This document shows, one piece after another, positions 1-43,001 of a DNA stretch of 43,001 bases. Origin of the DNA: a virus. The stretch spans positions 1 to 43,001 of IMG/VR virus record IMGVR_UViG_3300042306_000576; one strand, given 5' to 3'. The notes below the pieces were generated by a model. The model was given only the letters and a program-made list of their open reading frames with translations. It made no database searches and was not told the DNA's origin. The position numbers were made by a program, and so were the translations under genes. How positions within the stretch are numbered: the first letter of the stretch is position 1; each line of letters starts with the position of its first letter.

Positions 1-550
1 CAATACCGTATCTAGCATTTGTGCCATGTATCTTTCTAGTAATCTGAACTACATCCTCTTCTGTAAACAGCCCCGATACATTTTTTAGATTAGGGAATTT
101 ATAGTAAACGTGGAAGTTTTGATTATCTTTGTACTTGATTTTTCTACCTGACGCTAATTGGATTTGTTTAACTGGCGGCTCATACTTAGTGATGCCTAAA
201 AACTCCATACAGTCACTACCTGCCTTTAAGTCATAGTCTCCCATAGTAGTTTTACCATGTAAGTAACTCTTAGGGATGATTAAACACTCAGAGTAAACAC
301 CTCTTAACTTAACAGTTCTTACTCTACTACCTTTTCTTAGGTAAGAAGTAACTCCCATTTCTTCAGACAGTTCTTCGGGTATAACTGCATCCGTAGTTGC
401 GATGATTACTTCATCTTCTACTTTGAATTCACCTTTTTTAGTAATTGCATTCCATCCACCTGCTACTACAAGTTCGATGTTGTCTGCACCTTCAATTGCT
501 TTTACTTCGTTAATTTTTGCTATAAAGCAAACACTGTTATTATTTTCCAT
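1..550 (-). CDS. RNA ligase, N-terminal part (cut by window edge)
   Basis: ATP-dependent RNA ligase that would seal nicked RNA through a lysyl-AMP intermediate. The ATG is at 550 and the frame is open to base 1, giving 183 residues. The N-terminal half is a small beta-rich domain (IEGADNIELVVAGGW, then KKGEFKVEDEVI) of the kind that precedes the catalytic domain in the DRB0094/Rnl5-type family. The nucleotidyl-transfer motif KIHGTN, with its adenylated lysine, lies at about residue 174. The remaining catalytic motifs are beyond the window. It is followed by a 59-aa ORF and a P-loop kinase in one operon, which suggests RNA end repair, perhaps of tRNAs. The family is clear from the motif. The substrate is inferred. 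Confidence 0.85.
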   Translation of the reverse strand, partial: MENNNSVCFIAKINEVKAIEGADNIELVVAGGWNAITKKGEFKVEDEVIIATTDAVIPEELSEEMGVTSYLRKGSRVRTVKLRGVYSECLIIPKSYLHGKTTMGDYDLKAGSDCMEFLGITKYEPPVKQIQLASGRKIKYKDNQNFHVYYKFPNLKNVSGLFTEEDVVQITRKIHGTNARYGI

Positions 551-560
551 TTTTATAGTT

Positions 561-740
561 TTAATTTTCTTCTTCGTTAAAGTACATAAATTCAAGACAT
601 TTATAAACACTTAGATTAGTTAACCAACAGTCTCTGATGTATCTATCGTACTTAACAAAATCTTCATCAGTGTACTTGTAATCATCTTCTGTGCGTCTGT
701 CTTTTAGTCTTTGCAAATATTCTTCAAATGTTTCTTTCAT
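561..740 (-). CDS. Small charged protein, 59 aa
   Basis: Unrecognised. The start codon overlaps the stop of the upstream kinase gene (ATGA arrangement at 737-740), so translation is probably coupled. It is rich in D, E, K, R and Y with no membrane segment. It sits between the kinase and the RNA ligase, 10 bases before the ligase start, so it may be expressed with RNA-repair functions. Confidence 0.7.
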   Translation of the reverse strand: MKETFEEYLQRLKDRRTEDDYKYTDEDFVKYDRYIRDCWLTNLSVYKCLEFMYFNEEEN

Positions 741-1120
741 AGCTGTACCTCAAATCTATTTTTCATTCTTTCTAAGGTTTCCTGTGGAACACCGTGGCTA
801 TTTACTCCACCATGTCTATTTTCTACAATAATAGAGTAGACTCTGTATCCGTACTCTTTAGCTAAATCATAATAAGGCTGCATCTCCCACTCTTGTGTAA
901 ATGTGTTTGATACCACAACTTTACTATAACCTTTTGTAAAATATGCTTTTACCATATTTTTACACCATTCGTGGGCATCTTTTAATCCATCAGGTTTAAA
1001 TTTATAATCCCCCTCTTGTGTAAAATACTGATCTGCCTCTACATGTCTTCCTCCTATTGATTCAGCTAATGTTGTCTTACCTGCTCCCGGTAGTCCTCTT
1101 AATAAAAATAATTCTTTCAT
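737..1120 (-). CDS. P-loop kinase, polynucleotide-kinase-like
   Basis: Small AAA/PNK-type ATPase of 127 aa. The Walker A motif GLPGAGKTT is at residues 9-17. After it come VEADQYF (an acid/base D of the kind seen in T4 Pnkp-like and NEDD4BP2-like kinases) and a lid region with arginines near the C-terminus (ERMKNRF). No phosphatase domain is fused. A strong promoter lies just upstream (1134-1164). The neighbour downstream is the RNA ligase, and a kinase beside a ligase is the classic pair for repairing cleaved tRNA. It may instead phosphorylate another small substrate. Confidence 0.8.
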   Translation of the reverse strand: MKELFLLRGLPGAGKTTLAESIGGRHVEADQYFTQEGDYKFKPDGLKDAHEWCKNMVKAYFTKGYSKVVVSNTFTQEWEMQPYYDLAKEYGYRVYSIIVENRHGGVNSHGVPQETLERMKNRFEVQL

Positions 1121-1133
1121 CTTATTTATTTTG

Positions 1134-1164
1134 CAAAGCTACGAATTGTTTTTTAATTCTACAA
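1134..1164 (-). promoter_or_regulatory. Bacteroidetes-type promoter
   Basis: On the minus strand there is a -33 TTG (1162-1164), a 20-base spacer and a -7 TAGCTTTG (1134-1141). It fires toward the kinase and RNA ligase genes. It overlaps the last codons of the 56-aa ORF upstream. Confidence 0.8.
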
Positions 1165-1309
1165 GCTTTCGTGTTAATTTTTCTATCTCATTTTCTAACT
1201 TGTTGATTAGAGGGTGGTTTATTACCTTATCTACCTTAACTATTTTGGCACAAGCTAAGTCTGATTTTAGGTGATTCAACCTATCTTTTACTTCTTTGAT
1301 GCTATCCAT
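1139..1309 (-). CDS. Small helical protein, 56 aa
   Basis: Unrecognised. Lysine- and glutamate-rich with a heptad-like C-terminal half, so probably a short coiled coil. It overlaps the end of the upstream HNH/NinG-like gene by 22 bases, and its stop lies inside the kinase promoter. Confidence 0.6.
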   Translation of the reverse strand: MDSIKEVKDRLNHLKSDLACAKIVKVDKVINHPLINKLENEIEKLTRKLVELKNNS

Positions 1310-1806
1310 TCTTCTATCTTTAGCTTAAATTTAGTTTGCTCTTGCACTTCATCTAACAATATCTCCATTCTTCCTAAAGCTAATATCCAAGCGTGTCGGA
1401 ACTCTTCTTGCAACTTCTCAAACTCGTGAGAGTAAAGCAGTTGATCAAACCTAGTGTGTTCATCTAATGTTAAGTATATGTAATTGGCAATGTTGCCCTG
1501 CACACTAGGATGTCGCCCCTTATCAAACAAGTGACAAATATTAGCTCTAGTAGGAAGATAGATATGTTTGCCGCTAAACTCTGAGGCAACACACTCTTTT
1601 AAATGGTGGTCAAAGTAAGCATCTCTTATCTCAGATCTTGTATTGCGATATGCGATATTCTTCTGAGTCTGCTTCTTAATAGGCTTCCTCTGAGTAAGAG
1701 TATTTGGGGTAGAACTTACCGTACAACTCTTACATCTCTTTTTAGAGAACCAAGGTTGGTCTGTCCTACCACAAATAATACACTCTTTGTTTTTAGCTTT
1801 TATCAT
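1288..1806 (-). CDS. Zinc-binding HNH/NinG-like protein
   Basis: 172 aa. The N-terminus has two CxxC pairs (CIICG, then CKSC) forming a probable zinc knuckle. The basic middle contains an ICHLFDKGRHPSV segment, then LTLDEHTRFDQ, which recalls the histidine-centred core of NinG-like and HNH nucleases. Canonical C-terminal cysteines of NinG are not obvious, so nuclease activity is inferred only. It overlaps the ligase gene start by 4 bases, so it probably belongs to the replication/recombination operon. Confidence 0.6.
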   Translation of the reverse strand: MIKAKNKECIICGRTDQPWFSKKRCKSCTVSSTPNTLTQRKPIKKQTQKNIAYRNTRSEIRDAYFDHHLKECVASEFSGKHIYLPTRANICHLFDKGRHPSVQGNIANYIYLTLDEHTRFDQLLYSHEFEKLQEEFRHAWILALGRMEILLDEVQEQTKFKLKIEEWIASKK

Positions 1807-2891
1807 TTATCTAATCTAAATCCTACACAAACCGGAAAACGAGGAATACCATCTTCTGAATATTCAAAAAATCTAATCTCTGCTGTCTGTCCTATGTAGT
1901 TTTGTTTGTTAGTCAAAATCTCTTCTCTTTCTTCGTGAGAGAACTTCATACCAGTACTAAAAGTATGACCGTTGTCCATCTCACATAAGCAAATACCTTG
2001 CTCAGGTCGTTTATCTGAGGGTAATATGTCAATCACTTTACAAGCTATATCAATAAAATCTTTATACTTCAATAGAGAAGAACTACGTTTGTTAATTTCG
2101 TATGGGTTTTTGCCATGACGGATAATACTTCCTTCATAACCCTCTCCAATAAACACTGAGTGTAGATCTTTGATATCATTTTGGCTAGATAATGCAATGG
2201 TTCTAACTTGCAAGATTGTATCGTTTCTTAGAGCCTCTACAATTTTATTTATCAACCAAAGTCTTTGTTCGTACTGCTCATTTGGCAACACTACATCATA
2301 TACATTGTAGCATAGCTGCTCTGTCTCACCTTTTCTATACTTTTTTACCAATCGCATATTCTCTTGGAATGTCTTACCGTGAGCATAAATCTCTCCGTCT
2401 AAAACAATGTCCTCTCTTTGAGTAAGTGGCATCAACGCATCTATAATATGCTGACAGTTTTCAATTACCTTACCTTGTCTTGACATCAAAGTAACGGTAC
2501 CATTTTTTACTATAGCTAAACAACGCATACCGTCAAATTTAGGCTGTATGTAAACCGGTGCATCTGACCAATTAATTTTATTGGCATCATAAGAATTGGC
2601 TAACATAGGTAATATAACCTCTTCTGTCATAGCTTCCTCTATACTGTGGAAATACCCGGCAGTAAGTTTTTTCTCAATCTTTGATTTTGCTTCTAAGATT
2701 GCTTGCTCTTCAGGTGTTGTCTCGTTAGACTTACCAATATTCTTACCTTTACTTTTACTTACGTTTATTACTACGGCTCCTCCAACTACACCTGATTCTT
2801 GGTATAAGAAAGGTCCTTCTGTATAAATGTGTAAAGATCTAATTTTTCCTGTTGTGTCCTTTTTGTAAAGGATTTGTGAATAGTTTTCCAT
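1803..2891 (-). CDS. ATP-dependent DNA ligase
   Basis: 362 aa. It seals nicks in DNA with ATP. An N-terminal extension of about 80 residues (WGR-like strands, LYKKDTTGKIR) precedes the adenylation domain. Motif I is KFDGMR with the catalytic K near residue 118, motif III is DGEIYAHG, motif IV is EGYEGSIIR and motif V is LLKYKDF. A C-terminal OB-fold follows (GICLCEMDNGHTFSTG region). Size and motif order fit phage ligases. It lies 1 base downstream of an unassigned DxD/SGHH protein and overlaps the NinG-like gene, so it is co-transcribed with replication and repair genes. Confidence 0.92.
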   Translation of the reverse strand: MENYSQILYKKDTTGKIRSLHIYTEGPFLYQESGVVGGAVVINVSKSKGKNIGKSNETTPEEQAILEAKSKIEKKLTAGYFHSIEEAMTEEVILPMLANSYDANKINWSDAPVYIQPKFDGMRCLAIVKNGTVTLMSRQGKVIENCQHIIDALMPLTQREDIVLDGEIYAHGKTFQENMRLVKKYRKGETEQLCYNVYDVVLPNEQYEQRLWLINKIVEALRNDTILQVRTIALSSQNDIKDLHSVFIGEGYEGSIIRHGKNPYEINKRSSSLLKYKDFIDIACKVIDILPSDKRPEQGICLCEMDNGHTFSTGMKFSHEEREEILTNKQNYIGQTAEIRFFEYSEDGIPRFPVCVGFRLDK

Positions 2892-2892
2892 T

Positions 2893-3495
2893 TTAATTTT
2901 CTAAACTGTTAGGGTAATATAATAATGTTGGGTTTTTCTTCTGAATGTCAATCTCAGGATATTGCTTTTTGAATTGTATTACATCAAACTTACCTGTAAT
3001 TAAATGATGACCGCTTTTAGTTGGAATAACTGCCTCAATCTTACTTCCGTAAGGTTTGCATTCATTATCTATGTAAGCCATCATTATGGGGCTTGCTTCT
3101 TTAATATCATCCACGTCAATAATCCATCTTTTCTCTTGAGTCTTTAGTTGCCCTACAACTGAGTCAAACAACCCTTTCTGATTATGGTTACCGTTTTGAA
3201 TCTTTTGTGCCAGTGCAGCCATCATACTAAGCGACACATCAAAATGATTCTGCTTCTGAACGTGTATATAAGCCCGTGCTTTGAACATCTCACACAGTTG
3301 GACTATCTCATCATATCTTCTGTCTAAGTGCTCTAGACTCTCAATACAGTATGTTTTAATGGTACGCACTGATTGGTGATTATCTCGTTCTCCTTCCGGC
3401 TGATCTTTCTTACGCTTAAAAACGTACAGCATGTAAAAGTCCCCCTTCTCTGAGAAGTTTAACAGAGGTTTAATTAGTTCTATATTATTTATCAT
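2893..3495 (-). CDS. Conserved phage protein with primase-like DxD and SGHH motifs
   Basis: 200 aa from the ATG at 3495. A longer reading to 3516 adds seven residues inside the upstream gene. I chose the shorter form because AAGATG precedes it, as at other starts here. There is no firm family. The segment WIIDVDDIKE followed some 35 residues later by TKSGHHLITG resembles the hDhD and SxH metal and nucleotide motifs of archaeo-eukaryotic primases. It lies directly before the DNA ligase. A reduced AEP-type fold is possible, but the protein is shorter than known polymerases. Confidence 0.75.
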   Translation of the reverse strand: MINNIELIKPLLNFSEKGDFYMLYVFKRKKDQPEGERDNHQSVRTIKTYCIESLEHLDRRYDEIVQLCEMFKARAYIHVQKQNHFDVSLSMMAALAQKIQNGNHNQKGLFDSVVGQLKTQEKRWIIDVDDIKEASPIMMAYIDNECKPYGSKIEAVIPTKSGHHLITGKFDVIQFKKQYPEIDIQKKNPTLLYYPNSLEN

Positions 3496-3505
3496 CTTGT
3501 CTTTT

Positions 3506-3796
3506 TTAAATTTCATCTCTTGTTACAGCCAATACTATAAAACTATACAGTACAAACATTGCTCTAAAAAACCATCCTCCATGTTCTGTTAAAAACATTG
3601 AACTAGGGTTAGGAATACTCCAAGATATAAAGCTGATAATAGTAATAACTGCTGTTAGAAATATCCCTATAGCCAAAAGCCCTAAGAACCAATTTTTAAT
3701 GTAATCGCTTTCTTTGATCATATTCCATATCCCTCTAAGCTCAACTGTAAAAATAGGGAATACTGAATACAGCACCTTCTTTAGTTTATTTATCAT
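3506..3796 (-). CDS. Small membrane protein, 96 aa
   Basis: Unrecognised. Two hydrophobic segments are visible, about residues 35-57 (LLAIGIFLTAVITIISF) and 74-91 (AMFVLYSFIVLAV), so it is probably an inner-membrane protein with both ends in the cytoplasm. Its start overlaps a 25-codon ORF upstream. Confidence 0.7.
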   Translation of the reverse strand: MINKLKKVLYSVFPIFTVELRGIWNMIKESDYIKNWFLGLLAIGIFLTAVITIISFISWSIPNPSSMFLTEHGGWFFRAMFVLYSFIVLAVTRDEI

Positions 3797-3863
3797 CTTT
3801 CAAGTATCCGTTAATTCTCCAACCAAATCTTTTTGTCCATGTGTAATATGGTGTACCTTTCAT
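3786..3863 (-). CDS. Possible 25-aa peptide
   Basis: ATG at 3863 preceded by AAATAAGAT, the same start context as several neighbours. The product is short, basic and aromatic (YYTWTKRFGWR) and the stop overlaps the next start. It fills the gap between two genes exactly. Coding status rests on context only. Confidence 0.4.
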   Translation of the reverse strand: MKGTPYYTWTKRFGWRINGYLKDDK

Positions 3864-3866
3864 ATC

Positions 3867-4550
3867 TTATTTCTTTTTAAATTGTTCAATAATTTCTAAT
3901 CTTTTTAGTTCCCACTTTTGATGTAAATCGGTATCTTCTCTGTAAATTGGTGTTAACCTTTCTAATAAATCGACTAACTCACTAAACTTATTCTTGTCTT
4001 GTTCTTGTTGCCATTTAGCACCTTCTATAAAAGAATCATAGTCCCTTACATTAGAATTGAAATATCTTTCTTCTGTATCAATATCTCTATGTAAAGGTAT
4101 ATTAGCATAATTTTTAGCAACTTCTTCAAGTGTTTCTTCTTTATGTTCTACTTTTTTAATATAACTAAATCCTATGGTTTCTTCTTTTCCATTTAATTCA
4201 TAGTAATAAACAACTCCAAAATCAATATCAACTTTATGTGTTTTAAATAATTTAGGTTGATTTTTAGTTGGGTTAATTATCTCAATAACATCTCCAATAT
4301 TATACATAATTTGTTTTGTGTTTACTTGTTTAGGTTCTTCTACTAATGGAACTTTTTTATAGTACTCAGCAAATTCTTCTACTAATTCAGGAAATGGTAA
4401 TCTTTCTAAGTTTGTTTTAGGTTCTTCTTTTGCAGCAATTTGACCCATTTCTAAAATATCAGTTTGCTGTTTTTCACTTACCGATAATTCCATTTTAACC
4501 AATGTGGATCCTTTACCTAATACTATTCCTTCTGGTGATGATTGTGCCAT
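3867..4550 (-). CDS. Conserved phage protein with FIEGAKWQQEQ motif
   Basis: 227 aa of unknown function. The C-terminal part carries DYDSFIEGAKWQQEQ and ends in FKKK. Related C-terminal segments (GAKWQQER, EQFKKK) occur in the proteins at 22196-22903 and 23213-23893, so this is a within-genome family. The N-terminus differs from those two and lacks the KNIHxLPTDK opening. It has its own promoter (4578-4608) and the AAATAAGATATG start context. No catalytic motif seen. Confidence 0.75.
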   Translation of the reverse strand: MAQSSPEGIVLGKGSTLVKMELSVSEKQQTDILEMGQIAAKEEPKTNLERLPFPELVEEFAEYYKKVPLVEEPKQVNTKQIMYNIGDVIEIINPTKNQPKLFKTHKVDIDFGVVYYYELNGKEETIGFSYIKKVEHKEETLEEVAKNYANIPLHRDIDTEERYFNSNVRDYDSFIEGAKWQQEQDKNKFSELVDLLERLTPIYREDTDLHQKWELKRLEIIEQFKKK

Positions 4551-4577
4551 ATCTTATTTGTTGTTAAATTTATTTTG

Positions 4578-4608
4578 CAAAGATACAAACAACTTTTGTA
4601 TCCTACAA
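4578..4608 (-). promoter_or_regulatory. Bacteroidetes-type promoter
   Basis: -33 TTG (4606-4608), 20-base spacer, -7 TATCTTTG (4578-4585). It lies just after the nrdA terminator and starts a new transcription unit at the 3867-4550 gene. This is one of the best matches to consensus in the window. Confidence 0.88.
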
Positions 4609-4631
4609 GCTTTTTGTTAAATTTTTTGCAT

Positions 4632-4657
4632 AAAAAAACCCTCCTGATCAGGGAGGG
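4632..4657 (-). terminator. Rho-independent terminator after nrdA
   Basis: Minus strand: stem CCCTCC/GGAGGG (4652-4657 with 4639-4644) around TGATCAG, then seven T (4632-4638). It ends the nrdB-nrdA transcript 33 bases after the nrdA stop. Confidence 0.9.
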
Positions 4658-4689
4658 CCTTCTACTTAAACTAAAAAACTATGGAAACA

Positions 4690-6351
4690 CTATCCTGAAC
4701 AGGTGTCACACTCTAAAATAGACCTTCTTGTAAAAGTCTGTGCGGCATTCTGATTTAATTGATAATATAAAGTTTTAACACCTAACTCATGTGCTTTTAA
4801 GTAGTAATCACTTACTTCTTTAGCTGAGGTTCCAAAAGAAATCATGGTGTTAAATGATATCCCCTGGTCAATAAACTTCGTTCTTGAAGCATTCTGTAAC
4901 AATAATTCCATAGGACTTATTTCTGAGAAAGTCTTAAATACACTCTTTTCTAAGTCTGATAGGAACGATAAATTTTGTACCGATCCGTTGCTATTTTTGA
5001 TGATATCCCAAACATCCTCTGTATTCTTACCTTTCTCCTCCAACAACTCTTCTAAGAATCTGTTCTTGGATGCGTACTTATTCTTAGCTAATGCTTTGAT
5101 AAAGTAATTACTGTACGTAGGCTCGATACTCTGGCTCCATTGCCCAAAAATCTCACTACTTGAAGTGTTAGGTGCAATAGCATTTAATGTTACGTGTCGT
5201 CTATTATAATCAGTCCCTTGTAACATAGGTGCTTTACCATATTCTTTTGCCATTTTTTCAGAAGCTGCGTAAGACATAGATTTCAATGTTCTGAAAATCT
5301 CCGCATTCTTTAATTTAGCTTCCATGCTCTCCAAAGGAATCATATTCATTTGTAAGTAAGAGTGGTAACCACTGGCCCCAATACCTACTGCCATTTGCTC
5401 TCTAGCAAAATTTACAGGACGTTGCATCAAAGGATTGTTTTTATTCTTCTCGATGAAGTCTAATAAGAAGCAGTCTAACAAGTTCAACAATATCTCAACT
5501 GCATCTGTATCTTTCCACTCATCAAAGTGTACGATATTCATTGCTCCGATACAACATACAAAAGTATTGAAGTGGTCATTTGACAAAAGAATCTCAGTAC
5601 ACAAGTTACTGTTGTTTACCTTTAGGCCCAAGTCTTTGTAAATATCAACTACATTGTTGTTTACGTTGTCTTTGAACATAATATAAGGGAAGCCTGTCTC
5701 GAATTTCTTCTTAATAATCTTGGCCCAAATATCTCTCTTATCTGTATCTCCCTCTTTCATAGAAGCAATCCACTCATCTCCAATTACTACTGCAAAAGGC
5801 ACCTCATGTATGTCAGAAGTACGGTCTTTTATAGTTAAGTACTTATGGATATCCGGGTGCTCTACATCTAAGTAAACTGCAACTTTTCCTCTTCTACTTC
5901 TTTGGCTAATCCAACTTGTTGTATCTTGAAGTCTTTTTACAAACCTCATAATACCATCGGCAAATCCTCCTCCTGTGATAGGTGAGCCTTCTTTTCTGAT
6001 GTCACTTAAACAAACAGAAGTACCCCCACCAATCTTAGACAGCATTCCAATCTCTGCATCTGTCAAAATTAAACCTTCTACTGAATCTTCTGCCCAAGAA
6101 CCAAAACAGCTAATAGCACTTTCTTTGGTGTGCAAAAAGTTAGTAATTCCAGGTGTAGGTAATAGGTAGTACCCTTTAGACAAGTTGTCTAAGAATCTAT
6201 CAGCCCACCCCGGCTTGTTTAACATTTTCTCTGCTTTTTTAGCTATGTTTTGGAAATGCTCTTTTTCATCTCCTACTATGTATCCGTTTTGTAAAAATTC
6301 TTTACTTTGGTCGTTTAACCAATACCACTTTTCAAATTGTTTCTTTCCCAT
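4690..6351 (-). CDS. nrdA: Ribonucleotide reductase large subunit, class Ia, lacking ATP cone
   Basis: 553 aa. It reduces ribonucleoside diphosphates for phage DNA synthesis with the NrdB subunit encoded just upstream. Visible active-site elements: AISCFGS (substrate-site Cys near 82), NLCTEI (N249, C251, E253), VCCIGA (redox partner Cys near 267), KTLYYQL (paired tyrosines of the radical path) and a C-terminal ECDTCSG cysteine pair used for re-reduction. It is about 200 residues shorter than E. coli NrdA because the N-terminal ATP-cone is missing, so the usual dATP shut-off is probably absent. Three bases separate it from nrdB. The terminator is at 4632-4657. The thioredoxin at 39 kb could re-reduce it. 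Confidence 0.95.
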   Translation of the reverse strand: MGKKQFEKWYWLNDQSKEFLQNGYIVGDEKEHFQNIAKKAEKMLNKPGWADRFLDNLSKGYYLLPTPGITNFLHTKESAISCFGSWAEDSVEGLILTDAEIGMLSKIGGGTSVCLSDIRKEGSPITGGGFADGIMRFVKRLQDTTSWISQRSRRGKVAVYLDVEHPDIHKYLTIKDRTSDIHEVPFAVVIGDEWIASMKEGDTDKRDIWAKIIKKKFETGFPYIMFKDNVNNNVVDIYKDLGLKVNNSNLCTEILLSNDHFNTFVCCIGAMNIVHFDEWKDTDAVEILLNLLDCFLLDFIEKNKNNPLMQRPVNFAREQMAVGIGASGYHSYLQMNMIPLESMEAKLKNAEIFRTLKSMSYAASEKMAKEYGKAPMLQGTDYNRRHVTLNAIAPNTSSSEIFGQWSQSIEPTYSNYFIKALAKNKYASKNRFLEELLEEKGKNTEDVWDIIKNSNGSVQNLSFLSDLEKSVFKTFSEISPMELLLQNASRTKFIDQGISFNTMISFGTSAKEVSDYYLKAHELGVKTLYYQLNQNAAQTFTRRSILECDTCSG

Positions 6352-6354
6352 ACT

Positions 6355-7338
6355 TTAAAATAGCGAATCCGCTGATATATCTTGTTGTCCTATTGTATAA
6401 TTTGGTGATTGAATGTCAAAGAAATCTACTCTAACATCTAACACTCTTTCTTCTTCAAACCATTTTGCTGACTCTCCTAATATAGAAGCATCAATTTCAA
6501 ACATTGGCTCTATTCCTATAGCTGTCAATGCTTTATTGAATCTGTCTTTCAAGAAAACCTCTACCATATCTTTAGTAATGAAGTCTAAATCTTGTCCGTC
6601 AAAGATCCAATCAATAATTTTTAATTCTGCATCGTAAGCTTTCTTACAAGCTCTTCTTATTTTTTGGTAGAACTCTTCGTTAAACCATTCCGGGTACTCT
6701 TTCTTGATGATGTTAATAAGTTCTACACCAAATTGAAAATGTACGTCCTCCTCTTTTGCTGTTGCCATAACAATGTTATCAACAGTCTTCATCTTGTTCT
6801 TCTTTTGGCAAAAAGATTTAACAATATAGAACTGACTGAACAAAGAGCAAGACTCTATAAATGCAGAAAATAACAATAAATTTAACGCATAATTCTCTCT
6901 TTTGTTTTCAGAAGCTCCTTTTAAGTACTTTGTTAAATAATCTACTCGGCCTTCAATAACTGGGTCTTTCAAAGCTTTTGCAAACTCATCTTCTATACCT
7001 AGCCTTGTAAGTAACTCAGAGTAAGCCTCTTGGTGAATTACTTCGTTCATGGCAAAGGTATATCCTACCATGTAAATCTCCGGCTTAGGTAAGTTGTCTC
7101 CAACTTGTGCCCAGAATTTTTTAACACTAACTTCGATTTGTGAGATAGCTAGTAAAGATCTTTTAATAACACCTCTCTCTTGTTCTGTTAGTACGTTGTG
7201 ATAATCGCTTATGTCTCTGTCTAAGCGTTCGTTGAATTCGTCAATGAACCATAAGGTTCCTCGGATGGCTTTCATGTAAGAAAGCAGTTCAGGGTACTCG
7301 TAGGGTTTTACCGCTACCCTTTTGTCAAAAATGCTCAT
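6355..7338 (-). CDS. nrdB: Ribonucleotide reductase small subunit, class Ia
   Basis: 327 aa from the ATG at 7338 (MSIFDKR). A GTG at 7374 would add 12 residues with no family support. This subunit houses the diiron-tyrosyl radical. Metal ligands are visible in IEVSVKKFW, NEVIHQEAYSELL (E, H three later, radical Y seven later), IESCSLFSQFY and KEEDVHFQFG. The acidic C-terminal tail ending QQDISADSLF is the usual docking peptide for NrdA. First gene of a two-gene operon with promoter 7410-7440. Confidence 0.95.
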   Translation of the reverse strand: MSIFDKRVAVKPYEYPELLSYMKAIRGTLWFIDEFNERLDRDISDYHNVLTEQERGVIKRSLLAISQIEVSVKKFWAQVGDNLPKPEIYMVGYTFAMNEVIHQEAYSELLTRLGIEDEFAKALKDPVIEGRVDYLTKYLKGASENKRENYALNLLLFSAFIESCSLFSQFYIVKSFCQKKNKMKTVDNIVMATAKEEDVHFQFGVELINIIKKEYPEWFNEEFYQKIRRACKKAYDAELKIIDWIFDGQDLDFITKDMVEVFLKDRFNKALTAIGIEPMFEIDASILGESAKWFEEERVLDVRVDFFDIQSPNYTIGQQDISADSLF

Positions 7339-7371
7339 TTTTAATTTAGTTAAGTTTATAGGATAAAAAAG

Positions 7372-7409
7372 CACCCCCTAGTTAAAGAAGATGCTCGTGA
7401 ATAAGAGTG
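7372..7409 (-). promoter_or_regulatory. nrdB leader with weak hairpin
   Basis: Between the promoter and the nrdB ATG the minus strand can pair GCACTC with GGGTGC around a loop of about 30 bases, followed by six T some 30 bases before the start codon. It could act as an attenuator, but the stem is short and contains a G-T pair, so this is only a suggestion. Confidence 0.25.
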
Positions 7410-7440
7410 CAAAAGTACAACAAATATTTTAGATTTCCAA
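7410..7440 (-). promoter_or_regulatory. Bacteroidetes-type promoter for nrdBA
   Basis: -33 TTTGG (TTG at 7438-7440), 20-base spacer, -7 TACTTTTG (7410-7417). It overlaps the end region of the gene cluster upstream (the 7453-7830 stop is 13 bases away). Confidence 0.85.
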
Positions 7441-7452
7441 ATTTGTTAAAAC

Positions 7453-7830
7453 TTATTCGAACACTGTTATGGTTTTTTCTACCGGCTTAACTTCTGAACC
7501 CCAACCATAGTAAAAGTCCGTTCCATTGTAAGAAGAATAGGAACCTCTAGTCTTGATATAGACATCATGATCCACAAAGTGTTTGACTGTCCACCATCTA
7601 TCACCTTCTCCTTCTCCTCCGTACTGCTCTATTTCTTTGATTTCACCTAGCCCTATGGCATTCTCTACTACTTTAGTTCTGTCATCCTTAGATAGGTCTT
7701 TAATTTCATCCCAATCTAATACTTCATGAAATTCCCCATAAGCATAATTACTAATACCACCCTCATCATCTCCAAAAACTTCTTTCAGTCTTTCTATAAT
7801 CTCTTCTGCTGTTAACTTTTTAATTGACAT
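7453..7830 (-). CDS. Small acidic protein, paralog family A, copy 3
   Basis: 125 aa of unknown function. The C-terminal signature (KTRGSYSSYNG ... EVKPVEKTITVFE) is shared with the two genes immediately upstream (7820-8131 and 8138-8422), so the three arose by tandem duplication. Its start overlaps the previous gene by 11 bases. Confidence 0.75.
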   Translation of the reverse strand: MSIKKLTAEEIIERLKEVFGDDEGGISNYAYGEFHEVLDWDEIKDLSKDDRTKVVENAIGLGEIKEIEQYGGEGEGDRWWTVKHFVDHDVYIKTRGSYSSYNGTDFYYGWGSEVKPVEKTITVFE

Positions 7831-8131
7831 CTTCCCAAATTTTAATTATTTTTTCTTGTGGTTTTACTTCTATAAAACCGTCCCATTCTTCTCCTTGGTA
7901 AGAGCATCTTGTACCGTAGAATCTTACGTAGATATCTCCAAATTCCTTTACTCTGAAAACCCTGCTAAGTTCAGAATCTTCATTTCCATAACTGTCATAG
8001 GCTTCTACATCTTGATTTTGCTCAAGCACCATACCAAACGGCATAAAACCACCGTCTTCTACTCTCCACATTACATCATAAATGCTGTAATCTTTATTAA
8101 AAGCCTCTTTAAATTCTAAAAATTTACTCAT
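7820..8131 (-). CDS. Small acidic protein, paralog family A, copy 2
   Basis: 103 aa. Same layout as its neighbours: an aromatic and acidic body, then YGTRCSYQGEEW and a C-terminal EVKPQEKIIKIWE. No enzymatic motif. The common VKPxEK(T/I)I tail suggests a shared small beta-rich fold. Confidence 0.75.
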   Translation of the reverse strand: MSKFLEFKEAFNKDYSIYDVMWRVEDGGFMPFGMVLEQNQDVEAYDSYGNEDSELSRVFRVKEFGDIYVRFYGTRCSYQGEEWDGFIEVKPQEKIIKIWEDVN

Positions 8132-8137
8132 CTCAAA

Positions 8138-8422
8138 TTAATCTATTGGTTCAAAAACTGTCTTTGTTACCTCTTTTGGTTTTACAAAAGAAATTCCCAC
8201 TAAAGTTTCGTTATCTCCGTAAGAATCTGTCGATCTTTCCACTCTTAAGTAGATACCTTGCTCCTTATCAATACTGTAAATTTCTACTTTACGTGACTCG
8301 TTACCTTCAGATTTCTCTGACCAATAATCCTGGGGTTGGCTTGTTTCCACTAAATCAAACTTCTGTTTCAAAGCATAGAAACTCAAATCTTTTAACGCTT
8401 CGTTAATTATTCCTAATTCCAT
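8138..8422 (-). CDS. Small acidic protein, paralog family A, copy 1
   Basis: 94 aa. The C-terminus VERSTDSYGDNETL ... FVKPKEVTKTVFE matches copies 2 and 3. The start overlaps the nucleotidyltransferase-like gene by 20 bases, so it is translated in the same operon. Confidence 0.75.
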   Translation of the reverse strand: MELGIINEALKDLSFYALKQKFDLVETSQPQDYWSEKSEGNESRKVEIYSIDKEQGIYLRVERSTDSYGDNETLVGISFVKPKEVTKTVFEPID

Positions 8423-9143
8423 TTTTTAATCCTTTAATTTTTGTTATATAATCGTATTTTGGTTTCTCCAATATTGGATAATTCTCTATAGCGAATAATG
8501 CTATATATCGGGGGAAATGCTTTATGATATTATCTTTTAGCTGTTTTCTGTACCCTACTGCATAGTGTAAATCTTTATATCTTTCATAGGCCATCACAGC
8601 TGTCTCCTCAAACACTACATCGCACTTTTCCTCGAAAGTTAAGACTTCCCATTTTCTTGGGTCTAGCTCAACTTCGCAATCATCTTTTAATAACCTTGTG
8701 TACATCGGTACTGGGTTAATTAAAGTGTGTAGATAATCATGCTCATCAGTGTCTTCGTTTACAGCATTTGTGAAAAAGCTTTCCTTATTCATCTCCAATC
8801 GACTTCTCCTAACCTTAGGTAGAATTTCTTCCCAATAAGGTACAAGCTCTTCCACTAAATCTACATCTATGCTATAGCCCTTTTTCAAAAGAAACTGTAT
8901 ATCAAACAAATGCTTGTCCCAATTGTTATCCCAAAACATGTGGGAGGCTTTAAGTGAAATCATCAACTCAGGTTTTAGAAATCCCTCTGTTTGGTACTTG
9001 TAGATCACTTTGTTTTCTAAGTACTCTACCCCCGGCAACTTTTCTAGATACTCAGTGTCTTTGACTGCAATATCTAAATCCTTAGGCTCTCTAGGAAAGT
9101 CTGGGAAATAGTGTTTTATTGCTGTGGATCCTATTGTAACCAT
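8403..9143 (-). CDS. Nucleotidyltransferase-like protein
   Basis: 246 aa. The N-terminus GSTAIKHYFPDFPREPKDLDIAV has the GS...DxD arrangement of the Pol-beta-type nucleotidyltransferase fold. A further acidic pair follows near KHLFDIQ. The rest is helical and rich in aromatic residues. In the family the two acids bind metal and transfer a nucleotide to a protein, RNA or small molecule. The substrate cannot be told here. It overlaps the 87-aa gene upstream by 1 base. A toxin-type or tRNA-modifying role is possible but unsupported. Confidence 0.7.
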   Translation of the reverse strand: MVTIGSTAIKHYFPDFPREPKDLDIAVKDTEYLEKLPGVEYLENKVIYKYQTEGFLKPELMISLKASHMFWDNNWDKHLFDIQFLLKKGYSIDVDLVEELVPYWEEILPKVRRSRLEMNKESFFTNAVNEDTDEHDYLHTLINPVPMYTRLLKDDCEVELDPRKWEVLTFEEKCDVVFEETAVMAYERYKDLHYAVGYRKQLKDNIIKHFPRYIALFAIENYPILEKPKYDYITKIKGLKNGIRNN

Positions 9144-9406
9144 TAGCTAAACTTTAATTTTTCAATTTTAGCAAAACACTCCTCTGTTACTCTTATACAG
9201 TCTTTTACATCTACAGACTCTTTTTGTGCAACCTCCATATACTTTTTTAAAGCGTGGGTCACACTAGGGAAATGGTATTCCCTTGAAGAAATATAAGGTG
9301 TTCCGTCTGCCTTTTCTTTCTCTTCTGTCATTACTAAAGTACAATTGTAACTGTCTTGTACATTGATATAATTCTCTTCGTCAATCTGTAACTTTTTATT
9401 TTTCAT
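9143..9406 (-). CDS. Unknown phage protein, 87 aa
   Basis: Not recognised. Soluble and mixed charge, opening KNKKLQIDEENYINVQD with an ISSREYHFPSVTHALKKY segment. Overlaps both neighbours, which indicates translational coupling. Confidence 0.7.
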   Translation of the reverse strand: MKNKKLQIDEENYINVQDSYNCTLVMTEEKEKADGTPYISSREYHFPSVTHALKKYMEVAQKESVDVKDCIRVTEECFAKIEKLKFS

Positions 9407-9701
9407 TTGCTTTGTTTAATTTAATGTGTTTCTCTAACCATTCTATTCTTGGTGCTATCTCTCCTATTTTCCAATAGTATGCCTCTAATTGAATGTAAGC
9501 TATAAAAGACTTAACACTTTCAAATAGCCCTGGTCTATTTGCTTTTATGTATTTCTTTAGTATCATATACTCTTCGAGTGTAACTTTACTATGCCCATAC
9601 ATTCCTACTGCCCAACCACATAGCCCATCTCTAAATAGTTCTTGATGCTCTCGCATATCAATTAGCAACTCCTTTATACTTCTAACTTTTTGTTCTGCCA
9701 T
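9396..9701 (-). CDS. Unknown phage protein, 101 aa
   Basis: Not recognised as an enzyme. Helical, with LFRDGLCGWAVGMY and LEEYMILKKYIKANRP. Proteins of this look recur beside wHTH regulators in Bacteroidetes phages (from memory, not searched). Directly follows the winged-helix gene. Confidence 0.7.
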   Translation of the reverse strand: MAEQKVRSIKELLIDMREHQELFRDGLCGWAVGMYGHSKVTLEEYMILKKYIKANRPGLFESVKSFIAYIQLEAYYWKIGEIAPRIEWLEKHIKLNKANEK

Positions 9702-9702
9702 C

Positions 9703-10125
9703 TTATATCTTTTTTATTAAATTAGCTACATTTTTCCAATCATCATCAATTGCCGAATTTCTTTTTTTGTATAAATTTCTCAGGGCATCTAATGCATTTT
9801 TAAGTCTTTCTTTTTTTGTATCGGACGTTATTTTTTCCTTATTGGGTAAGTTATTTGTCAGGTCCCATTCTATTACGGTCCTGCCACTTACTTTACACTG
9901 TCTTTCTTTTGTCTCGTAGACAACACCTAAGTCCCTTAGTTGAGAAAGTAGTTTCCAAGAGTGTTTTACTTTTATTTGATTTTTTTCTATGTACTCTTGT
10001 AACTCTCCTGCAGTGCAAGGTGCTGAGTTTATCAGAGCACCGTATGTTGCTAGTCTTAGTTTTGATAGTAATCCCTCTGATTTTATCTTATTATAGCAAT
10101 CAATTGATGTTTGTCTTGTACTCAT
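9703..10125 (-). CDS. Winged-helix DNA-binding protein
   Basis: 140 aa. The N-terminal two thirds match a common phage wHTH pattern: YNKIKSEGLLSKLRLATY, then CTAGELQEYI (recognition region), LLSQLRDLGVVYET and the wing KVSGRTVIEWDLT. Probably a transcriptional regulator. The C-terminal 40 residues are basic and helical. It is the last gene before the RNA locus and begins the operon that runs down to 7453. Confidence 0.75.
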   Translation of the reverse strand: MSTRQTSIDCYNKIKSEGLLSKLRLATYGALINSAPCTAGELQEYIEKNQIKVKHSWKLLSQLRDLGVVYETKERQCKVSGRTVIEWDLTNNLPNKEKITSDTKKERLKNALDALRNLYKKRNSAIDDDWKNVANLIKKI

Positions 10126-10140
10126 GTTTTAACTTATTAG

Positions 10141-10282
10141 TAAAAGAGGGAGGAATCGAACCTCCGATGCTAAGTCACTTACTCCAACCAACTACTTCTT
10201 GTTACGTACCTTGAGCCTTTACGATTGACCGTCACATTAGTCCCACTCACAGTTCAGGAGCGACCTTATCTGCTACTCTTCC
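10141..10282 (-). tRNA. tRNA-like unit 1 (142 nt, middle not canonical)
   Basis: A perfect T-arm (GGAGG, TTCGATT, CCTCC) is followed by CTCTTTT and A. A matching 5' strand GGAAGAG, with two G-T pairs, begins at 10282 and is followed by a D-loop-like AGATAAGGTC. The distance is about twice that of a tRNA and I cannot place a standard anticodon arm. Either the gene carries an insertion, is degenerate, or is a tRNA-shaped end on a larger RNA. The 5' part looks like serine or tyrosine tRNAs. Confidence 0.35.
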
Positions 10283-10288
10283 ATTTTG

Positions 10289-10494
10289 TGGGGCCGGCAG
10301 AACTCGAATCTGCACGGAGCTTTCACAGTTAATGTACACTTACTGCTTTCACTTTTGAGTCATTTCCATTGTTGTATGTCTAAGTCCTTAGCAGACCCTG
10401 AATTGGTTAATTACTCCAAAACTTCAATACTTCTTTGTTACTGCTCTTACCACCTACTTCTAGCAGGTATGCCTTCCAATTACATCACGTCCCC
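10289..10494 (-). tRNA. tRNA-like unit 2 (206 nt, arginine-type 5' half)
   Basis: The T-arm GCAGA, TTCGAGT, TCTGC is followed by CGGCCCC and A. The 5' strand GGGGACG pairs with one mismatch. The D-arm TGATGTAATTGGAAGGCATA is typical of phage tRNA-Arg(UCU). It is followed by CCTGC-TAGAA-GTAGG, where the expected anticodon arm would be CCTGC-TTCTAA-GCAGG. About 130 extra bases follow before the T-arm. An intron-like insertion in the anticodon loop is one reading, decay another. Confidence 0.4.
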
Positions 10495-10592
10495 ATTTGA
10501 TGTCTTTCCATCAGTCACCCGTTAGATTGTGCTCTCTAGACTTTATGGGTAAGCCTCGTTAACCGTAAGCATTTCGGCTCGTCTGCAACTTA

Positions 10593-10629
10593 ACATAAAC
10601 CTGTGACGAGGTTTCCTTATTGTTTATGT
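10593..10629 (-). ncRNA. Long hairpin between tRNA units 2 and 3
   Basis: ACATAAAC (10593-10600) pairs perfectly with GTTTATGT (10622-10629). CCTCGT/ACGAGG and ACCC/GGGT pairings occur in the same spacer (10495-10638). No ORF here has coding character, so the spacer is probably part of a structured transcript. Confidence 0.5.
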
Positions 10630-10638
10630 CTTGCTAAG

Positions 10639-10712
10639 TGGTCCAGCATGGTCTCGAACCATGGACTCCCTGATTATGAGTCAGGTGCTCTAACCAACTG
10701 AGCTACAGGACC
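10639..10712 (-). tRNA. tRNA with CAU anticodon (Met or lysidine-modified Ile)
   Basis: Canonical 74-nt cloverleaf. Acceptor GGTCCTG/CTGGACC has one mismatch, the D-arm is GCTC-AGTTGGTTA-GAGC, the anticodon arm CCTGA-CTCATAA-TCAGG has anticodon CAT, and the T-arm is CATGG-TTCGAGA-CCATG. A73 is the discriminator and CCA is not encoded. Phages often carry the Ile2 type, but elongator Met cannot be excluded by eye. Confidence 0.93.
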
Positions 10713-11016
10713 AATTTGGGGAGATGTCGTTCTCCCCGGACGTGTTAGGCTGCAGATCTCATCTGTACCCCACCAAGTGTATAAACGTCAGCGTTTATTT
10801 TTGAAATTAATTCTCCTTATTACCTACTTATTGCCAATCAATACTATTTCACCCCCAATAACACCGGCTGTTTAAGGCACAACCGATAAAGCCTAGGTCT
10901 CTGATTTCTCATCGACTCCACCACCTTGTTTATAGTTCAAGGAAACTTTTGTGGAGGTGCCGGGCTCTGCCCCCGGGTCTTGCTCAAATTCAATAATAAA
11001 TCAACAAATCATTTCG
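10713..11016 (-). ncRNA. Hairpin-dense spacer, probable structured RNA
   Basis: No credible ORF in about 300 bases, but many perfect inverted repeats: GGGGAGA/TCTCCCC (10718-10737), CAGAT/ATCTG (10753-10765), ATAAACG/CGTTTAT with a four-base loop (10781-10798), CTCCAC/GTGGAG enclosing CTTG/CAAG (about 10915-10958), and CCGGG/CCCGG just after. Such density is unusual for an AT-rich spacer and points to a folded RNA. Ornate RNAs (GOLLD, ROOL) are known beside phage tRNAs. I cannot confirm membership. Confidence 0.55.
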
Positions 11017-11138
11017 TGATTGAGACAGGATTCGAACCTGTATAAATGGATAGGGAACCATTCTCCAATTGTAAGTTTGGCAACTCAGTCTATTTTTTAA
11101 GCATATCTGCTTGCGTCTACCAATTCCGCCACTCAATC
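11017..11138 (-). tRNA. tRNA-Leu(UAA)-like unit with insertion (122 nt)
   Basis: The acceptor GATTGAG/CTCAATC is perfect, A73 is present, and the T-arm is ACAGG-TTCGAAT-CCTGT. The D-arm GCGGAATTGGTAGACGC is diagnostic of leucine tRNAs. CTTAAAA, the leucine UAA anticodon loop, is present, but its flanks pair only weakly. They lie inside a longer helix GCAA..CAG/CTG..TTGC. The unit is some 37 nt longer than a normal tRNA-Leu. AATGG/CCATT forms a variable-arm-like hairpin before the T-arm. Best evidence in the locus for a tRNA with an expanded middle. Confidence 0.5.
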
Positions 11139-11393
11139 ATTTCCCCCATGTGGGGGCACTTGTCAAGGTCCGAGGTAGCGTGCTCAAGTCAAATGACTGA
11201 GCCTCGAATCTTCAATATCAAAATAACACAATAACCTATAAAAAATGGTAAAGCTTGGACTGAAAACGCCACACACCTACTTTACCTGGTAGGAGTCTTT
11301 TTATGCGTACTGGTCGCAACCTACAGGACCAACCGTGAGACTAGCTTCCTCCGTTGGTAGTCATCGTCCTAGTGCTAGTTCAGATGACTGCTG
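11139..11393 (-). ncRNA. Hairpin-dense spacer, probable structured RNA
   Basis: Gene-free. Perfect stems: CCCCC/GGGGG with loop ATGT (11143-11156), nested CGAG/CTCG, GCTCA/TGAGC and GTC/GAC (11171-11206), CCTAC/GTAGG (11276-11293), CCAAC/GTTGG (about 11330-11357) and GTCATC/GATGAC (11360-11388). The nested three-tier arm is the strongest single sign of RNA structure in the window. Confidence 0.55.
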
Positions 11394-11473
11394 CTGTTAG
11401 GGCCGGACTCGAACCGGAGAAGCAACCATTTTACTGGACTCGGGAACCAATCCCTCATTACGCCCACCTAACA
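11394..11473 (-). tRNA. tRNA-like unit 5 (about 80 nt, atypical)
   Basis: Acceptor TGTTAGG/CCTAACA and T-loop TTCGAGT with a four-pair core CCGG/CCGG. The length is normal, but neither a D-stem nor a seven-base anticodon loop can be placed. Instead ATTGG/CCAGT encloses TTCCCGAGT, similar to the TGGTTCCC hairpin in the leucine-like unit. Possibly degenerate. Confidence 0.35.
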
Positions 11474-11540
11474 AAATGAGCCCGTCTTTCCGAGCAGTCA
11501 ACATTGTGCAATTAGTGGGGCACGTTGCTCATAACCATTG

Positions 11541-11648
11541 GTACCGGTGAGAGACTCGAACTCTCATCTGCTGACAAATTAAGAGATGCTATCTCAGTCA
11601 ACATGTTAACCCAAGGTGGTATTTATTCCCACTTACACCAACCGGTAC
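11541..11648 (-). tRNA. tRNA-like unit 6 (about 107 nt, atypical middle)
   Basis: Acceptor TACCGGT/ACCGGTA is perfect, with T-arm GAGAG-TTCGAGT-CTCTC. The D-arm GTGTAAGTGGGAATAAATAC is plausible. The segment between D-arm and T-arm is about 51 nt (22 expected) and holds GAGAT/ATCTC and CTGA/TCAG pairings rather than a clear anticodon arm. Identity not assignable. Confidence 0.38.
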
Positions 11649-11790
11649 TCTATTTTACCAACCTGTGTCTTTCATGTAGCCTACCGAGTTATCAGTTACG
11701 GGGCTTGTACATGAGCAGGGTTTCTGATTGAGTGCAATGAGTAACGTTTTCCTACTGTAAACCCTTATTCGGAAATTAATACACTCTACT
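11649..11790 (-). ncRNA. Structured spacer upstream of the tRNA-like array
   Basis: CATGTA (11673-11678) pairs with TACATG (11708-11713) inside CCTG/CAGG (11662-11665 with 11716-11719). GCC/GGC stack inside. No coding ORF. It continues the hairpin-rich character of the locus up to the HNH gene end. Confidence 0.45.
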
Positions 11791-11792
11791 TC

Positions 11793-12131
11793 TCAATTAA
11801 CAGCGAGCATTGGTAAATTATTTTTGTTTTTAAAATAATGCTGTATATTTTCTTTTCTTGTTAACCATTCTAAATTAGAAAAATGATTATTTAACTTACT
11901 TCCATCTATGTGATTTACAGTTTCTTTGTTATTAATGTTTTCTACAAAATATTTAGCAACAAGTATATGTATTTTTACTTTAGTTACCTTGCCTTTTGTA
12001 GATATATTACAATATAAATACCCCCTAGCATTGATGTTTAGCCTTAACACTTTACCTTTTTTATTACGAAAATTACCATTATCTGATATTTCGTAATTAC
12101 TATTTTCTAAGAGGGTTTTCCAATTTTCCAT
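11793..12131 (-). CDS. HNH homing endonuclease with NUMOD4 domain
   Basis: 112 aa. The N-terminal NUMOD4-type DNA-binding part (WKTLLENSNYEISDNGNFRN, then RGYLYCNI) is followed by an HNH_3-type core: KIHILVAKYF, VNHIDGSKLNNHFSNLEWLT. Such enzymes cut DNA at a homing site and spread themselves, often within introns or beside tRNA genes. It sits in the middle of the RNA locus behind its own probable terminator/leader, so it is likely a mobile insertion there. The C-terminus is short and may be slightly truncated. Confidence 0.88.
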   Translation of the reverse strand: MENWKTLLENSNYEISDNGNFRNKKGKVLRLNINARGYLYCNISTKGKVTKVKIHILVAKYFVENINNKETVNHIDGSKLNNHFSNLEWLTRKENIQHYFKNKNNLPMLAVN

Positions 12132-12142
12132 AACATCAATTT

Positions 12143-12178
12143 AAAAATAAAGGTTTTATACATTATGGATAACCTTTA
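12143..12178 (-). terminator. Terminator-like hairpin before the HNH gene
   Basis: Minus strand TAAAGGTT (12171-12178) pairs perfectly over 8 bases with AACCTTTA (12148-12155), followed by five T. It ends a transcript coming from the gene-free region 12179-12658. Confidence 0.7.
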
Positions 12179-12658
12179 ACCATCTACCATTACTGATAGT
12201 ATCTTTATGCAAATTAAGTAATCAACCTATATCTTCCATTTACCACTATTACAGGTAACTTGTTTTGATTTTATGATTTGTCTTCGGCACTTATTTACAA
12301 AGGTATTCAATGTTTAACCTATTACATAAATTCCGTACTACCTGTGTAGGGGGGAATGCCCGAGTTAACTCAAGACCCTCTGCCTTACGTCTATTTACTA
12401 TAAAAACACACATCCATCAAGATTGGGAGAAAATTTGGATTGTTTGACTGCCTTACTCAAGCTCTCACCTAATTGGGGATGCAGCTCCATTTTATCATAC
12501 TTAACAAACATAACACCTCTTGATAGTGTTGTAATTCTGTTATGTTTTAAATCAATAGCGGGATTAGTGCCCAAGTCGCAAAGCTCACAGGCTTATACAT
12601 ATCCTATCTATACTTATCAGTCAATTACTTGTTTGTCTTTCTATGTGTGGCTTATGTT
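12179..12658 (-). ncRNA. Gene-free region downstream of SPFH gene, probable structured RNA
   Basis: About 480 bases without a convincing ORF. It contains CATAAC/GTTATG with inner AACAC/GTGTT (about 12508-12543), GGG/CCC pairs, and AAGGCAGTCAAA, which also occurs at the 5' end of the small RNA at 13694-13914. A -7-like TACCTTTG lies at 12298-12305 without a good -33. It ends in the hairpin at 12143-12178. It may be the upstream half of the RNA locus split by the HNH gene. Confidence 0.45.
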
Positions 12659-13504
12659 TTACTTTCTATTCAACATGATACCTGTACCGGCACCAAAAAC
12701 GTTATTATTACCGTAAGGAGATACCCCTCTTTGTGCCCAAATTCTTTCAGTTTCTGCTTTGTATAACTCTAACATCTTAGGCTGTGACATTATCTCTTTT
12801 GTTTTAGCATCGAATTGTGCCGCTTCAAAATTACCCTTTGCTACCGCTACTTTTCTCATAGCTTCTTGCTGTGCCTGCTCGGTTTGTGACTTAATAGTTG
12901 CTGTCTCTTGTATAACTTTAATCTTTTTATTAATAGCGGCTCTGTATGAATCAGGAATAGACATGCTTGTTACAGCTAAGTTTGATAAATCAAATCCCTC
13001 TTTATTTAAGGCAATTGCCAAAGTCTTAGATACGTTTGCCTCATAGATATTTCTGTGTTGTAATAAACTGTCAGAGGCAAAACCTACTGCATTGTCTAAT
13101 AACTCTTTCCTAACGATAGTTTTAACTCTTGTATCAATTAACTTATCCATATCAACTCTGTACTTGATAAACAAATCAGACGCTCTTTCTCTTTGTAGTT
13201 GAATATTCAAAGCAACATCTAATCCAAATGTAGCTCCATCTGACGATGTTACGTTGATTCGAGTGTCGTTACCTTCTTCATCTTTAGCACTCCAAATCTT
13301 GTGTTGTACATTAGTTGGGTACAAGAATACATCTTGTGTTGGAGGAAAATAGAAGATAAAACCTGATGCCATTTCTACATTTGGTACACCTTTGTCATTT
13401 CCAATTTGATCTACTATCAATGCTACCTCAGAAGAATCTGCTGTTGTACATGATGTAAATGTCATTACTAATACTAAACTCAATAACCCTAATACTTTTT
13501 TCAT
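12659..13504 (-). CDS. SPFH/prohibitin-like lipoprotein
   Basis: 281 aa. The N-terminus is a lipoprotein signal (KKVLGLLSLVLVMTFTSC, lipobox Cys at 19). The Band 7/SPFH domain follows: ALIVDQIG, a strand-rich middle with INVTSSDGATFGLDVALNI, and the helical region DLFIKYRVDMDKLIDTRVK ... LLDNAVG. Then comes a coiled coil (QTEQAQQEAMRKVAVAKGNFEAA). SPFH proteins oligomerise on membranes and, as in HflK/HflC, control proteases. The lipid anchor would place this one on the periplasmic side. A role in remodelling the envelope or excluding other phages is a guess. Followed downstream by the RNA locus. Confidence 0.85.
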   Translation of the reverse strand: MKKVLGLLSLVLVMTFTSCTTADSSEVALIVDQIGNDKGVPNVEMASGFIFYFPPTQDVFLYPTNVQHKIWSAKDEEGNDTRINVTSSDGATFGLDVALNIQLQRERASDLFIKYRVDMDKLIDTRVKTIVRKELLDNAVGFASDSLLQHRNIYEANVSKTLAIALNKEGFDLSNLAVTSMSIPDSYRAAINKKIKVIQETATIKSQTEQAQQEAMRKVAVAKGNFEAAQFDAKTKEIMSQPKMLELYKAETERIWAQRGVSPYGNNNVFGAGTGIMLNRK

Positions 13505-13507
13505 TCT

Positions 13508-13681
13508 TTACTTTTTAAATTTTGTGAATAATTTTGTTTTTCCAATAACGAACCCTAATAAAAAGAGCCCGATCAATCCTGCTATGTTCATAAGAGTGTT
13601 TCCTGCATTTAGCATAGACAACAACTTCATAAATATAAGTACTGAACAAAAGATACCTATAATACTGATTAAATACTTCAT
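13508..13681 (-). CDS. Small membrane protein, 57 aa
   Basis: Start chosen at MKYLISIIGIF. A start at 13714 would run into the end of the upstream RNA. Two hydrophobic segments (about 4-22 and 30-48) span nearly the whole protein, with a basic end KTKLFTKFKK. It sits 3 bases from the SPFH gene and may be its membrane partner. Confidence 0.7.
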   Translation of the reverse strand: MKYLISIIGIFCSVLIFMKLLSMLNAGNTLMNIAGLIGLFLLGFVIGKTKLFTKFKK

Positions 13682-13693
13682 TTTTTCCTTTTT

Positions 13694-13914
13694 TAAAAAA
13701 CACACCGTCATCAAGGTTGAAATAAGGTAGTTTACTATTTACACTGGTTCTGTAAGTCCAGGATTATTTCTACTTTATTATACTAAGCTAGGTCTAATGT
13801 TCCTTGTTACATTAAGAGTCGTCACAATATAGGCGACTGCTATATCAGGGCGTGGGCTATAAATACTACCAATTCTTACCTCTTTGACTGCCTTTCTCAG
13901 TGTGTTGTTATTTT
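13694..13914 (-). ncRNA. Promoter-driven structured small RNA
   Basis: Starts a few bases after the -7 element at 13921. Its 5' AACACAC (13900-13906) can pair with the 3' GTGTGTT (13699-13705), which runs into a T-tract, so the two ends close into a helix. Inside are TAATGT/ACATTA, AGTCG/CGACT and TATAG/CTATA. No ORF fits. It contains AAGGCAGTCAAA (also near 12440) and CAGTGTAAATAGTA (also at 21801). It may be a free RNA or the leader of the SPFH operon. Confidence 0.6.
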
Positions 13915-13920
13915 CTTCTG

Positions 13921-13951
13921 CAAAGATACAAACTATTTTTTAATCCTGCAA
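13921..13951 (-). promoter_or_regulatory. Bacteroidetes-type promoter
   Basis: -33 TTG (13949-13951), 20-base spacer, -7 TATCTTTG (13921-13928). It lies just after the stop of the PD-(D/E)XK gene and drives the small RNA and SPFH genes. Confidence 0.88.
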
Positions 13952-13954
13952 GCT

Positions 13955-14650
13955 TTATTTAAAATATTTTTTATAAATTTTATGATAGGCTTCTATTTCC
14001 TTAGCTACCTTATCAAACTTATTCAAAAATGTCTCTGCTCTTTCTTTAGAGTAAGGTGTTGGTATGTAAGCAATCTCTCCTGTTAATCTAAGAGGATACT
14101 TTTCTTGACCGTTCCCCTTTCTATCTACTAGCATTACACCTGAATAAGCAATCTTCTCTCCCTCTAACTCTCTTTGATAAGCGTATAGAGTTGTTTGTTG
14201 ATAATCATCTCCTCCGTAGTCTTTGGCTTTCTTATCAATTGCCCCAGTCTTTAAATCCTGGATTACTAAACCATTTTCCCCTTGGTACTCTTGGTCAATA
14301 AATCCTTGGATAACATAAGAACCTCTATCAACAACTACTTCAACCTCGTATTTTGCATTCTCCGGCCTTGTAATCTGAGATAGTACAGAAATATCAAACT
14401 CTGAAAGATCTGATGTCTCAAGCTTCTCTAAGAACTCTCCGCACTTACTACCATACTCTGTGAAGATATTTCCCTCTCCTCTGATACCTAAGAAGTAATT
14501 AGCAAAAAACTCTCCTCGATAAGCCTGTTCAGTAAACGACCCGTAGGCAGAATAACTAAGTTTCGGCATGCCCTCGTACTTCTTGTACTTTTCAGGGGTC
14601 TTCTCGTTTACCTCATATACTTTGGGTAAATCTAATAACTTATTTGTCAT
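13955..14650 (-). CDS. PD-(D/E)XK nuclease, RecB-like
   Basis: 231 aa. The nuclease core reads YVIQGFIDQEYQ (motif I D), LVIQDLKTGA (D-x-K) and QTTLYAYQRELEG (Q...Y helix), the order seen in RecB/Cas4-type exonucleases. The N-terminal half is helical (LSYSAYGSFTEQAYRGEFF). No cysteine cluster of Cas4 is present. It probably digests or processes DNA ends in phage recombination or host DNA breakdown. It overlaps the mobile GIY-YIG gene by 11 bases, and the exonuclease gene is just beyond, so the two nucleases were probably adjacent before that insertion. Confidence 0.85.
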   Translation of the reverse strand: MTNKLLDLPKVYEVNEKTPEKYKKYEGMPKLSYSAYGSFTEQAYRGEFFANYFLGIRGEGNIFTEYGSKCGEFLEKLETSDLSEFDISVLSQITRPENAKYEVEVVVDRGSYVIQGFIDQEYQGENGLVIQDLKTGAIDKKAKDYGGDDYQQTTLYAYQRELEGEKIAYSGVMLVDRKGNGQEKYPLRLTGEIAYIPTPYSKERAETFLNKFDKVAKEIEAYHKIYKKYFK

Positions 14651-15449
14651 ATATTAAATTTGTTTTATTTTTTTGTTTACCTCTTAGCATATCTCTTAAT
14701 ATACCACAACTAATACCTAAGGATTCAGCTGCATCTTTTATGGAGCTGTAGTAAATACCAGACTCTGTATCTAAAAGAGTCTTTGAGTTTGGATTATTAC
14801 CTCCTCTAATATTAGCCTTAACTTTGCTAACTAATTTACCTTTTTCGTAGTTATCTACTAATACTAAACTAGTATTATTTATAGCTGTTCCTACAAGTCT
14901 GGTGTAAAGTTGTTTGTAAGTCATATTTCGTGATACGCTTGCCTCTTGTATACTTTCATAAAAGATACCGCTTATTAGACAAATCACTAATTTTGAAGAG
15001 TGGTTTAACTCTCCTGTTTGAGATTTCCTAAAGTTGCTAATCTTATCTTTTAAATACTTTGGCATAGTCTTCCCAAAATTATGGTGTTTTTCACCAGAGA
15101 TGCTAGGTCTTTTTACCCCTCTTAGTTTACTGGCTCTTTTCTCTACAGTTTCTTTTGCATCGTACCCTGACTTATCTTTTGTTGATACTCTTCTGCAATT
15201 TAATCCACTATGAATAGAATTATAAAAATCTTGCCAATAACCCTCTCTATTTGATAACTCAAAAACACTACATTCTTCAACTACCTCAAAAGTATGATTT
15301 TTAGCCTCATACTTTTTAAGGGAGTTAAAAAGCTTAACTTGACCTTTGCAGTCTAATCTTTTATAATGTGCTAATCTACTATCAATATCTACACTTTGCC
15401 CTATGTAAATTTTACCACTAGGGGAAGTTATTTTATATATACCTATCAT
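14640..15449 (-). CDS. GIY-YIG homing endonuclease with NUMOD repeats
   Basis: 269 aa from ATG 15449 (MIGIYKITSPSGK). An earlier start would lie inside the promoter. The GIY-YIG domain is at the N-terminus (GIYKI, KIYIGQS, DSRLAHY, catalytic E in NREGYWQDFY). Two DNA-binding repeats at the C-terminus (GIFYESIQEAS, GIYYSSIKDAAESLGIS) are of the NUMOD1/IENR type, with a linker KLRGVKRPSISGEKHHNFG typical of NUMOD3. A stand-alone mobile gene inserted between two nuclease genes, with its own promoter. Confidence 0.92.
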   Translation of the reverse strand: MIGIYKITSPSGKIYIGQSVDIDSRLAHYKRLDCKGQVKLFNSLKKYEAKNHTFEVVEECSVFELSNREGYWQDFYNSIHSGLNCRRVSTKDKSGYDAKETVEKRASKLRGVKRPSISGEKHHNFGKTMPKYLKDKISNFRKSQTGELNHSSKLVICLISGIFYESIQEASVSRNMTYKQLYTRLVGTAINNTSLVLVDNYEKGKLVSKVKANIRGGNNPNSKTLLDTESGIYYSSIKDAAESLGISCGILRDMLRGKQKNKTNLIYDK

Positions 15450-15462
15450 AAATAATTTTTTA

Positions 15463-15492
15463 CAAAGGTAAAAAATAAATAACACTTTTCAA
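15463..15492 (-). promoter_or_regulatory. Bacteroidetes-type promoter for the homing endonuclease
   Basis: -33 TTG (15490-15492), 19-base spacer, -7 TACCTTTG (15463-15470), 13 bases before the GIY-YIG start codon. The leader would be very short. Confidence 0.82.
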
Positions 15493-15538
15493 AATAAGTT
15501 AAACTTTTGGATTACCTAAATGATTGGGGTATCCCATG

Positions 15539-16639
15539 TTAAATACTGTCTAATAATTGTACAATCTCTGCAATTTTTGATTCTTTTACCGCAGGCTTGT
15601 CTGCTTTGAACATCTCATTGTTAACATACAGGTTTATTAAGATGTCTTCTATGTAACCTCTATCTTTCTTAGTTAACTTCTTTTTTCTTAAAAGGTCAAC
15701 TATCTCCTGTTTAGTCTCAGGAAGAATTTCTGTTGCATTTACTATCTTGTGTAACACAGGAAGCTTAGCAAACAATAACTCTTCAGGGTCTGTTGTATCC
15801 ACCTTTTCTGCAACTTTCTTTACAGGAGCTTTCTTAGGCTCTTCTTTTATAGGTGCTACCGGTTTAGCAATATTATTTGACGGAACTAGCTTATTTGAAC
15901 CCCCCTCTTTTACTGCTGTTGCTTCGTCAAACTCAAACACTCTTTCTCCTTTGATTCTACGAATTACGTTGAATGTGGCAATAGTGTCTAACGTACAATA
16001 CTTAGCAATTCTTTCTACTTCTCCTCTGTAATAAGCAGAACCTACCTCATCTCCTACTAAATCTACTTTAGAGATTGGGATATTTAATGTTGTACACAAT
16101 GCTTGTAAAGAACTTCCGGCACCTGTGCCACCCATCTTCCAAATGTCAGCATTTGTACAAAGGTTACGGCTTTCCCAAGGCTTTAAGTGAGCTGTGTCTA
16201 ACAATGTAGGAATAGTAATGCTGTTGATTACATACCTCTTGCATAAGAAAGGGTAATCAAAGTACTTAGCTGCATGCCCTACTAATCTGTAGTTTTTACC
16301 TCCCTCACTTTGAGCCATTCTTTGTAAGAAATCTCTAAGCTCTGTCAATAAGGCTTCTTCATCCTCTCCGTAGAACTCTTTGAACTTTAGCTTTTCGTCT
16401 CCAATCATAAACACAAGACTTACTGCACATACTTTACTAAACTCTGCGAATAGTGATGCTGTTTTGTCCCAAGAGTCTGATAGCTCCTCGAAGTAAGGCA
16501 CTTCTCCTGATTGTTTGTTCTTATACTCCCAAGCAGATTGCCACTCTGGAGATAAGTCTTCATACTTTTCCTTAATTCTAACTGTCTCAATATCAATTGC
16601 TACGAAGTGGTTAGTTGGAATGTCTCTTAATAATTTCAT
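15539..16639 (-). CDS. DEDDy 3'-5' exonuclease
   Basis: 366 aa. The exonuclease fold occupies residues 10-230, with Exo I AIDIET (D16, E18), Exo II GHAAKYFDYPFL (D128) and Exo III YCTLD (Y214, D218). This is the layout of the predicted PolB-like exonuclease family. A lysine/proline linker and a helical C-terminal domain (240-366) follow; I do not recognise the latter. It probably proofreads or trims DNA in replication or recombination, working with the PD-(D/E)XK nuclease downstream. Promoter at 16661-16691. Confidence 0.88.
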   Translation of the reverse strand: MKLLRDIPTNHFVAIDIETVRIKEKYEDLSPEWQSAWEYKNKQSGEVPYFEELSDSWDKTASLFAEFSKVCAVSLVFMIGDEKLKFKEFYGEDEEALLTELRDFLQRMAQSEGGKNYRLVGHAAKYFDYPFLCKRYVINSITIPTLLDTAHLKPWESRNLCTNADIWKMGGTGAGSSLQALCTTLNIPISKVDLVGDEVGSAYYRGEVERIAKYCTLDTIATFNVIRRIKGERVFEFDEATAVKEGGSNKLVPSNNIAKPVAPIKEEPKKAPVKKVAEKVDTTDPEELLFAKLPVLHKIVNATEILPETKQEIVDLLRKKKLTKKDRGYIEDILINLYVNNEMFKADKPAVKESKIAEIVQLLDSI

Positions 16640-16660
16640 ATTCTTGTTTTAAATTTTTTG

Positions 16661-16691
16661 CAAAGGTAATACTTCTTTTTTAATCTCGCAA
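16661..16691 (-). promoter_or_regulatory. Bacteroidetes-type promoter for the exonuclease
   Basis: -33 TTTG (TTG at 16689-16691), 20-base spacer, -7 TACCTTTG (16661-16668). Confidence 0.87.
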
Positions 16692-16696
16692 ACTTT

Positions 16697-17080
16697 TTAT
16701 GGTAAAAATTGTATCATTGATCCATCGGTGAATACAACCCTACATCCATACTTAGCTTCATCAAACATTTGAAAGCCTATTTCTAGTCCTGTGCCTCTTT
16801 GTCTATACACAGCAGACTGAAATGCCATTCCACCTGATGTCTTACCCTCATCAGTATCAGTTACTTGGTCATAAAAAGTGACTGTATTGTCAGAGCTATA
16901 TATCTTAAGTACTGCTTTGTTTCCGTAATTAAAAAAGATAGTGTTTACAACATCTATTCTCTTTGTATCATCCCCTTTAGTTACAGCTACTTCTGTATAA
17001 ATTCTTCTGAACTGCTTATGTTGTGCGTTAGCAAAATTTAGTGAAAACACTAACAACAATAATAAAAATAACTTTTTCAT
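16697..17080 (-). CDS. Secreted or periplasmic protein, 127 aa
   Basis: Clear Sec signal peptide (KKLFLLLLLVFSLNFANAQ, cleavage after ANA). The mature part of about 107 residues is beta-rich (IYSSDNTVTFYDQV, GYRVVF-like end with FTDGSMIQFLP). Not recognised. An exported phage protein may modify the host envelope. It ends 5 bases before the -33 element of the exonuclease promoter. Confidence 0.75.
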   Translation of the reverse strand: MKKLFLLLLLVFSLNFANAQHKQFRRIYTEVAVTKGDDTKRIDVVNTIFFNYGNKAVLKIYSSDNTVTFYDQVTDTDEGKTSGGMAFQSAVYRQRGTGLEIGFQMFDEAKYGCRVVFTDGSMIQFLP

Positions 17081-17081
17081 A

Positions 17082-17378
17082 CTAGTCTTCTTTAATTAAT
17101 TTTACTCTATTCATAGAGCTTGGGTGTGTTTTATCTGTCTTACTCTCGAAACAATATGTAGGCATACCTGTTAGTCTATGCTCATCTGTTAATAGGATAG
17201 TGTGACCTTCACTTAATGCTTTTTTAAAATTATCATACATTTTAAATACATTAATCTGTGGGAATTTTTCACGAAAGTTGTCTAAGTCTGTTTCATCTTC
17301 TACAACGTATCTTTCAAATTCAAGTGTGCCTGACTGTGGACTAGTGTAAACTCCAATTTTTAAATCTTTATGATTCAT
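17082..17378 (-). CDS. Unknown phage protein, 98 aa
   Basis: Soluble, mixed charge, beta then helix (FKKALSEGHTILLTDEHRL). No family recognised. One base from the secreted-protein gene; ends RVKLIKED, like the neighbour's KED tail. Confidence 0.7.
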   Translation of the reverse strand: MNHKDLKIGVYTSPQSGTLEFERYVVEDETDLDNFREKFPQINVFKMYDNFKKALSEGHTILLTDEHRLTGMPTYCFESKTDKTHPSSMNRVKLIKED

Positions 17379-17380
17379 GC

Positions 17381-17590
17381 TTAGTCTTCTTTAATTTCCC
17401 ATTCTCTAAAACTGAGGGCAGCAAATCCAATAACATTTCTGCTTTCATCTACTAGATAACTTGAGCCTTTTAGTGGGGTAAACCATAAATTTCCTTGGTC
17501 ATCATACTCTTTAAATATCCCCCAATCTTCTTTCATATTGTCGAGATAATAAACTTGTCCCGGAACTAACTCTTTTTCTTGATGCTTCAT
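17381..17590 (-). CDS. Unknown phage protein, 69 aa
   Basis: Small SH3-like-looking protein (VPGQVYYLDNMKEDW, then STLV-like ending FREWEIKED). The pattern 'VYLKDG..GIFKEYDD.G.LWFTP' recurs in Bacteroidetes phage hypotheticals (from memory). Function unknown. Confidence 0.7.
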   Translation of the reverse strand: MKHQEKELVPGQVYYLDNMKEDWGIFKEYDDQGNLWFTPLKGSSYLVDESRNVIGFAALSFREWEIKED

Positions 17591-17593
17591 CTC

Positions 17594-17704
17594 TTATTTC
17601 TTTTTAACTTCTTGTAAATGTTCACCTGTCTTATTAAAAAACTTCCACCTTTCCCAAAGAACACCTATTAGGTACCCTAGGATAAATACTAATATTGTTT
17701 CCAT
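17594..17704 (-). CDS. Single-span membrane peptide, 36 aa
   Basis: Hydrophobic N-terminus (ILVFILGYLIGVLW) and a charged tail ending in three lysines. Fits tightly between two genes, 3 bases on each side, which supports it being real. Confidence 0.6.
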   Translation of the reverse strand: METILVFILGYLIGVLWERWKFFNKTGEHLQEVKKK

Positions 17705-17707
17705 AAC

Positions 17708-18025
17708 TTACTTAATTAAATCAATATAAGTTGGTGCCGGGGCAAGTTCTAGAGTAAACTCATCAAACTCCTCTGTATTACCTACTCTTAACCCCCAATT
17801 ACTATCTCCAAAAACTTCTTCATAGCTTTCTAAAAGCTCTTCAGTAGTCATTTCATAAGGTTCTTTTTCGTCTGTACCTAATTCTTCAATATTAATAACC
17901 CAATAAAAAGTTGTGTCTAAATTAATATCAGCCTCTACTAATTGTAGAGATTCTTCTAATGGTAAGAAACTTAATCTCTCATCCAACATTTTTTGTGCAA
18001 ATTTTTGCTTTAATTTTTCTTGCAT
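17708..18025 (-). CDS. Unknown acidic protein, 105 aa
   Basis: Not recognised. Helical N-terminus followed by an acidic middle (ELGTDEKEPYEMTTEELLESY). Net charge clearly negative. Confidence 0.7.
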   Translation of the reverse strand: MQEKLKQKFAQKMLDERLSFLPLEESLQLVEADINLDTTFYWVINIEELGTDEKEPYEMTTEELLESYEEVFGDSNWGLRVGNTEEFDEFTLELAPAPTYIDLIK

Positions 18026-18028
18026 TTT

Positions 18029-18217
18029 TTAAATTTTAGGTGTTCCACAATCATTACAAGTTTTTACAATAATGAAGTAACTACCCTCATTGTACAACTT
18101 ACAATATTCTTCTGCCTCTGTGGGCTTTACATACTTACTTGGTCTTAAGTAAGTTCTTTCTACTGTCTTAACTTCGTGACAAAAATCACATTTGTCCATT
18201 TCACATTCTGCACTCAT
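18029..18217 (-). CDS. Small zinc-finger protein, 62 aa
   Basis: Two CxxC pairs, CDFC (about 10-13) and CNDC (about 54-57), flank a strand-rich segment, so one zinc site is likely. Function unknown. Confidence 0.7.
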   Translation of the reverse strand: MSAECEMDKCDFCHEVKTVERTYLRPSKYVKPTEAEEYCKLYNEGSYFIIVKTCNDCGTPKI

Positions 18218-18219
18218 CT

Positions 18220-18477
18220 TTATTTATTTTGCGGGTTCATGGCTTTATAATTAGCCAATACATATTTTTGTACTCTTTTAGATGCCTTTGAAGTTCCATT
18301 TAGCATTGCCTCATAGGCCTCTTTAAAACTCAAATTAACATACTTTAAATGTCTGTATAATTCTCGATGAATTGGGTATGGACTGGTTGACCACTGATTT
18401 CCATCCTCTGATATGTACAGACCTCCAATTTCTCGGATATCAGAAAAGTCTGGTTTTGTTCCTGTATAAAATGGCAT
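18220..18477 (-). CDS. Unknown phage protein, 85 aa
   Basis: Begins MPFYTGTKPDFSD, with LSFKEAYEAMLNGTSKASKRV near the end. The second half is basic and helical. No family recognised. Confidence 0.7.
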   Translation of the reverse strand: MPFYTGTKPDFSDIREIGGLYISEDGNQWSTSPYPIHRELYRHLKYVNLSFKEAYEAMLNGTSKASKRVQKYVLANYKAMNPQNK

Positions 18478-18489
18478 ATCTTATCTATT

Positions 18490-18651
18490 TTAATAGTCCT
18501 CGTATAGCTTTATCCCCCAAAAAAGAGATAAAAACATTAGCGGTAAATACCCTATAAACCAAGCTTCTCCGTAAGTTATTTGTAAGAAAGTAACCCCTAC
18601 TATAAATGCTACTAAAATTATTAGTACAAATATATTTATAAAATGTTTCAT
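18490..18651 (-). CDS. Two-span membrane protein, 53 aa
   Basis: Hydrophobic segments at about 4-24 (NIFVLIILVAFIVGVTF) and 31-46 (FIGYLPLMFLSLFWGI). Abuts the next gene upstream within 1 base. Not recognised. Confidence 0.62.
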   Translation of the reverse strand: MKHFINIFVLIILVAFIVGVTFLQITYGEAWFIGYLPLMFLSLFWGIKLYEDY

Positions 18652-18652
18652 A

Positions 18653-19027
18653 TTAATCTAATCCTAATTTTTTACGTTTGTTTGTATCCCATTGGCTTCC
18701 CTTGAATAGCTCAGAAAACTTTGCATCAATTACCTTTCTTGATTTATACCACCTTGGCACAATACCAACACCCTCTATTGTATAAGGATAAAATACAAAC
18801 CATTTAGGATTTCTAAGGATACGAGGATGCGGAGTATCAAATGTTCCATGTATGCATAAATTACCTGACCAATTAGTATTAATTTTAGTGTAACCTTTAT
18901 TGGTTTTTTCTAAAAACTCTAAAATATCCTTGTCTTTAGCCGGAGACCCATCTTCAAAACGTAGTATAGCACCGCTTATTAATTGCACTATAAGAAGTGC
19001 AGTTAGTAATATAATAATTGCTCCCAT
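18653..19027 (-). CDS. Membrane-anchored protein, 124 aa
   Basis: N-terminal membrane segment (IIILLTALLIVQLISGAIL), then a soluble domain with NTNWSGNLCIHG and WFVFYPYTIEG. The domain loosely resembles the one in the gene immediately upstream (DWQGWCIVKW, LLFYPINLHRYKYV), so the two may be diverged paralogs. Confidence 0.7.
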   Translation of the reverse strand: MGAIIILLTALLIVQLISGAILRFEDGSPAKDKDILEFLEKTNKGYTKINTNWSGNLCIHGTFDTPHPRILRNPKWFVFYPYTIEGVGIVPRWYKSRKVIDAKFSELFKGSQWDTNKRKKLGLD

Positions 19028-19551
19028 TATTCGTAATTTTCGTTAAACACCTTGTTCAAACTCTCTCTTTTATCCTTTAACTCTTTTCTGCGAGCAGCTT
19101 TTTCCAACTCTTCAGCATTTTCAATAAACCATTGTGCTTCGTAGTACTCTTTCAAACTTACATCAATGTCTGTATAGTTTTTATTCCCTAGAGAAATGAC
19201 ACCTTTAGCTACGTACTTATACCTATGTAAATTAATAGGATAAAACAATAATAACATCAAAAGTTGCAACCCTGTGTTATTATCTGTATAATCTAATTCC
19301 CATTTTACTATACACCAACCCTGCCAATCAGAATTTTTCAGTTCGTAGATTGGATCTACTTTGGTCAAAAACCTTTCTCTTTTTGGTAATTTAATATTTA
19401 TAGAGATATAATCTCTTAAACTTTTACCATTCCTTAATTCTGTCGAGTCTAGCATCATATACAATAGCCCTGAAACAGCAAACCACACAAGCAATACTAT
19501 AAAGCTGCCTAATAAAAAACTCAATACATCTTCTATAAATATATCTTCCAT
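19027..19551 (-). CDS. Membrane protein, 174 aa
   Basis: Membrane segment at about 8-35 (FLLGSFIVLLVWFAVSGLLY) and a second hydrophobic stretch near 92-106, ending in a charged helix (EKAARRKELKDKRESLNK). The start codon overlaps the next gene's region by 1 base. Function unknown. Confidence 0.7.
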   Translation of the reverse strand: MEDIFIEDVLSFLLGSFIVLLVWFAVSGLLYMMLDSTELRNGKSLRDYISINIKLPKRERFLTKVDPIYELKNSDWQGWCIVKWELDYTDNNTGLQLLMLLLFYPINLHRYKYVAKGVISLGNKNYTDIDVSLKEYYEAQWFIENAEELEKAARRKELKDKRESLNKVFNENYE

Positions 19552-19553
19552 AA

Positions 19554-19847
19554 TTAACTCATTAAATCTTTATCTGTTATATCTTCTTCTTTGAAGAGTT
19601 CATACTCACTATTTTCTGTTTTGAAATGTAAGTAATCTTCTCTCTGTTCTAAAATCTCTGTTATTGGTGTTGTTAACCAAGAGTACGAGATGCTTTTTGG
19701 ACCTACTATTGCAGAATAGCCAACTTTAGGTTCGTTGTGTACTTCTTTGAAAGACCCTCTTTCATCCCACTCTACCCAATTAATGTCTTTTGACTCTTTT
19801 ACTAAGCCGTCTTCTTTTCTAACTAACTTATACTTTACTTGTGCCAT
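19554..19847 (-). CDS. Unknown protein, 97 aa
   Basis: Soluble and beta-rich (VKYKLVRKEDGLV, ELFKEEDI). Its start overlaps the end of the upstream membrane protein gene by 20 bases. Not recognised. Confidence 0.68.
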   Translation of the reverse strand: MAQVKYKLVRKEDGLVKESKDINWVEWDERGSFKEVHNEPKVGYSAIVGPKSISYSWLTTPITEILEQREDYLHFKTENSEYELFKEEDITDKDLMS

Positions 19848-20151
19848 AGTGCTTCTCTACTTTTTCTCTGTTATATCTAAACACCATACCTAGACTCTTT
19901 TTGTAATAGTAAATAGACTCCGAGCTATATGGCTTTGTTAGAGCTACCATTACTCCTGCTGTTATAATTCCCCCTAATGAGCAAATGATTATGTGTATTA
20001 GTTCTTCTTTTTGGTTGAAAAATTCAGAATCATCTACATAATGAACCCCAAAACTTTCATACCAATTTACTTCCCAGGCGTACCTAGTAATTTTGCAAGA
20101 AGTGTACCCTACCAATAGCCATAAAAACCCGATAATAAAAATTGTTCCCAT
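19828..20151 (-). CDS. Two-span membrane protein, 107 aa
   Basis: Segments at about 3-19 (IFIIGFLWLLVGY) and 53-69 (IIICSLGGIITAGVMVAL), with a basic C-terminus. Not recognised. Confidence 0.7.
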   Translation of the reverse strand: MGTIFIIGFLWLLVGYTSCKITRYAWEVNWYESFGVHYVDDSEFFNQKEELIHIIICSLGGIITAGVMVALTKPYSSESIYYYKKSLGMVFRYNREKVEKHYGTSKV

Positions 20152-20153
20152 AA

Positions 20154-20648
20154 TTAGTTAATTGTTGATTGTTTCTCTTTTGATAATATAGAGATTGATT
20201 GATAAATACTTCTTTGTACGTCTTGATAATTTTGATAAGATAAATCTACTATATAGAAGAACTGCTTTAGTTGTTCTATCAAACTTATTCTATCCATGTA
20301 ATATTTGCTTGAGTAAACTACTTTTTCTGCTGCTGAGATAGAAATCTTATCATCACTATTCTTCATGATGTGGTCAATAGCTTCTGACTTGATTCTCTTT
20401 CTCTGTGCTTCTAGGTACTCAAAGTTCTCTCGGAAGCATCTGATTTTACTATAATATGTAGCAAGGTAAACCAAATAGCTATTAAATCTTCTCTTAAGAT
20501 CTTCTAGGCCGTCAAGGTCATCTGTATTCCTTACGTACTCTGTAACCATCTGATTCATTGTAGCCAAAGTCTTTTTGGTCTCTTTGTAATCTACTTCTGA
20601 AAACTTGATTAGGTCAGATATTTTTACTGGTGCATTAGTTTGTGCCAT
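20154..20648 (-). CDS. Helical protein, 164 aa
   Basis: Almost wholly alpha-helical by composition, with long amphipathic stretches (YLEAQRKRIKSEAIDHIM). Probably a coiled-coil or helical bundle. No family recognised. The start overlaps the upstream gene by 14 bases. Confidence 0.7.
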   Translation of the reverse strand: MAQTNAPVKISDLIKFSEVDYKETKKTLATMNQMVTEYVRNTDDLDGLEDLKRRFNSYLVYLATYYSKIRCFRENFEYLEAQRKRIKSEAIDHIMKNSDDKISISAAEKVVYSSKYYMDRISLIEQLKQFFYIVDLSYQNYQDVQRSIYQSISILSKEKQSTIN

Positions 20649-20994
20649 TTCCTACGTTTGTTTTAATTTTTTCTATTAAGTCTTTTTGGTTCTTAGAGAT
20701 AGTATCTCTTTTTAATACCCATCTCCTAGAAGATTCGTTTGCTACTACTTTTTTAATAGCAGTTAGCCCATTAGCACTCAGTCTTCTAGCAACTGAGAAG
20801 CTGTGATTACTGAACTCTATACCTACACTATCAATAATAGCGAAATATTGCAAAGACTCTATCTCTAAAAGATATTTCATAGTTTCAGGGTCAACATCAA
20901 TATTACATTGAGGGTTGTTAACCATAACTGAAACCATGTCTAAAAGTTGTTGCTCTTCTTCTGTAAGCACTATTTGTTTTTCAAAAAATCCCAT
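20635..20994 (-). CDS. Unknown protein, 119 aa
   Basis: Begins GFFEKQIVLTEEEQQLLDMV. Helical ends around a mixed middle, C-terminus basic (LKRDTISKNQKDLIEKIK). Paired with the helical protein downstream by overlap, so perhaps a two-part complex. Confidence 0.7.
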   Translation of the reverse strand: MGFFEKQIVLTEEEQQLLDMVSVMVNNPQCNIDVDPETMKYLLEIESLQYFAIIDSVGIEFSNHSFSVARRLSANGLTAIKKVVANESSRRWVLKRDTISKNQKDLIEKIKTNVGNGTN

Positions 20995-20996
20995 AA

Positions 20997-21212
20997 TTAT
21001 ACTATTTCGTTTGCTCTGTATTTGGTTTCCCTAGGTTTGTACTCTGCACTTGCGGTTTCTCCACAATTTGGGCATTCCATTTTTGGAATCACGTTTGTAT
21101 GAAAGTTGTAGTCATCATAACCATCACTTATATGAGTGTCTCCACAATGCTCACATTCATAAACGGCTTCAAAATCTCTTCTGTGTTGCCAATTAATTTT
21201 TTGTATCTTCAT
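20997..21212 (-). CDS. Zinc-ribbon protein, 71 aa
   Basis: CEHCG (about 20-24) and CPNCG (about 47-51) form a four-cysteine zinc ribbon. The pattern YECEHCG.T..SGYDD.NFH..VIP.M.CP.CG is common in phage zinc-finger proteins. First gene after the promoter at 21228-21258. Confidence 0.8.
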   Translation of the reverse strand: MKIQKINWQHRRDFEAVYECEHCGDTHISDGYDDYNFHTNVIPKMECPNCGETASAEYKPRETKYRANEIV

Positions 21213-21227
21213 GTTTTTAAATTTTTA

Positions 21228-21258
21228 CAAAGGTAATACTAATTTTTTATACCTACAA
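21228..21258 (-). promoter_or_regulatory. Bacteroidetes-type promoter
   Basis: -33 TTG (21256-21258), 20-base spacer, -7 TACCTTTG (21228-21235). Starts the operon of small genes running from 21212 down to about 16.7 kb. Confidence 0.87.
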
Positions 21259-21262
21259 GTTT

Positions 21263-21403
21263 TTAGTCTTTTATTTTAATTACTAAATAGGGAATCTCTC
21301 CCATGTACTCTATCGTCCCAAGTGCCTCTAAATCTTTAGCTGCTTTTGTACCCTTTGTTTTGGCAATCAACTCCATTGTCTTTACCATGTAAATTAATTT
21401 CAT
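21263..21403 (-). CDS. Small protein, 46 aa
   Basis: Begins MKLIYMVKTMELIAKTK and ends VIKIKD. Lysine-rich, with an overlap of 4 bases to the upstream membrane protein gene. Short, but the overlap and codon pattern favour it. Confidence 0.55.
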   Translation of the reverse strand: MKLIYMVKTMELIAKTKGTKAAKDLEALGTIEYMGEIPYLVIKIKD

Positions 21404-21645
21404 TTACTTTCTGAGTCTTTTATAGTGTACTTACCACGGATTTCTATCTCTTTGCCTAGATGTGTTTTAAACACTAAGTAACCATCAGGTGTAAGGTGAT
21501 ACTCATCAGTCTTCCAAGATGCAAAGTTAGTCTCTATCGTGTATCTGCCCTTAGGCATAAGATAAATCTCGTAAGCAATCCAAATGATTGTAATAACTAC
21601 TAAAAGTAGCATAAGTTGTAATTTTTCTTGTCCTATTGTTGTCAT
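21400..21645 (-). CDS. Membrane-anchored protein, 81 aa
   Basis: One membrane segment (about 10-28, LMLLLVVITIIWIAYEIYL) then a small beta-rich domain (ETNFASWKTDEYHLTPDGYLVF). Not recognised. Confidence 0.68.
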   Translation of the reverse strand: MTTIGQEKLQLMLLLVVITIIWIAYEIYLMPKGRYTIETNFASWKTDEYHLTPDGYLVFKTHLGKEIEIRGKYTIKDSESK

Positions 21646-21646
21646 A

Positions 21647-21754
21647 TTATCTCTTATTAAAAAAGTCTGTAAACAATGCTATGTAGAACACACAAAAAAA
21701 TATTGTGCCACAAACTACACATACACTACTAAAAATTAATTCATTATTATCCAT
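21647..21754 (-). CDS. Single-span membrane peptide, 35 aa
   Basis: Hydrophobic centre with several cysteines (SSVCVVCGTIFFCVFYIAL). One base from the next gene. Coding status moderately supported by spacing. Confidence 0.5.
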   Translation of the reverse strand: MDNNELIFSSVCVVCGTIFFCVFYIALFTDFFNKR

Positions 21755-21789
21755 ATCTCTTTTTTTAAATTATTTCGTCTCTCCGAAAA

Positions 21790-22040
21790 GCCACCCATAT
21801 TACTATTTACACTGATATATGATTATTGCTTTTACAGCAGTGTAGTGATACGACCATAGTAACGACCAACATTACAGGGTATGTAAGGATTCTCATTCCG
21901 TAAAAGCTTTAATCTCTTGTTGTGGCTAACAAAACCACATATATTGTTACTGTAAGTAAGACTAACGGCATACTACTAATTTACTTTAAATCTTGATAAG
22001 GCGTACAAAGACACCATTAAACATATAAACCAAACTACCA
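21790..22040 (-). ncRNA. Gene-free structured region
   Basis: No ORF of note in about 250 bases. GCTTTTAC (21828-21835) pairs perfectly with GTAAAAGC (21900-21907) and TGTGG pairs with CCACA near 21920-21940. CAGTGTAAATAGTA at 21801-21814 repeats the sequence found near the 3' end of the RNA at 13694-13914. No consensus promoter was seen upstream, so it may be a leader or intercistronic RNA. Confidence 0.45.
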
Positions 22041-22042
22041 TA

Positions 22043-22192
22043 CTACTTATTAGTTTTAATTTTGGTTTGACTCTTAACTGCTCTTACCTTCTTAGGTTTT
22101 TCCGGAACATCAATAAAATGCTCCACAAAATTAGGGTTTAAAAACATATTAAATCCCGTGTTGATACAAAGTACCACTTTTTCTACTGCCAT
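22043..22192 (-). CDS. Small basic-tailed protein, 49 aa
   Basis: MAVEKVVLCINTGFN opening and a lysine-rich tail (EKPKKVRAVK). Start preceded by AAATAAGAT as in its neighbours. Unknown function. Confidence 0.6.
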   Translation of the reverse strand: MAVEKVVLCINTGFNMFLNPNFVEHFIDVPEKPKKVRAVKSQTKIKTNK

Positions 22193-22195
22193 ATC

Positions 22196-22903
22196 TTATT
22201 TCTTTTTAAATTGTTCAAACCATTTCATAGTGATGTAATCATTCTCATCAGTGAATGTATCAACTAATGAGTTTTTCATACCATATAATAAATTTAATTG
22301 TTCCAAAACTTCTTCCTCACTATACATTTTCTTGTCTTCTTCCCAACTAAATTTAGTAGTTGTTATTATTTCATCAGCTTCTTCAAGTGTTTCTTGTTTG
22401 AAAAAATCATCACTATTAGGTAAATTTGTCACAATCTCCTTTTCGTTGGTTTCTATTGGTGCCGAAAGGTCAAGTGATTGAACTTCATAGTGAGAGAAAC
22501 CTAATGCAGTACTTCCCCTTGTAACGGGATTATTCTGGTTTACTTGTTTATATTCTTTGTAAACATATACATTCTCACTTTTAGGATTCTTAACAAACCA
22601 TTCAAGGAAATCATCATCAATAGCTTGTACACCATCTTTGATTAAGTCTTGGTCTGTTGTTAGGATGATTTTTTTGGGATTAGCAAATTTTACGTGTGAT
22701 AATCTATATGAATGTGATATTTGATTATTATCATCTAAAAACCAATCTCCCTCTTTAATTTCTTCATCAGAAGTGATGTAGATGTTTTGATTAGATATTC
22801 CTAAATTTTTAGGGGCAGTTGTCAAATCTCCCAATCTTAGTTTTCCTTCCCAATAGTATAACTTACTTTGTTTATCTGTTGGTAATATGTGTATGTTTTT
22901 CAT
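22196..22903 (-). CDS. KNIHxLPTDK family protein, copy 2
   Basis: 235 aa. Opens with KNIHILPTDKQSKLYY, then NIYITSDEEIKEGDWF, KKIILTTDQDLI and VQAIDDDFLEWFVKNP, and ends EQFKKK. This layout is widespread in flavobacterial phages and prophages (from memory), function unknown. Paralog at 23213-23893, and a shared C-terminus with 3867-4550. No catalytic signature. The beta-rich N-terminal part looks like a binding module. Confidence 0.82.
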   Translation of the reverse strand: MKNIHILPTDKQSKLYYWEGKLRLGDLTTAPKNLGISNQNIYITSDEEIKEGDWFLDDNNQISHSYRLSHVKFANPKKIILTTDQDLIKDGVQAIDDDFLEWFVKNPKSENVYVYKEYKQVNQNNPVTRGSTALGFSHYEVQSLDLSAPIETNEKEIVTNLPNSDDFFKQETLEEADEIITTTKFSWEEDKKMYSEEEVLEQLNLLYGMKNSLVDTFTDENDYITMKWFEQFKKK

Positions 22904-22906
22904 ATC

Positions 22907-22984
22907 TTATTTGTTTTTACTCATCATATAGATGTAATTTAAGTATTCTAAATTTTGAGTGGTTATTGTTGTTTGATTTCCCAT
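22907..22984 (-). CDS. Possible 25-aa peptide
   Basis: Threonine- and tyrosine-rich peptide ending MSKNK. Fills the space between two related genes and stops right before the AAATAAGATATG of the next. Coding status uncertain. Confidence 0.35.
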   Translation of the reverse strand: MGNQTTITTQNLEYLNYIYMMSKNK

Positions 22985-22990
22985 TTTTAA

Positions 22991-23209
22991 TTATTTATTA
23001 AATGTTTCATTGTAGTATTGTTCTGCTGATATTTCTTTAGTTAAAGATAATGGATGAGATATATCCATTCCGTTTGTTTTTCCTTCATTATAACCATCAG
23101 TAATCTGTTCCTTTTCCATTTCTTTGGCTTGCTTAAACATATCAAAATCATTTTGATTAAAGATATATGTTTTTTGCATTTCATTTTCTAACCATTCTAC
23201 ACTTGTCAT
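22991..23209 (-). CDS. Small conserved phage protein, 72 aa
   Basis: TSVEWLENEMQKTY ... FKQAKEMEKEQITDGYNEG ... SAEQYYNETF: this pattern I associate with Bacteroidetes phage hypotheticals found beside the KNIHxLPTDK family. Helical, function unknown. Confidence 0.8.
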   Translation of the reverse strand: MTSVEWLENEMQKTYIFNQNDFDMFKQAKEMEKEQITDGYNEGKTNGMDISHPLSLTKEISAEQYYNETFNK

Positions 23210-23212
23210 ATC

Positions 23213-23893
23213 TTATTTGTTTTTAAATTTTATGTTAAAGTCCTCTATTGTTTTTCCAGTTCTACCCATAGAAAATGCTTCTTTCATATCTTCCTCACTA
23301 TACATTCTTTCTTGTTGCCATTTAGCACCTTCTCTTATACCATTTCTTACTTTACTTCTTACTGTGAAATCATAAGATGAATCATCTTTGGGATATGATT
23401 TTTCAATATATTCTTCAATTGTTTCTTGTTTAGATTCTTCTAATACTTCATTATCGGGACAATGAATTAAGTACCCTTTATCTTCACTCTGAAATGGTTT
23501 TAATACTCCATAAGTAACATCAATAATATCAATTGGTTTACCACTATCATTTGCTTTAGCTACAAACCATTCTAAGAACTCATCATCAATAGCTTGTACA
23601 CCAATTAAGTCTTGGTCTGTTGTTAGGATGATTTTTTTACAATTGTTTTTACTTCTACTTCCTGCTTCAATAGAGTAAGCGTATTTCCAATCTACTCTAA
23701 CACACTTACAAATTGTGTTTTTGTCTGTAATAAACCAATCCCCCTCTTTAATTTCTTCATCATTAGTGATGTAGATGTTTTTAGGGTAAGAATAAGGTAT
23801 AAAACTATTTTCTTCTTTTGTTAAATAAAATCCATCGGATTTTAAATGTAACCTACTTGGTTTGTCTGTTGGTAATACGTGTATGTTTTTCAT
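23213..23893 (-). CDS. KNIHxLPTDK family protein, copy 1
   Basis: 226 aa, same architecture as 22196-22903: KNIHVLPTDKPSRLHL, NIYITNDEEIKEGDWF, KKIILTTDQDLI, VQAIDDEFLEWFV, C-terminal GAKWQQERMYSEEDM. Differences are concentrated in the middle, so the copies may bind different partners. Confidence 0.82.
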   Translation of the reverse strand: MKNIHVLPTDKPSRLHLKSDGFYLTKEENSFIPYSYPKNIYITNDEEIKEGDWFITDKNTICKCVRVDWKYAYSIEAGSRSKNNCKKIILTTDQDLIGVQAIDDEFLEWFVAKANDSGKPIDIIDVTYGVLKPFQSEDKGYLIHCPDNEVLEESKQETIEEYIEKSYPKDDSSYDFTVRSKVRNGIREGAKWQQERMYSEEDMKEAFSMGRTGKTIEDFNIKFKNK

Positions 23894-23899
23894 AGTGTT

Positions 23900-24148
23900 T
23901 TAGTAATTAAATATGTAAGTTTTTACAAAGTCATCATACTGATTGTATTCATCAATATAATACTTTTTTGTGACATGGCTAAATATCCATTTTCTGCCAT
24001 CTTTTTCTTGTATTTGACACAATGTATCAATTATCTCTTTTCTTGTCTCCTGAGGAGTATTTTCGATACTCTCGAGATAGTCTTCTACTTCCTTAAAGCT
24101 AATTAATATTTTTGCCATGCTAAAACTCAATATACTCAACTTTTTCAA
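23900..24148 (-). CDS. Unknown protein, 82 aa
   Basis: Soluble, with EKDGRKWIFSHVTKKYYIDEY. A start at MAKILISFKEVEDY (24118) is equally possible and would avoid most of the overlap with the upstream gene. Not recognised. Confidence 0.62.
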   Translation of the reverse strand: MKKLSILSFSMAKILISFKEVEDYLESIENTPQETRKEIIDTLCQIQEKDGRKWIFSHVTKKYYIDEYNQYDDFVKTYIFNY

Positions 24149-24350
24149 GTAGTAACCCCTCTAGGTATTTTAAGTCTTTATCGAAGACATTGTCTATATC
24201 ATACTCTTTCAGTTGCTCTATACTTAAACTAGTAGAATATTGTCTTTGGTTTGGGTCATCTTTTGCAACCATAGACCACTCTACTTCTTGTTGTATAACG
24301 ACCATAGCTAATCCCGAAATTCTTGGTTGGTATTGTACTATAATTCTCAT
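24120..24350 (-). CDS. Unknown protein, 76 aa
   Basis: Beta then helix (RIIVQYQPRISGLAMVVIQQ). Sits between overlapping small genes. No family recognised. Confidence 0.65.
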   Translation of the reverse strand: MRIIVQYQPRISGLAMVVIQQEVEWSMVAKDDPNQRQYSTSLSIEQLKEYDIDNVFDKDLKYLEGLLLEKVEYIEF

Positions 24351-24354
24351 ACCT

Positions 24355-24594
24355 TTACTTTTTAGGATTTACAAACTCCACATAAATAGAGTCGCTAACT
24401 TTATACACTCTTAAGGTATCTCCAACCTCTGCCATTTGAATTTCTTCGGGAAGAGATACATTTGAGTTGTTGTTAAGGTCAGGTCTGAATATAAAAAAGA
24501 CCGTTGCTAAAAAACTTAATACTAGCACAAACTTTAGTACCACACTAATTCTGTCGCTATATTTGTCGTGAAAATTTTTGATTGATTTAAACAT
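24355..24594 (-). CDS. Membrane-anchored protein, 79 aa
   Basis: One membrane segment at about 18-37 (VVLKFVLVLSFLATVFFIF) with a short acidic exported or cytoplasmic part. Unknown. Confidence 0.68.
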   Translation of the reverse strand: MFKSIKNFHDKYSDRISVVLKFVLVLSFLATVFFIFRPDLNNNSNVSLPEEIQMAEVGDTLRVYKVSDSIYVEFVNPKK

Positions 24595-24605
24595 AATTTT
24601 ATTTT

Positions 24606-24977
24606 TTAATAGTTATTTTTTATACCTTTTGCTTCCCCGTTGCTCTCCCACTCATCATATCCTAATTCTGTTTCGGGGTATTTTAAAGAGCGTTCCCACA
24701 TAAAGTCCAACGCTTGTTTTTTTGTGTCAAACTCTGCAATAGTCTCTTTTACTCCTTCATCGTCTGTTCGGTAAACCTCAAACCAATTTCTTATCCAATA
24801 TACTGGCTCTTGGTTGGATTCATCACAACCTATTGCAATTCCGTTAAGTACGTCTCCTAGAGTAGTAGAATACTCTTCGATATGGGTGTCTAATATGTCT
24901 TTTGGTAGTTCTTCTAGTAACCTAGTAATATCTTGCCTTACAAATGCTAATCTTGATTCTGCGTTTATTGTTCTCAT
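24606..24977 (-). CDS. Unknown acidic protein, 123 aa
   Basis: Helical N-terminus (LAFVRQDITRLLEELP), then aromatic and acidic segments (WIRNWFEVYRTDDEG). The overlap of 4 bases with the next gene suggests coupling. Not recognised. Confidence 0.7.
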   Translation of the reverse strand: MRTINAESRLAFVRQDITRLLEELPKDILDTHIEEYSTTLGDVLNGIAIGCDESNQEPVYWIRNWFEVYRTDDEGVKETIAEFDTKKQALDFMWERSLKYPETELGYDEWESNGEAKGIKNNY

Positions 24978-25234
24978 AAGTCTTCTTGAAATTGTCCAAT
25001 AAAGAATTGTCCGTCTTGGAAACTTGGTTCATACTCTTTGTGTTCTGCCGTCATATCATCTAACTCGAAGAAAGTACTATAAGCAGCTAGTTCTAGTTGT
25101 GGACATACACAGATAACGGTTGTCTCATCTCCTCTCAAAGGATGCTCTAAGAATATAATCTCTTGTCCTTTAGAGTTAATCATTCTCCCGTACTCTGTCG
25201 GGTTGTGGCTCATTAATTTATTGTAGTTTAGCAT
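24974..25234 (-). CDS. Unknown protein, 86 aa
   Basis: Contains EIIFLEHPLRGDETTVICVCPQ and an acidic end (PSFQDGQFFIGQFQEDL). Probably a small beta-rich protein. Not recognised. Confidence 0.7.
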   Translation of the reverse strand: MLNYNKLMSHNPTEYGRMINSKGQEIIFLEHPLRGDETTVICVCPQLELAAYSTFFELDDMTAEHKEYEPSFQDGQFFIGQFQEDL

Positions 25235-25235
25235 A

Positions 25236-25655
25236 CTATGGTGTAATTAGTAAATGTTCTACTTCAATTGATTCTCTGTTGTACTTTAGGTTTTTCATTC
25301 CTAGTAATCTTTCGTTTACTCTCTGAACTACAACCTCTCTGTCTTGTGTTGTTTCCTCGTAGTTTTTACAAAGATTCGGGGGCAAATCTTTGAAACTATC
25401 TGAAAAGTCTGTGATGTTGAAATCTCTCTCCAAGCATTCTGCCGTGAGTTCTACGTATCTTTGCTGTAAGTAACCTAACTTATCGTAGAAGAATTTTACG
25501 TGTCCTGTACCTAGAGTGAATGTGTTAGGTATGTTTTTTACAACCGCCTTTCCTGATTTAATGGCATTTGGTATTCTTAACAACTCAATTCTCTCTTTGA
25601 TTAAGTGTGCATCACAAAGCTCTATGGCTCTAACTCCTACTGATATTCTTGTCAT
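25236..25655 (-). CDS. Pyrimidine-dimer-DNA-glycosylase-like? Unassigned phage protein, 139 aa
   Basis: Start moved to MTRISVGVRAIELC (25655) because the longer start overlaps a promoter. The opening TRISVGVRAIELCDAHLIKERIELLRIPNAI with K and R spacing recalls the T4 endonuclease V family (TRINLT.P..L.D.HL..E.REL.RIP). The later GHVKFFYDKLGYLQQRY matches that family's GHV.FF.DK..FL..R pattern. If so it excises thymine dimers. This is from motif memory only, and the N-terminal Thr-2 nucleophile and the acid residue are both present. Confidence 0.75.
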   Translation of the reverse strand: MTRISVGVRAIELCDAHLIKERIELLRIPNAIKSGKAVVKNIPNTFTLGTGHVKFFYDKLGYLQQRYVELTAECLERDFNITDFSDSFKDLPPNLCKNYEETTQDREVVVQRVNERLLGMKNLKYNRESIEVEHLLITP

Positions 25656-25673
25656 GGTTAAATATTTTTTTTG

Positions 25674-25681
25674 CAAAGATA
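25674..25681 (-). promoter_or_regulatory. Probable promoter -7 element
   Basis: -7 TATCTTTG at 25674-25681, about 20 bases before the 25655 start. The -33 region is not a clean TTG, so the call is weaker than others. Confidence 0.6.
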
Positions 25682-25685
25682 TGTA

Positions 25686-26006
25686 TTAATTATCTTTTTT
25701 CCTAACTTTTTTTGGTTTTTCTTCACTTACCTCATTTGCCAATACAACATTGATGTAAGTTTGTATTACTACATACAACTCTAATAAGGATTCTGTGGTA
25801 AGACCCAACTTTGTTCTCTTTACTAATCCACACTCCGATAAAGTGCTACTTACTGCTGATTCTGCACCAACATTTGCTACAAGTCCATTAAAGGTTAGGA
25901 TTGCCCCATCGCCAACCGAATTTCTTTTTACTTCAACCGTTCTTTGGTTAGACTTTGCGATAACTTTGTCAAACTCTGCTACTACTTTTACTACTTCTTC
26001 TTTCAT
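25686..26006 (-). CDS. Unknown protein, 106 aa
   Basis: Helical N-terminus, then KRNSVGDGAILTFNGLVA, and a very basic tail (EKPKKVRKKDN). The tail suggests nucleic-acid contact. Not recognised. Confidence 0.7.
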   Translation of the reverse strand: MKEEVVKVVAEFDKVIAKSNQRTVEVKRNSVGDGAILTFNGLVANVGAESAVSSTLSECGLVKRTKLGLTTESLLELYVVIQTYINVVLANEVSEEKPKKVRKKDN

Positions 26007-26008
26007 TT

Positions 26009-26191
26009 TTATTTGTTTTTAATTGAATACTCTGTTTGGTTTGTTCTCATTGAAAAATACAATAACCCGTCTTTTTTTGCATAAGGTCTGCCGTATTGGT
26101 CAATGAATATCTCGTCTTTTTCTTCGGAAAGAAAGAACCTTTGTTCTAGTGCTTCTTTCTCTTGCTCTGATAAATCTGCGTACTTTTTCAT
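26009..26191 (-). CDS. Unknown protein, 60 aa
   Basis: Helix (DLSEQEKEALEQRFFL) followed by a short strand region (FIDQYGRPYAKKDGLLYF). Unknown. Confidence 0.65.
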   Translation of the reverse strand: MKKYADLSEQEKEALEQRFFLSEEKDEIFIDQYGRPYAKKDGLLYFSMRTNQTEYSIKNK

Positions 26192-26193
26192 AA

Positions 26194-26421
26194 CTAAAGT
26201 TGTATTAACCTTATTTTTTCAAGGTCTAGTGAATAATCTTCTTCTAGGTATGTAGATACCTCTTTGTATGTCTCTTCTGCCATTAGCATTGTGAAGAAAC
26301 CAATAGATACCATTGCACCCTCTTCTATCTCATATAGACTAATATCTTTCCAACCATTGCATTCTTGGATGTCGTCTATGCTTTCTAATTGTGGCGATAC
26401 CACGTAATAAATTGTTCTCAT
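26194..26421 (-). CDS. Small acidic protein, 75 aa
   Basis: Start set at MRTIYYVVSPQLES (26421). A longer frame to 26487 would overlap the upstream gene. Acidic, with EEDYSLDLEKIRL at the end. Unknown function. Confidence 0.65.
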   Translation of the reverse strand: MRTIYYVVSPQLESIDDIQECNGWKDISLYEIEEGAMVSIGFFTMLMAEETYKEVSTYLEEDYSLDLEKIRLIQL

Positions 26422-26423
26422 AT

Positions 26424-26645
26424 CTAATTCTGTGTGTTTAGAATTATAAAATTCTCTAGTGTTTCTTCCCAATCTTTGTCTGTCCAATCTGTTCTGTATT
26501 CGTGTGAGTACCTTTCAATAAACTTTTCTGCTAACTCAATAGCCTTGTCTATCTTTGAAAAGAAACTGCCATTAATACTGAACTCTAATAAGTCATAGTA
26601 CATAATGTACGATGATACTACTGCTAATTCATTACTCGAATTCAT
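26424..26645 (-). CDS. Unknown protein, 73 aa
   Basis: Helical, with IDKAIELAEKFIERYSHEY and WTDKDWEETLENF. Overlaps the upstream gene by 14 bases. Unknown. Confidence 0.65.
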   Translation of the reverse strand: MNSSNELAVVSSYIMYYDLLEFSINGSFFSKIDKAIELAEKFIERYSHEYRTDWTDKDWEETLENFIILNTQN

Positions 26646-26940
26646 AACCTACTTCTGTTATCATCATTGTACTTCCGTCAAATCCCTCTTTTCGTAAAGG
26701 CAACATATAAATATCAAAATATCCGTACTGGTCTTCACGCTCTAGGTCGAACATAAGGTTGTAATCGGTTAATTCATCTTCGTCTCCGTTTTCTATCCTA
26801 GACAAAGTAACATTCTCTACTTTAATAGTCTCTCCGAAGAACATCGTCAAGGCTTTGTTCAAACTTTCTGTACTAAATCTCCTGTGTACTAACTGCTCTA
26901 AAAAGGCTACAACCTCTTGTTGTCTTTCTGTGTATCTCAT
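26632..26940 (-). CDS. Unknown acidic protein, 102 aa
   Basis: Helical opening (YTERQQEVVAFLEQLV), then a strongly acidic middle (RIENGDEDELTDYNLMFDLE). Not recognised. Confidence 0.7.
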   Translation of the reverse strand: MRYTERQQEVVAFLEQLVHRRFSTESLNKALTMFFGETIKVENVTLSRIENGDEDELTDYNLMFDLEREDQYGYFDIYMLPLRKEGFDGSTMMITEVGYEFE

Positions 26941-26943
26941 GGC

Positions 26944-27207
26944 TTATATGTTTTTCCAAATTACCTCTCCTTGCTCATCATTCATTATTTCTATGGTAGG
27001 ATTCCCTTGATTCTCTTCGGGATACATCTCCTCTAGTGTATCATAAAGGTATTCAATTTCACAATCTCCCGCTAGGTGGTCTATCACATCAAGCCCTGTT
27101 GTCAATTCTCCACTTTTTAATCTCTCTTGTACATCAAGCATTTGCTCTTTTGTATCAAACTCTATTCTTTGCCAAATAGTATGTTTTACATCTAATACGT
27201 ATGCCAT
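26944..27207 (-). CDS. Unknown acidic protein, 87 aa
   Basis: Start set at MAYVLDVKHTIW (27207), directly after the upstream stop. Pattern KHTIWQRIEFDTKEQMLDVQ is a beta strand plus helix. Acidic C-terminus. Unknown. Confidence 0.7.
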   Translation of the reverse strand: MAYVLDVKHTIWQRIEFDTKEQMLDVQERLKSGELTTGLDVIDHLAGDCEIEYLYDTLEEMYPEENQGNPTIEIMNDEQGEVIWKNI

Positions 27208-27209
27208 AA

Positions 27210-27428
27210 TTAATTCTCTGTTTTTAAGTTCCACAAAAAGTCATACCAAAAATCATATCTTTCATTAAAGTAGTCCTGTGCCTCTTCTGTATAAGATATT
27301 TCATCTTCAAGGTCTTTTAAGATACCGTTGGGGAATATGTTTTTGCCACCTCCGTCTCCGTATGAGATTACTAAGTCTCTATCGGCTAATTCTGATGCTG
27401 CTTCTACTATGTTTATTTTTATATCCAT
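27210..27428 (-). CDS. Small acidic protein, 72 aa
   Basis: Strand and helix opening (DIKINIVEAASELADRDLVIS), then acidic (KDLEDEISYTEEAQDYF) with aromatic end. Unknown. Confidence 0.65.
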   Translation of the reverse strand: MDIKINIVEAASELADRDLVISYGDGGGKNIFPNGILKDLEDEISYTEEAQDYFNERYDFWYDFLWNLKTEN

Positions 27429-27431
27429 TTC

Positions 27432-27950
27432 TTAGTATAATAAAGTTACTTCACTTGGGTCAAACTCTTGGTCTTCATCGAACATATCTGAATTCTCTAG
27501 GATATGTACAGGAATGTAACCGCACTCGTAAAACAACTTATCTACGCTAATTGTAGAAGTACCACTTACCATTAACTCTTTCATAACTCTGATACCTAAA
27601 CCTTTTGCATCATCACTATCTGAAAACAGCCAATTTAAGAAATCTTCTCTTGATACTCTAGGCTTTACGTATTCTCTGTCGATTACTTCGTCCTTATACA
27701 AAACATATTCCATTTCGTCATCGTCTTCGGTGTCCCACTCTGTCCAATAGTTATCTCCATAAGTTAGAGAAAAACCACAATCGTCTTCTCCCTCTTCAGC
27801 AGTCATCTCTTTCCACTCTTCGGGTGTATAGTGTTGCTCTAGGCAATTGTCAGAGCAATAGTATTCAGCACCACCGCCTACTACATATCCGTCATTCATT
27901 CCACCACCACAACAAGTACATTTTCTTGCAAATAATTCTAAATTTTCCAT
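27432..27950 (-). CDS. Zinc-binding acidic protein, 172 aa
   Basis: Zinc motif CTCCGGGMNDG ... YYCSDNCLEQHYTPEEW at residues 10-45, followed by a strongly acidic stretch (EWDTEDDDEMEY) and a helical C-terminal half. The zinc part is a recurrent module in phage hypotheticals. Function unknown. The acidic patch could mimic DNA. Confidence 0.75.
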   Translation of the reverse strand: MENLELFARKCTCCGGGMNDGYVVGGGAEYYCSDNCLEQHYTPEEWKEMTAEEGEDDCGFSLTYGDNYWTEWDTEDDDEMEYVLYKDEVIDREYVKPRVSREDFLNWLFSDSDDAKGLGIRVMKELMVSGTSTISVDKLFYECGYIPVHILENSDMFDEDQEFDPSEVTLLY

Positions 27951-27961
27951 GTTTTTTAAGT

Positions 27962-28384
27962 TTATAGGATTGCGTACCCTCCTTGTATTTTTTCTTTATC
28001 TAATATAACAAACTCTAGGTAATCATCTTGGTCTAGCAAAAGTATTACTTTGCCGTTATCAAGGGTTGCTTTCTCTAATTCATCATCATAAAGAGCATAT
28101 TGCTCAAATAACCCCTCTAAAGTGTTTTGTTGCCAACCTCTCTCTTCTATTGGTAGGTCTTCATCAAACTCTATCAAATCTTCGTTTCTCAAATAAAACA
28201 AACTTGAAAATTCCCCTATTTCAAAATCCCAATACCAATTTGATAAATCAAATGCTAGGATTTCTTTATCCGAGTAGTTATAAAAAATTGTATCAATGAA
28301 CTCTGATAGCATTGTGTTTTTCTTGCATAACTTATGCAACTCTGATTTAAGAGCTTTTCTGCTTTTTGGGAACTCTTTTTCCAT
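27962..28384 (-). CDS. Unknown acidic protein, 140 aa
   Basis: Basic N-terminus (FPKSRKALKSELHKLCKK), then acidic (EDLIEFDEDLPIEERGW). Contains LAFDLSNWYWDFE. First gene after the variant promoter at 28408-28437. Not recognised. Confidence 0.7.
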   Translation of the reverse strand: MEKEFPKSRKALKSELHKLCKKNTMLSEFIDTIFYNYSDKEILAFDLSNWYWDFEIGEFSSLFYLRNEDLIEFDEDLPIEERGWQQNTLEGLFEQYALYDDELEKATLDNGKVILLLDQDDYLEFVILDKEKIQGGYAIL

Positions 28385-28407
28385 AATCATTAGTTTTAAA
28401 TTCTTGG

Positions 28408-28437
28408 TAAAGATACAACTTTATTTTTAATGTGCAA
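28408..28437 (-). promoter_or_regulatory. Variant promoter (TATCTTTA)
   Basis: -33 TTG (28435-28437), 19-base spacer, -7 TATCTTTA (28408-28415). The last base departs from TAnnTTTG. The same TATCTTTACCAAGAATTTAA context recurs at 29281. Confidence 0.65.
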
Positions 28438-28444
28438 CTATTTT

Positions 28445-28663
28445 TTATAATTTTATTTCTTTGTAGTTTGTAACAACGAACTCTAGTCCGCTCTCATCGG
28501 GGTTGTTAATTGATTCTAAGATTTCTGCTTCGCTTAAGCCGTAGTAGAAGATTTCATTGTCTTGCTCTTCATCTACAATATCGTCATACTCTCTGACAAT
28601 AAAGTCTCTGAACTCTAATAGGTCGTCTTTCCAATAACCGTCTATAATAAAATGCTTACTCAT
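28445..28663 (-). CDS. Small acidic protein, 72 aa
   Basis: Start set at MSKHFIIDGYWKDD (28663), overlapping the upstream stop by 8 bases. Acidic (DIVDEEQDNEIFYYG). Unknown. Confidence 0.65.
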   Translation of the reverse strand: MSKHFIIDGYWKDDLLEFRDFIVREYDDIVDEEQDNEIFYYGLSEAEILESINNPDESGLEFVVTNYKEIKL

Positions 28664-28973
28664 AATAATTTTGCATATTTTCAACTAGGTTAATTCTGTC
28701 CTCAATACTTGATAAATCGTGAAAACCTATATAGTATCTTTCACTATCGTCTTCTGCTTCAATTATCTCAATACCCTTGCTATCTATTCTTACAATTTGC
28801 ACATCATAAACATTGCCATTATTATGATTTCTCACTTCAAAATAATCTCCGTAATCTCCCTCTGCAATATCTTCTTCTGATAATAAGACAAACTCTCTGT
28901 CTTTTTTTAGTTCTTTGTAGGTATCACTTACCTCTCTTTCTAACTCGTAAATTCTTTCTGAAAATGTTTTCAT
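28656..28973 (-). CDS. Unknown acidic protein, 105 aa
   Basis: Helix (SERIYELEREVSDTYKELKK) then a strand-rich acidic part (EIIEAEDDSERYYIGFHDL). Unknown. Confidence 0.7.
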   Translation of the reverse strand: MKTFSERIYELEREVSDTYKELKKDREFVLLSEEDIAEGDYGDYFEVRNHNNGNVYDVQIVRIDSKGIEIIEAEDDSERYYIGFHDLSSIEDRINLVENMQNYYE

Positions 28974-28975
28974 AA

Positions 28976-29257
28976 CTATTGGTTTAATGTTTCTAAATAA
29001 CCTTGAATAGCTTGTCCGTAGATTGATGTTAGAGATTCAGAATATCTTTGTTGTGCTAGTCCTAGTATCTCTTCTTCTCTAGGCTCTATATCAAAGATAA
29101 GTAGTTCTTCTCTAATTTCATTGTAAACACTATCTGCTCCCGTATCTACTTGTCCCTCTAATAACTTCAACAAGTCTTCGTTGTGCATTATCTCATCGCT
29201 AGATGAGTAGTTAGGGTAGTATTGTTCTACAAAGTCCCAAATTGTTTTTGTCTCCAT
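28976..29257 (-). CDS. Unknown acidic protein, 93 aa
   Basis: Mostly helical and acidic (YSSSDEIMHNEDLLKLLEGQ). First gene after the promoter at 29281-29311. Unknown. Confidence 0.7.
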   Translation of the reverse strand: METKTIWDFVEQYYPNYSSSDEIMHNEDLLKLLEGQVDTGADSVYNEIREELLIFDIEPREEEILGLAQQRYSESLTSIYGQAIQGYLETLNQ

Positions 29258-29280
29258 AATTTTAAGTTTTAAATTCTTGG

Positions 29281-29311
29281 TAAAGATAATAATAAGGTTT
29301 TAAATATACAA
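29281..29311 (-). promoter_or_regulatory. Variant promoter (TATCTTTA)
   Basis: -33 TTG (29309-29311), 20-base spacer, -7 TATCTTTA (29281-29288). Confidence 0.65.
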
Positions 29312-29315
29312 CTTT

Positions 29316-29762
29316 TTATTCAGTAAATGTTGAATTTTGTTCCCACTCATTAACTAAAGTAGCTGGGTCTTGCCAATCAACGCTTTCAAAAATATGTGCT
29401 GCCATATCGTGAGCCGTTATGTTGTTGTTACTGAGATACTCTTTTACGTCTTCGTTATATTTAATAAAGTTTTTTGCTAGTCCTAAAAAATCTCTGTATC
29501 TCCAACCAACGTTGTATCCCATAAAGTCATCATCCATTTCAGAAACATAACAAACTTCTTTTGACTTGTTTTGGAATGCTTCATAATTTTTGTACACATA
29601 ACCATTACCTGTGTACTCTTTATTTATCGTGCCGTCTTCTTCAATACTGCCGATTGTTTCGGGGGTGTGGCACTTACCACAAACCCCCTCAAACCACATA
29701 TCGTGTCTTCCTTGCTCGTCTCCACATTTAGAGCATTGCCAAACATCTTCTTGACGTGTCAT
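29316..29762 (-). CDS. Zinc-ribbon protein, 148 aa
   Basis: N-terminal zinc ribbon WQCSKCGDEQGRHDMW ... GVCGKCHTP. The rest is aromatic and acidic with no recognised motif. Overlaps the upstream gene by one base. Confidence 0.72.
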   Translation of the reverse strand: MTRQEDVWQCSKCGDEQGRHDMWFEGVCGKCHTPETIGSIEEDGTINKEYTGNGYVYKNYEAFQNKSKEVCYVSEMDDDFMGYNVGWRYRDFLGLAKNFIKYNEDVKEYLSNNNITAHDMAAHIFESVDWQDPATLVNEWEQNSTFTE

Positions 29763-30343
29763 TACGCTAGGTTTTGTTTTTTGTATTGGTATAACTCAAT
29801 CAACTGCTCTAGTGTTGGTACAAGTTGATTACCCTCTTCATCTCTAATATCAAGCAACTCTTTTTTCTGATAATCTGAAGCATCCTTGTATTTTTCAATA
29901 ATGTGTGATAGTCTTACTAAATTTTGCTCTTCTAAAGATAAAGCATCAAACAAAACTAATCCTTTAAAAGCCTTTTTTACTAACTTGCTTTGAGCAATAA
30001 TTTGATTACAAGCGTTTTCTATTTCTTCTCGGCTAAAGTGTAGGCTATCTGATAAAGAGGTCAAACCGCTATTTTGTAAACTCTCTCTAAATTTGTAAAT
30101 ATTGTCAATCTTTAGGCTTCCTAAAGAGGTCGTACCATTACTATCAAAATCAATATCATCAACTACAACAAAGCCTTTAAATCTGTTGCTCTGACATACC
30201 ATTGCATTGTAATAGAACTCTTCTGTGTAACTTCCTTTTTGTAGTGTAAAAACTCCTCCTAGACTTAAAGAAGCATTTTCTGATAAACTTTTTACTACTA
30301 ATTCCCCGCTGATTGGTGCGATACCATTAAATAAATTTTCCAT
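29762..30343 (-). CDS. Unknown protein, 193 aa
   Basis: N-terminal half beta-rich (GELVVKSLSENASLSLGGVF), C-terminal half helical (FSREEIENACNQIIAQSKLVKK). Not recognised. One of the larger products in this stretch. Confidence 0.72.
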   Translation of the reverse strand: MENLFNGIAPISGELVVKSLSENASLSLGGVFTLQKGSYTEEFYYNAMVCQSNRFKGFVVVDDIDFDSNGTTSLGSLKIDNIYKFRESLQNSGLTSLSDSLHFSREEIENACNQIIAQSKLVKKAFKGLVLFDALSLEEQNLVRLSHIIEKYKDASDYQKKELLDIRDEEGNQLVPTLEQLIELYQYKKQNLA

Positions 30344-30368
30344 AATTTTTGAGTTTTAAATTGTTGTA

Positions 30369-30376
30369 CAAATGTA
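30369..30376 (-). promoter_or_regulatory. Possible promoter -7 element
   Basis: TACATTTG at 30369-30376 with an AT-rich upstream but no clear TTG at -33. Placed suitably for the 29762-30343 gene. Confidence 0.45.
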
Positions 30377-30410
30377 CAAATTAATTTTTGATTTTTACTA
30401 ATTTTTTTAA

Positions 30411-30707
30411 TTATTTTTTTGCGTACTCTCGTACAAATTCTACACAAGCCTTGTAAACTTCTTCTTTATTACATAAGCCGTCCCAACCTTGCTCCTCTGA
30501 TAAGAAGTCTAGTGTTGCATTCAAGCTATATTGTAGTATATCTGAAATCTCTTCTACCACTTCCATTAACCAATCCCAACTAACGTCAAACAATAAGATA
30601 GTGAGCGGTTGTTTACCCTCTTTGTACCAATAGTTTGTATTAATGTAAGCGGGATGCGGTTGTCTATAACCTAGAAACCTTGCTAATAACTCGTTATTTT
30701 CTTTCAT
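30411..30707 (-). CDS. NxLLAxFLG family protein, copy 2
   Basis: 98 aa. NELLARFLGY opening, SWDWLMEVVEEI in the middle and ACVEFVREYAKK at the end, matching the protein at 31360-31668. A family I recall as common in Bacteroidetes phages, function unknown. Helical and acidic. Confidence 0.78.
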   Translation of the reverse strand: MKENNELLARFLGYRQPHPAYINTNYWYKEGKQPLTILLFDVSWDWLMEVVEEISDILQYSLNATLDFLSEEQGWDGLCNKEEVYKACVEFVREYAKK

Positions 30708-30912
30708 AACTAATAACTCTAAAGTACGTTACTTGGGGGTTAATATCTGAATTGTTTAATTGGTGTACAAACTCTTCTAAGTCTTCCCAAATTAACCCGC
30801 TTATCTCTGCTTCCTCGATGAACTCATCATCACTACAAGTCATATAGTCAAAATCATCATCTACTGCATCTGTCTCGATTGCATAAATTCTTTGTTGTAT
30901 TATCTTAATCAT
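30694..30912 (-). CDS. Small acidic protein, 72 aa
   Basis: Start set at MIKIIQQRIYAIETD (30912), preceded by AAATAAG. The strongly acidic centre VDDDFDYMTCSDDEFIEEAE suggests a DNA- or protein-mimic surface. Unknown. Confidence 0.65.
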   Translation of the reverse strand: MIKIIQQRIYAIETDAVDDDFDYMTCSDDEFIEEAEISGLIWEDLEEFVHQLNNSDINPQVTYFRVISYERK

Positions 30913-30922
30913 CTTATTTTTT

Positions 30923-31150
30923 TTAAATTTCACAAATTCTTAACCCGAAGTCTGTCTCTACTAAAACTAATTCATCTTTGTCTCCGTTATGAACCTCGTT
31001 CAAAGCGTATTCATACTCTTCAATTGGATAGTCCCAAAGCGTCCAATCTAAATGCTCTTCCATATAGTCTTGTATCTCTTGCAAAGTAGTTGGTATATTC
31101 TCTTCAAACCCTAATCTCTTTGCGTACTCTTCTAATGATATTGCTTCCAT
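30923..31150 (-). CDS. Small acidic protein, 75 aa
   Basis: Acidic and aromatic (LQEIQDYMEEH, WDYPIEEYEYALNEV). Unknown. Confidence 0.65.
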   Translation of the reverse strand: MEAISLEEYAKRLGFEENIPTTLQEIQDYMEEHLDWTLWDYPIEEYEYALNEVHNGDKDELVLVETDFGLRICEI

Positions 31151-31153
31151 AAC

Positions 31154-31357
31154 TTAGTAATCTATCTCGTCATCAATTAAACTTTTTTTGATTAACTCTA
31201 ACCTTTCCCCCGCTAGAAAAATACGAATTTCATAATACTCTTCCATATCTTTATCACACTTATCTCCATACCTTAAAAGCGTATGTTCTTGGTAATCAGC
31301 GGTTGCTACTTCTAACTCTTGTAATAGGGTTTGCCTATGTTTTTTCTTTAGTTCCAT
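31154..31357 (-). CDS. Small helical protein, 67 aa
   Basis: Two helices likely (HRQTLLQELEVATADYQEHT, LAGERLELIKKSLIDD). Unknown. Two bases from the next gene. Confidence 0.65.
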   Translation of the reverse strand: MELKKKHRQTLLQELEVATADYQEHTLLRYGDKCDKDMEEYYEIRIFLAGERLELIKKSLIDDEIDY

Positions 31358-31359
31358 AA

Positions 31360-31668
31360 CTATTTCTTTTGTTCGTTATACCATTTTACAAACTCTACAC
31401 ATTGGTCGTAAACGTGTTTAATTGAAGCGGATAATTCAATTTGTCCGTTTGTAAACATACTTGCGTTATAGTCTATGTATTCATCATAATACAAGTCGGT
31501 GCTAAAAATCTTATCTACTACTTGCATAAGCCAATTCCAATCGGTGTGAAATTTAGGTATTTGTCTCAAACTTCTGTCTTCTGTGTAATATAGTTGGCTT
31601 ATTCCGTCTGTTGTCAGTTCCATACCTAAAAACTCTGCTAATAGTTTGTTGCTTTCTGTTGTGTTCAT
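31360..31668 (-). CDS. NxLLAxFLG family protein, copy 1
   Basis: 102 aa from ATG 31668. SNKLLAEFLG, DWNWLMQVVDKI and QCVEFVKWYNEQKK match the copy at 30411-30707. The frame stays open upstream to 31854 and beyond, but a strong promoter (31689-31719) lies inside that extension. The paralog also begins at the same residue, so the short form is preferred. A longer fused form of 165 aa from ATG 31854 is possible (MKDFKLEELKCR). Confidence 0.78.
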   Translation of the reverse strand: MNTTESNKLLAEFLGMELTTDGISQLYYTEDRSLRQIPKFHTDWNWLMQVVDKIFSTDLYYDEYIDYNASMFTNGQIELSASIKHVYDQCVEFVKWYNEQKK

Positions 31669-31688
31669 CTTCTCTGTTTTTGTTAAGA

Positions 31689-31719
31689 CAAATGTACAAT
31701 TAAGTTTTGAATTGTGCAA
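31689..31719 (-). promoter_or_regulatory. Bacteroidetes-type promoter inside an open frame
   Basis: -33 TTG (31717-31719), 20-base spacer, -7 TACATTTG (31689-31696), 21 bases before the 31668 start codon. It lies within an in-frame extension of the gene it drives. Confidence 0.8.
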
Positions 31720-31897
31720 GTGTTTAGTTAAAAAAATAAATTGTTTTTGTGTTATAACATTTTGCTTTACCCACATATAGATTAACTTAAGCCCCTCTTC
31801 TTGGCTTACTAGGTCTAACCTACATTTTAACTCTTCAAGTTTAAAATCTTTCATACTGCTTTGTTTAAAATAAAATCGGCTTGATAAAGAAACTGCC

Positions 31898-32185
31898 TTA
31901 ATCTTCTTGTTGCAATTGTTCATACTCCAAACATACCTTACGTATCTCTCTCAAAGTACTCAATGGTATATCTGAATAAGATAACCTATAATCATCTACA
32001 ATAGAATAATCTCTATTATACACTACCACAATAGCATGGTCTAAATAAAATGCTTCCACATAACTCTCTAAATTACCTCTAGTATCTAAGCTAGGAGAAC
32101 TCTCTATCTGTACCTCTCCAATAGAGAACATACCTTGTCTAGTAATCACCTCTTGAATATCTTGTATCAATACTGACTTGTTCAT
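31898..32185 (-). CDS. Unknown protein, 95 aa
   Basis: Opens NKSVLIQDIQEVITRQGMFSIGEV, with a beta-rich middle (IVVVYNRDYSIVDDYRL) and a helical end. A pattern seen in other phage hypotheticals, function unknown. It follows a gene-free G-rich stretch. Confidence 0.72.
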   Translation of the reverse strand: MNKSVLIQDIQEVITRQGMFSIGEVQIESSPSLDTRGNLESYVEAFYLDHAIVVVYNRDYSIVDDYRLSYSDIPLSTLREIRKVCLEYEQLQQED

Positions 32186-32372
32186 ATAAATTATCTTTTT
32201 TACTATATACTATATATGGGGGTACTACCACCCACTTTTTACTACTCTTTACCACCCTAAAACTAGTGGGAGGGGGTCTCCACCCCTTTAGAACAACGTG
32301 GAAATCAACAAGTTAGCAACAAAACTAACTAAAAATTGTCTCCCCCCACTCTAGTTTCCCTTACCCTAACCA
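32186..32372. other. G/C-run-rich intergenic stretch
   Basis: No ORF. Several runs of four to six G or C in an otherwise AT-rich genome. GGGG/CCCC closes TCTCCA at 32272-32286. Related hairpins of the GGGG-N6-CCCC type occur at 35815-35828 and, longer, at 32684-32705 and 33849-33880. Confidence 0.4.
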
Positions 32373-32588
32373 CTACTTCCTACCACTATCTCCGTCTATT
32401 ATTCCGTCTATTCCTCCCGCTTGTATCCATTCGGCTATTCTTTCCTTTGCCCATTGCTCTCGTTTCTTTTGGCTAGGTAATTGTGGGATTCTTTTCCATT
32501 CAAAGGTTATTCCTCTTATCTCGTACTTGGTTGAGCCTTTTATTATCTCTCCCTCTAGTGTTAATGCTTCTTTTTTAGTTAGTACCAT
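32373..32588 (-). CDS. Small basic protein, 71 aa
   Basis: Contains RGITFEWKRIPQLPSQKKREQW and AEWIQAGGIDGII. Basic, unlike most neighbours, so perhaps nucleic-acid binding. Unknown. Confidence 0.62.
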   Translation of the reverse strand: MVLTKKEALTLEGEIIKGSTKYEIRGITFEWKRIPQLPSQKKREQWAKERIAEWIQAGGIDGIIDGDSGRK

Positions 32589-32683
32589 TAGTTTTATGCT
32601 GTTTCTTTGTTAAGCCAATTATTTTTTTCTCAATCAAAACCCCCATTTACTGATAATCTTTCAAGAGGGGTCTCGAAAATCTC

Positions 32684-32705
32684 GGGGGTTATACCATTTA
32701 CCCCC
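32684..32705 (-). other. G-rich hairpin
   Basis: GGGGGT and ACCCCC pair around a 10-base loop between two genes. Close by, TTGCG/CGCAA surrounds GAATT. Neither is followed by a T-tract on the minus strand, so not a classic terminator. Confidence 0.4.
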
Positions 32706-32729
32706 CCTAATTCTTTGCGGAATTCGCAA

Positions 32730-32948
32730 TTAACCCCATATTAAGGCTTTCAATGTTTCGTTTGTTACTTCTATCCTACCTGAATATACTTCTAGGGTTA
32801 GATAATCTAAACCACTATCATCAAAACTATCTTCTAACGCTTCTAATTCTTGTAGGGTCTCTGCCTGATATACTTCATCAATTGAACTGATTAGTGCATA
32901 AGTGGGGAAAAATTGTATCTCCCCCACTATTATTGTAAACTTTGTCAT
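32730..32948 (-). CDS. Small acidic protein, 72 aa
   Basis: Beta-rich ends (TKFTIIVGEIQFFPTYALIS, YLTLEVYSGRIEVT) around an acidic helix (LQELEALEDSFDDSG). Overlaps the upstream stop by one base. Unknown. Confidence 0.65.
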   Translation of the reverse strand: MTKFTIIVGEIQFFPTYALISSIDEVYQAETLQELEALEDSFDDSGLDYLTLEVYSGRIEVTNETLKALIWG

Positions 32949-33784
32949 TACTCTGTTGCTTGTTTAATTATCTCATCTATCTCTTTACGCTCTACCTTGT
33001 GGCAACCCACTTGGATATACTTCGGGGTTATCTCTTTAACTTCAAACTCCAAAATCTTTTCGACTGCCTCTGAATTGACTAGTCTTTTATGAATACCTAA
33101 CCCAATAGCCAAAGGTATCTCAACCCCCTGAGACGTTTGAAAACGTTTGTTTTCTTTGTTGTATCTCAATAGGTCATACTCTCCCCTAGAATACAGTCTA
33201 TACGTTTCAAAATTCTTCCACTTCTGTACCTCTTCCTTATGCTTCTTTTTAGCAAGTCTTAATTTTCTAGCTTTCTCTTTTTTGATAGCTTCGGCTTTTT
33301 TCTCCATATAGGCAACAACCTCTTGCTTATCTGTAATTGCCCACGCTTGGGACAACTCTTCGGGTACTGCAATATTAAACAAAGTAGCGTACCTTTCGGC
33401 TCTATACTTTACCCCCTCTAACTCTTGGATATACTTTTCGGGTTTACGTGCCTTAGCTAATTTATCAATGATAAAACTACACTCTCTTTCCCACGCATCA
33501 AAATTATCGTTGTGGTGTCCTAGTGGGTTATAACAATACACTATATCTTTATGGCTACAAGCGTGTCTAACTATCCATTTGTGTTTGGAGGTGGTATTGC
33601 TATACTCTCTTTCAGTAAACAATACAACCCCATTTTCTAAATGTTTGGCTATACAAAAGTGTGAGCCGTATGAATAAATTTCAGTACCATTAAAGTATAA
33701 ATTACTTGTAGGTGTACGTGCGTCTTCTTGTAATTGGTTAGCCCATAAGTGAGCAACATTGTCGGGTGTGTGAACTCTTTTCAT
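32948..33784 (-). CDS. Conserved phage protein with YFNGTEIYSYGSHF motif
   Basis: 278 aa. NLYFNGTEIYSYGSHFCIAKH near residue 30 is a signature I recall in many phage and plasmid hypotheticals. A long basic coiled coil follows (EAIKKEKARKLRLAKKKHKE). The C-terminal region is mixed. No catalytic motif. The coiled coil with its positive charge suggests nucleic-acid or protein scaffolding. Variant promoter upstream at 33812-33842. Confidence 0.8.
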   Translation of the reverse strand: MKRVHTPDNVAHLWANQLQEDARTPTSNLYFNGTEIYSYGSHFCIAKHLENGVVLFTEREYSNTTSKHKWIVRHACSHKDIVYCYNPLGHHNDNFDAWERECSFIIDKLAKARKPEKYIQELEGVKYRAERYATLFNIAVPEELSQAWAITDKQEVVAYMEKKAEAIKKEKARKLRLAKKKHKEEVQKWKNFETYRLYSRGEYDLLRYNKENKRFQTSQGVEIPLAIGLGIHKRLVNSEAVEKILEFEVKEITPKYIQVGCHKVERKEIDEIIKQATE

Positions 33785-33811
33785 AATTTGTGTGTGTTTT
33801 TAAATTCTTTG

Positions 33812-33842
33812 TAAATGTAATTCTTTTATTTTTAATATACAA
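33812..33842 (-). promoter_or_regulatory. Variant promoter (TACATTTA)
   Basis: -33 TTG (33840-33842), 20-base spacer, -7 TACATTTA (33812-33819), 28 bases before the start at 33784. Confidence 0.62.
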
Positions 33843-33848
33843 CTTTTA

Positions 33849-33880
33849 GGGGGTAATTTTTTTATTTTTTTCTTACCCCC
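33849..33880 (-). terminator. Strong hairpin after the 33889-34251 gene
   Basis: GGGGGTAA pairs with TTACCCCC over 8 bases around an A-rich 16-base loop (minus-strand view). It sits 8 bases past a stop codon, so it may end transcription or protect the 3' end, though no T-tract follows. Confidence 0.45.
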
Positions 33881-33888
33881 GAAATTAA

Positions 33889-34251
33889 CTATATTTCAGA
33901 ATGTATTGTTTGGTATATTAATAAATATATATGATTAGAATATAGTTGTTTTTTACCCTCTTGCCAAAGTTTTATGTCTTCTTTACTTGCTTCTGAATTA
34001 TCTTCATCAACTAAAACTGAATAGTGTAAAACATTTTTAGGTGCGTCTTCCTCTTCTTTGTGTGGAATGTAGGCATTAATAATGTTGAACTTATATCCTA
34101 AATGCTTATCAAAGTACTGCTGAATTGCATCTTGTGGAGTTTCCGCTTTTACTTCCTCTTTTAAGTCATAAGAGTTTGCATATTTGCCTTCCCCCTCGTT
34201 ATAGTCATCTAAATAAACATCGTGCATAGTTTTTACAATATAGGTCTTCAT
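33889..34251 (-). CDS. Unknown protein, 120 aa
   Basis: Opens KTYIVKTMHDVYLDDYNEGEG, with ETPQDAIQQYFDKHLGY as a helix, an acidic middle and a hydrophobic end. Unknown. Own promoter at 34293-34323. Confidence 0.72.
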   Translation of the reverse strand: MKTYIVKTMHDVYLDDYNEGEGKYANSYDLKEEVKAETPQDAIQQYFDKHLGYKFNIINAYIPHKEEEDAPKNVLHYSVLVDEDNSEASKEDIKLWQEGKKQLYSNHIYLLIYQTIHSEI

Positions 34252-34292
34252 AAGATTAAAGTTTAAGTAATTGCTTCGTTACAATCACAGGA

Positions 34293-34323
34293 CAAATATA
34301 AGCCAAAGGTTTGTATGCTGCAA
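34293..34323 (-). promoter_or_regulatory. Bacteroidetes-type promoter
   Basis: -33 TTG (34321-34323), 20-base spacer, -7 TATATTTG (34293-34300). Confidence 0.83.
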
Positions 34324-34384
34324 CAATTATTTTGTAAACTTATTAACAATTTTCTGTTGATAACTTTATTTGTTTTATATAAAA

Positions 34385-34535
34385 TTTTTTTGTAACTTTA
34401 CCCAAACGTACCCTTACCAAACCCTTCGCATATAGGTAGGACGGAGTCTACTCTTCCAGTGTTGGTGTTACACTTCGCCCGTTGTCCAATCCTTGTCCCT
34501 ATTTAATTAATCAATTCATATCGTACCCTATTTTG
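34385..34535 (-). ncRNA. Promoter-driven small RNA, no ORF
   Basis: Begins just after a near-perfect promoter (34542-34572) and has no ORF above five codons. Internal helices include AGTGT/ACACT (around 34458-34475) and GTAG/CTAC (around 34436-34452). It runs into an AT-rich tract before the next promoter. Best stand-alone ncRNA candidate outside the tRNA locus. Confidence 0.6.
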
Positions 34536-34541
34536 TTATAC

Positions 34542-34572
34542 CAAAGATAATAAATACTATTTACATACGCAA
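34542..34572 (-). promoter_or_regulatory. Bacteroidetes-type promoter for a non-coding RNA
   Basis: -33 TTTG (TTG at 34570-34572), 20-base spacer, -7 TATCTTTG (34542-34549). No gene lies directly downstream, only the structured region 34385-34535. Confidence 0.85.
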
Positions 34573-34583
34573 ACTTTTAGGCA

Positions 34584-34614
34584 TAAAAAAAGAGGAAACT
34601 TTCGTCTCCCCTCT
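34584..34614 (-). terminator. Rho-independent terminator
   Basis: Minus strand AGAGGGGA pairs with TTTCCTCT (two G-T pairs) around an 8-base loop, followed by seven T. Ends the small-gene operon 34636-35312 and isolates the promoter at 34542. Confidence 0.85.
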
Positions 34615-34635
34615 CTTCAAAATAAGCTCTCACAC

Positions 34636-34773
34636 TCAATTTAATAGCGTCCTAATATCGACCCCATAAATATCTTTTACTTGTTTTTGCAACTCTCTCA
34701 TTGAAAAACATATCAACGTCCACGCTCCAACGGAATACTCAAACGTCCTACAAACTTCGTTATAACTTACCAT
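34636..34773 (-). CDS. Small protein, 45 aa
   Basis: Opens MVSYNEVCRTFEYSVGAW and ends DIYGVDIRTLLN, with a basic helix in between. Overlaps the upstream 58-aa gene by 14 bases and is followed by a terminator, which supports a real last gene. Confidence 0.6.
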   Translation of the reverse strand: MVSYNEVCRTFEYSVGAWTLICFSMRELQKQVKDIYGVDIRTLLN

Positions 34774-34936
34774 AAGATCCAATTTTAATTAGTGCATAGA
34801 AACCCAACCCGTACAAAATAGTCATGTAAATACTACATGAATATTGGCTAGCAGTCTCTGATAAGAAGATGCCAATAAAACTGAGTATTGTTAATGAACC
34901 GAATAATACCTTGAATAGTATATCAATTGTCTTCAT
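34760..34936 (-). CDS. Small membrane protein, 58 aa
   Basis: MKTIDILFKVLFGSLTILSF opening, two hydrophobic stretches (about 6-25 and 36-50). The first dozen residues resemble the 27-aa peptide just upstream (both MKT...KVLFG), so the two share a duplicated 5' segment. Confidence 0.62.
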   Translation of the reverse strand: MKTIDILFKVLFGSLTILSFIGIFLSETASQYSCSIYMTILYGLGFYALIKIGSYGKL

Positions 34937-34938
34937 CT

Positions 34939-35022
34939 CTAAAAGTGTTTATAAGTTACGTTTTTTTGTCCTCCGAATAATACCTTATTCATACAATCTA
35001 TAAATTTTTCTAATGTCTTCAT
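34939..35022 (-). CDS. Small peptide, 27 aa
   Basis: MKTLEKFIDCMNKVLFGGQ opening shares its pattern and the AAGGTATTATTCGG DNA with the next gene. Two-base gap to it. May be a remnant of a duplication that still carries a start and stop. Confidence 0.45.
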   Translation of the reverse strand: MKTLEKFIDCMNKVLFGGQKNVTYKHF

Positions 35023-35037
35023 CTTTGTTTTGTTTTG

Positions 35038-35060
35038 TAAGCCCCCCGAAGAGGGCTTGA
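35038..35060 (-). other. Hairpin after the 35067-35312 gene
   Basis: AAGCCCTC and GGGGGCTT pair around TTCG/CGAA on the minus strand, between a stop codon and the next small ORF. No T-tract, so perhaps an RNA-stabilising or partial termination element. Confidence 0.4.
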
Positions 35061-35066
35061 TTATTA

Positions 35067-35312
35067 TTAGTTAATTAGTTCTAAAAAGTTTTGCTCAATA
35101 AACAGCCTTTCAGCCTTATAGTTATTTAAGTCTTCAGTAGTCAATCTATTACCTAAGTGCCAAGCAATAGGCTCACTTTTTAATTGCGGTTCTATATGCT
35201 CAATAACATAGTCAAGGTCTTTTAAATAAGCCTTAAAAAATATACTTCTCTTGCGTTTGGTATCTTTGCCGAAGTAAGTTGCCGTTTCTTTTAATTCTAA
35301 AATTGTATTCAT
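35067..35312 (-). CDS. Unknown protein, 81 aa
   Basis: Helical and basic N-terminal half (TYFGKDTKRKRSIFFKAYLKDLDYVI), acidic C-terminus. Unknown. First gene of the short operon under the promoter at 35356-35385. Confidence 0.68.
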   Translation of the reverse strand: MNTILELKETATYFGKDTKRKRSIFFKAYLKDLDYVIEHIEPQLKSEPIAWHLGNRLTTEDLNNYKAERLFIEQNFLELIN

Positions 35313-35355
35313 TGTATGTGAGAGTTTAATGATAGGCTTCGTTGCTTATCGAGTA

Positions 35356-35385
35356 CAAATATACAAATAGTTTTGTAACTACCAA
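35356..35385 (-). promoter_or_regulatory. Bacteroidetes-type promoter
   Basis: -33 TTTGG (TTG at 35383-35385), 19-base spacer, -7 TATATTTG (35356-35363). Confidence 0.85.
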
Positions 35386-35419
35386 ACATTTATGTAAATT
35401 TTTTCAATTATTTTTATAG

Positions 35420-35600
35420 CCCTAATGTTTTCGGGGCTTCACAAAGAAACTGCCTACTAAACTTAAAATAAGGCTCTGTATTGAACGATTATAGTGCTTA
35501 TGGTACTCCACTATCAAAAACAAAAGTTCTTTCAATACAAGCAAAATCCCAATAAATGCGTACCTCTGTTATTGAAACTTAATACGCAAATAAATAGATA
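35420..35600 (-). ncRNA. Structured gene-free segment
   Basis: TGTATTGAA (35477-35485) pairs perfectly with TTCAATACA (35531-35539), enclosing ATAGTG/CACTAT. GCGTA/TACGC follows near 35560-35590 and AGCCC/GGGCT near 35417-35440. GGCAGTTTCTTT within it recurs at about 31886. A near-consensus promoter (TTG, about 19 bases, TTTATTTG) may lie just upstream. Confidence 0.45.
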
Positions 35601-35968
35601 AAAACTTTTGAACAATTATACTAGTTTATAACCTATCTAAATAAGACAAGGCAAGGACAAGCCTACAAGCATACTACTACATACACACTATAAGCTAAGA
35701 CTATAACACTACACACTACTATAAGTAAATAGTATAAAAATAACTTTGAAAAGTCAAAACTCTTTTAAGGCTGTTTGCTGGACTATCATGCCTCGAAATA
35801 AAAACAGGGGGGGTGGGGTAAAATCCCCAAAATTTTGGCGGGGTTATAGCTATGGTGGTTAGGGTATCCCCCACATATACTCAAAAATTACATATACCCA
35901 ATTTATACCCTCCCTAAAAATACAACCCTACTAGATTACTAGGATAAAGAGGGGGGGGGTACCAAAAC
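35601..35968. other. Gene-free stretch with G runs
   Basis: No ORF. The first part is AT-rich without features I can name. The second part has GGGG-TAAAAT-CCCC (35815-35828), runs of seven and nine G (around 35807 and 35951-35959) and more G-rich pieces. Sits between a terminator and an RNA-like segment. Confidence 0.4.
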
Positions 35969-35994
35969 AAAAACCCCTCCGTATTAGGGAAGGG
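35969..35994 (-). terminator. Rho-independent terminator after the glycosyltransferases
   Basis: Minus strand CCCTTCC (35988-35994) pairs with GGAGGGG (35974-35980) around CTAATAC, followed by TTTTTGTTTT. Lies 12 bases past the last glycosyltransferase stop. Confidence 0.85.
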
Positions 35995-36005
35995 TCTATT
36001 GGGGG

Positions 36006-36785
36006 TTATTGTCTGAATACTGTTTTATCGTGCCATGCTGGATCGTAGTGTTTGTTATGACTACCGTATAAGATCTTTACATGCATACCTAGCTTTTTGT
36101 AAAACATAGGTTTTTTGAACTGATCTACTACTATTGGATCGTAATCTGGGTTTAATAAGATTCTGGTATTGTTATAGGTACCTAGTTGTATCTTCTTGTT
36201 AAATCCTTTGCTATGATACTCACTTGCTCTGAATGCTTCTCCTAGTACAACTGGTCCTGTTATGTCTAATGAGTTGGCACCGTATTTTCTACTGAGTATG
36301 TTACCTTTAGCTATGCTTATTGCATTGCTCAGAACTTTGTCATTTGGCTTAGTCATCATAATTGCGTTGTACAGTTCCATATTGGTAAAGGTGGCCGGCT
36401 TATCTAAACAGAAAACCCTGTCTACGTCTTTTGTCATTTCATCAAACTTAGCAAGAGGGATTTGTGTAAAGTCGCCCCATATTCCACCGTAATTATAAAG
36501 CAACAAGTATCTAAAAAAGTCAGATCTGTATGCTGTTGGAATCAAGGTGTTGTATAAGTCTAGGTAATCTTGGCCCCATTCTTCTAGAATAAACTGCTCA
36601 CAATCTGCATCATCAAAATAGAACAACTCATATCCAGGGTTATTAGCCAAAATTTGCTGTTCGTAAACTTCTCTTACAGATTCTGGAAGGTTTTCTAAGC
36701 TCATTGGGCCTGATCTATATACCCATTTTGGGATAAATTCTCCTTCCCACTTTTTGTTTTTTAAGTCTTTATAAGTTTGTATCAT
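36006..36785 (-). CDS. GT32-type glycosyltransferase, copy 2
   Basis: 259 aa from MIQTYKDLK (36785). An upstream start at 36809 overlaps the previous gene. The family opening IPKWVYRSGPMSLENLPES is present. The catalytic segment IPTAYRSDFFRYLLLYNYGGIWGDF has the YRxDxxRYxxLYxxGGxxxD pattern of capsular and OCH1-like sugar transferases. It would add a sugar to an acceptor on the phage particle or host surface. A tandem duplicate of the next gene upstream. The second D of the usual DxD is replaced (GDFTQ), so the metal site may differ. Confidence 0.88.
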   Translation of the reverse strand: MIQTYKDLKNKKWEGEFIPKWVYRSGPMSLENLPESVREVYEQQILANNPGYELFYFDDADCEQFILEEWGQDYLDLYNTLIPTAYRSDFFRYLLLYNYGGIWGDFTQIPLAKFDEMTKDVDRVFCLDKPATFTNMELYNAIMMTKPNDKVLSNAISIAKGNILSRKYGANSLDITGPVVLGEAFRASEYHSKGFNKKIQLGTYNNTRILLNPDYDPIVVDQFKKPMFYKKLGMHVKILYGSHNKHYDPAWHDKTVFRQ

Positions 36786-37539
36786 GTGTTTTGTATATTC
36801 TATTTTCATTCCAAAGCTTTGCGTAGTATAAATTATTTTCTCCTGACTGATATAGCAGAGAATAATGATTAGGTATTCTAATCTTAATTACTGGTGTATC
36901 CCCATCATATATGTAATCAGGGTCTTTAAAATCGTATATGTAAGCATCTCCTAAATCACCTGTAGTAATAGAGTCGCATAGATTTTTTAATTTATATGCG
37001 GTACTAAACATACCTGGACCGGTTACATCTAATGGATTTTTGCACATCAAGCTATGTTTTGTATTGTACGTACATATCTCTATAGCCCACTCCATTAATT
37101 TTGTTTTAGGTACACTTGCCATAAAACCTGCACATAACCCATCATTTGCTACTGAGTCTCTGGCTAAAACTTCTTGGAATCTATTAGGTATAAGCTCATC
37201 TAGTGAAATTAATGATGTCATACTAAAATCAAAGTATACTCCACCATAGTTATGCATAAGTACATACTTAAAAAAATCTACTTTATACGTAGGGGGTATT
37301 AGTTTATCGTATGTATACTTTATGCTTTGGTTTTTTAAATCCCTAATAAAATCCTCTCTATCTTGCTCGCTAAAATAGAACATCTCATAGTTAGGGTTTT
37401 CATACAACTGTTTTGTGTATAGGTCTACTATTTCAGAGTTTAAATTTTCTAATGGCTCATTTCCAGCTCTAAATATCCATTTGGGTATTCCTGGTTGATC
37501 CCAAACTCTTCCTTTAAGATCTTTATAAGTCTGTATCAT
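36769..37539 (-). CDS. GT32-type glycosyltransferase, copy 1
   Basis: 256 aa, same layout: MIQTYKDLKGRVWDQPGIPKWIFRAG, then IPPTYKVDFFKYVLMHNYGGVYFDF and the C-terminal LDVTGPGMFSTAYK (NPLDVTGP also in copy 2 as LDITGP). The arginine of the YR motif is lysine here and DxD reads DFS. The divergence suggests a different sugar or acceptor. It overlaps its duplicate by 17 bases and the methyltransferase by one base, so the three act as one cassette. Confidence 0.88.
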   Translation of the reverse strand: MIQTYKDLKGRVWDQPGIPKWIFRAGNEPLENLNSEIVDLYTKQLYENPNYEMFYFSEQDREDFIRDLKNQSIKYTYDKLIPPTYKVDFFKYVLMHNYGGVYFDFSMTSLISLDELIPNRFQEVLARDSVANDGLCAGFMASVPKTKLMEWAIEICTYNTKHSLMCKNPLDVTGPGMFSTAYKLKNLCDSITTGDLGDAYIYDFKDPDYIYDGDTPVIKIRIPNHYSLLYQSGENNLYYAKLWNENRIYKTHDTNL

Positions 37540-38231
37540 TACATAAAGTTTAAATCTATATCTTTAAGATATTTATTATTAGGGCTATCTAGCTCTGTTG
37601 GAAAAGTTTCCTCACTAATACTAACCTCTGTAACTATATCTTTTGAAATAAGTGTAAGCTCTAATACCATAGGGAAATCAATATCTCCGTACTTAAAAGT
37701 CTCTGAGCAGTTGTTGCCATGTATGTGGCAAATATAGAAGTACTTGTTTAGCTCTTCAATATGGCTAATAAACCTATCTCTTACAAAGTCGTTGTTTAAG
37801 TCGTGGAACTCTATTACAATACCTGTAGTGATCTTTGAAAGCTCCTCTAGATTAGTGTTATATAACCATTCGTACTCACAACTCTCTACATCTACTTTTA
37901 GAAGTGCTCTCCCGGATAAGCCAAGTTCTTTATAATGGTTCACAAAGTTATCTGTTTCCTCTTGAGGATTTCCAGAAATTCCTTTTTTGTACCATGTAAA
38001 AAGATCTGGGTGCTTTGTATCAACACCGTCTATTGTGTGGTCATAGCCGTATGCTTTATTCCCAGTCAGTTCAATATAGTGTTCGTCAAACGTAATGTCT
38101 TCAGCTATACCGTAACTAAATAGGAACTGGCTATTTTGTAGCATTTTTAATGGGAGCACATAGCCCCCATCATTTTTACTACCCACTCGTACTTTTCCTC
38201 CTACGTTGTATACTTTTAATTGGTCTATCAT
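37539..38231 (-). CDS. FkbM-type methyltransferase
   Basis: 230 aa. VGGKVRVGSKNDGGYVLP and a glycine-poor SAM region, then ALLKVDVESCEYEWL (the KVDVEGxE-like motif of FkbM enzymes) and GIVIEFHDLN, follow family order. FkbM enzymes O-methylate sugars or polyketides, so with the two glycosyltransferases downstream it probably methylates the glycan they build. Helical N-terminal cap is short. Confidence 0.8.
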   Translation of the reverse strand: MIDQLKVYNVGGKVRVGSKNDGGYVLPLKMLQNSQFLFSYGIAEDITFDEHYIELTGNKAYGYDHTIDGVDTKHPDLFTWYKKGISGNPQEETDNFVNHYKELGLSGRALLKVDVESCEYEWLYNTNLEELSKITTGIVIEFHDLNNDFVRDRFISHIEELNKYFYICHIHGNNCSETFKYGDIDFPMVLELTLISKDIVTEVSISEETFPTELDSPNNKYLKDIDLNFM

Positions 38232-38234
38232 CCC

Positions 38235-38468
38235 TTAGCTCAAAAGTTTTTTGAAGTTTTTTAATAAGTTTTGAGTAAGTTTGTTTTCCCCCTCAATGTG
38301 GTCTTGTTCATCTTTCAAGGCATCTATCTGTCTCTCTAATTCTCTAGAGTAGTTTTCTTGCTCTTGTGCTAAGTTATTCAAATCCTCTTCTACTTTCAAG
38401 AAAGAGCTTAAAATGTCTACCCTTTTTTTAGATAGATCTACTGCGTTGGTTTTTGTTGTCCAGAACAT
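38235..38468 (-). CDS. Coiled-coil protein, 77 aa
   Basis: Long heptad pattern across most of the protein (EEDLNNLAQEQENYSRELER, IDALKDEQDHIEGEN). Likely oligomeric. Unknown role. Between the methyltransferase and the Acb2-like gene. Confidence 0.72.
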   Translation of the reverse strand: MFWTTKTNAVDLSKKRVDILSSFLKVEEDLNNLAQEQENYSRELERQIDALKDEQDHIEGENKLTQNLLKNFKKLLS

Positions 38469-38473
38469 GGTTA

Positions 38474-38752
38474 TTATAGTTTAAAGGTTAATGCTTTTAC
38501 AATTGTCATTTGTGCTGATAAGATATCTTCGAAAGCTTTATTTCTGATTAAAGCTAGAATCTCTTGTTTGATATGGGGTAACTCATGCTCTTTATCATCT
38601 GTGTCAAAGTCTTCGTAGACAATGTCGGCTAATTCTGCACACAGTTCTTTTACTCTGTCCACTTTGGTGTTTCTGCTTGGGTTAAAACTAACCCCAACTA
38701 GTGTTTGTCCCACTGACAATTCCACTACTTCTTTTTCTTGGTATTGGTCCAT
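38474..38752 (-). CDS. Acb2-type cyclic-nucleotide sponge (anti-CBASS) candidate
   Basis: 92 aa. VGQTLVGVSFNPSRNTKVDRVKELCAELADIVYE, then SAQMTIVKALT at the end, follows the pattern VGxxFNPSxNxxVDxIKxLxAxLID ... AQMxxVKAxT of the Acb2/Tad1 hairpin family (T4 Vs.4-like). Those proteins form hexamers that hold cyclic di- and trinucleotides and so blind CBASS and some Thoeris immunity. Two helices with a short loop fit the size. Call rests on motif memory. It overlaps the protease gene by 28 bases. Confidence 0.68.
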   Translation of the reverse strand: MDQYQEKEVVELSVGQTLVGVSFNPSRNTKVDRVKELCAELADIVYEDFDTDDKEHELPHIKQEILALIRNKAFEDILSAQMTIVKALTFKL

Positions 38753-39243
38753 TTCTTATTTATTTTTAATCTGTTAAAATCTTTTCTGTAGAGTACTACG
38801 TCTTTTCCTTCTTTGTAATCTTTAATCTCGGATTTTGTAAGCCCCAAATCTAAGAACTTTTTGGCCATCAGCTCGTTATCTTTATCCAACTGTTCTAGTA
38901 GGATTGGTATAGAGACAACCTGCTGTCTTCTTGTATAGACTTGTCGATCTGTTTTGTGAAATAAGATACAGTCTAGGCTATCTGTTATTGTAATCTTTCC
39001 TTCAAAATCTGTCAGTAGAAATGTCCCGGCTGACATGATAACGTCTGTAAGATAGATGTCAATGTCTTCTTTTCTAGTGTTTAGGTAGTGTATAAGTACT
39101 CTTACTTCAGCTATTTCCCCTCCCGCTGTGGTAAAAAACAAATCTATCTTTTCGTGCTGTGCCAAGATATCTATCAGCTCTTGTACTGATTCCAAATCTA
39201 TTGAGTTGTCAAAGTGATATACGTATCTTTTACTGTCTTCCAT
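38725..39243 (-). CDS. ClpP-like serine protease
   Basis: 172 aa. DLFFTTAGGEIAEVRVLIHYL gives the oxyanion GG. DVIMSAGTFLL holds the nucleophile S71 and CILFHKTD the histidine H96. The order GG, MSAG, H is that of ClpP/SppA-fold proteases. Basic C-terminal tail ends in KKKK. In phages such enzymes act as prohead or general proteases. Beside thioredoxin and chaperonins, a quality-control role is also plausible. Confidence 0.82.
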   Translation of the reverse strand: MEDSKRYVYHFDNSIDLESVQELIDILAQHEKIDLFFTTAGGEIAEVRVLIHYLNTRKEDIDIYLTDVIMSAGTFLLTDFEGKITITDSLDCILFHKTDRQVYTRRQQVVSIPILLEQLDKDNELMAKKFLDLGLTKSEIKDYKEGKDVVLYRKDFNRLKINKKWTNTKKKK

Positions 39244-39484
39244 TTTCTAAATCGTTTACTTTATCTAAGTAAGCATCTCTGGTAATAAGTCCTGAGTGTC
39301 TGTCAACTTCTACACCGTCCTTTAAGAAAACCAATGTTGGTACATTTCTGATCTTGTACTTAATTGCTAACCCATCTTCATCTTGATCTAAGTCTACTTC
39401 TTGTAAGTTTAGACCCTCTAACTGCTTTGATACTACTGAACACGGTCCACACCATGTTGCATAAAACTTTAACGTTGTAATCAT
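39230..39484 (-). CDS. Thioredoxin
   Basis: 84 aa. Redox motif WCGPC (C12, C15), cis-proline in RNVPTLVFL and the usual beta-alpha order, in a minimal length. Reduces disulphides in the cytoplasm. The likely client is the phage ribonucleotide reductase, whose C-terminal CxxC pair needs such a donor. Overlaps the protease gene by 14 bases. Confidence 0.92.
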   Translation of the reverse strand: MITTLKFYATWCGPCSVVSKQLEGLNLQEVDLDQDEDGLAIKYKIRNVPTLVFLKDGVEVDRHSGLITRDAYLDKVNDLENGRQ

Positions 39485-39756
39485 TATTCTACTATTTTTA
39501 AAAATTGACCTGCCTTGTCAAACAGGAGTGTTAAATCAAACTTCTTATCCAGGTGCGTTAATATAGGCCTTAAGTCCCTCTCTTCTCTATGTTCTACAAA
39601 TCCTCCTGGTACTGGTATCTTTTGTATGCTGTAATAAAAGTTATCAAAGAAGTCCTGAGGAGTTGCTTTTCCGCCTTCTTCTATAAAATACCTATAGAAC
39701 CAATTGACATCTATATTTCCAGCGTTTCTCATCTGGATGTACTGTTGTTTTATCAT
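39484..39756 (-). CDS. Unknown protein, 90 aa
   Basis: IKQQYIQMRNAGNIDVNWFYRYFIEEGG and QDFFDNFYYSIQ, mostly helical and aromatic. Its stop shares a base with the thioredoxin start. Directly downstream of tRNA-Cys. Unknown. Confidence 0.7.
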   Translation of the reverse strand: MIKQQYIQMRNAGNIDVNWFYRYFIEEGGKATPQDFFDNFYYSIQKIPVPGGFVEHREERDLRPILTHLDKKFDLTLLFDKAGQFLKIVE

Positions 39757-39770
39757 CTTACTTTATTTAG

Positions 39771-39844
39771 ACTTGCTGGAGGGATTCGAACCCACGGTTT
39801 TCAGTTTTGCAGACTTATTCTTTGGACCACTCAGACACAGCAAG
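39771..39844 (-). tRNA. tRNA-Cys(GCA)
   Basis: 74 nt, normal cloverleaf. Acceptor CTTGCTG/CAGCAAG is perfect, the D-arm is TCT...AGA with GTGG, and the anticodon arm TAAGT-CTGCAAA-ACTGA has anticodon GCA. The T-arm GTGGG-TTCGAAT-CCCTC has one mismatch. U73 is the cysteine discriminator. The HNH gene ends 8 bases before its 5' end. Confidence 0.93.
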
Positions 39845-39852
39845 TTTTGTTT

Positions 39853-40254
39853 TTAACTATATTTTTCCAATGTCATTAGTGGATAATGTATCTCCTGATG
39901 ACAATTAGAACAGACTAAAATACATTTTTTTAACTCTTCTTCTATAGCTTTAATACTCCTATTGGAGAAAGATCTAGAATCTAATACAAATAATTTTTGT
40001 GAAGGGTCTAGGTGATGAAACTCTAGTGCTGTTATATTTTTAGAGTAGCCGCATATTTTACAACCTCCACCCATAGTTTTTATTACACTGGCTTTAATCC
40101 TAAGGCCTTTTTGTGACTGTAAGGCTATACCATTTTCTTTTTTATATGCTTGCCTTTTGTCAGTTATTAAAACTCTTTGTTTACACTTCCTAGAGCAATA
40201 CATTTTTTGTCGGCCCTCTAAAGGCTTGCTGCATTTTTTACAAATAATTTCCAT
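39853..40254 (-). CDS. HNH endonuclease
   Basis: 133 aa from MEIICKKCSKP (40254). A TTG start at 40305 would lie in a hairpin region. N-terminal zinc finger ICKKCSKPL ... MYCSRKCKQR, then an HNH core with zinc ligands: CKICGY, ALEFHHLDPSQK, LVCSNCHQEIH. Typical of mobile phage HNH genes. It sits next to a tRNA and after a strong hairpin, so it is probably a mobile insertion. Confidence 0.9.
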   Translation of the reverse strand: MEIICKKCSKPLEGRQKMYCSRKCKQRVLITDKRQAYKKENGIALQSQKGLRIKASVIKTMGGGCKICGYSKNITALEFHHLDPSQKLFVLDSRSFSNRSIKAIEEELKKCILVCSNCHQEIHYPLMTLEKYS

Positions 40255-40265
40255 AAGAAAAATTT

Positions 40266-40324
40266 GGGGGCTGTCCAGGCTCAGTTCTGTCTTTCGACCT
40301 GTCAAACAATATTACCCTGCCCCC
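40266..40324 (-). ncRNA. Compact hairpin RNA before the HNH gene
   Basis: GGGGGC pairs with GCCCCC across 59 bases, with an inner CAGG...CCTGG, followed on the minus strand by AAATTTTT. It may be a large terminator of the chaperonin operon or a structured leader of the HNH gene. Confidence 0.5.
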
Positions 40325-40331
40325 GATTTTT

Positions 40332-40688
40332 TTAGTAATTTAGATTTACAGTGTATATCTCTTTTACTACAACTTCTTTTGGATTAAAGTTATCTTCTAA
40401 CTCTTTTGCTGCTAAAAGGTCGATAGATACTCCATCAATCTTTTCTGCCCAAAACTCTTTTACAAATTCTGAAGAGATGATATTGTTATCTTCGTCTCTC
40501 TTCACTTTAAAAATTCCAATTTTTACTTGCATGTGTGCTTTTTTACTTGTTAAACAAATACTTGGTAAATTAGAAATATAGCTAGTTCCGTTACTAATTG
40601 TACCACTTAGTCCTAATCCTCCTGGTGTTGGGATATTACCCAAATAAGGATTACTTGTTAATGTTAAATTACTATTAATAGTCTCCAT
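40332..40688 (-). CDS. Unknown protein, 118 aa
   Basis: N-terminal third is glycine-, serine- and threonine-rich (SNPYLGNIPTPGGLGLSGTI). The rest is a beta-rich domain (HMQVKIGIFKVKRDEDNN). Could be a minor structural or chaperonin-client protein. Follows GroES directly. Confidence 0.7.
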   Translation of the reverse strand: METINSNLTLTSNPYLGNIPTPGGLGLSGTISNGTSYISNLPSICLTSKKAHMQVKIGIFKVKRDEDNNIISSEFVKEFWAEKIDGVSIDLLAAKELEDNFNPKEVVVKEIYTVNLNY

Positions 40689-40695
40689 ATCTCTT

Positions 40696-40953
40696 CTATA
40701 TCATTAATAGGTTAGTCTGATGAGTCAGTACAACTTTGTATTCGTCTGTCTCTTCTATTTGCTCTGCAATAACACCGTTGAACAAAACTTCTGATCCGAT
40801 GTTATTAAGGATAATCTCCTTACAGTCTGTTGCAGCATCAATCAAAAATACTTTTGGCTTTTCTTGATCGATACCGAACAAATCTTTTTTCTCTTCTAAG
40901 TTTTCTACTTTTAGTAGAACTCTTTCAAATAATGGCTTCATACTTGGCTTCAT
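40696..40953 (-). CDS. GroES-like co-chaperonin
   Basis: 85 aa from ATG 40953. A GTG 18 bases earlier overlaps the chaperonin stop. KPLFERVLLKVE matches the GroES N-terminal strand, and the SEVLFNGVIAEQIE and YKVVLTHQTNLLMI ends fit its last strands. The mobile-loop region is replaced by an unusual EKKDLFGIDQEKPK. It caps the phage GroEL ring encoded just upstream. Gene order is reversed compared with bacterial groESL. Confidence 0.8.
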   Translation of the reverse strand: MKPSMKPLFERVLLKVENLEEKKDLFGIDQEKPKVFLIDAATDCKEIILNNIGSEVLFNGVIAEQIEETDEYKVVLTHQTNLLMI

Positions 40954-40957
40954 AGCG

Positions 40958-42496
40958 TTATAGTCCTGCACTAGTTATTAAACAATCTGTTTGTAGGACC
41001 AAAGAAGCAACTGAAGTAGCGTTCTCAAGAGATACTTGTACAACTTTGGCCGAGTCAATCACACCTTTTTCTAACAAGTTTTCTACTTTACGAGTCTTAA
41101 CATTGATGCCTTGACCGTAAACTCTTAATCTAGCTTCGTACTTCTCTTTATCCATACCTGCATTAGCTAAAATTTGTTCAAAAGGCTTCTGGATAGCTGC
41201 TTTAATCAACTCATAACCTTCTTTTTGACCTCCTTTTAACTTCTTTTTCATCTTGTATTTAGAGATGTATAATAAAGTAGAGCCTCCACCAGCAACATAT
41301 CCGCCTTCCAAGGCAGATTTAACTGCACTAACGGCATCATCTATTCTATCTTTCTTCTCCTTTACTTCAAGATCAGTAACTCCACCTACAGTGACAATAG
41401 CAACAGCATTTCTTAAGTTTGATAGCCTTTTTGAAAGCTTATCTCTGTCAATTGTGTCTGTTGTGTTATCAACCTGGCTTTTTAAAACTTCAATTCTGTC
41501 TAATAAATCCTCGCTTTGCGAATCGCAAATTATAACAGTTCTGTTTTTGTCAGATATAGCTTTTGAGGCATGGCCTAAAACTGCTTTTTCTGAGAATTTT
41601 GGACTAAAAACTTTTGCTCCGGTGAAAATAGCAAGATCTTCTAAGATGTTAGATCTATTTACCCCAAAATCAGGGTTCATACTAACTGATACTCTGAATG
41701 TACCTTGCATTTTACTTTTGACAAGCATTGTCATAACGCCTTCATCGACATCTTCAGCGAAGATCAACAACCCCTTACCTTCGGACTGAGCTTTTCTCAC
41801 ATACTCAGCAACGTCTCCAACTGCATTAATCTTACCGTCAAAAATTAACACGTAAGTGTCTTCTAGAACAGCAGTTCCTGTACTATGGTCTGTTACAAAG
41901 TGTGGTAATGACCACCCTCTATCAATTGACATACCTTCGATGTAATCTACTGTAGTGTCTTTTGTCATACCTTCTTGTACATCTACTGTACCATCTACTC
42001 CGATCTTCTTGTAAAGCTCTGCAATAATTGCCCCAATAACCTCATCGTTGTTGGCAGAAATAGTAGCAATTTGCTTTACCTCTTTGTCGTTTACATTTTT
42101 CTTCAAGGTTCTTAATGCAACATTAATGTCCTCTAATCCAATTGTAATACCTTCTCGAAGTTCTACGTGTGAAACACCAGAATCTAGTTTTTCTACTCCT
42201 TTGTTAATAAGCTCCTGAGTAATAACTGTTGCAGTAGTTGTACCGTCACCAACCAAGTCTACGGTTCTTCTTGCTGCTTCTTTTATTAACTTAGCACCCA
42301 TCTCCTCATAAGCATCCTCCAAATGAATACTTTCTGCAACTGTAACGCCATCTTTAGTAATATGCGGCTTAAACCCCATTTTATTCTCGATGATAACAGT
42401 CTTACCTTCAGCACCCATCGTAGTCTTTACTGCATTTGATACAGTGTTTATCCCATTTATAAGGGCCTCTTTAGCCTCTGCTCCTAATTTTAACAT
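40958..42496 (-). CDS. GroEL-like chaperonin
   Basis: 512 aa versus about 548 in E. coli. Equatorial ATP site: TMGAEGKTVII, ITKDGVTVAESI, VGDGTTTATVI (residues 82-91). Apical domain region has LPHFVTDHSTG and DGKINAVGDVAEYV. The late motif RIDDAVSAVKSALEGGYVAGGGS completes the nucleotide pocket. The C-terminal GGM tail is missing. Such phage chaperonins fold capsid or other phage proteins. It has a matched GroES downstream. Confidence 0.95.
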   Translation of the reverse strand: MLKLGAEAKEALINGINTVSNAVKTTMGAEGKTVIIENKMGFKPHITKDGVTVAESIHLEDAYEEMGAKLIKEAARRTVDLVGDGTTTATVITQELINKGVEKLDSGVSHVELREGITIGLEDINVALRTLKKNVNDKEVKQIATISANNDEVIGAIIAELYKKIGVDGTVDVQEGMTKDTTVDYIEGMSIDRGWSLPHFVTDHSTGTAVLEDTYVLIFDGKINAVGDVAEYVRKAQSEGKGLLIFAEDVDEGVMTMLVKSKMQGTFRVSVSMNPDFGVNRSNILEDLAIFTGAKVFSPKFSEKAVLGHASKAISDKNRTVIICDSQSEDLLDRIEVLKSQVDNTTDTIDRDKLSKRLSNLRNAVAIVTVGGVTDLEVKEKKDRIDDAVSAVKSALEGGYVAGGGSTLLYISKYKMKKKLKGGQKEGYELIKAAIQKPFEQILANAGMDKEKYEARLRVYGQGINVKTRKVENLLEKGVIDSAKVVQVSLENATSVASLVLQTDCLITSAGL

Positions 42497-42501
42497 ATTG
42501 T

Positions 42502-42684
42502 TTATTCTTCTTTTTTATAGAAACTCTCTACTTCTTTTAATAATCTCTGATTATCCTCCCAGACTCTGGTAAATCTTTTTTGATCTTTTTCCCAATTTCC
42601 CGACATTCCAGGAAATAAAATCTTTAGGTCTCCAGATTCTTTGAAAGAATTATACTGTTTCTGTATTTGACTCTCCTCTTTCAT
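42502..42684 (-). CDS. Small helical protein, 60 aa
   Basis: Start set at MKEESQIQKQYNSF (42684). A longer frame overlaps the upstream gene widely. Charged and helical (WEDNQRLLKEVESFYKKEE). Sits 5 bases before GroEL. Unknown. Confidence 0.62.
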   Translation of the reverse strand: MKEESQIQKQYNSFKESGDLKILFPGMSGNWEKDQKRFTRVWEDNQRLLKEVESFYKKEE

Positions 42685-42958
42685 AAGCTTTCTCTTGTAA
42701 ATTATACAATAAGTTTTTGAAATCACTTCCTTCTAACAGATCCAAGGGTTTATTTATTCTATAAACCACTTTATCTTTACCACCAAACTCATTAGACAAT
42801 TTTGCAACAAACGCATCATACTCTTCAACGATGCCCGTTTCTTTGTTTAATGATTTTTCCTTAGAAAAGGAGAGGTAAGTACATACCCCTCCTAAATGTT
42901 GCTTAACGGCAGCCAAGCTTTGTTTAAGGTATAGTGAAAGCAATTGCTCTTCTCCCAT
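42650..42958 (-). CDS. Unknown protein, 102 aa
   Basis: EEQLLSLYLKQSLAAVKQHLGG, then a mixed region with KLSNEFGGKDKVVYRINKP. Not recognised. Overlaps the 60-aa gene by 35 bases. Confidence 0.7.
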   Translation of the reverse strand: MGEEQLLSLYLKQSLAAVKQHLGGVCTYLSFSKEKSLNKETGIVEEYDAFVAKLSNEFGGKDKVVYRINKPLDLLEGSDFKNLLYNLQEKAYERGESNTETV

Positions 42959-42959
42959 C

Positions 42960-43001
42960 TTATTTTACCTCAGTTAACTCGTTTGCTTTCTCTAACTCTT
43001 C
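42960..43001 (-). CDS. C-terminal fragment of an unidentified gene
   Basis: The last 13 codons (EELEKANELTEVK) end at TAA one base before the next start. The rest lies outside the window, so no product can be named. Confidence 0.55.
   Translation of the reverse strand, partial: EELEKANELTEVK

Follow-up and report, generated by a model that had tools for sequence, protein, structure and literature searches.

A minus-strand RNA island in a large-phage genome combines part of a new core RNA with a permuted tmRNA and tRNA-like units

Comparative analysis of a 43,001-nucleotide viral DNA stretch, here called the window, indicates that the minus strand of positions 10136-12658 is a genuine RNA island in a large-phage genome. 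The evidence for the island is comparative and does not come from hairpin energy. All RNA parts found in this interval lie on the minus strand, which the initial annotation had missed. On the sequence evidence, one of them is a new structured core RNA of single-copy type, of which only the first third is present, interrupted by a homing endonuclease gene. The parts of the island are well supported; its processing and expression and the function of the core RNA we infer. The host of the phage is probably a member of the Bacteroidota.

The initial annotation had argued from a density of stems above chance. This argument does not hold, as hairpin energy is no better than in shuffled sequence on either strand. 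In 120-nt windows of the minus strand, the mean MFE z of the region is -0.20 (41 windows), compared to -0.25 elsewhere in the window (134 windows; Mann-Whitney p = 0.43), and the plus strand of the region shows the same pattern. G+C content does stand out, with 44% in 10136-11790 compared to 34% in the whole window.

The 5' part of the core RNA, comprising helices P1, P2, and P3, lies at 12184-12319 on the minus strand and matches positions 6-68 of model R1 with 44.2 bits (E = 3.4e-8). Across 54 distinct loci, the core shows seven helices (P1-P7). The core alignment contains 34 sequences and 41 pairs with 92.9% of cells paired, compared to only 38-53% in slid versions of the pairing. Compensatory changes occur in 21 of the 41 pairs, with 73 two-sided cells, a level reached in none of 500 shuffles; the homologues were gathered by an exact motif and form a biased collection. 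In the RNAalifold structure of core alignment A1, P1, P2, and P6 are missing, probably owing to shortened loops. A search with model R1 detects the core in 20 of 23 large-phage records, and in 18 of the 20 matching records (up to 373 kb) it occurs as a single copy. No Rfam family matches the core, and a scan of the window and of relative L011 against all Rfam models at E<=10 gives no match for the new parts of the island.

The single HNH gene proposed by the initial annotation is present at 11793-12131 on the minus strand, encoding a NUMOD4-HNH homing endonuclease (HNH_3 and NUMOD4; Pfam PF13392 and PF07463), and the interval contains no other credible open reading frame, as had also been claimed. 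The gene occupies the expected place of P4-P7, and model R1 finds no core match 3' of it in the window; relative L009 contains P4-P7 and no HNH gene. In L024 and L139, too, P3 is followed by an HNH gene. The last HNH codons fall within conserved RNA sequence.

The core sits between genes in varied contexts. In L112, L117, L127, L132, and L144, an open reading frame starts some 30-80 nt after P7, as would be expected if the core were a cis-regulatory leader of the next gene. Such a role is very improbable: the following genes look unrelated, linkers, tRNA-like units, or a tmRNA follow the core elsewhere, and most records carry one core copy per genome. The scaffold of the core is fixed, with hypervariable helix tips, some of which carry T-arm-like hairpins (e.g., ACAGG-TTTGAAT-CCTGT in L105). 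A systematic search for tip modules moved between helices yields only three clear cross-site cases, which suggests that such exchange happens and does not support its being common.

Positions 10745-11009 of the minus strand encode an alpha-type permuted tmRNA of the two-piece kind. They match RF04321 with 58.4 bits (gathering threshold, 47) over the full-length model (positions 1-213) and RF01849 with 50.8 bits (gathering threshold, 50). The acceptor piece covers about 11009-10952, and the 5' tRNA half begins at 10856. The tag ADVYTLGGVQMRSAA* is encoded at 10792-10745, and its frame ends in Ala-Ala and is conserved among relatives (...NVYTLGGVQMRSAA* in L008 and ...NVYTLGGVQKRFAA* in L030). 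The alanine identity pair G3-U70 is kept, with GGGGGUG/CACCUCC in the alignment. Homologues are found in L008, L009, and L030, and the relatives L011, L024, and L150 contain a one-piece tmRNA where the window has the permuted form. In a blastn search of L011 against isolated phages, among the matches listed, only the tmRNA part is covered, in Flavobacterium phages. Two-piece tmRNAs have already been reported from phages, including methylophage Melnitz (PMC9004378). The one canonical tRNA noted in the initial annotation is located at 10638-10712 on the minus strand (ARAGORN; RF00005, 67.6 bits) and contains the anticodon CAU, of the elongator Met or Ile2 type.

The five pairs of T arm and acceptor described earlier correspond to five tRNA-like units, A to E, all on the minus strand. 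Unit A (11542-11647) has the acceptor TACCGGT/ACCGGTA and the T arm GAGAG-TTCGAGT-CTCTC and lacks the usual anticodon arm. Unit B (11395-11473) is compact, with the acceptor TGTTAGG/CCTAACA and related units in L123, L126, and L161. Unit C (11018-11138) shows a Leu-type acceptor (GATTGAG/CTCAATC), a Leu-type D arm, and the T arm ACAGG/CCTGT, with a 71-nt middle that lacks the usual anticodon arm; L009 has a tRNA-Ile at this position. Unit D (10290-10494; 205 nt) is built from the acceptor GGGGACG/CGGCCCC with six of seven pairs, the T arm GCAGA/TCTGC, and a 155-nt middle. Unit E (10142-10282) has the acceptor GGAAGAG/CTCTTTT, the T arm GGAGG/CCTCC, and a homologous unit in L030 and L060. All five contain a 7-bp acceptor and a T arm. 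They differ from a canonical tRNA in the anticodon arm and the tRNA-model score: among A, C, and D, the normal anticodon arm is absent in A and C and possible in D, unit C reaches 25.7 bits (gathering threshold, 29), and the tRNA model does not list units A, B, D, and E in the Rfam scan of the window.

A unit finder that requires acceptor, D, and T arms detects 76 units around the core RNA in relatives, compared to 0.33 in shuffled sequence. Of 33 normal-length units, 23 have a sequence compatible with a canonical anticodon arm, compared to 3 of 22 enlarged units, unit D among them, and 5% of shuffled middles, in a count that leaves out units B and E. This pattern indicates that the tRNA-like units retain the acceptor and T arms, in most cases together with the D arm, with an enlarged anticodon half that mostly lacks a normal anticodon arm. 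Normal acceptor, D, and T arms with extra sequence between the D and T arms might also be found in ordinary tRNAs that carry a novel intron in the anticodon region and are spliced to normal tRNAs. The probability of this explanation is low. Units with the GATTGAG/CTCAATC acceptor occur in the window, L024, L106, and L143; their acceptor and T arms are identical, and their middles are unrelated and share neither start nor end, where the anticodon-stem exons would be expected to be conserved. Furthermore, no canonical arms are seen, the anticodons that ARAGORN proposes when introns are permitted are inconsistent, and the region contains no match to the group I intron (RF00028).

Countering tRNA-cleaving defences is a known role of phage tRNAs. 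The units and the variable tips could be imagined as decoys or sponges that divert host enzymes targeting tRNA or sensing phage RNA, with the fast turnover of the tips reflecting an arms race. The fixed scaffold with hypervariable tips and the T-arm-like hairpins at these tips (L105) would fit such a function; units that lack an anticodon arm would fail to trap anticodon nucleases, and the proposal is considered unlikely.

A covarying leader hairpin of the form TGAC-stem-GGAAAGAC-stem' is located 7-9 nt before tRNAs, tRNA-like units, and tmRNAs. In the window, one copy of this form lies before unit B (11477-11501, minus strand) and another, TGACTGATGGAAAGACATCA, before unit D (10495-10519, minus strand). 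The 16 distinct stems are 95% paired, compared to 53% after column shuffling (0 of 5000 shuffles as high), in a loop-anchored count; the MAFFT alignment A3 had the stems out of register. Of 27 stem-bearing copies, 14 precede a unit found by ARAGORN or the finder at 7-9 nt. The units following the hairpin include tRNA-Trp, -Pro, -Ala, -Arg, and -Met, a tmRNA, and tRNA-like units. The GGAAAGAC leader is present in only 4 of 187 tRNAs of large arrays.

The remaining parts are RNA domains of the minus strand. The 5' domain (12399-12534) consists of the hairpin AACAC-TATCAAGAG-GTGTT, the conserved TTGTTAAGTATGATAA, and then TCCCAATCTTGATGG. In 12 distinct loci, 98.6% of its cells are paired, and two pairs show compensatory change. 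TCTTGAT within TCCCAATCTTGATGG is complementary to the hairpin loop and forms a candidate pseudoknot, which is predicted only, because its strand never varies. A linker domain at 11648-11824 (TTTACCAATGCTCGCTGTTA ... AAGCCCCGTAACTGATAACTCGGTAGGCT ... GAAAGACACAGG) is 99.4% identical to L008, with related copies in L146, L161, and L163. A second linker (10520-10637), with the helices CATAAAC/GTTTATG, CTCGTC/GACGAG, and ACCC/GGGT, joins the tRNA(CAU) to unit D; it is near-identical in L030, L060, and L120 amid differing flanking units, with compensatory changes, and is also matched in L130. The P8 domain (11144-11218) comprises CGAGG-[CTCAGTCATTTGACTTGAG]-CACGCTA-CCTCG and a G+C-rich hairpin. 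It lies directly before unit C in the window, directly before the one-piece tmRNA in L011, L024, and L150, and before a tRNA or tRNA-like unit in L008, L009, and L030. Linkers stay nearly unchanged while their flanking units are swapped.

These comparisons bear on the reading of the units as decaying tRNA genes and of the linkers as non-functional or just recently recombined DNA. tRNA genes often decay in phages, hairpin density is not above chance, and erosion seems visible in unit B and in the interrupted core. Decay is nevertheless improbable, being disfavoured by the compensatory changes in the core, the leader hairpins, and the 5' domain. Acceptor and T-arm pairing is kept despite divergence of the middles, and the linkers are near-identical across phages with differing neighbours. 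Between the window and L008, linkers are 96-99% identical, above the values for nrdA/nrdB (92-95%) and SPFH (78%).

The initial annotation had read the locus as a large structured RNA, possibly GOLLD, ROOL, or a new class, with embedded tRNAs. Several elements of this reading are borne out: homologous loci show strong covariation in the core, the leader hairpins, and the 5' domain, the structured parts have no Rfam match, and tRNA, tRNA-like, and tmRNA units alternate with conserved linkers. Beside the hairpin-density argument, its weak points are that a known RNA, the permuted tmRNA, was overlooked, that the new core in the window is without P4-P7 and is broken by the HNH gene, and that the locus resembles a string of exchangeable domains more than a single RNA. 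GOLLD (RF02032; gathering threshold, 150 bits) has no match in the window (G000) at E<=1, nor by cmscan at E<=10, and none in 10 of 11 relatives tested. The positive control, G005, scores 284.7 bits at 24064-24471, and this true GOLLD lies >200 kb away from the new-core match of the same genome. ROOL (RF03087) has no match in the window by cmscan or by a genome search run without a positive control. The core RNA is distinct from GOLLD.

It is rather unlikely that core and linkers form one giant self-assembling RNA like GOLLD or ROOL, in which the tRNAs and tRNA-like units would be integral or enclosed components and not processing signals. Phage origin, proximity to tRNAs, elaborate helices, variable tips, and tRNAs in linkers do resemble GOLLD (PMC12286853), and most records carry the core as a dedicated gene in one copy. 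Against this stand the lack of a sequence or structure match to either family in the window and in most relatives, the separate GOLLD of G005, and domains found apart, such as in L030, where genes separate the upstream 5' domain from the downstream P8 domain.

RNase P and the 3' tRNA-processing enzymes mainly recognize the acceptor and T arms. The best model, given about an even chance of being correct, is a single precursor cut at the tRNA-fold units, which would serve as processing signals and end caps. Transcription of the island as a single unit is plausible, with the minus-strand precursor probably continuing from the upstream SPFH/band-7 gene. RNase P and the 3' enzymes would cut at each tRNA fold, assuming that they recognize the tRNA-like units. 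These units would punctuate the precursor and cap and protect the ends of the intervening RNAs, which would account for variation being confined to the anticodon half. For the core, the model proposes a stable RNA that acts in trans during infection, with a fixed scaffold and replaceable helix tips, and the tmRNA would rescue ribosomes. Co-processing would not be universal, because the core of some relatives lies directly before ordinary genes with no tRNA fold nearby. The rarity of the GGAAAGAC leader in arrays, the lack of a good promoter near the window's own island, and the incomplete core of the window count against the model. A Bacteroidota-like promoter lies just upstream of the 5' domain in L023, L029, L030, and L060, and a scan for sigma-70-type promoters shows no excess. 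More tentatively, the island may represent a new large-phage RNA system with a fixed single-copy scaffold, replaceable tips, and leader-linked tRNAs, tmRNAs, and tRNA-like units without a decoding arm. In this system, cassettes would be shuffled between phages, and the units would be functional themselves (charged, EF-Tu-bound, or structural) beyond their use as processing signals.

GOLLD, ROOL, and other large phage RNAs are among the least understood RNAs. New here is a covariation-supported core RNA without an Rfam match; most of the large-phage records tested contain it in one copy, and GOLLD is also encoded in one of these records. Blastn with the core region of L146 finds no match in isolated phages, an exact 20-mer of P3 is absent from GTDB genomes, and no NrdB relatives are found in GTDB. 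A search of an open-access literature library gives no description of such an RNA. tRNA-like units without a decoding arm offer a natural test of non-decoding uses of the tRNA fold (processing, charging, protection, or decoy), and the leader hairpin and exchangeable linkers provide concrete experimental handles. The island also shows permuted and one-piece tmRNAs substituting for each other in related phages.

Compared to known systems, the gene at 11793-12131 is an ordinary member of the phage HNH homing endonucleases, with both domains over cut-off, but lies within a structured RNA gene and not within a recognizable intron. The tmRNA reaches the score cut-off of the known permuted family (RF04321 and alpha_tmRNA RF01849, including that of Melnitz), differing in its occurrence in a probable Bacteroidota phage and its interleaving with tRNA-like units. 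The tRNA-like domain of tmRNA and other tRNA-like structures likewise keep the acceptor, D, and T arms and replace the anticodon arm; in contrast, units A to E form a series and have neither a recognized tag frame nor a known function. ROOL is a phage RNA often found near tRNA islands (PMC12286853), and the island resembles it as phage RNA near tRNAs but lacks a covariance-model match. GOLLD is phage encoded, large, rich in helices, and located near tRNAs, sometimes with tRNAs in a linker (PMC12286853). The island is also phage encoded and near tRNAs; unlike GOLLD, it consists of separable domains that alternate with several tRNA-like units, and GOLLD and the new core coexist in G005.

The RNA island (10136-12658, minus strand) of this IMG/VR virus fragment of 43,001 bases contains a single HNH gene and a single canonical tRNA, together with five more T-arm/acceptor pairs, as an initial annotation had stated. 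The unusual hairpin density also claimed there is not upheld, as folding z-scores average the same inside the region as elsewhere in the window. On sequence grounds, the reality of the stems can be decided only by comparison with relatives; this comparison does decide it, and stems tested in homologous loci are borne out. The island is flanked by genes for an SPFH/band-7 protein, NrdA, NrdB, an ATP-dependent DNA ligase and GroEL, and a search with the SPFH protein provided 23 related loci on contigs of up to 256 kb. A second homing-type endonuclease gene lies nearby (GIY-YIG, 14640-15485, minus strand), with an I-HmuI-like NUMOD below the cut-off. Bacteroidota-type promoter-like sites (TTTG-N17-23-TAnnTTTG) are overrepresented, at 11 against 3.1 expected, with 0 of 100 shuffles as high, and Flavobacterium phages carry sequences resembling the one-piece tmRNA region of the related locus L011. 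The host is probably a member of the Bacteroidota.

Two conserved blocks upstream of the HNH gene served as DNA patterns for searching IMG/VR. The 20-mer GATACTATCAGTAATGGTAG occurs in 63 stretches, many on contigs of 100 to 373 kb, and is surrounded by 54 distinct sequences. These sequences define a new core RNA with seven shared helices: P1 (loop TAAACATTGA), P2, P3, P4, P5 (loop CTTGAGAAA), the optional P6, and P7. Among the 34 complete sequences, 92.9% of cells are paired and compensatory changes affect 21 of 41 pairs (73 cells), a level reached by none of 500 shuffles; slid versions of the alignment are 38 to 53% paired. P4, for example, occurs as UGUGUUG/CAACACA and as ACGUGAG/CUCACGU. 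P3 is invariant because it is the search pattern and thus carries no evidence, and since the homologues were gathered by exact motifs, their diversity is underestimated. T-arm-like hairpins occur at helix tips of the core, and similar tips sit on different helices in different phages (P7 in L105, P2 in L133 and L124, P6 in L141).

Of 23 large-phage records searched with a covariance model, 20 contain the core, 18 of them once and two twice; in at least one of these two (G019, the record of L024), an HNH gene splits the core. The same model matches the window at 12184-12319 (model positions 6 to 68), where P4 to P7 are missing and the HNH gene (11793-12131) occupies their place. L009 has P4 to P7 and no HNH gene. 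The window's own core being incomplete, conclusions on the core rest on the relatives. A Bacteroidota-like promoter directly precedes P1 in L147, and direct inspection of L011 shows a hairpin followed by T-rich sequence at the end of the RNA region. Its occurrence in single copy and its fixed scaffold with variable tips suggest that the core may be a trans-acting RNA.

The surroundings of the relatives' cores hold 76 units that combine acceptor, D and T arms, compared with 0.33 in shuffled sequence; many are of the Leu type (GGCGGAATTGGTAGACGC D arm), and in about half the middle part measures at least 44 nt. Of 33 distinct units of normal length, 23 have a canonical anticodon arm, compared with 3 of 22 enlarged ones, among these three unit D of the window (10290-10494); shuffled middles give 5%. 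Unit C of the window (11018-11138) and units of L024, L106 and L143 have the same acceptor and T arms with unrelated middles, which counts against both introns and simple decay as explanations. By inspection only, the L024 middle can be drawn as a candidate pseudoknot (GTACAG/CTGTAC with GTGAG/CTCAC).

The island also contains a permuted tmRNA at 10745-11009 (Rfam, 58.4 bits; alpha_tmRNA, 50.8 bits) with a retained G3-U70 pair, and Rfam likewise identifies the tRNA(CAU). The tag frame is kept among relatives, reading VYTLGGVQMRSAA in the window and L008 and VYTLGGVQKRFAA in L030. Two-piece tmRNAs borne by phages have been reported before (PMC9004378). L011, L024, L106, L141, L147 and L150 carry one-piece phage tmRNAs whose tags are long, for example ANAQIEANMNKVFSLLGEEVAVAA. 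The P8 domain (11144-11218) precedes unit C in the window and a one-piece tmRNA in L011, L024 and L150. A lone canonical tRNA-Cys lies about 29 kb from the island (39770-39844, minus strand).

The structured linkers show an exchange of neighbors. L030, L060 and L120 carry the linker of ∼120 nt found at 10520-10637 in nearly identical form, with compensatory changes, while the units on both sides differ. Linkers of the window and L008 are 96 to 99% identical, whereas the two differ in units B (11395-11473) and C, in the tRNA(CAU) and in all that comes after this tRNA; with nrdA/nrdB 92 to 95% and SPFH 78% identical between the two, this linker conservation is high, not extreme. The 5' domain (12399-12534) comprises a hairpin that shows compensatory changes, plus a candidate pseudoknot, and directly precedes a tRNA-Cys in L191 and a protein gene in L030. 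In one phage its motif occurs twice, ∼1.2 kb apart (L064 and L072).

A leader hairpin, TGAC-stem-GGAAAGAC-stem', ends shortly upstream of tRNA-Trp, -Pro, -Ala, -Arg and -Met, a tmRNA and tRNA-like units; where such a unit was detected, 7 to 9 nt separate the end of the loop from the acceptor. Its 16 distinct stems are paired in 95% of cells versus 53% in shuffled ones (0 of 5,000 as high), and the window holds two copies. The exact form is rare in the same phages' large tRNA arrays (4 of 187), where variants such as GGAACAGAC are present. In arrays L186 to L194, many tRNAs are set apart by spacers of 50 to 250 nt in which hairpin leaders of different kinds recur, e.g., CAGAACGGATACGAGAACCGGCTCTAATT and GTAGG-TGATGAA-CCTAC.

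These parts, their strand, conservation and exchange are shown by sequence and comparison. In the mechanism proposed here, the island would be transcribed as one precursor, which host RNase P and 3'-processing enzymes would cut at each tRNA fold, the tRNA-like units acting as punctuation and end caps. Such cutting would account for the retention of acceptor and T arms but not of the decoding arm, and for the common leader hairpin ahead of tRNAs, tRNA-like units and tmRNAs alike. A self-assembling cage, decoys and cis-regulation were considered as rivals, besides the introns and decay opposed by the unrelated middles.

The initial annotation had also suggested an ornate large RNA such as GOLLD or ROOL, or a new class. 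All Rfam models at an E value of ≤10, applied to the island region and L011, returned only tRNA, tmRNA and weak subthreshold matches, and a dedicated search for ROOL found none. True GOLLD was found by dedicated search in 1 of 12 records, the 309-kb G005 (record of L026), at 24064-24471 with 284.7 bits. This record, which also carries a tRNA array, matches the core more weakly (38.7 bits) at 240967-241158, more than 200 kb from its GOLLD. Judged by these matches, the core is an RNA distinct from GOLLD and ROOL.
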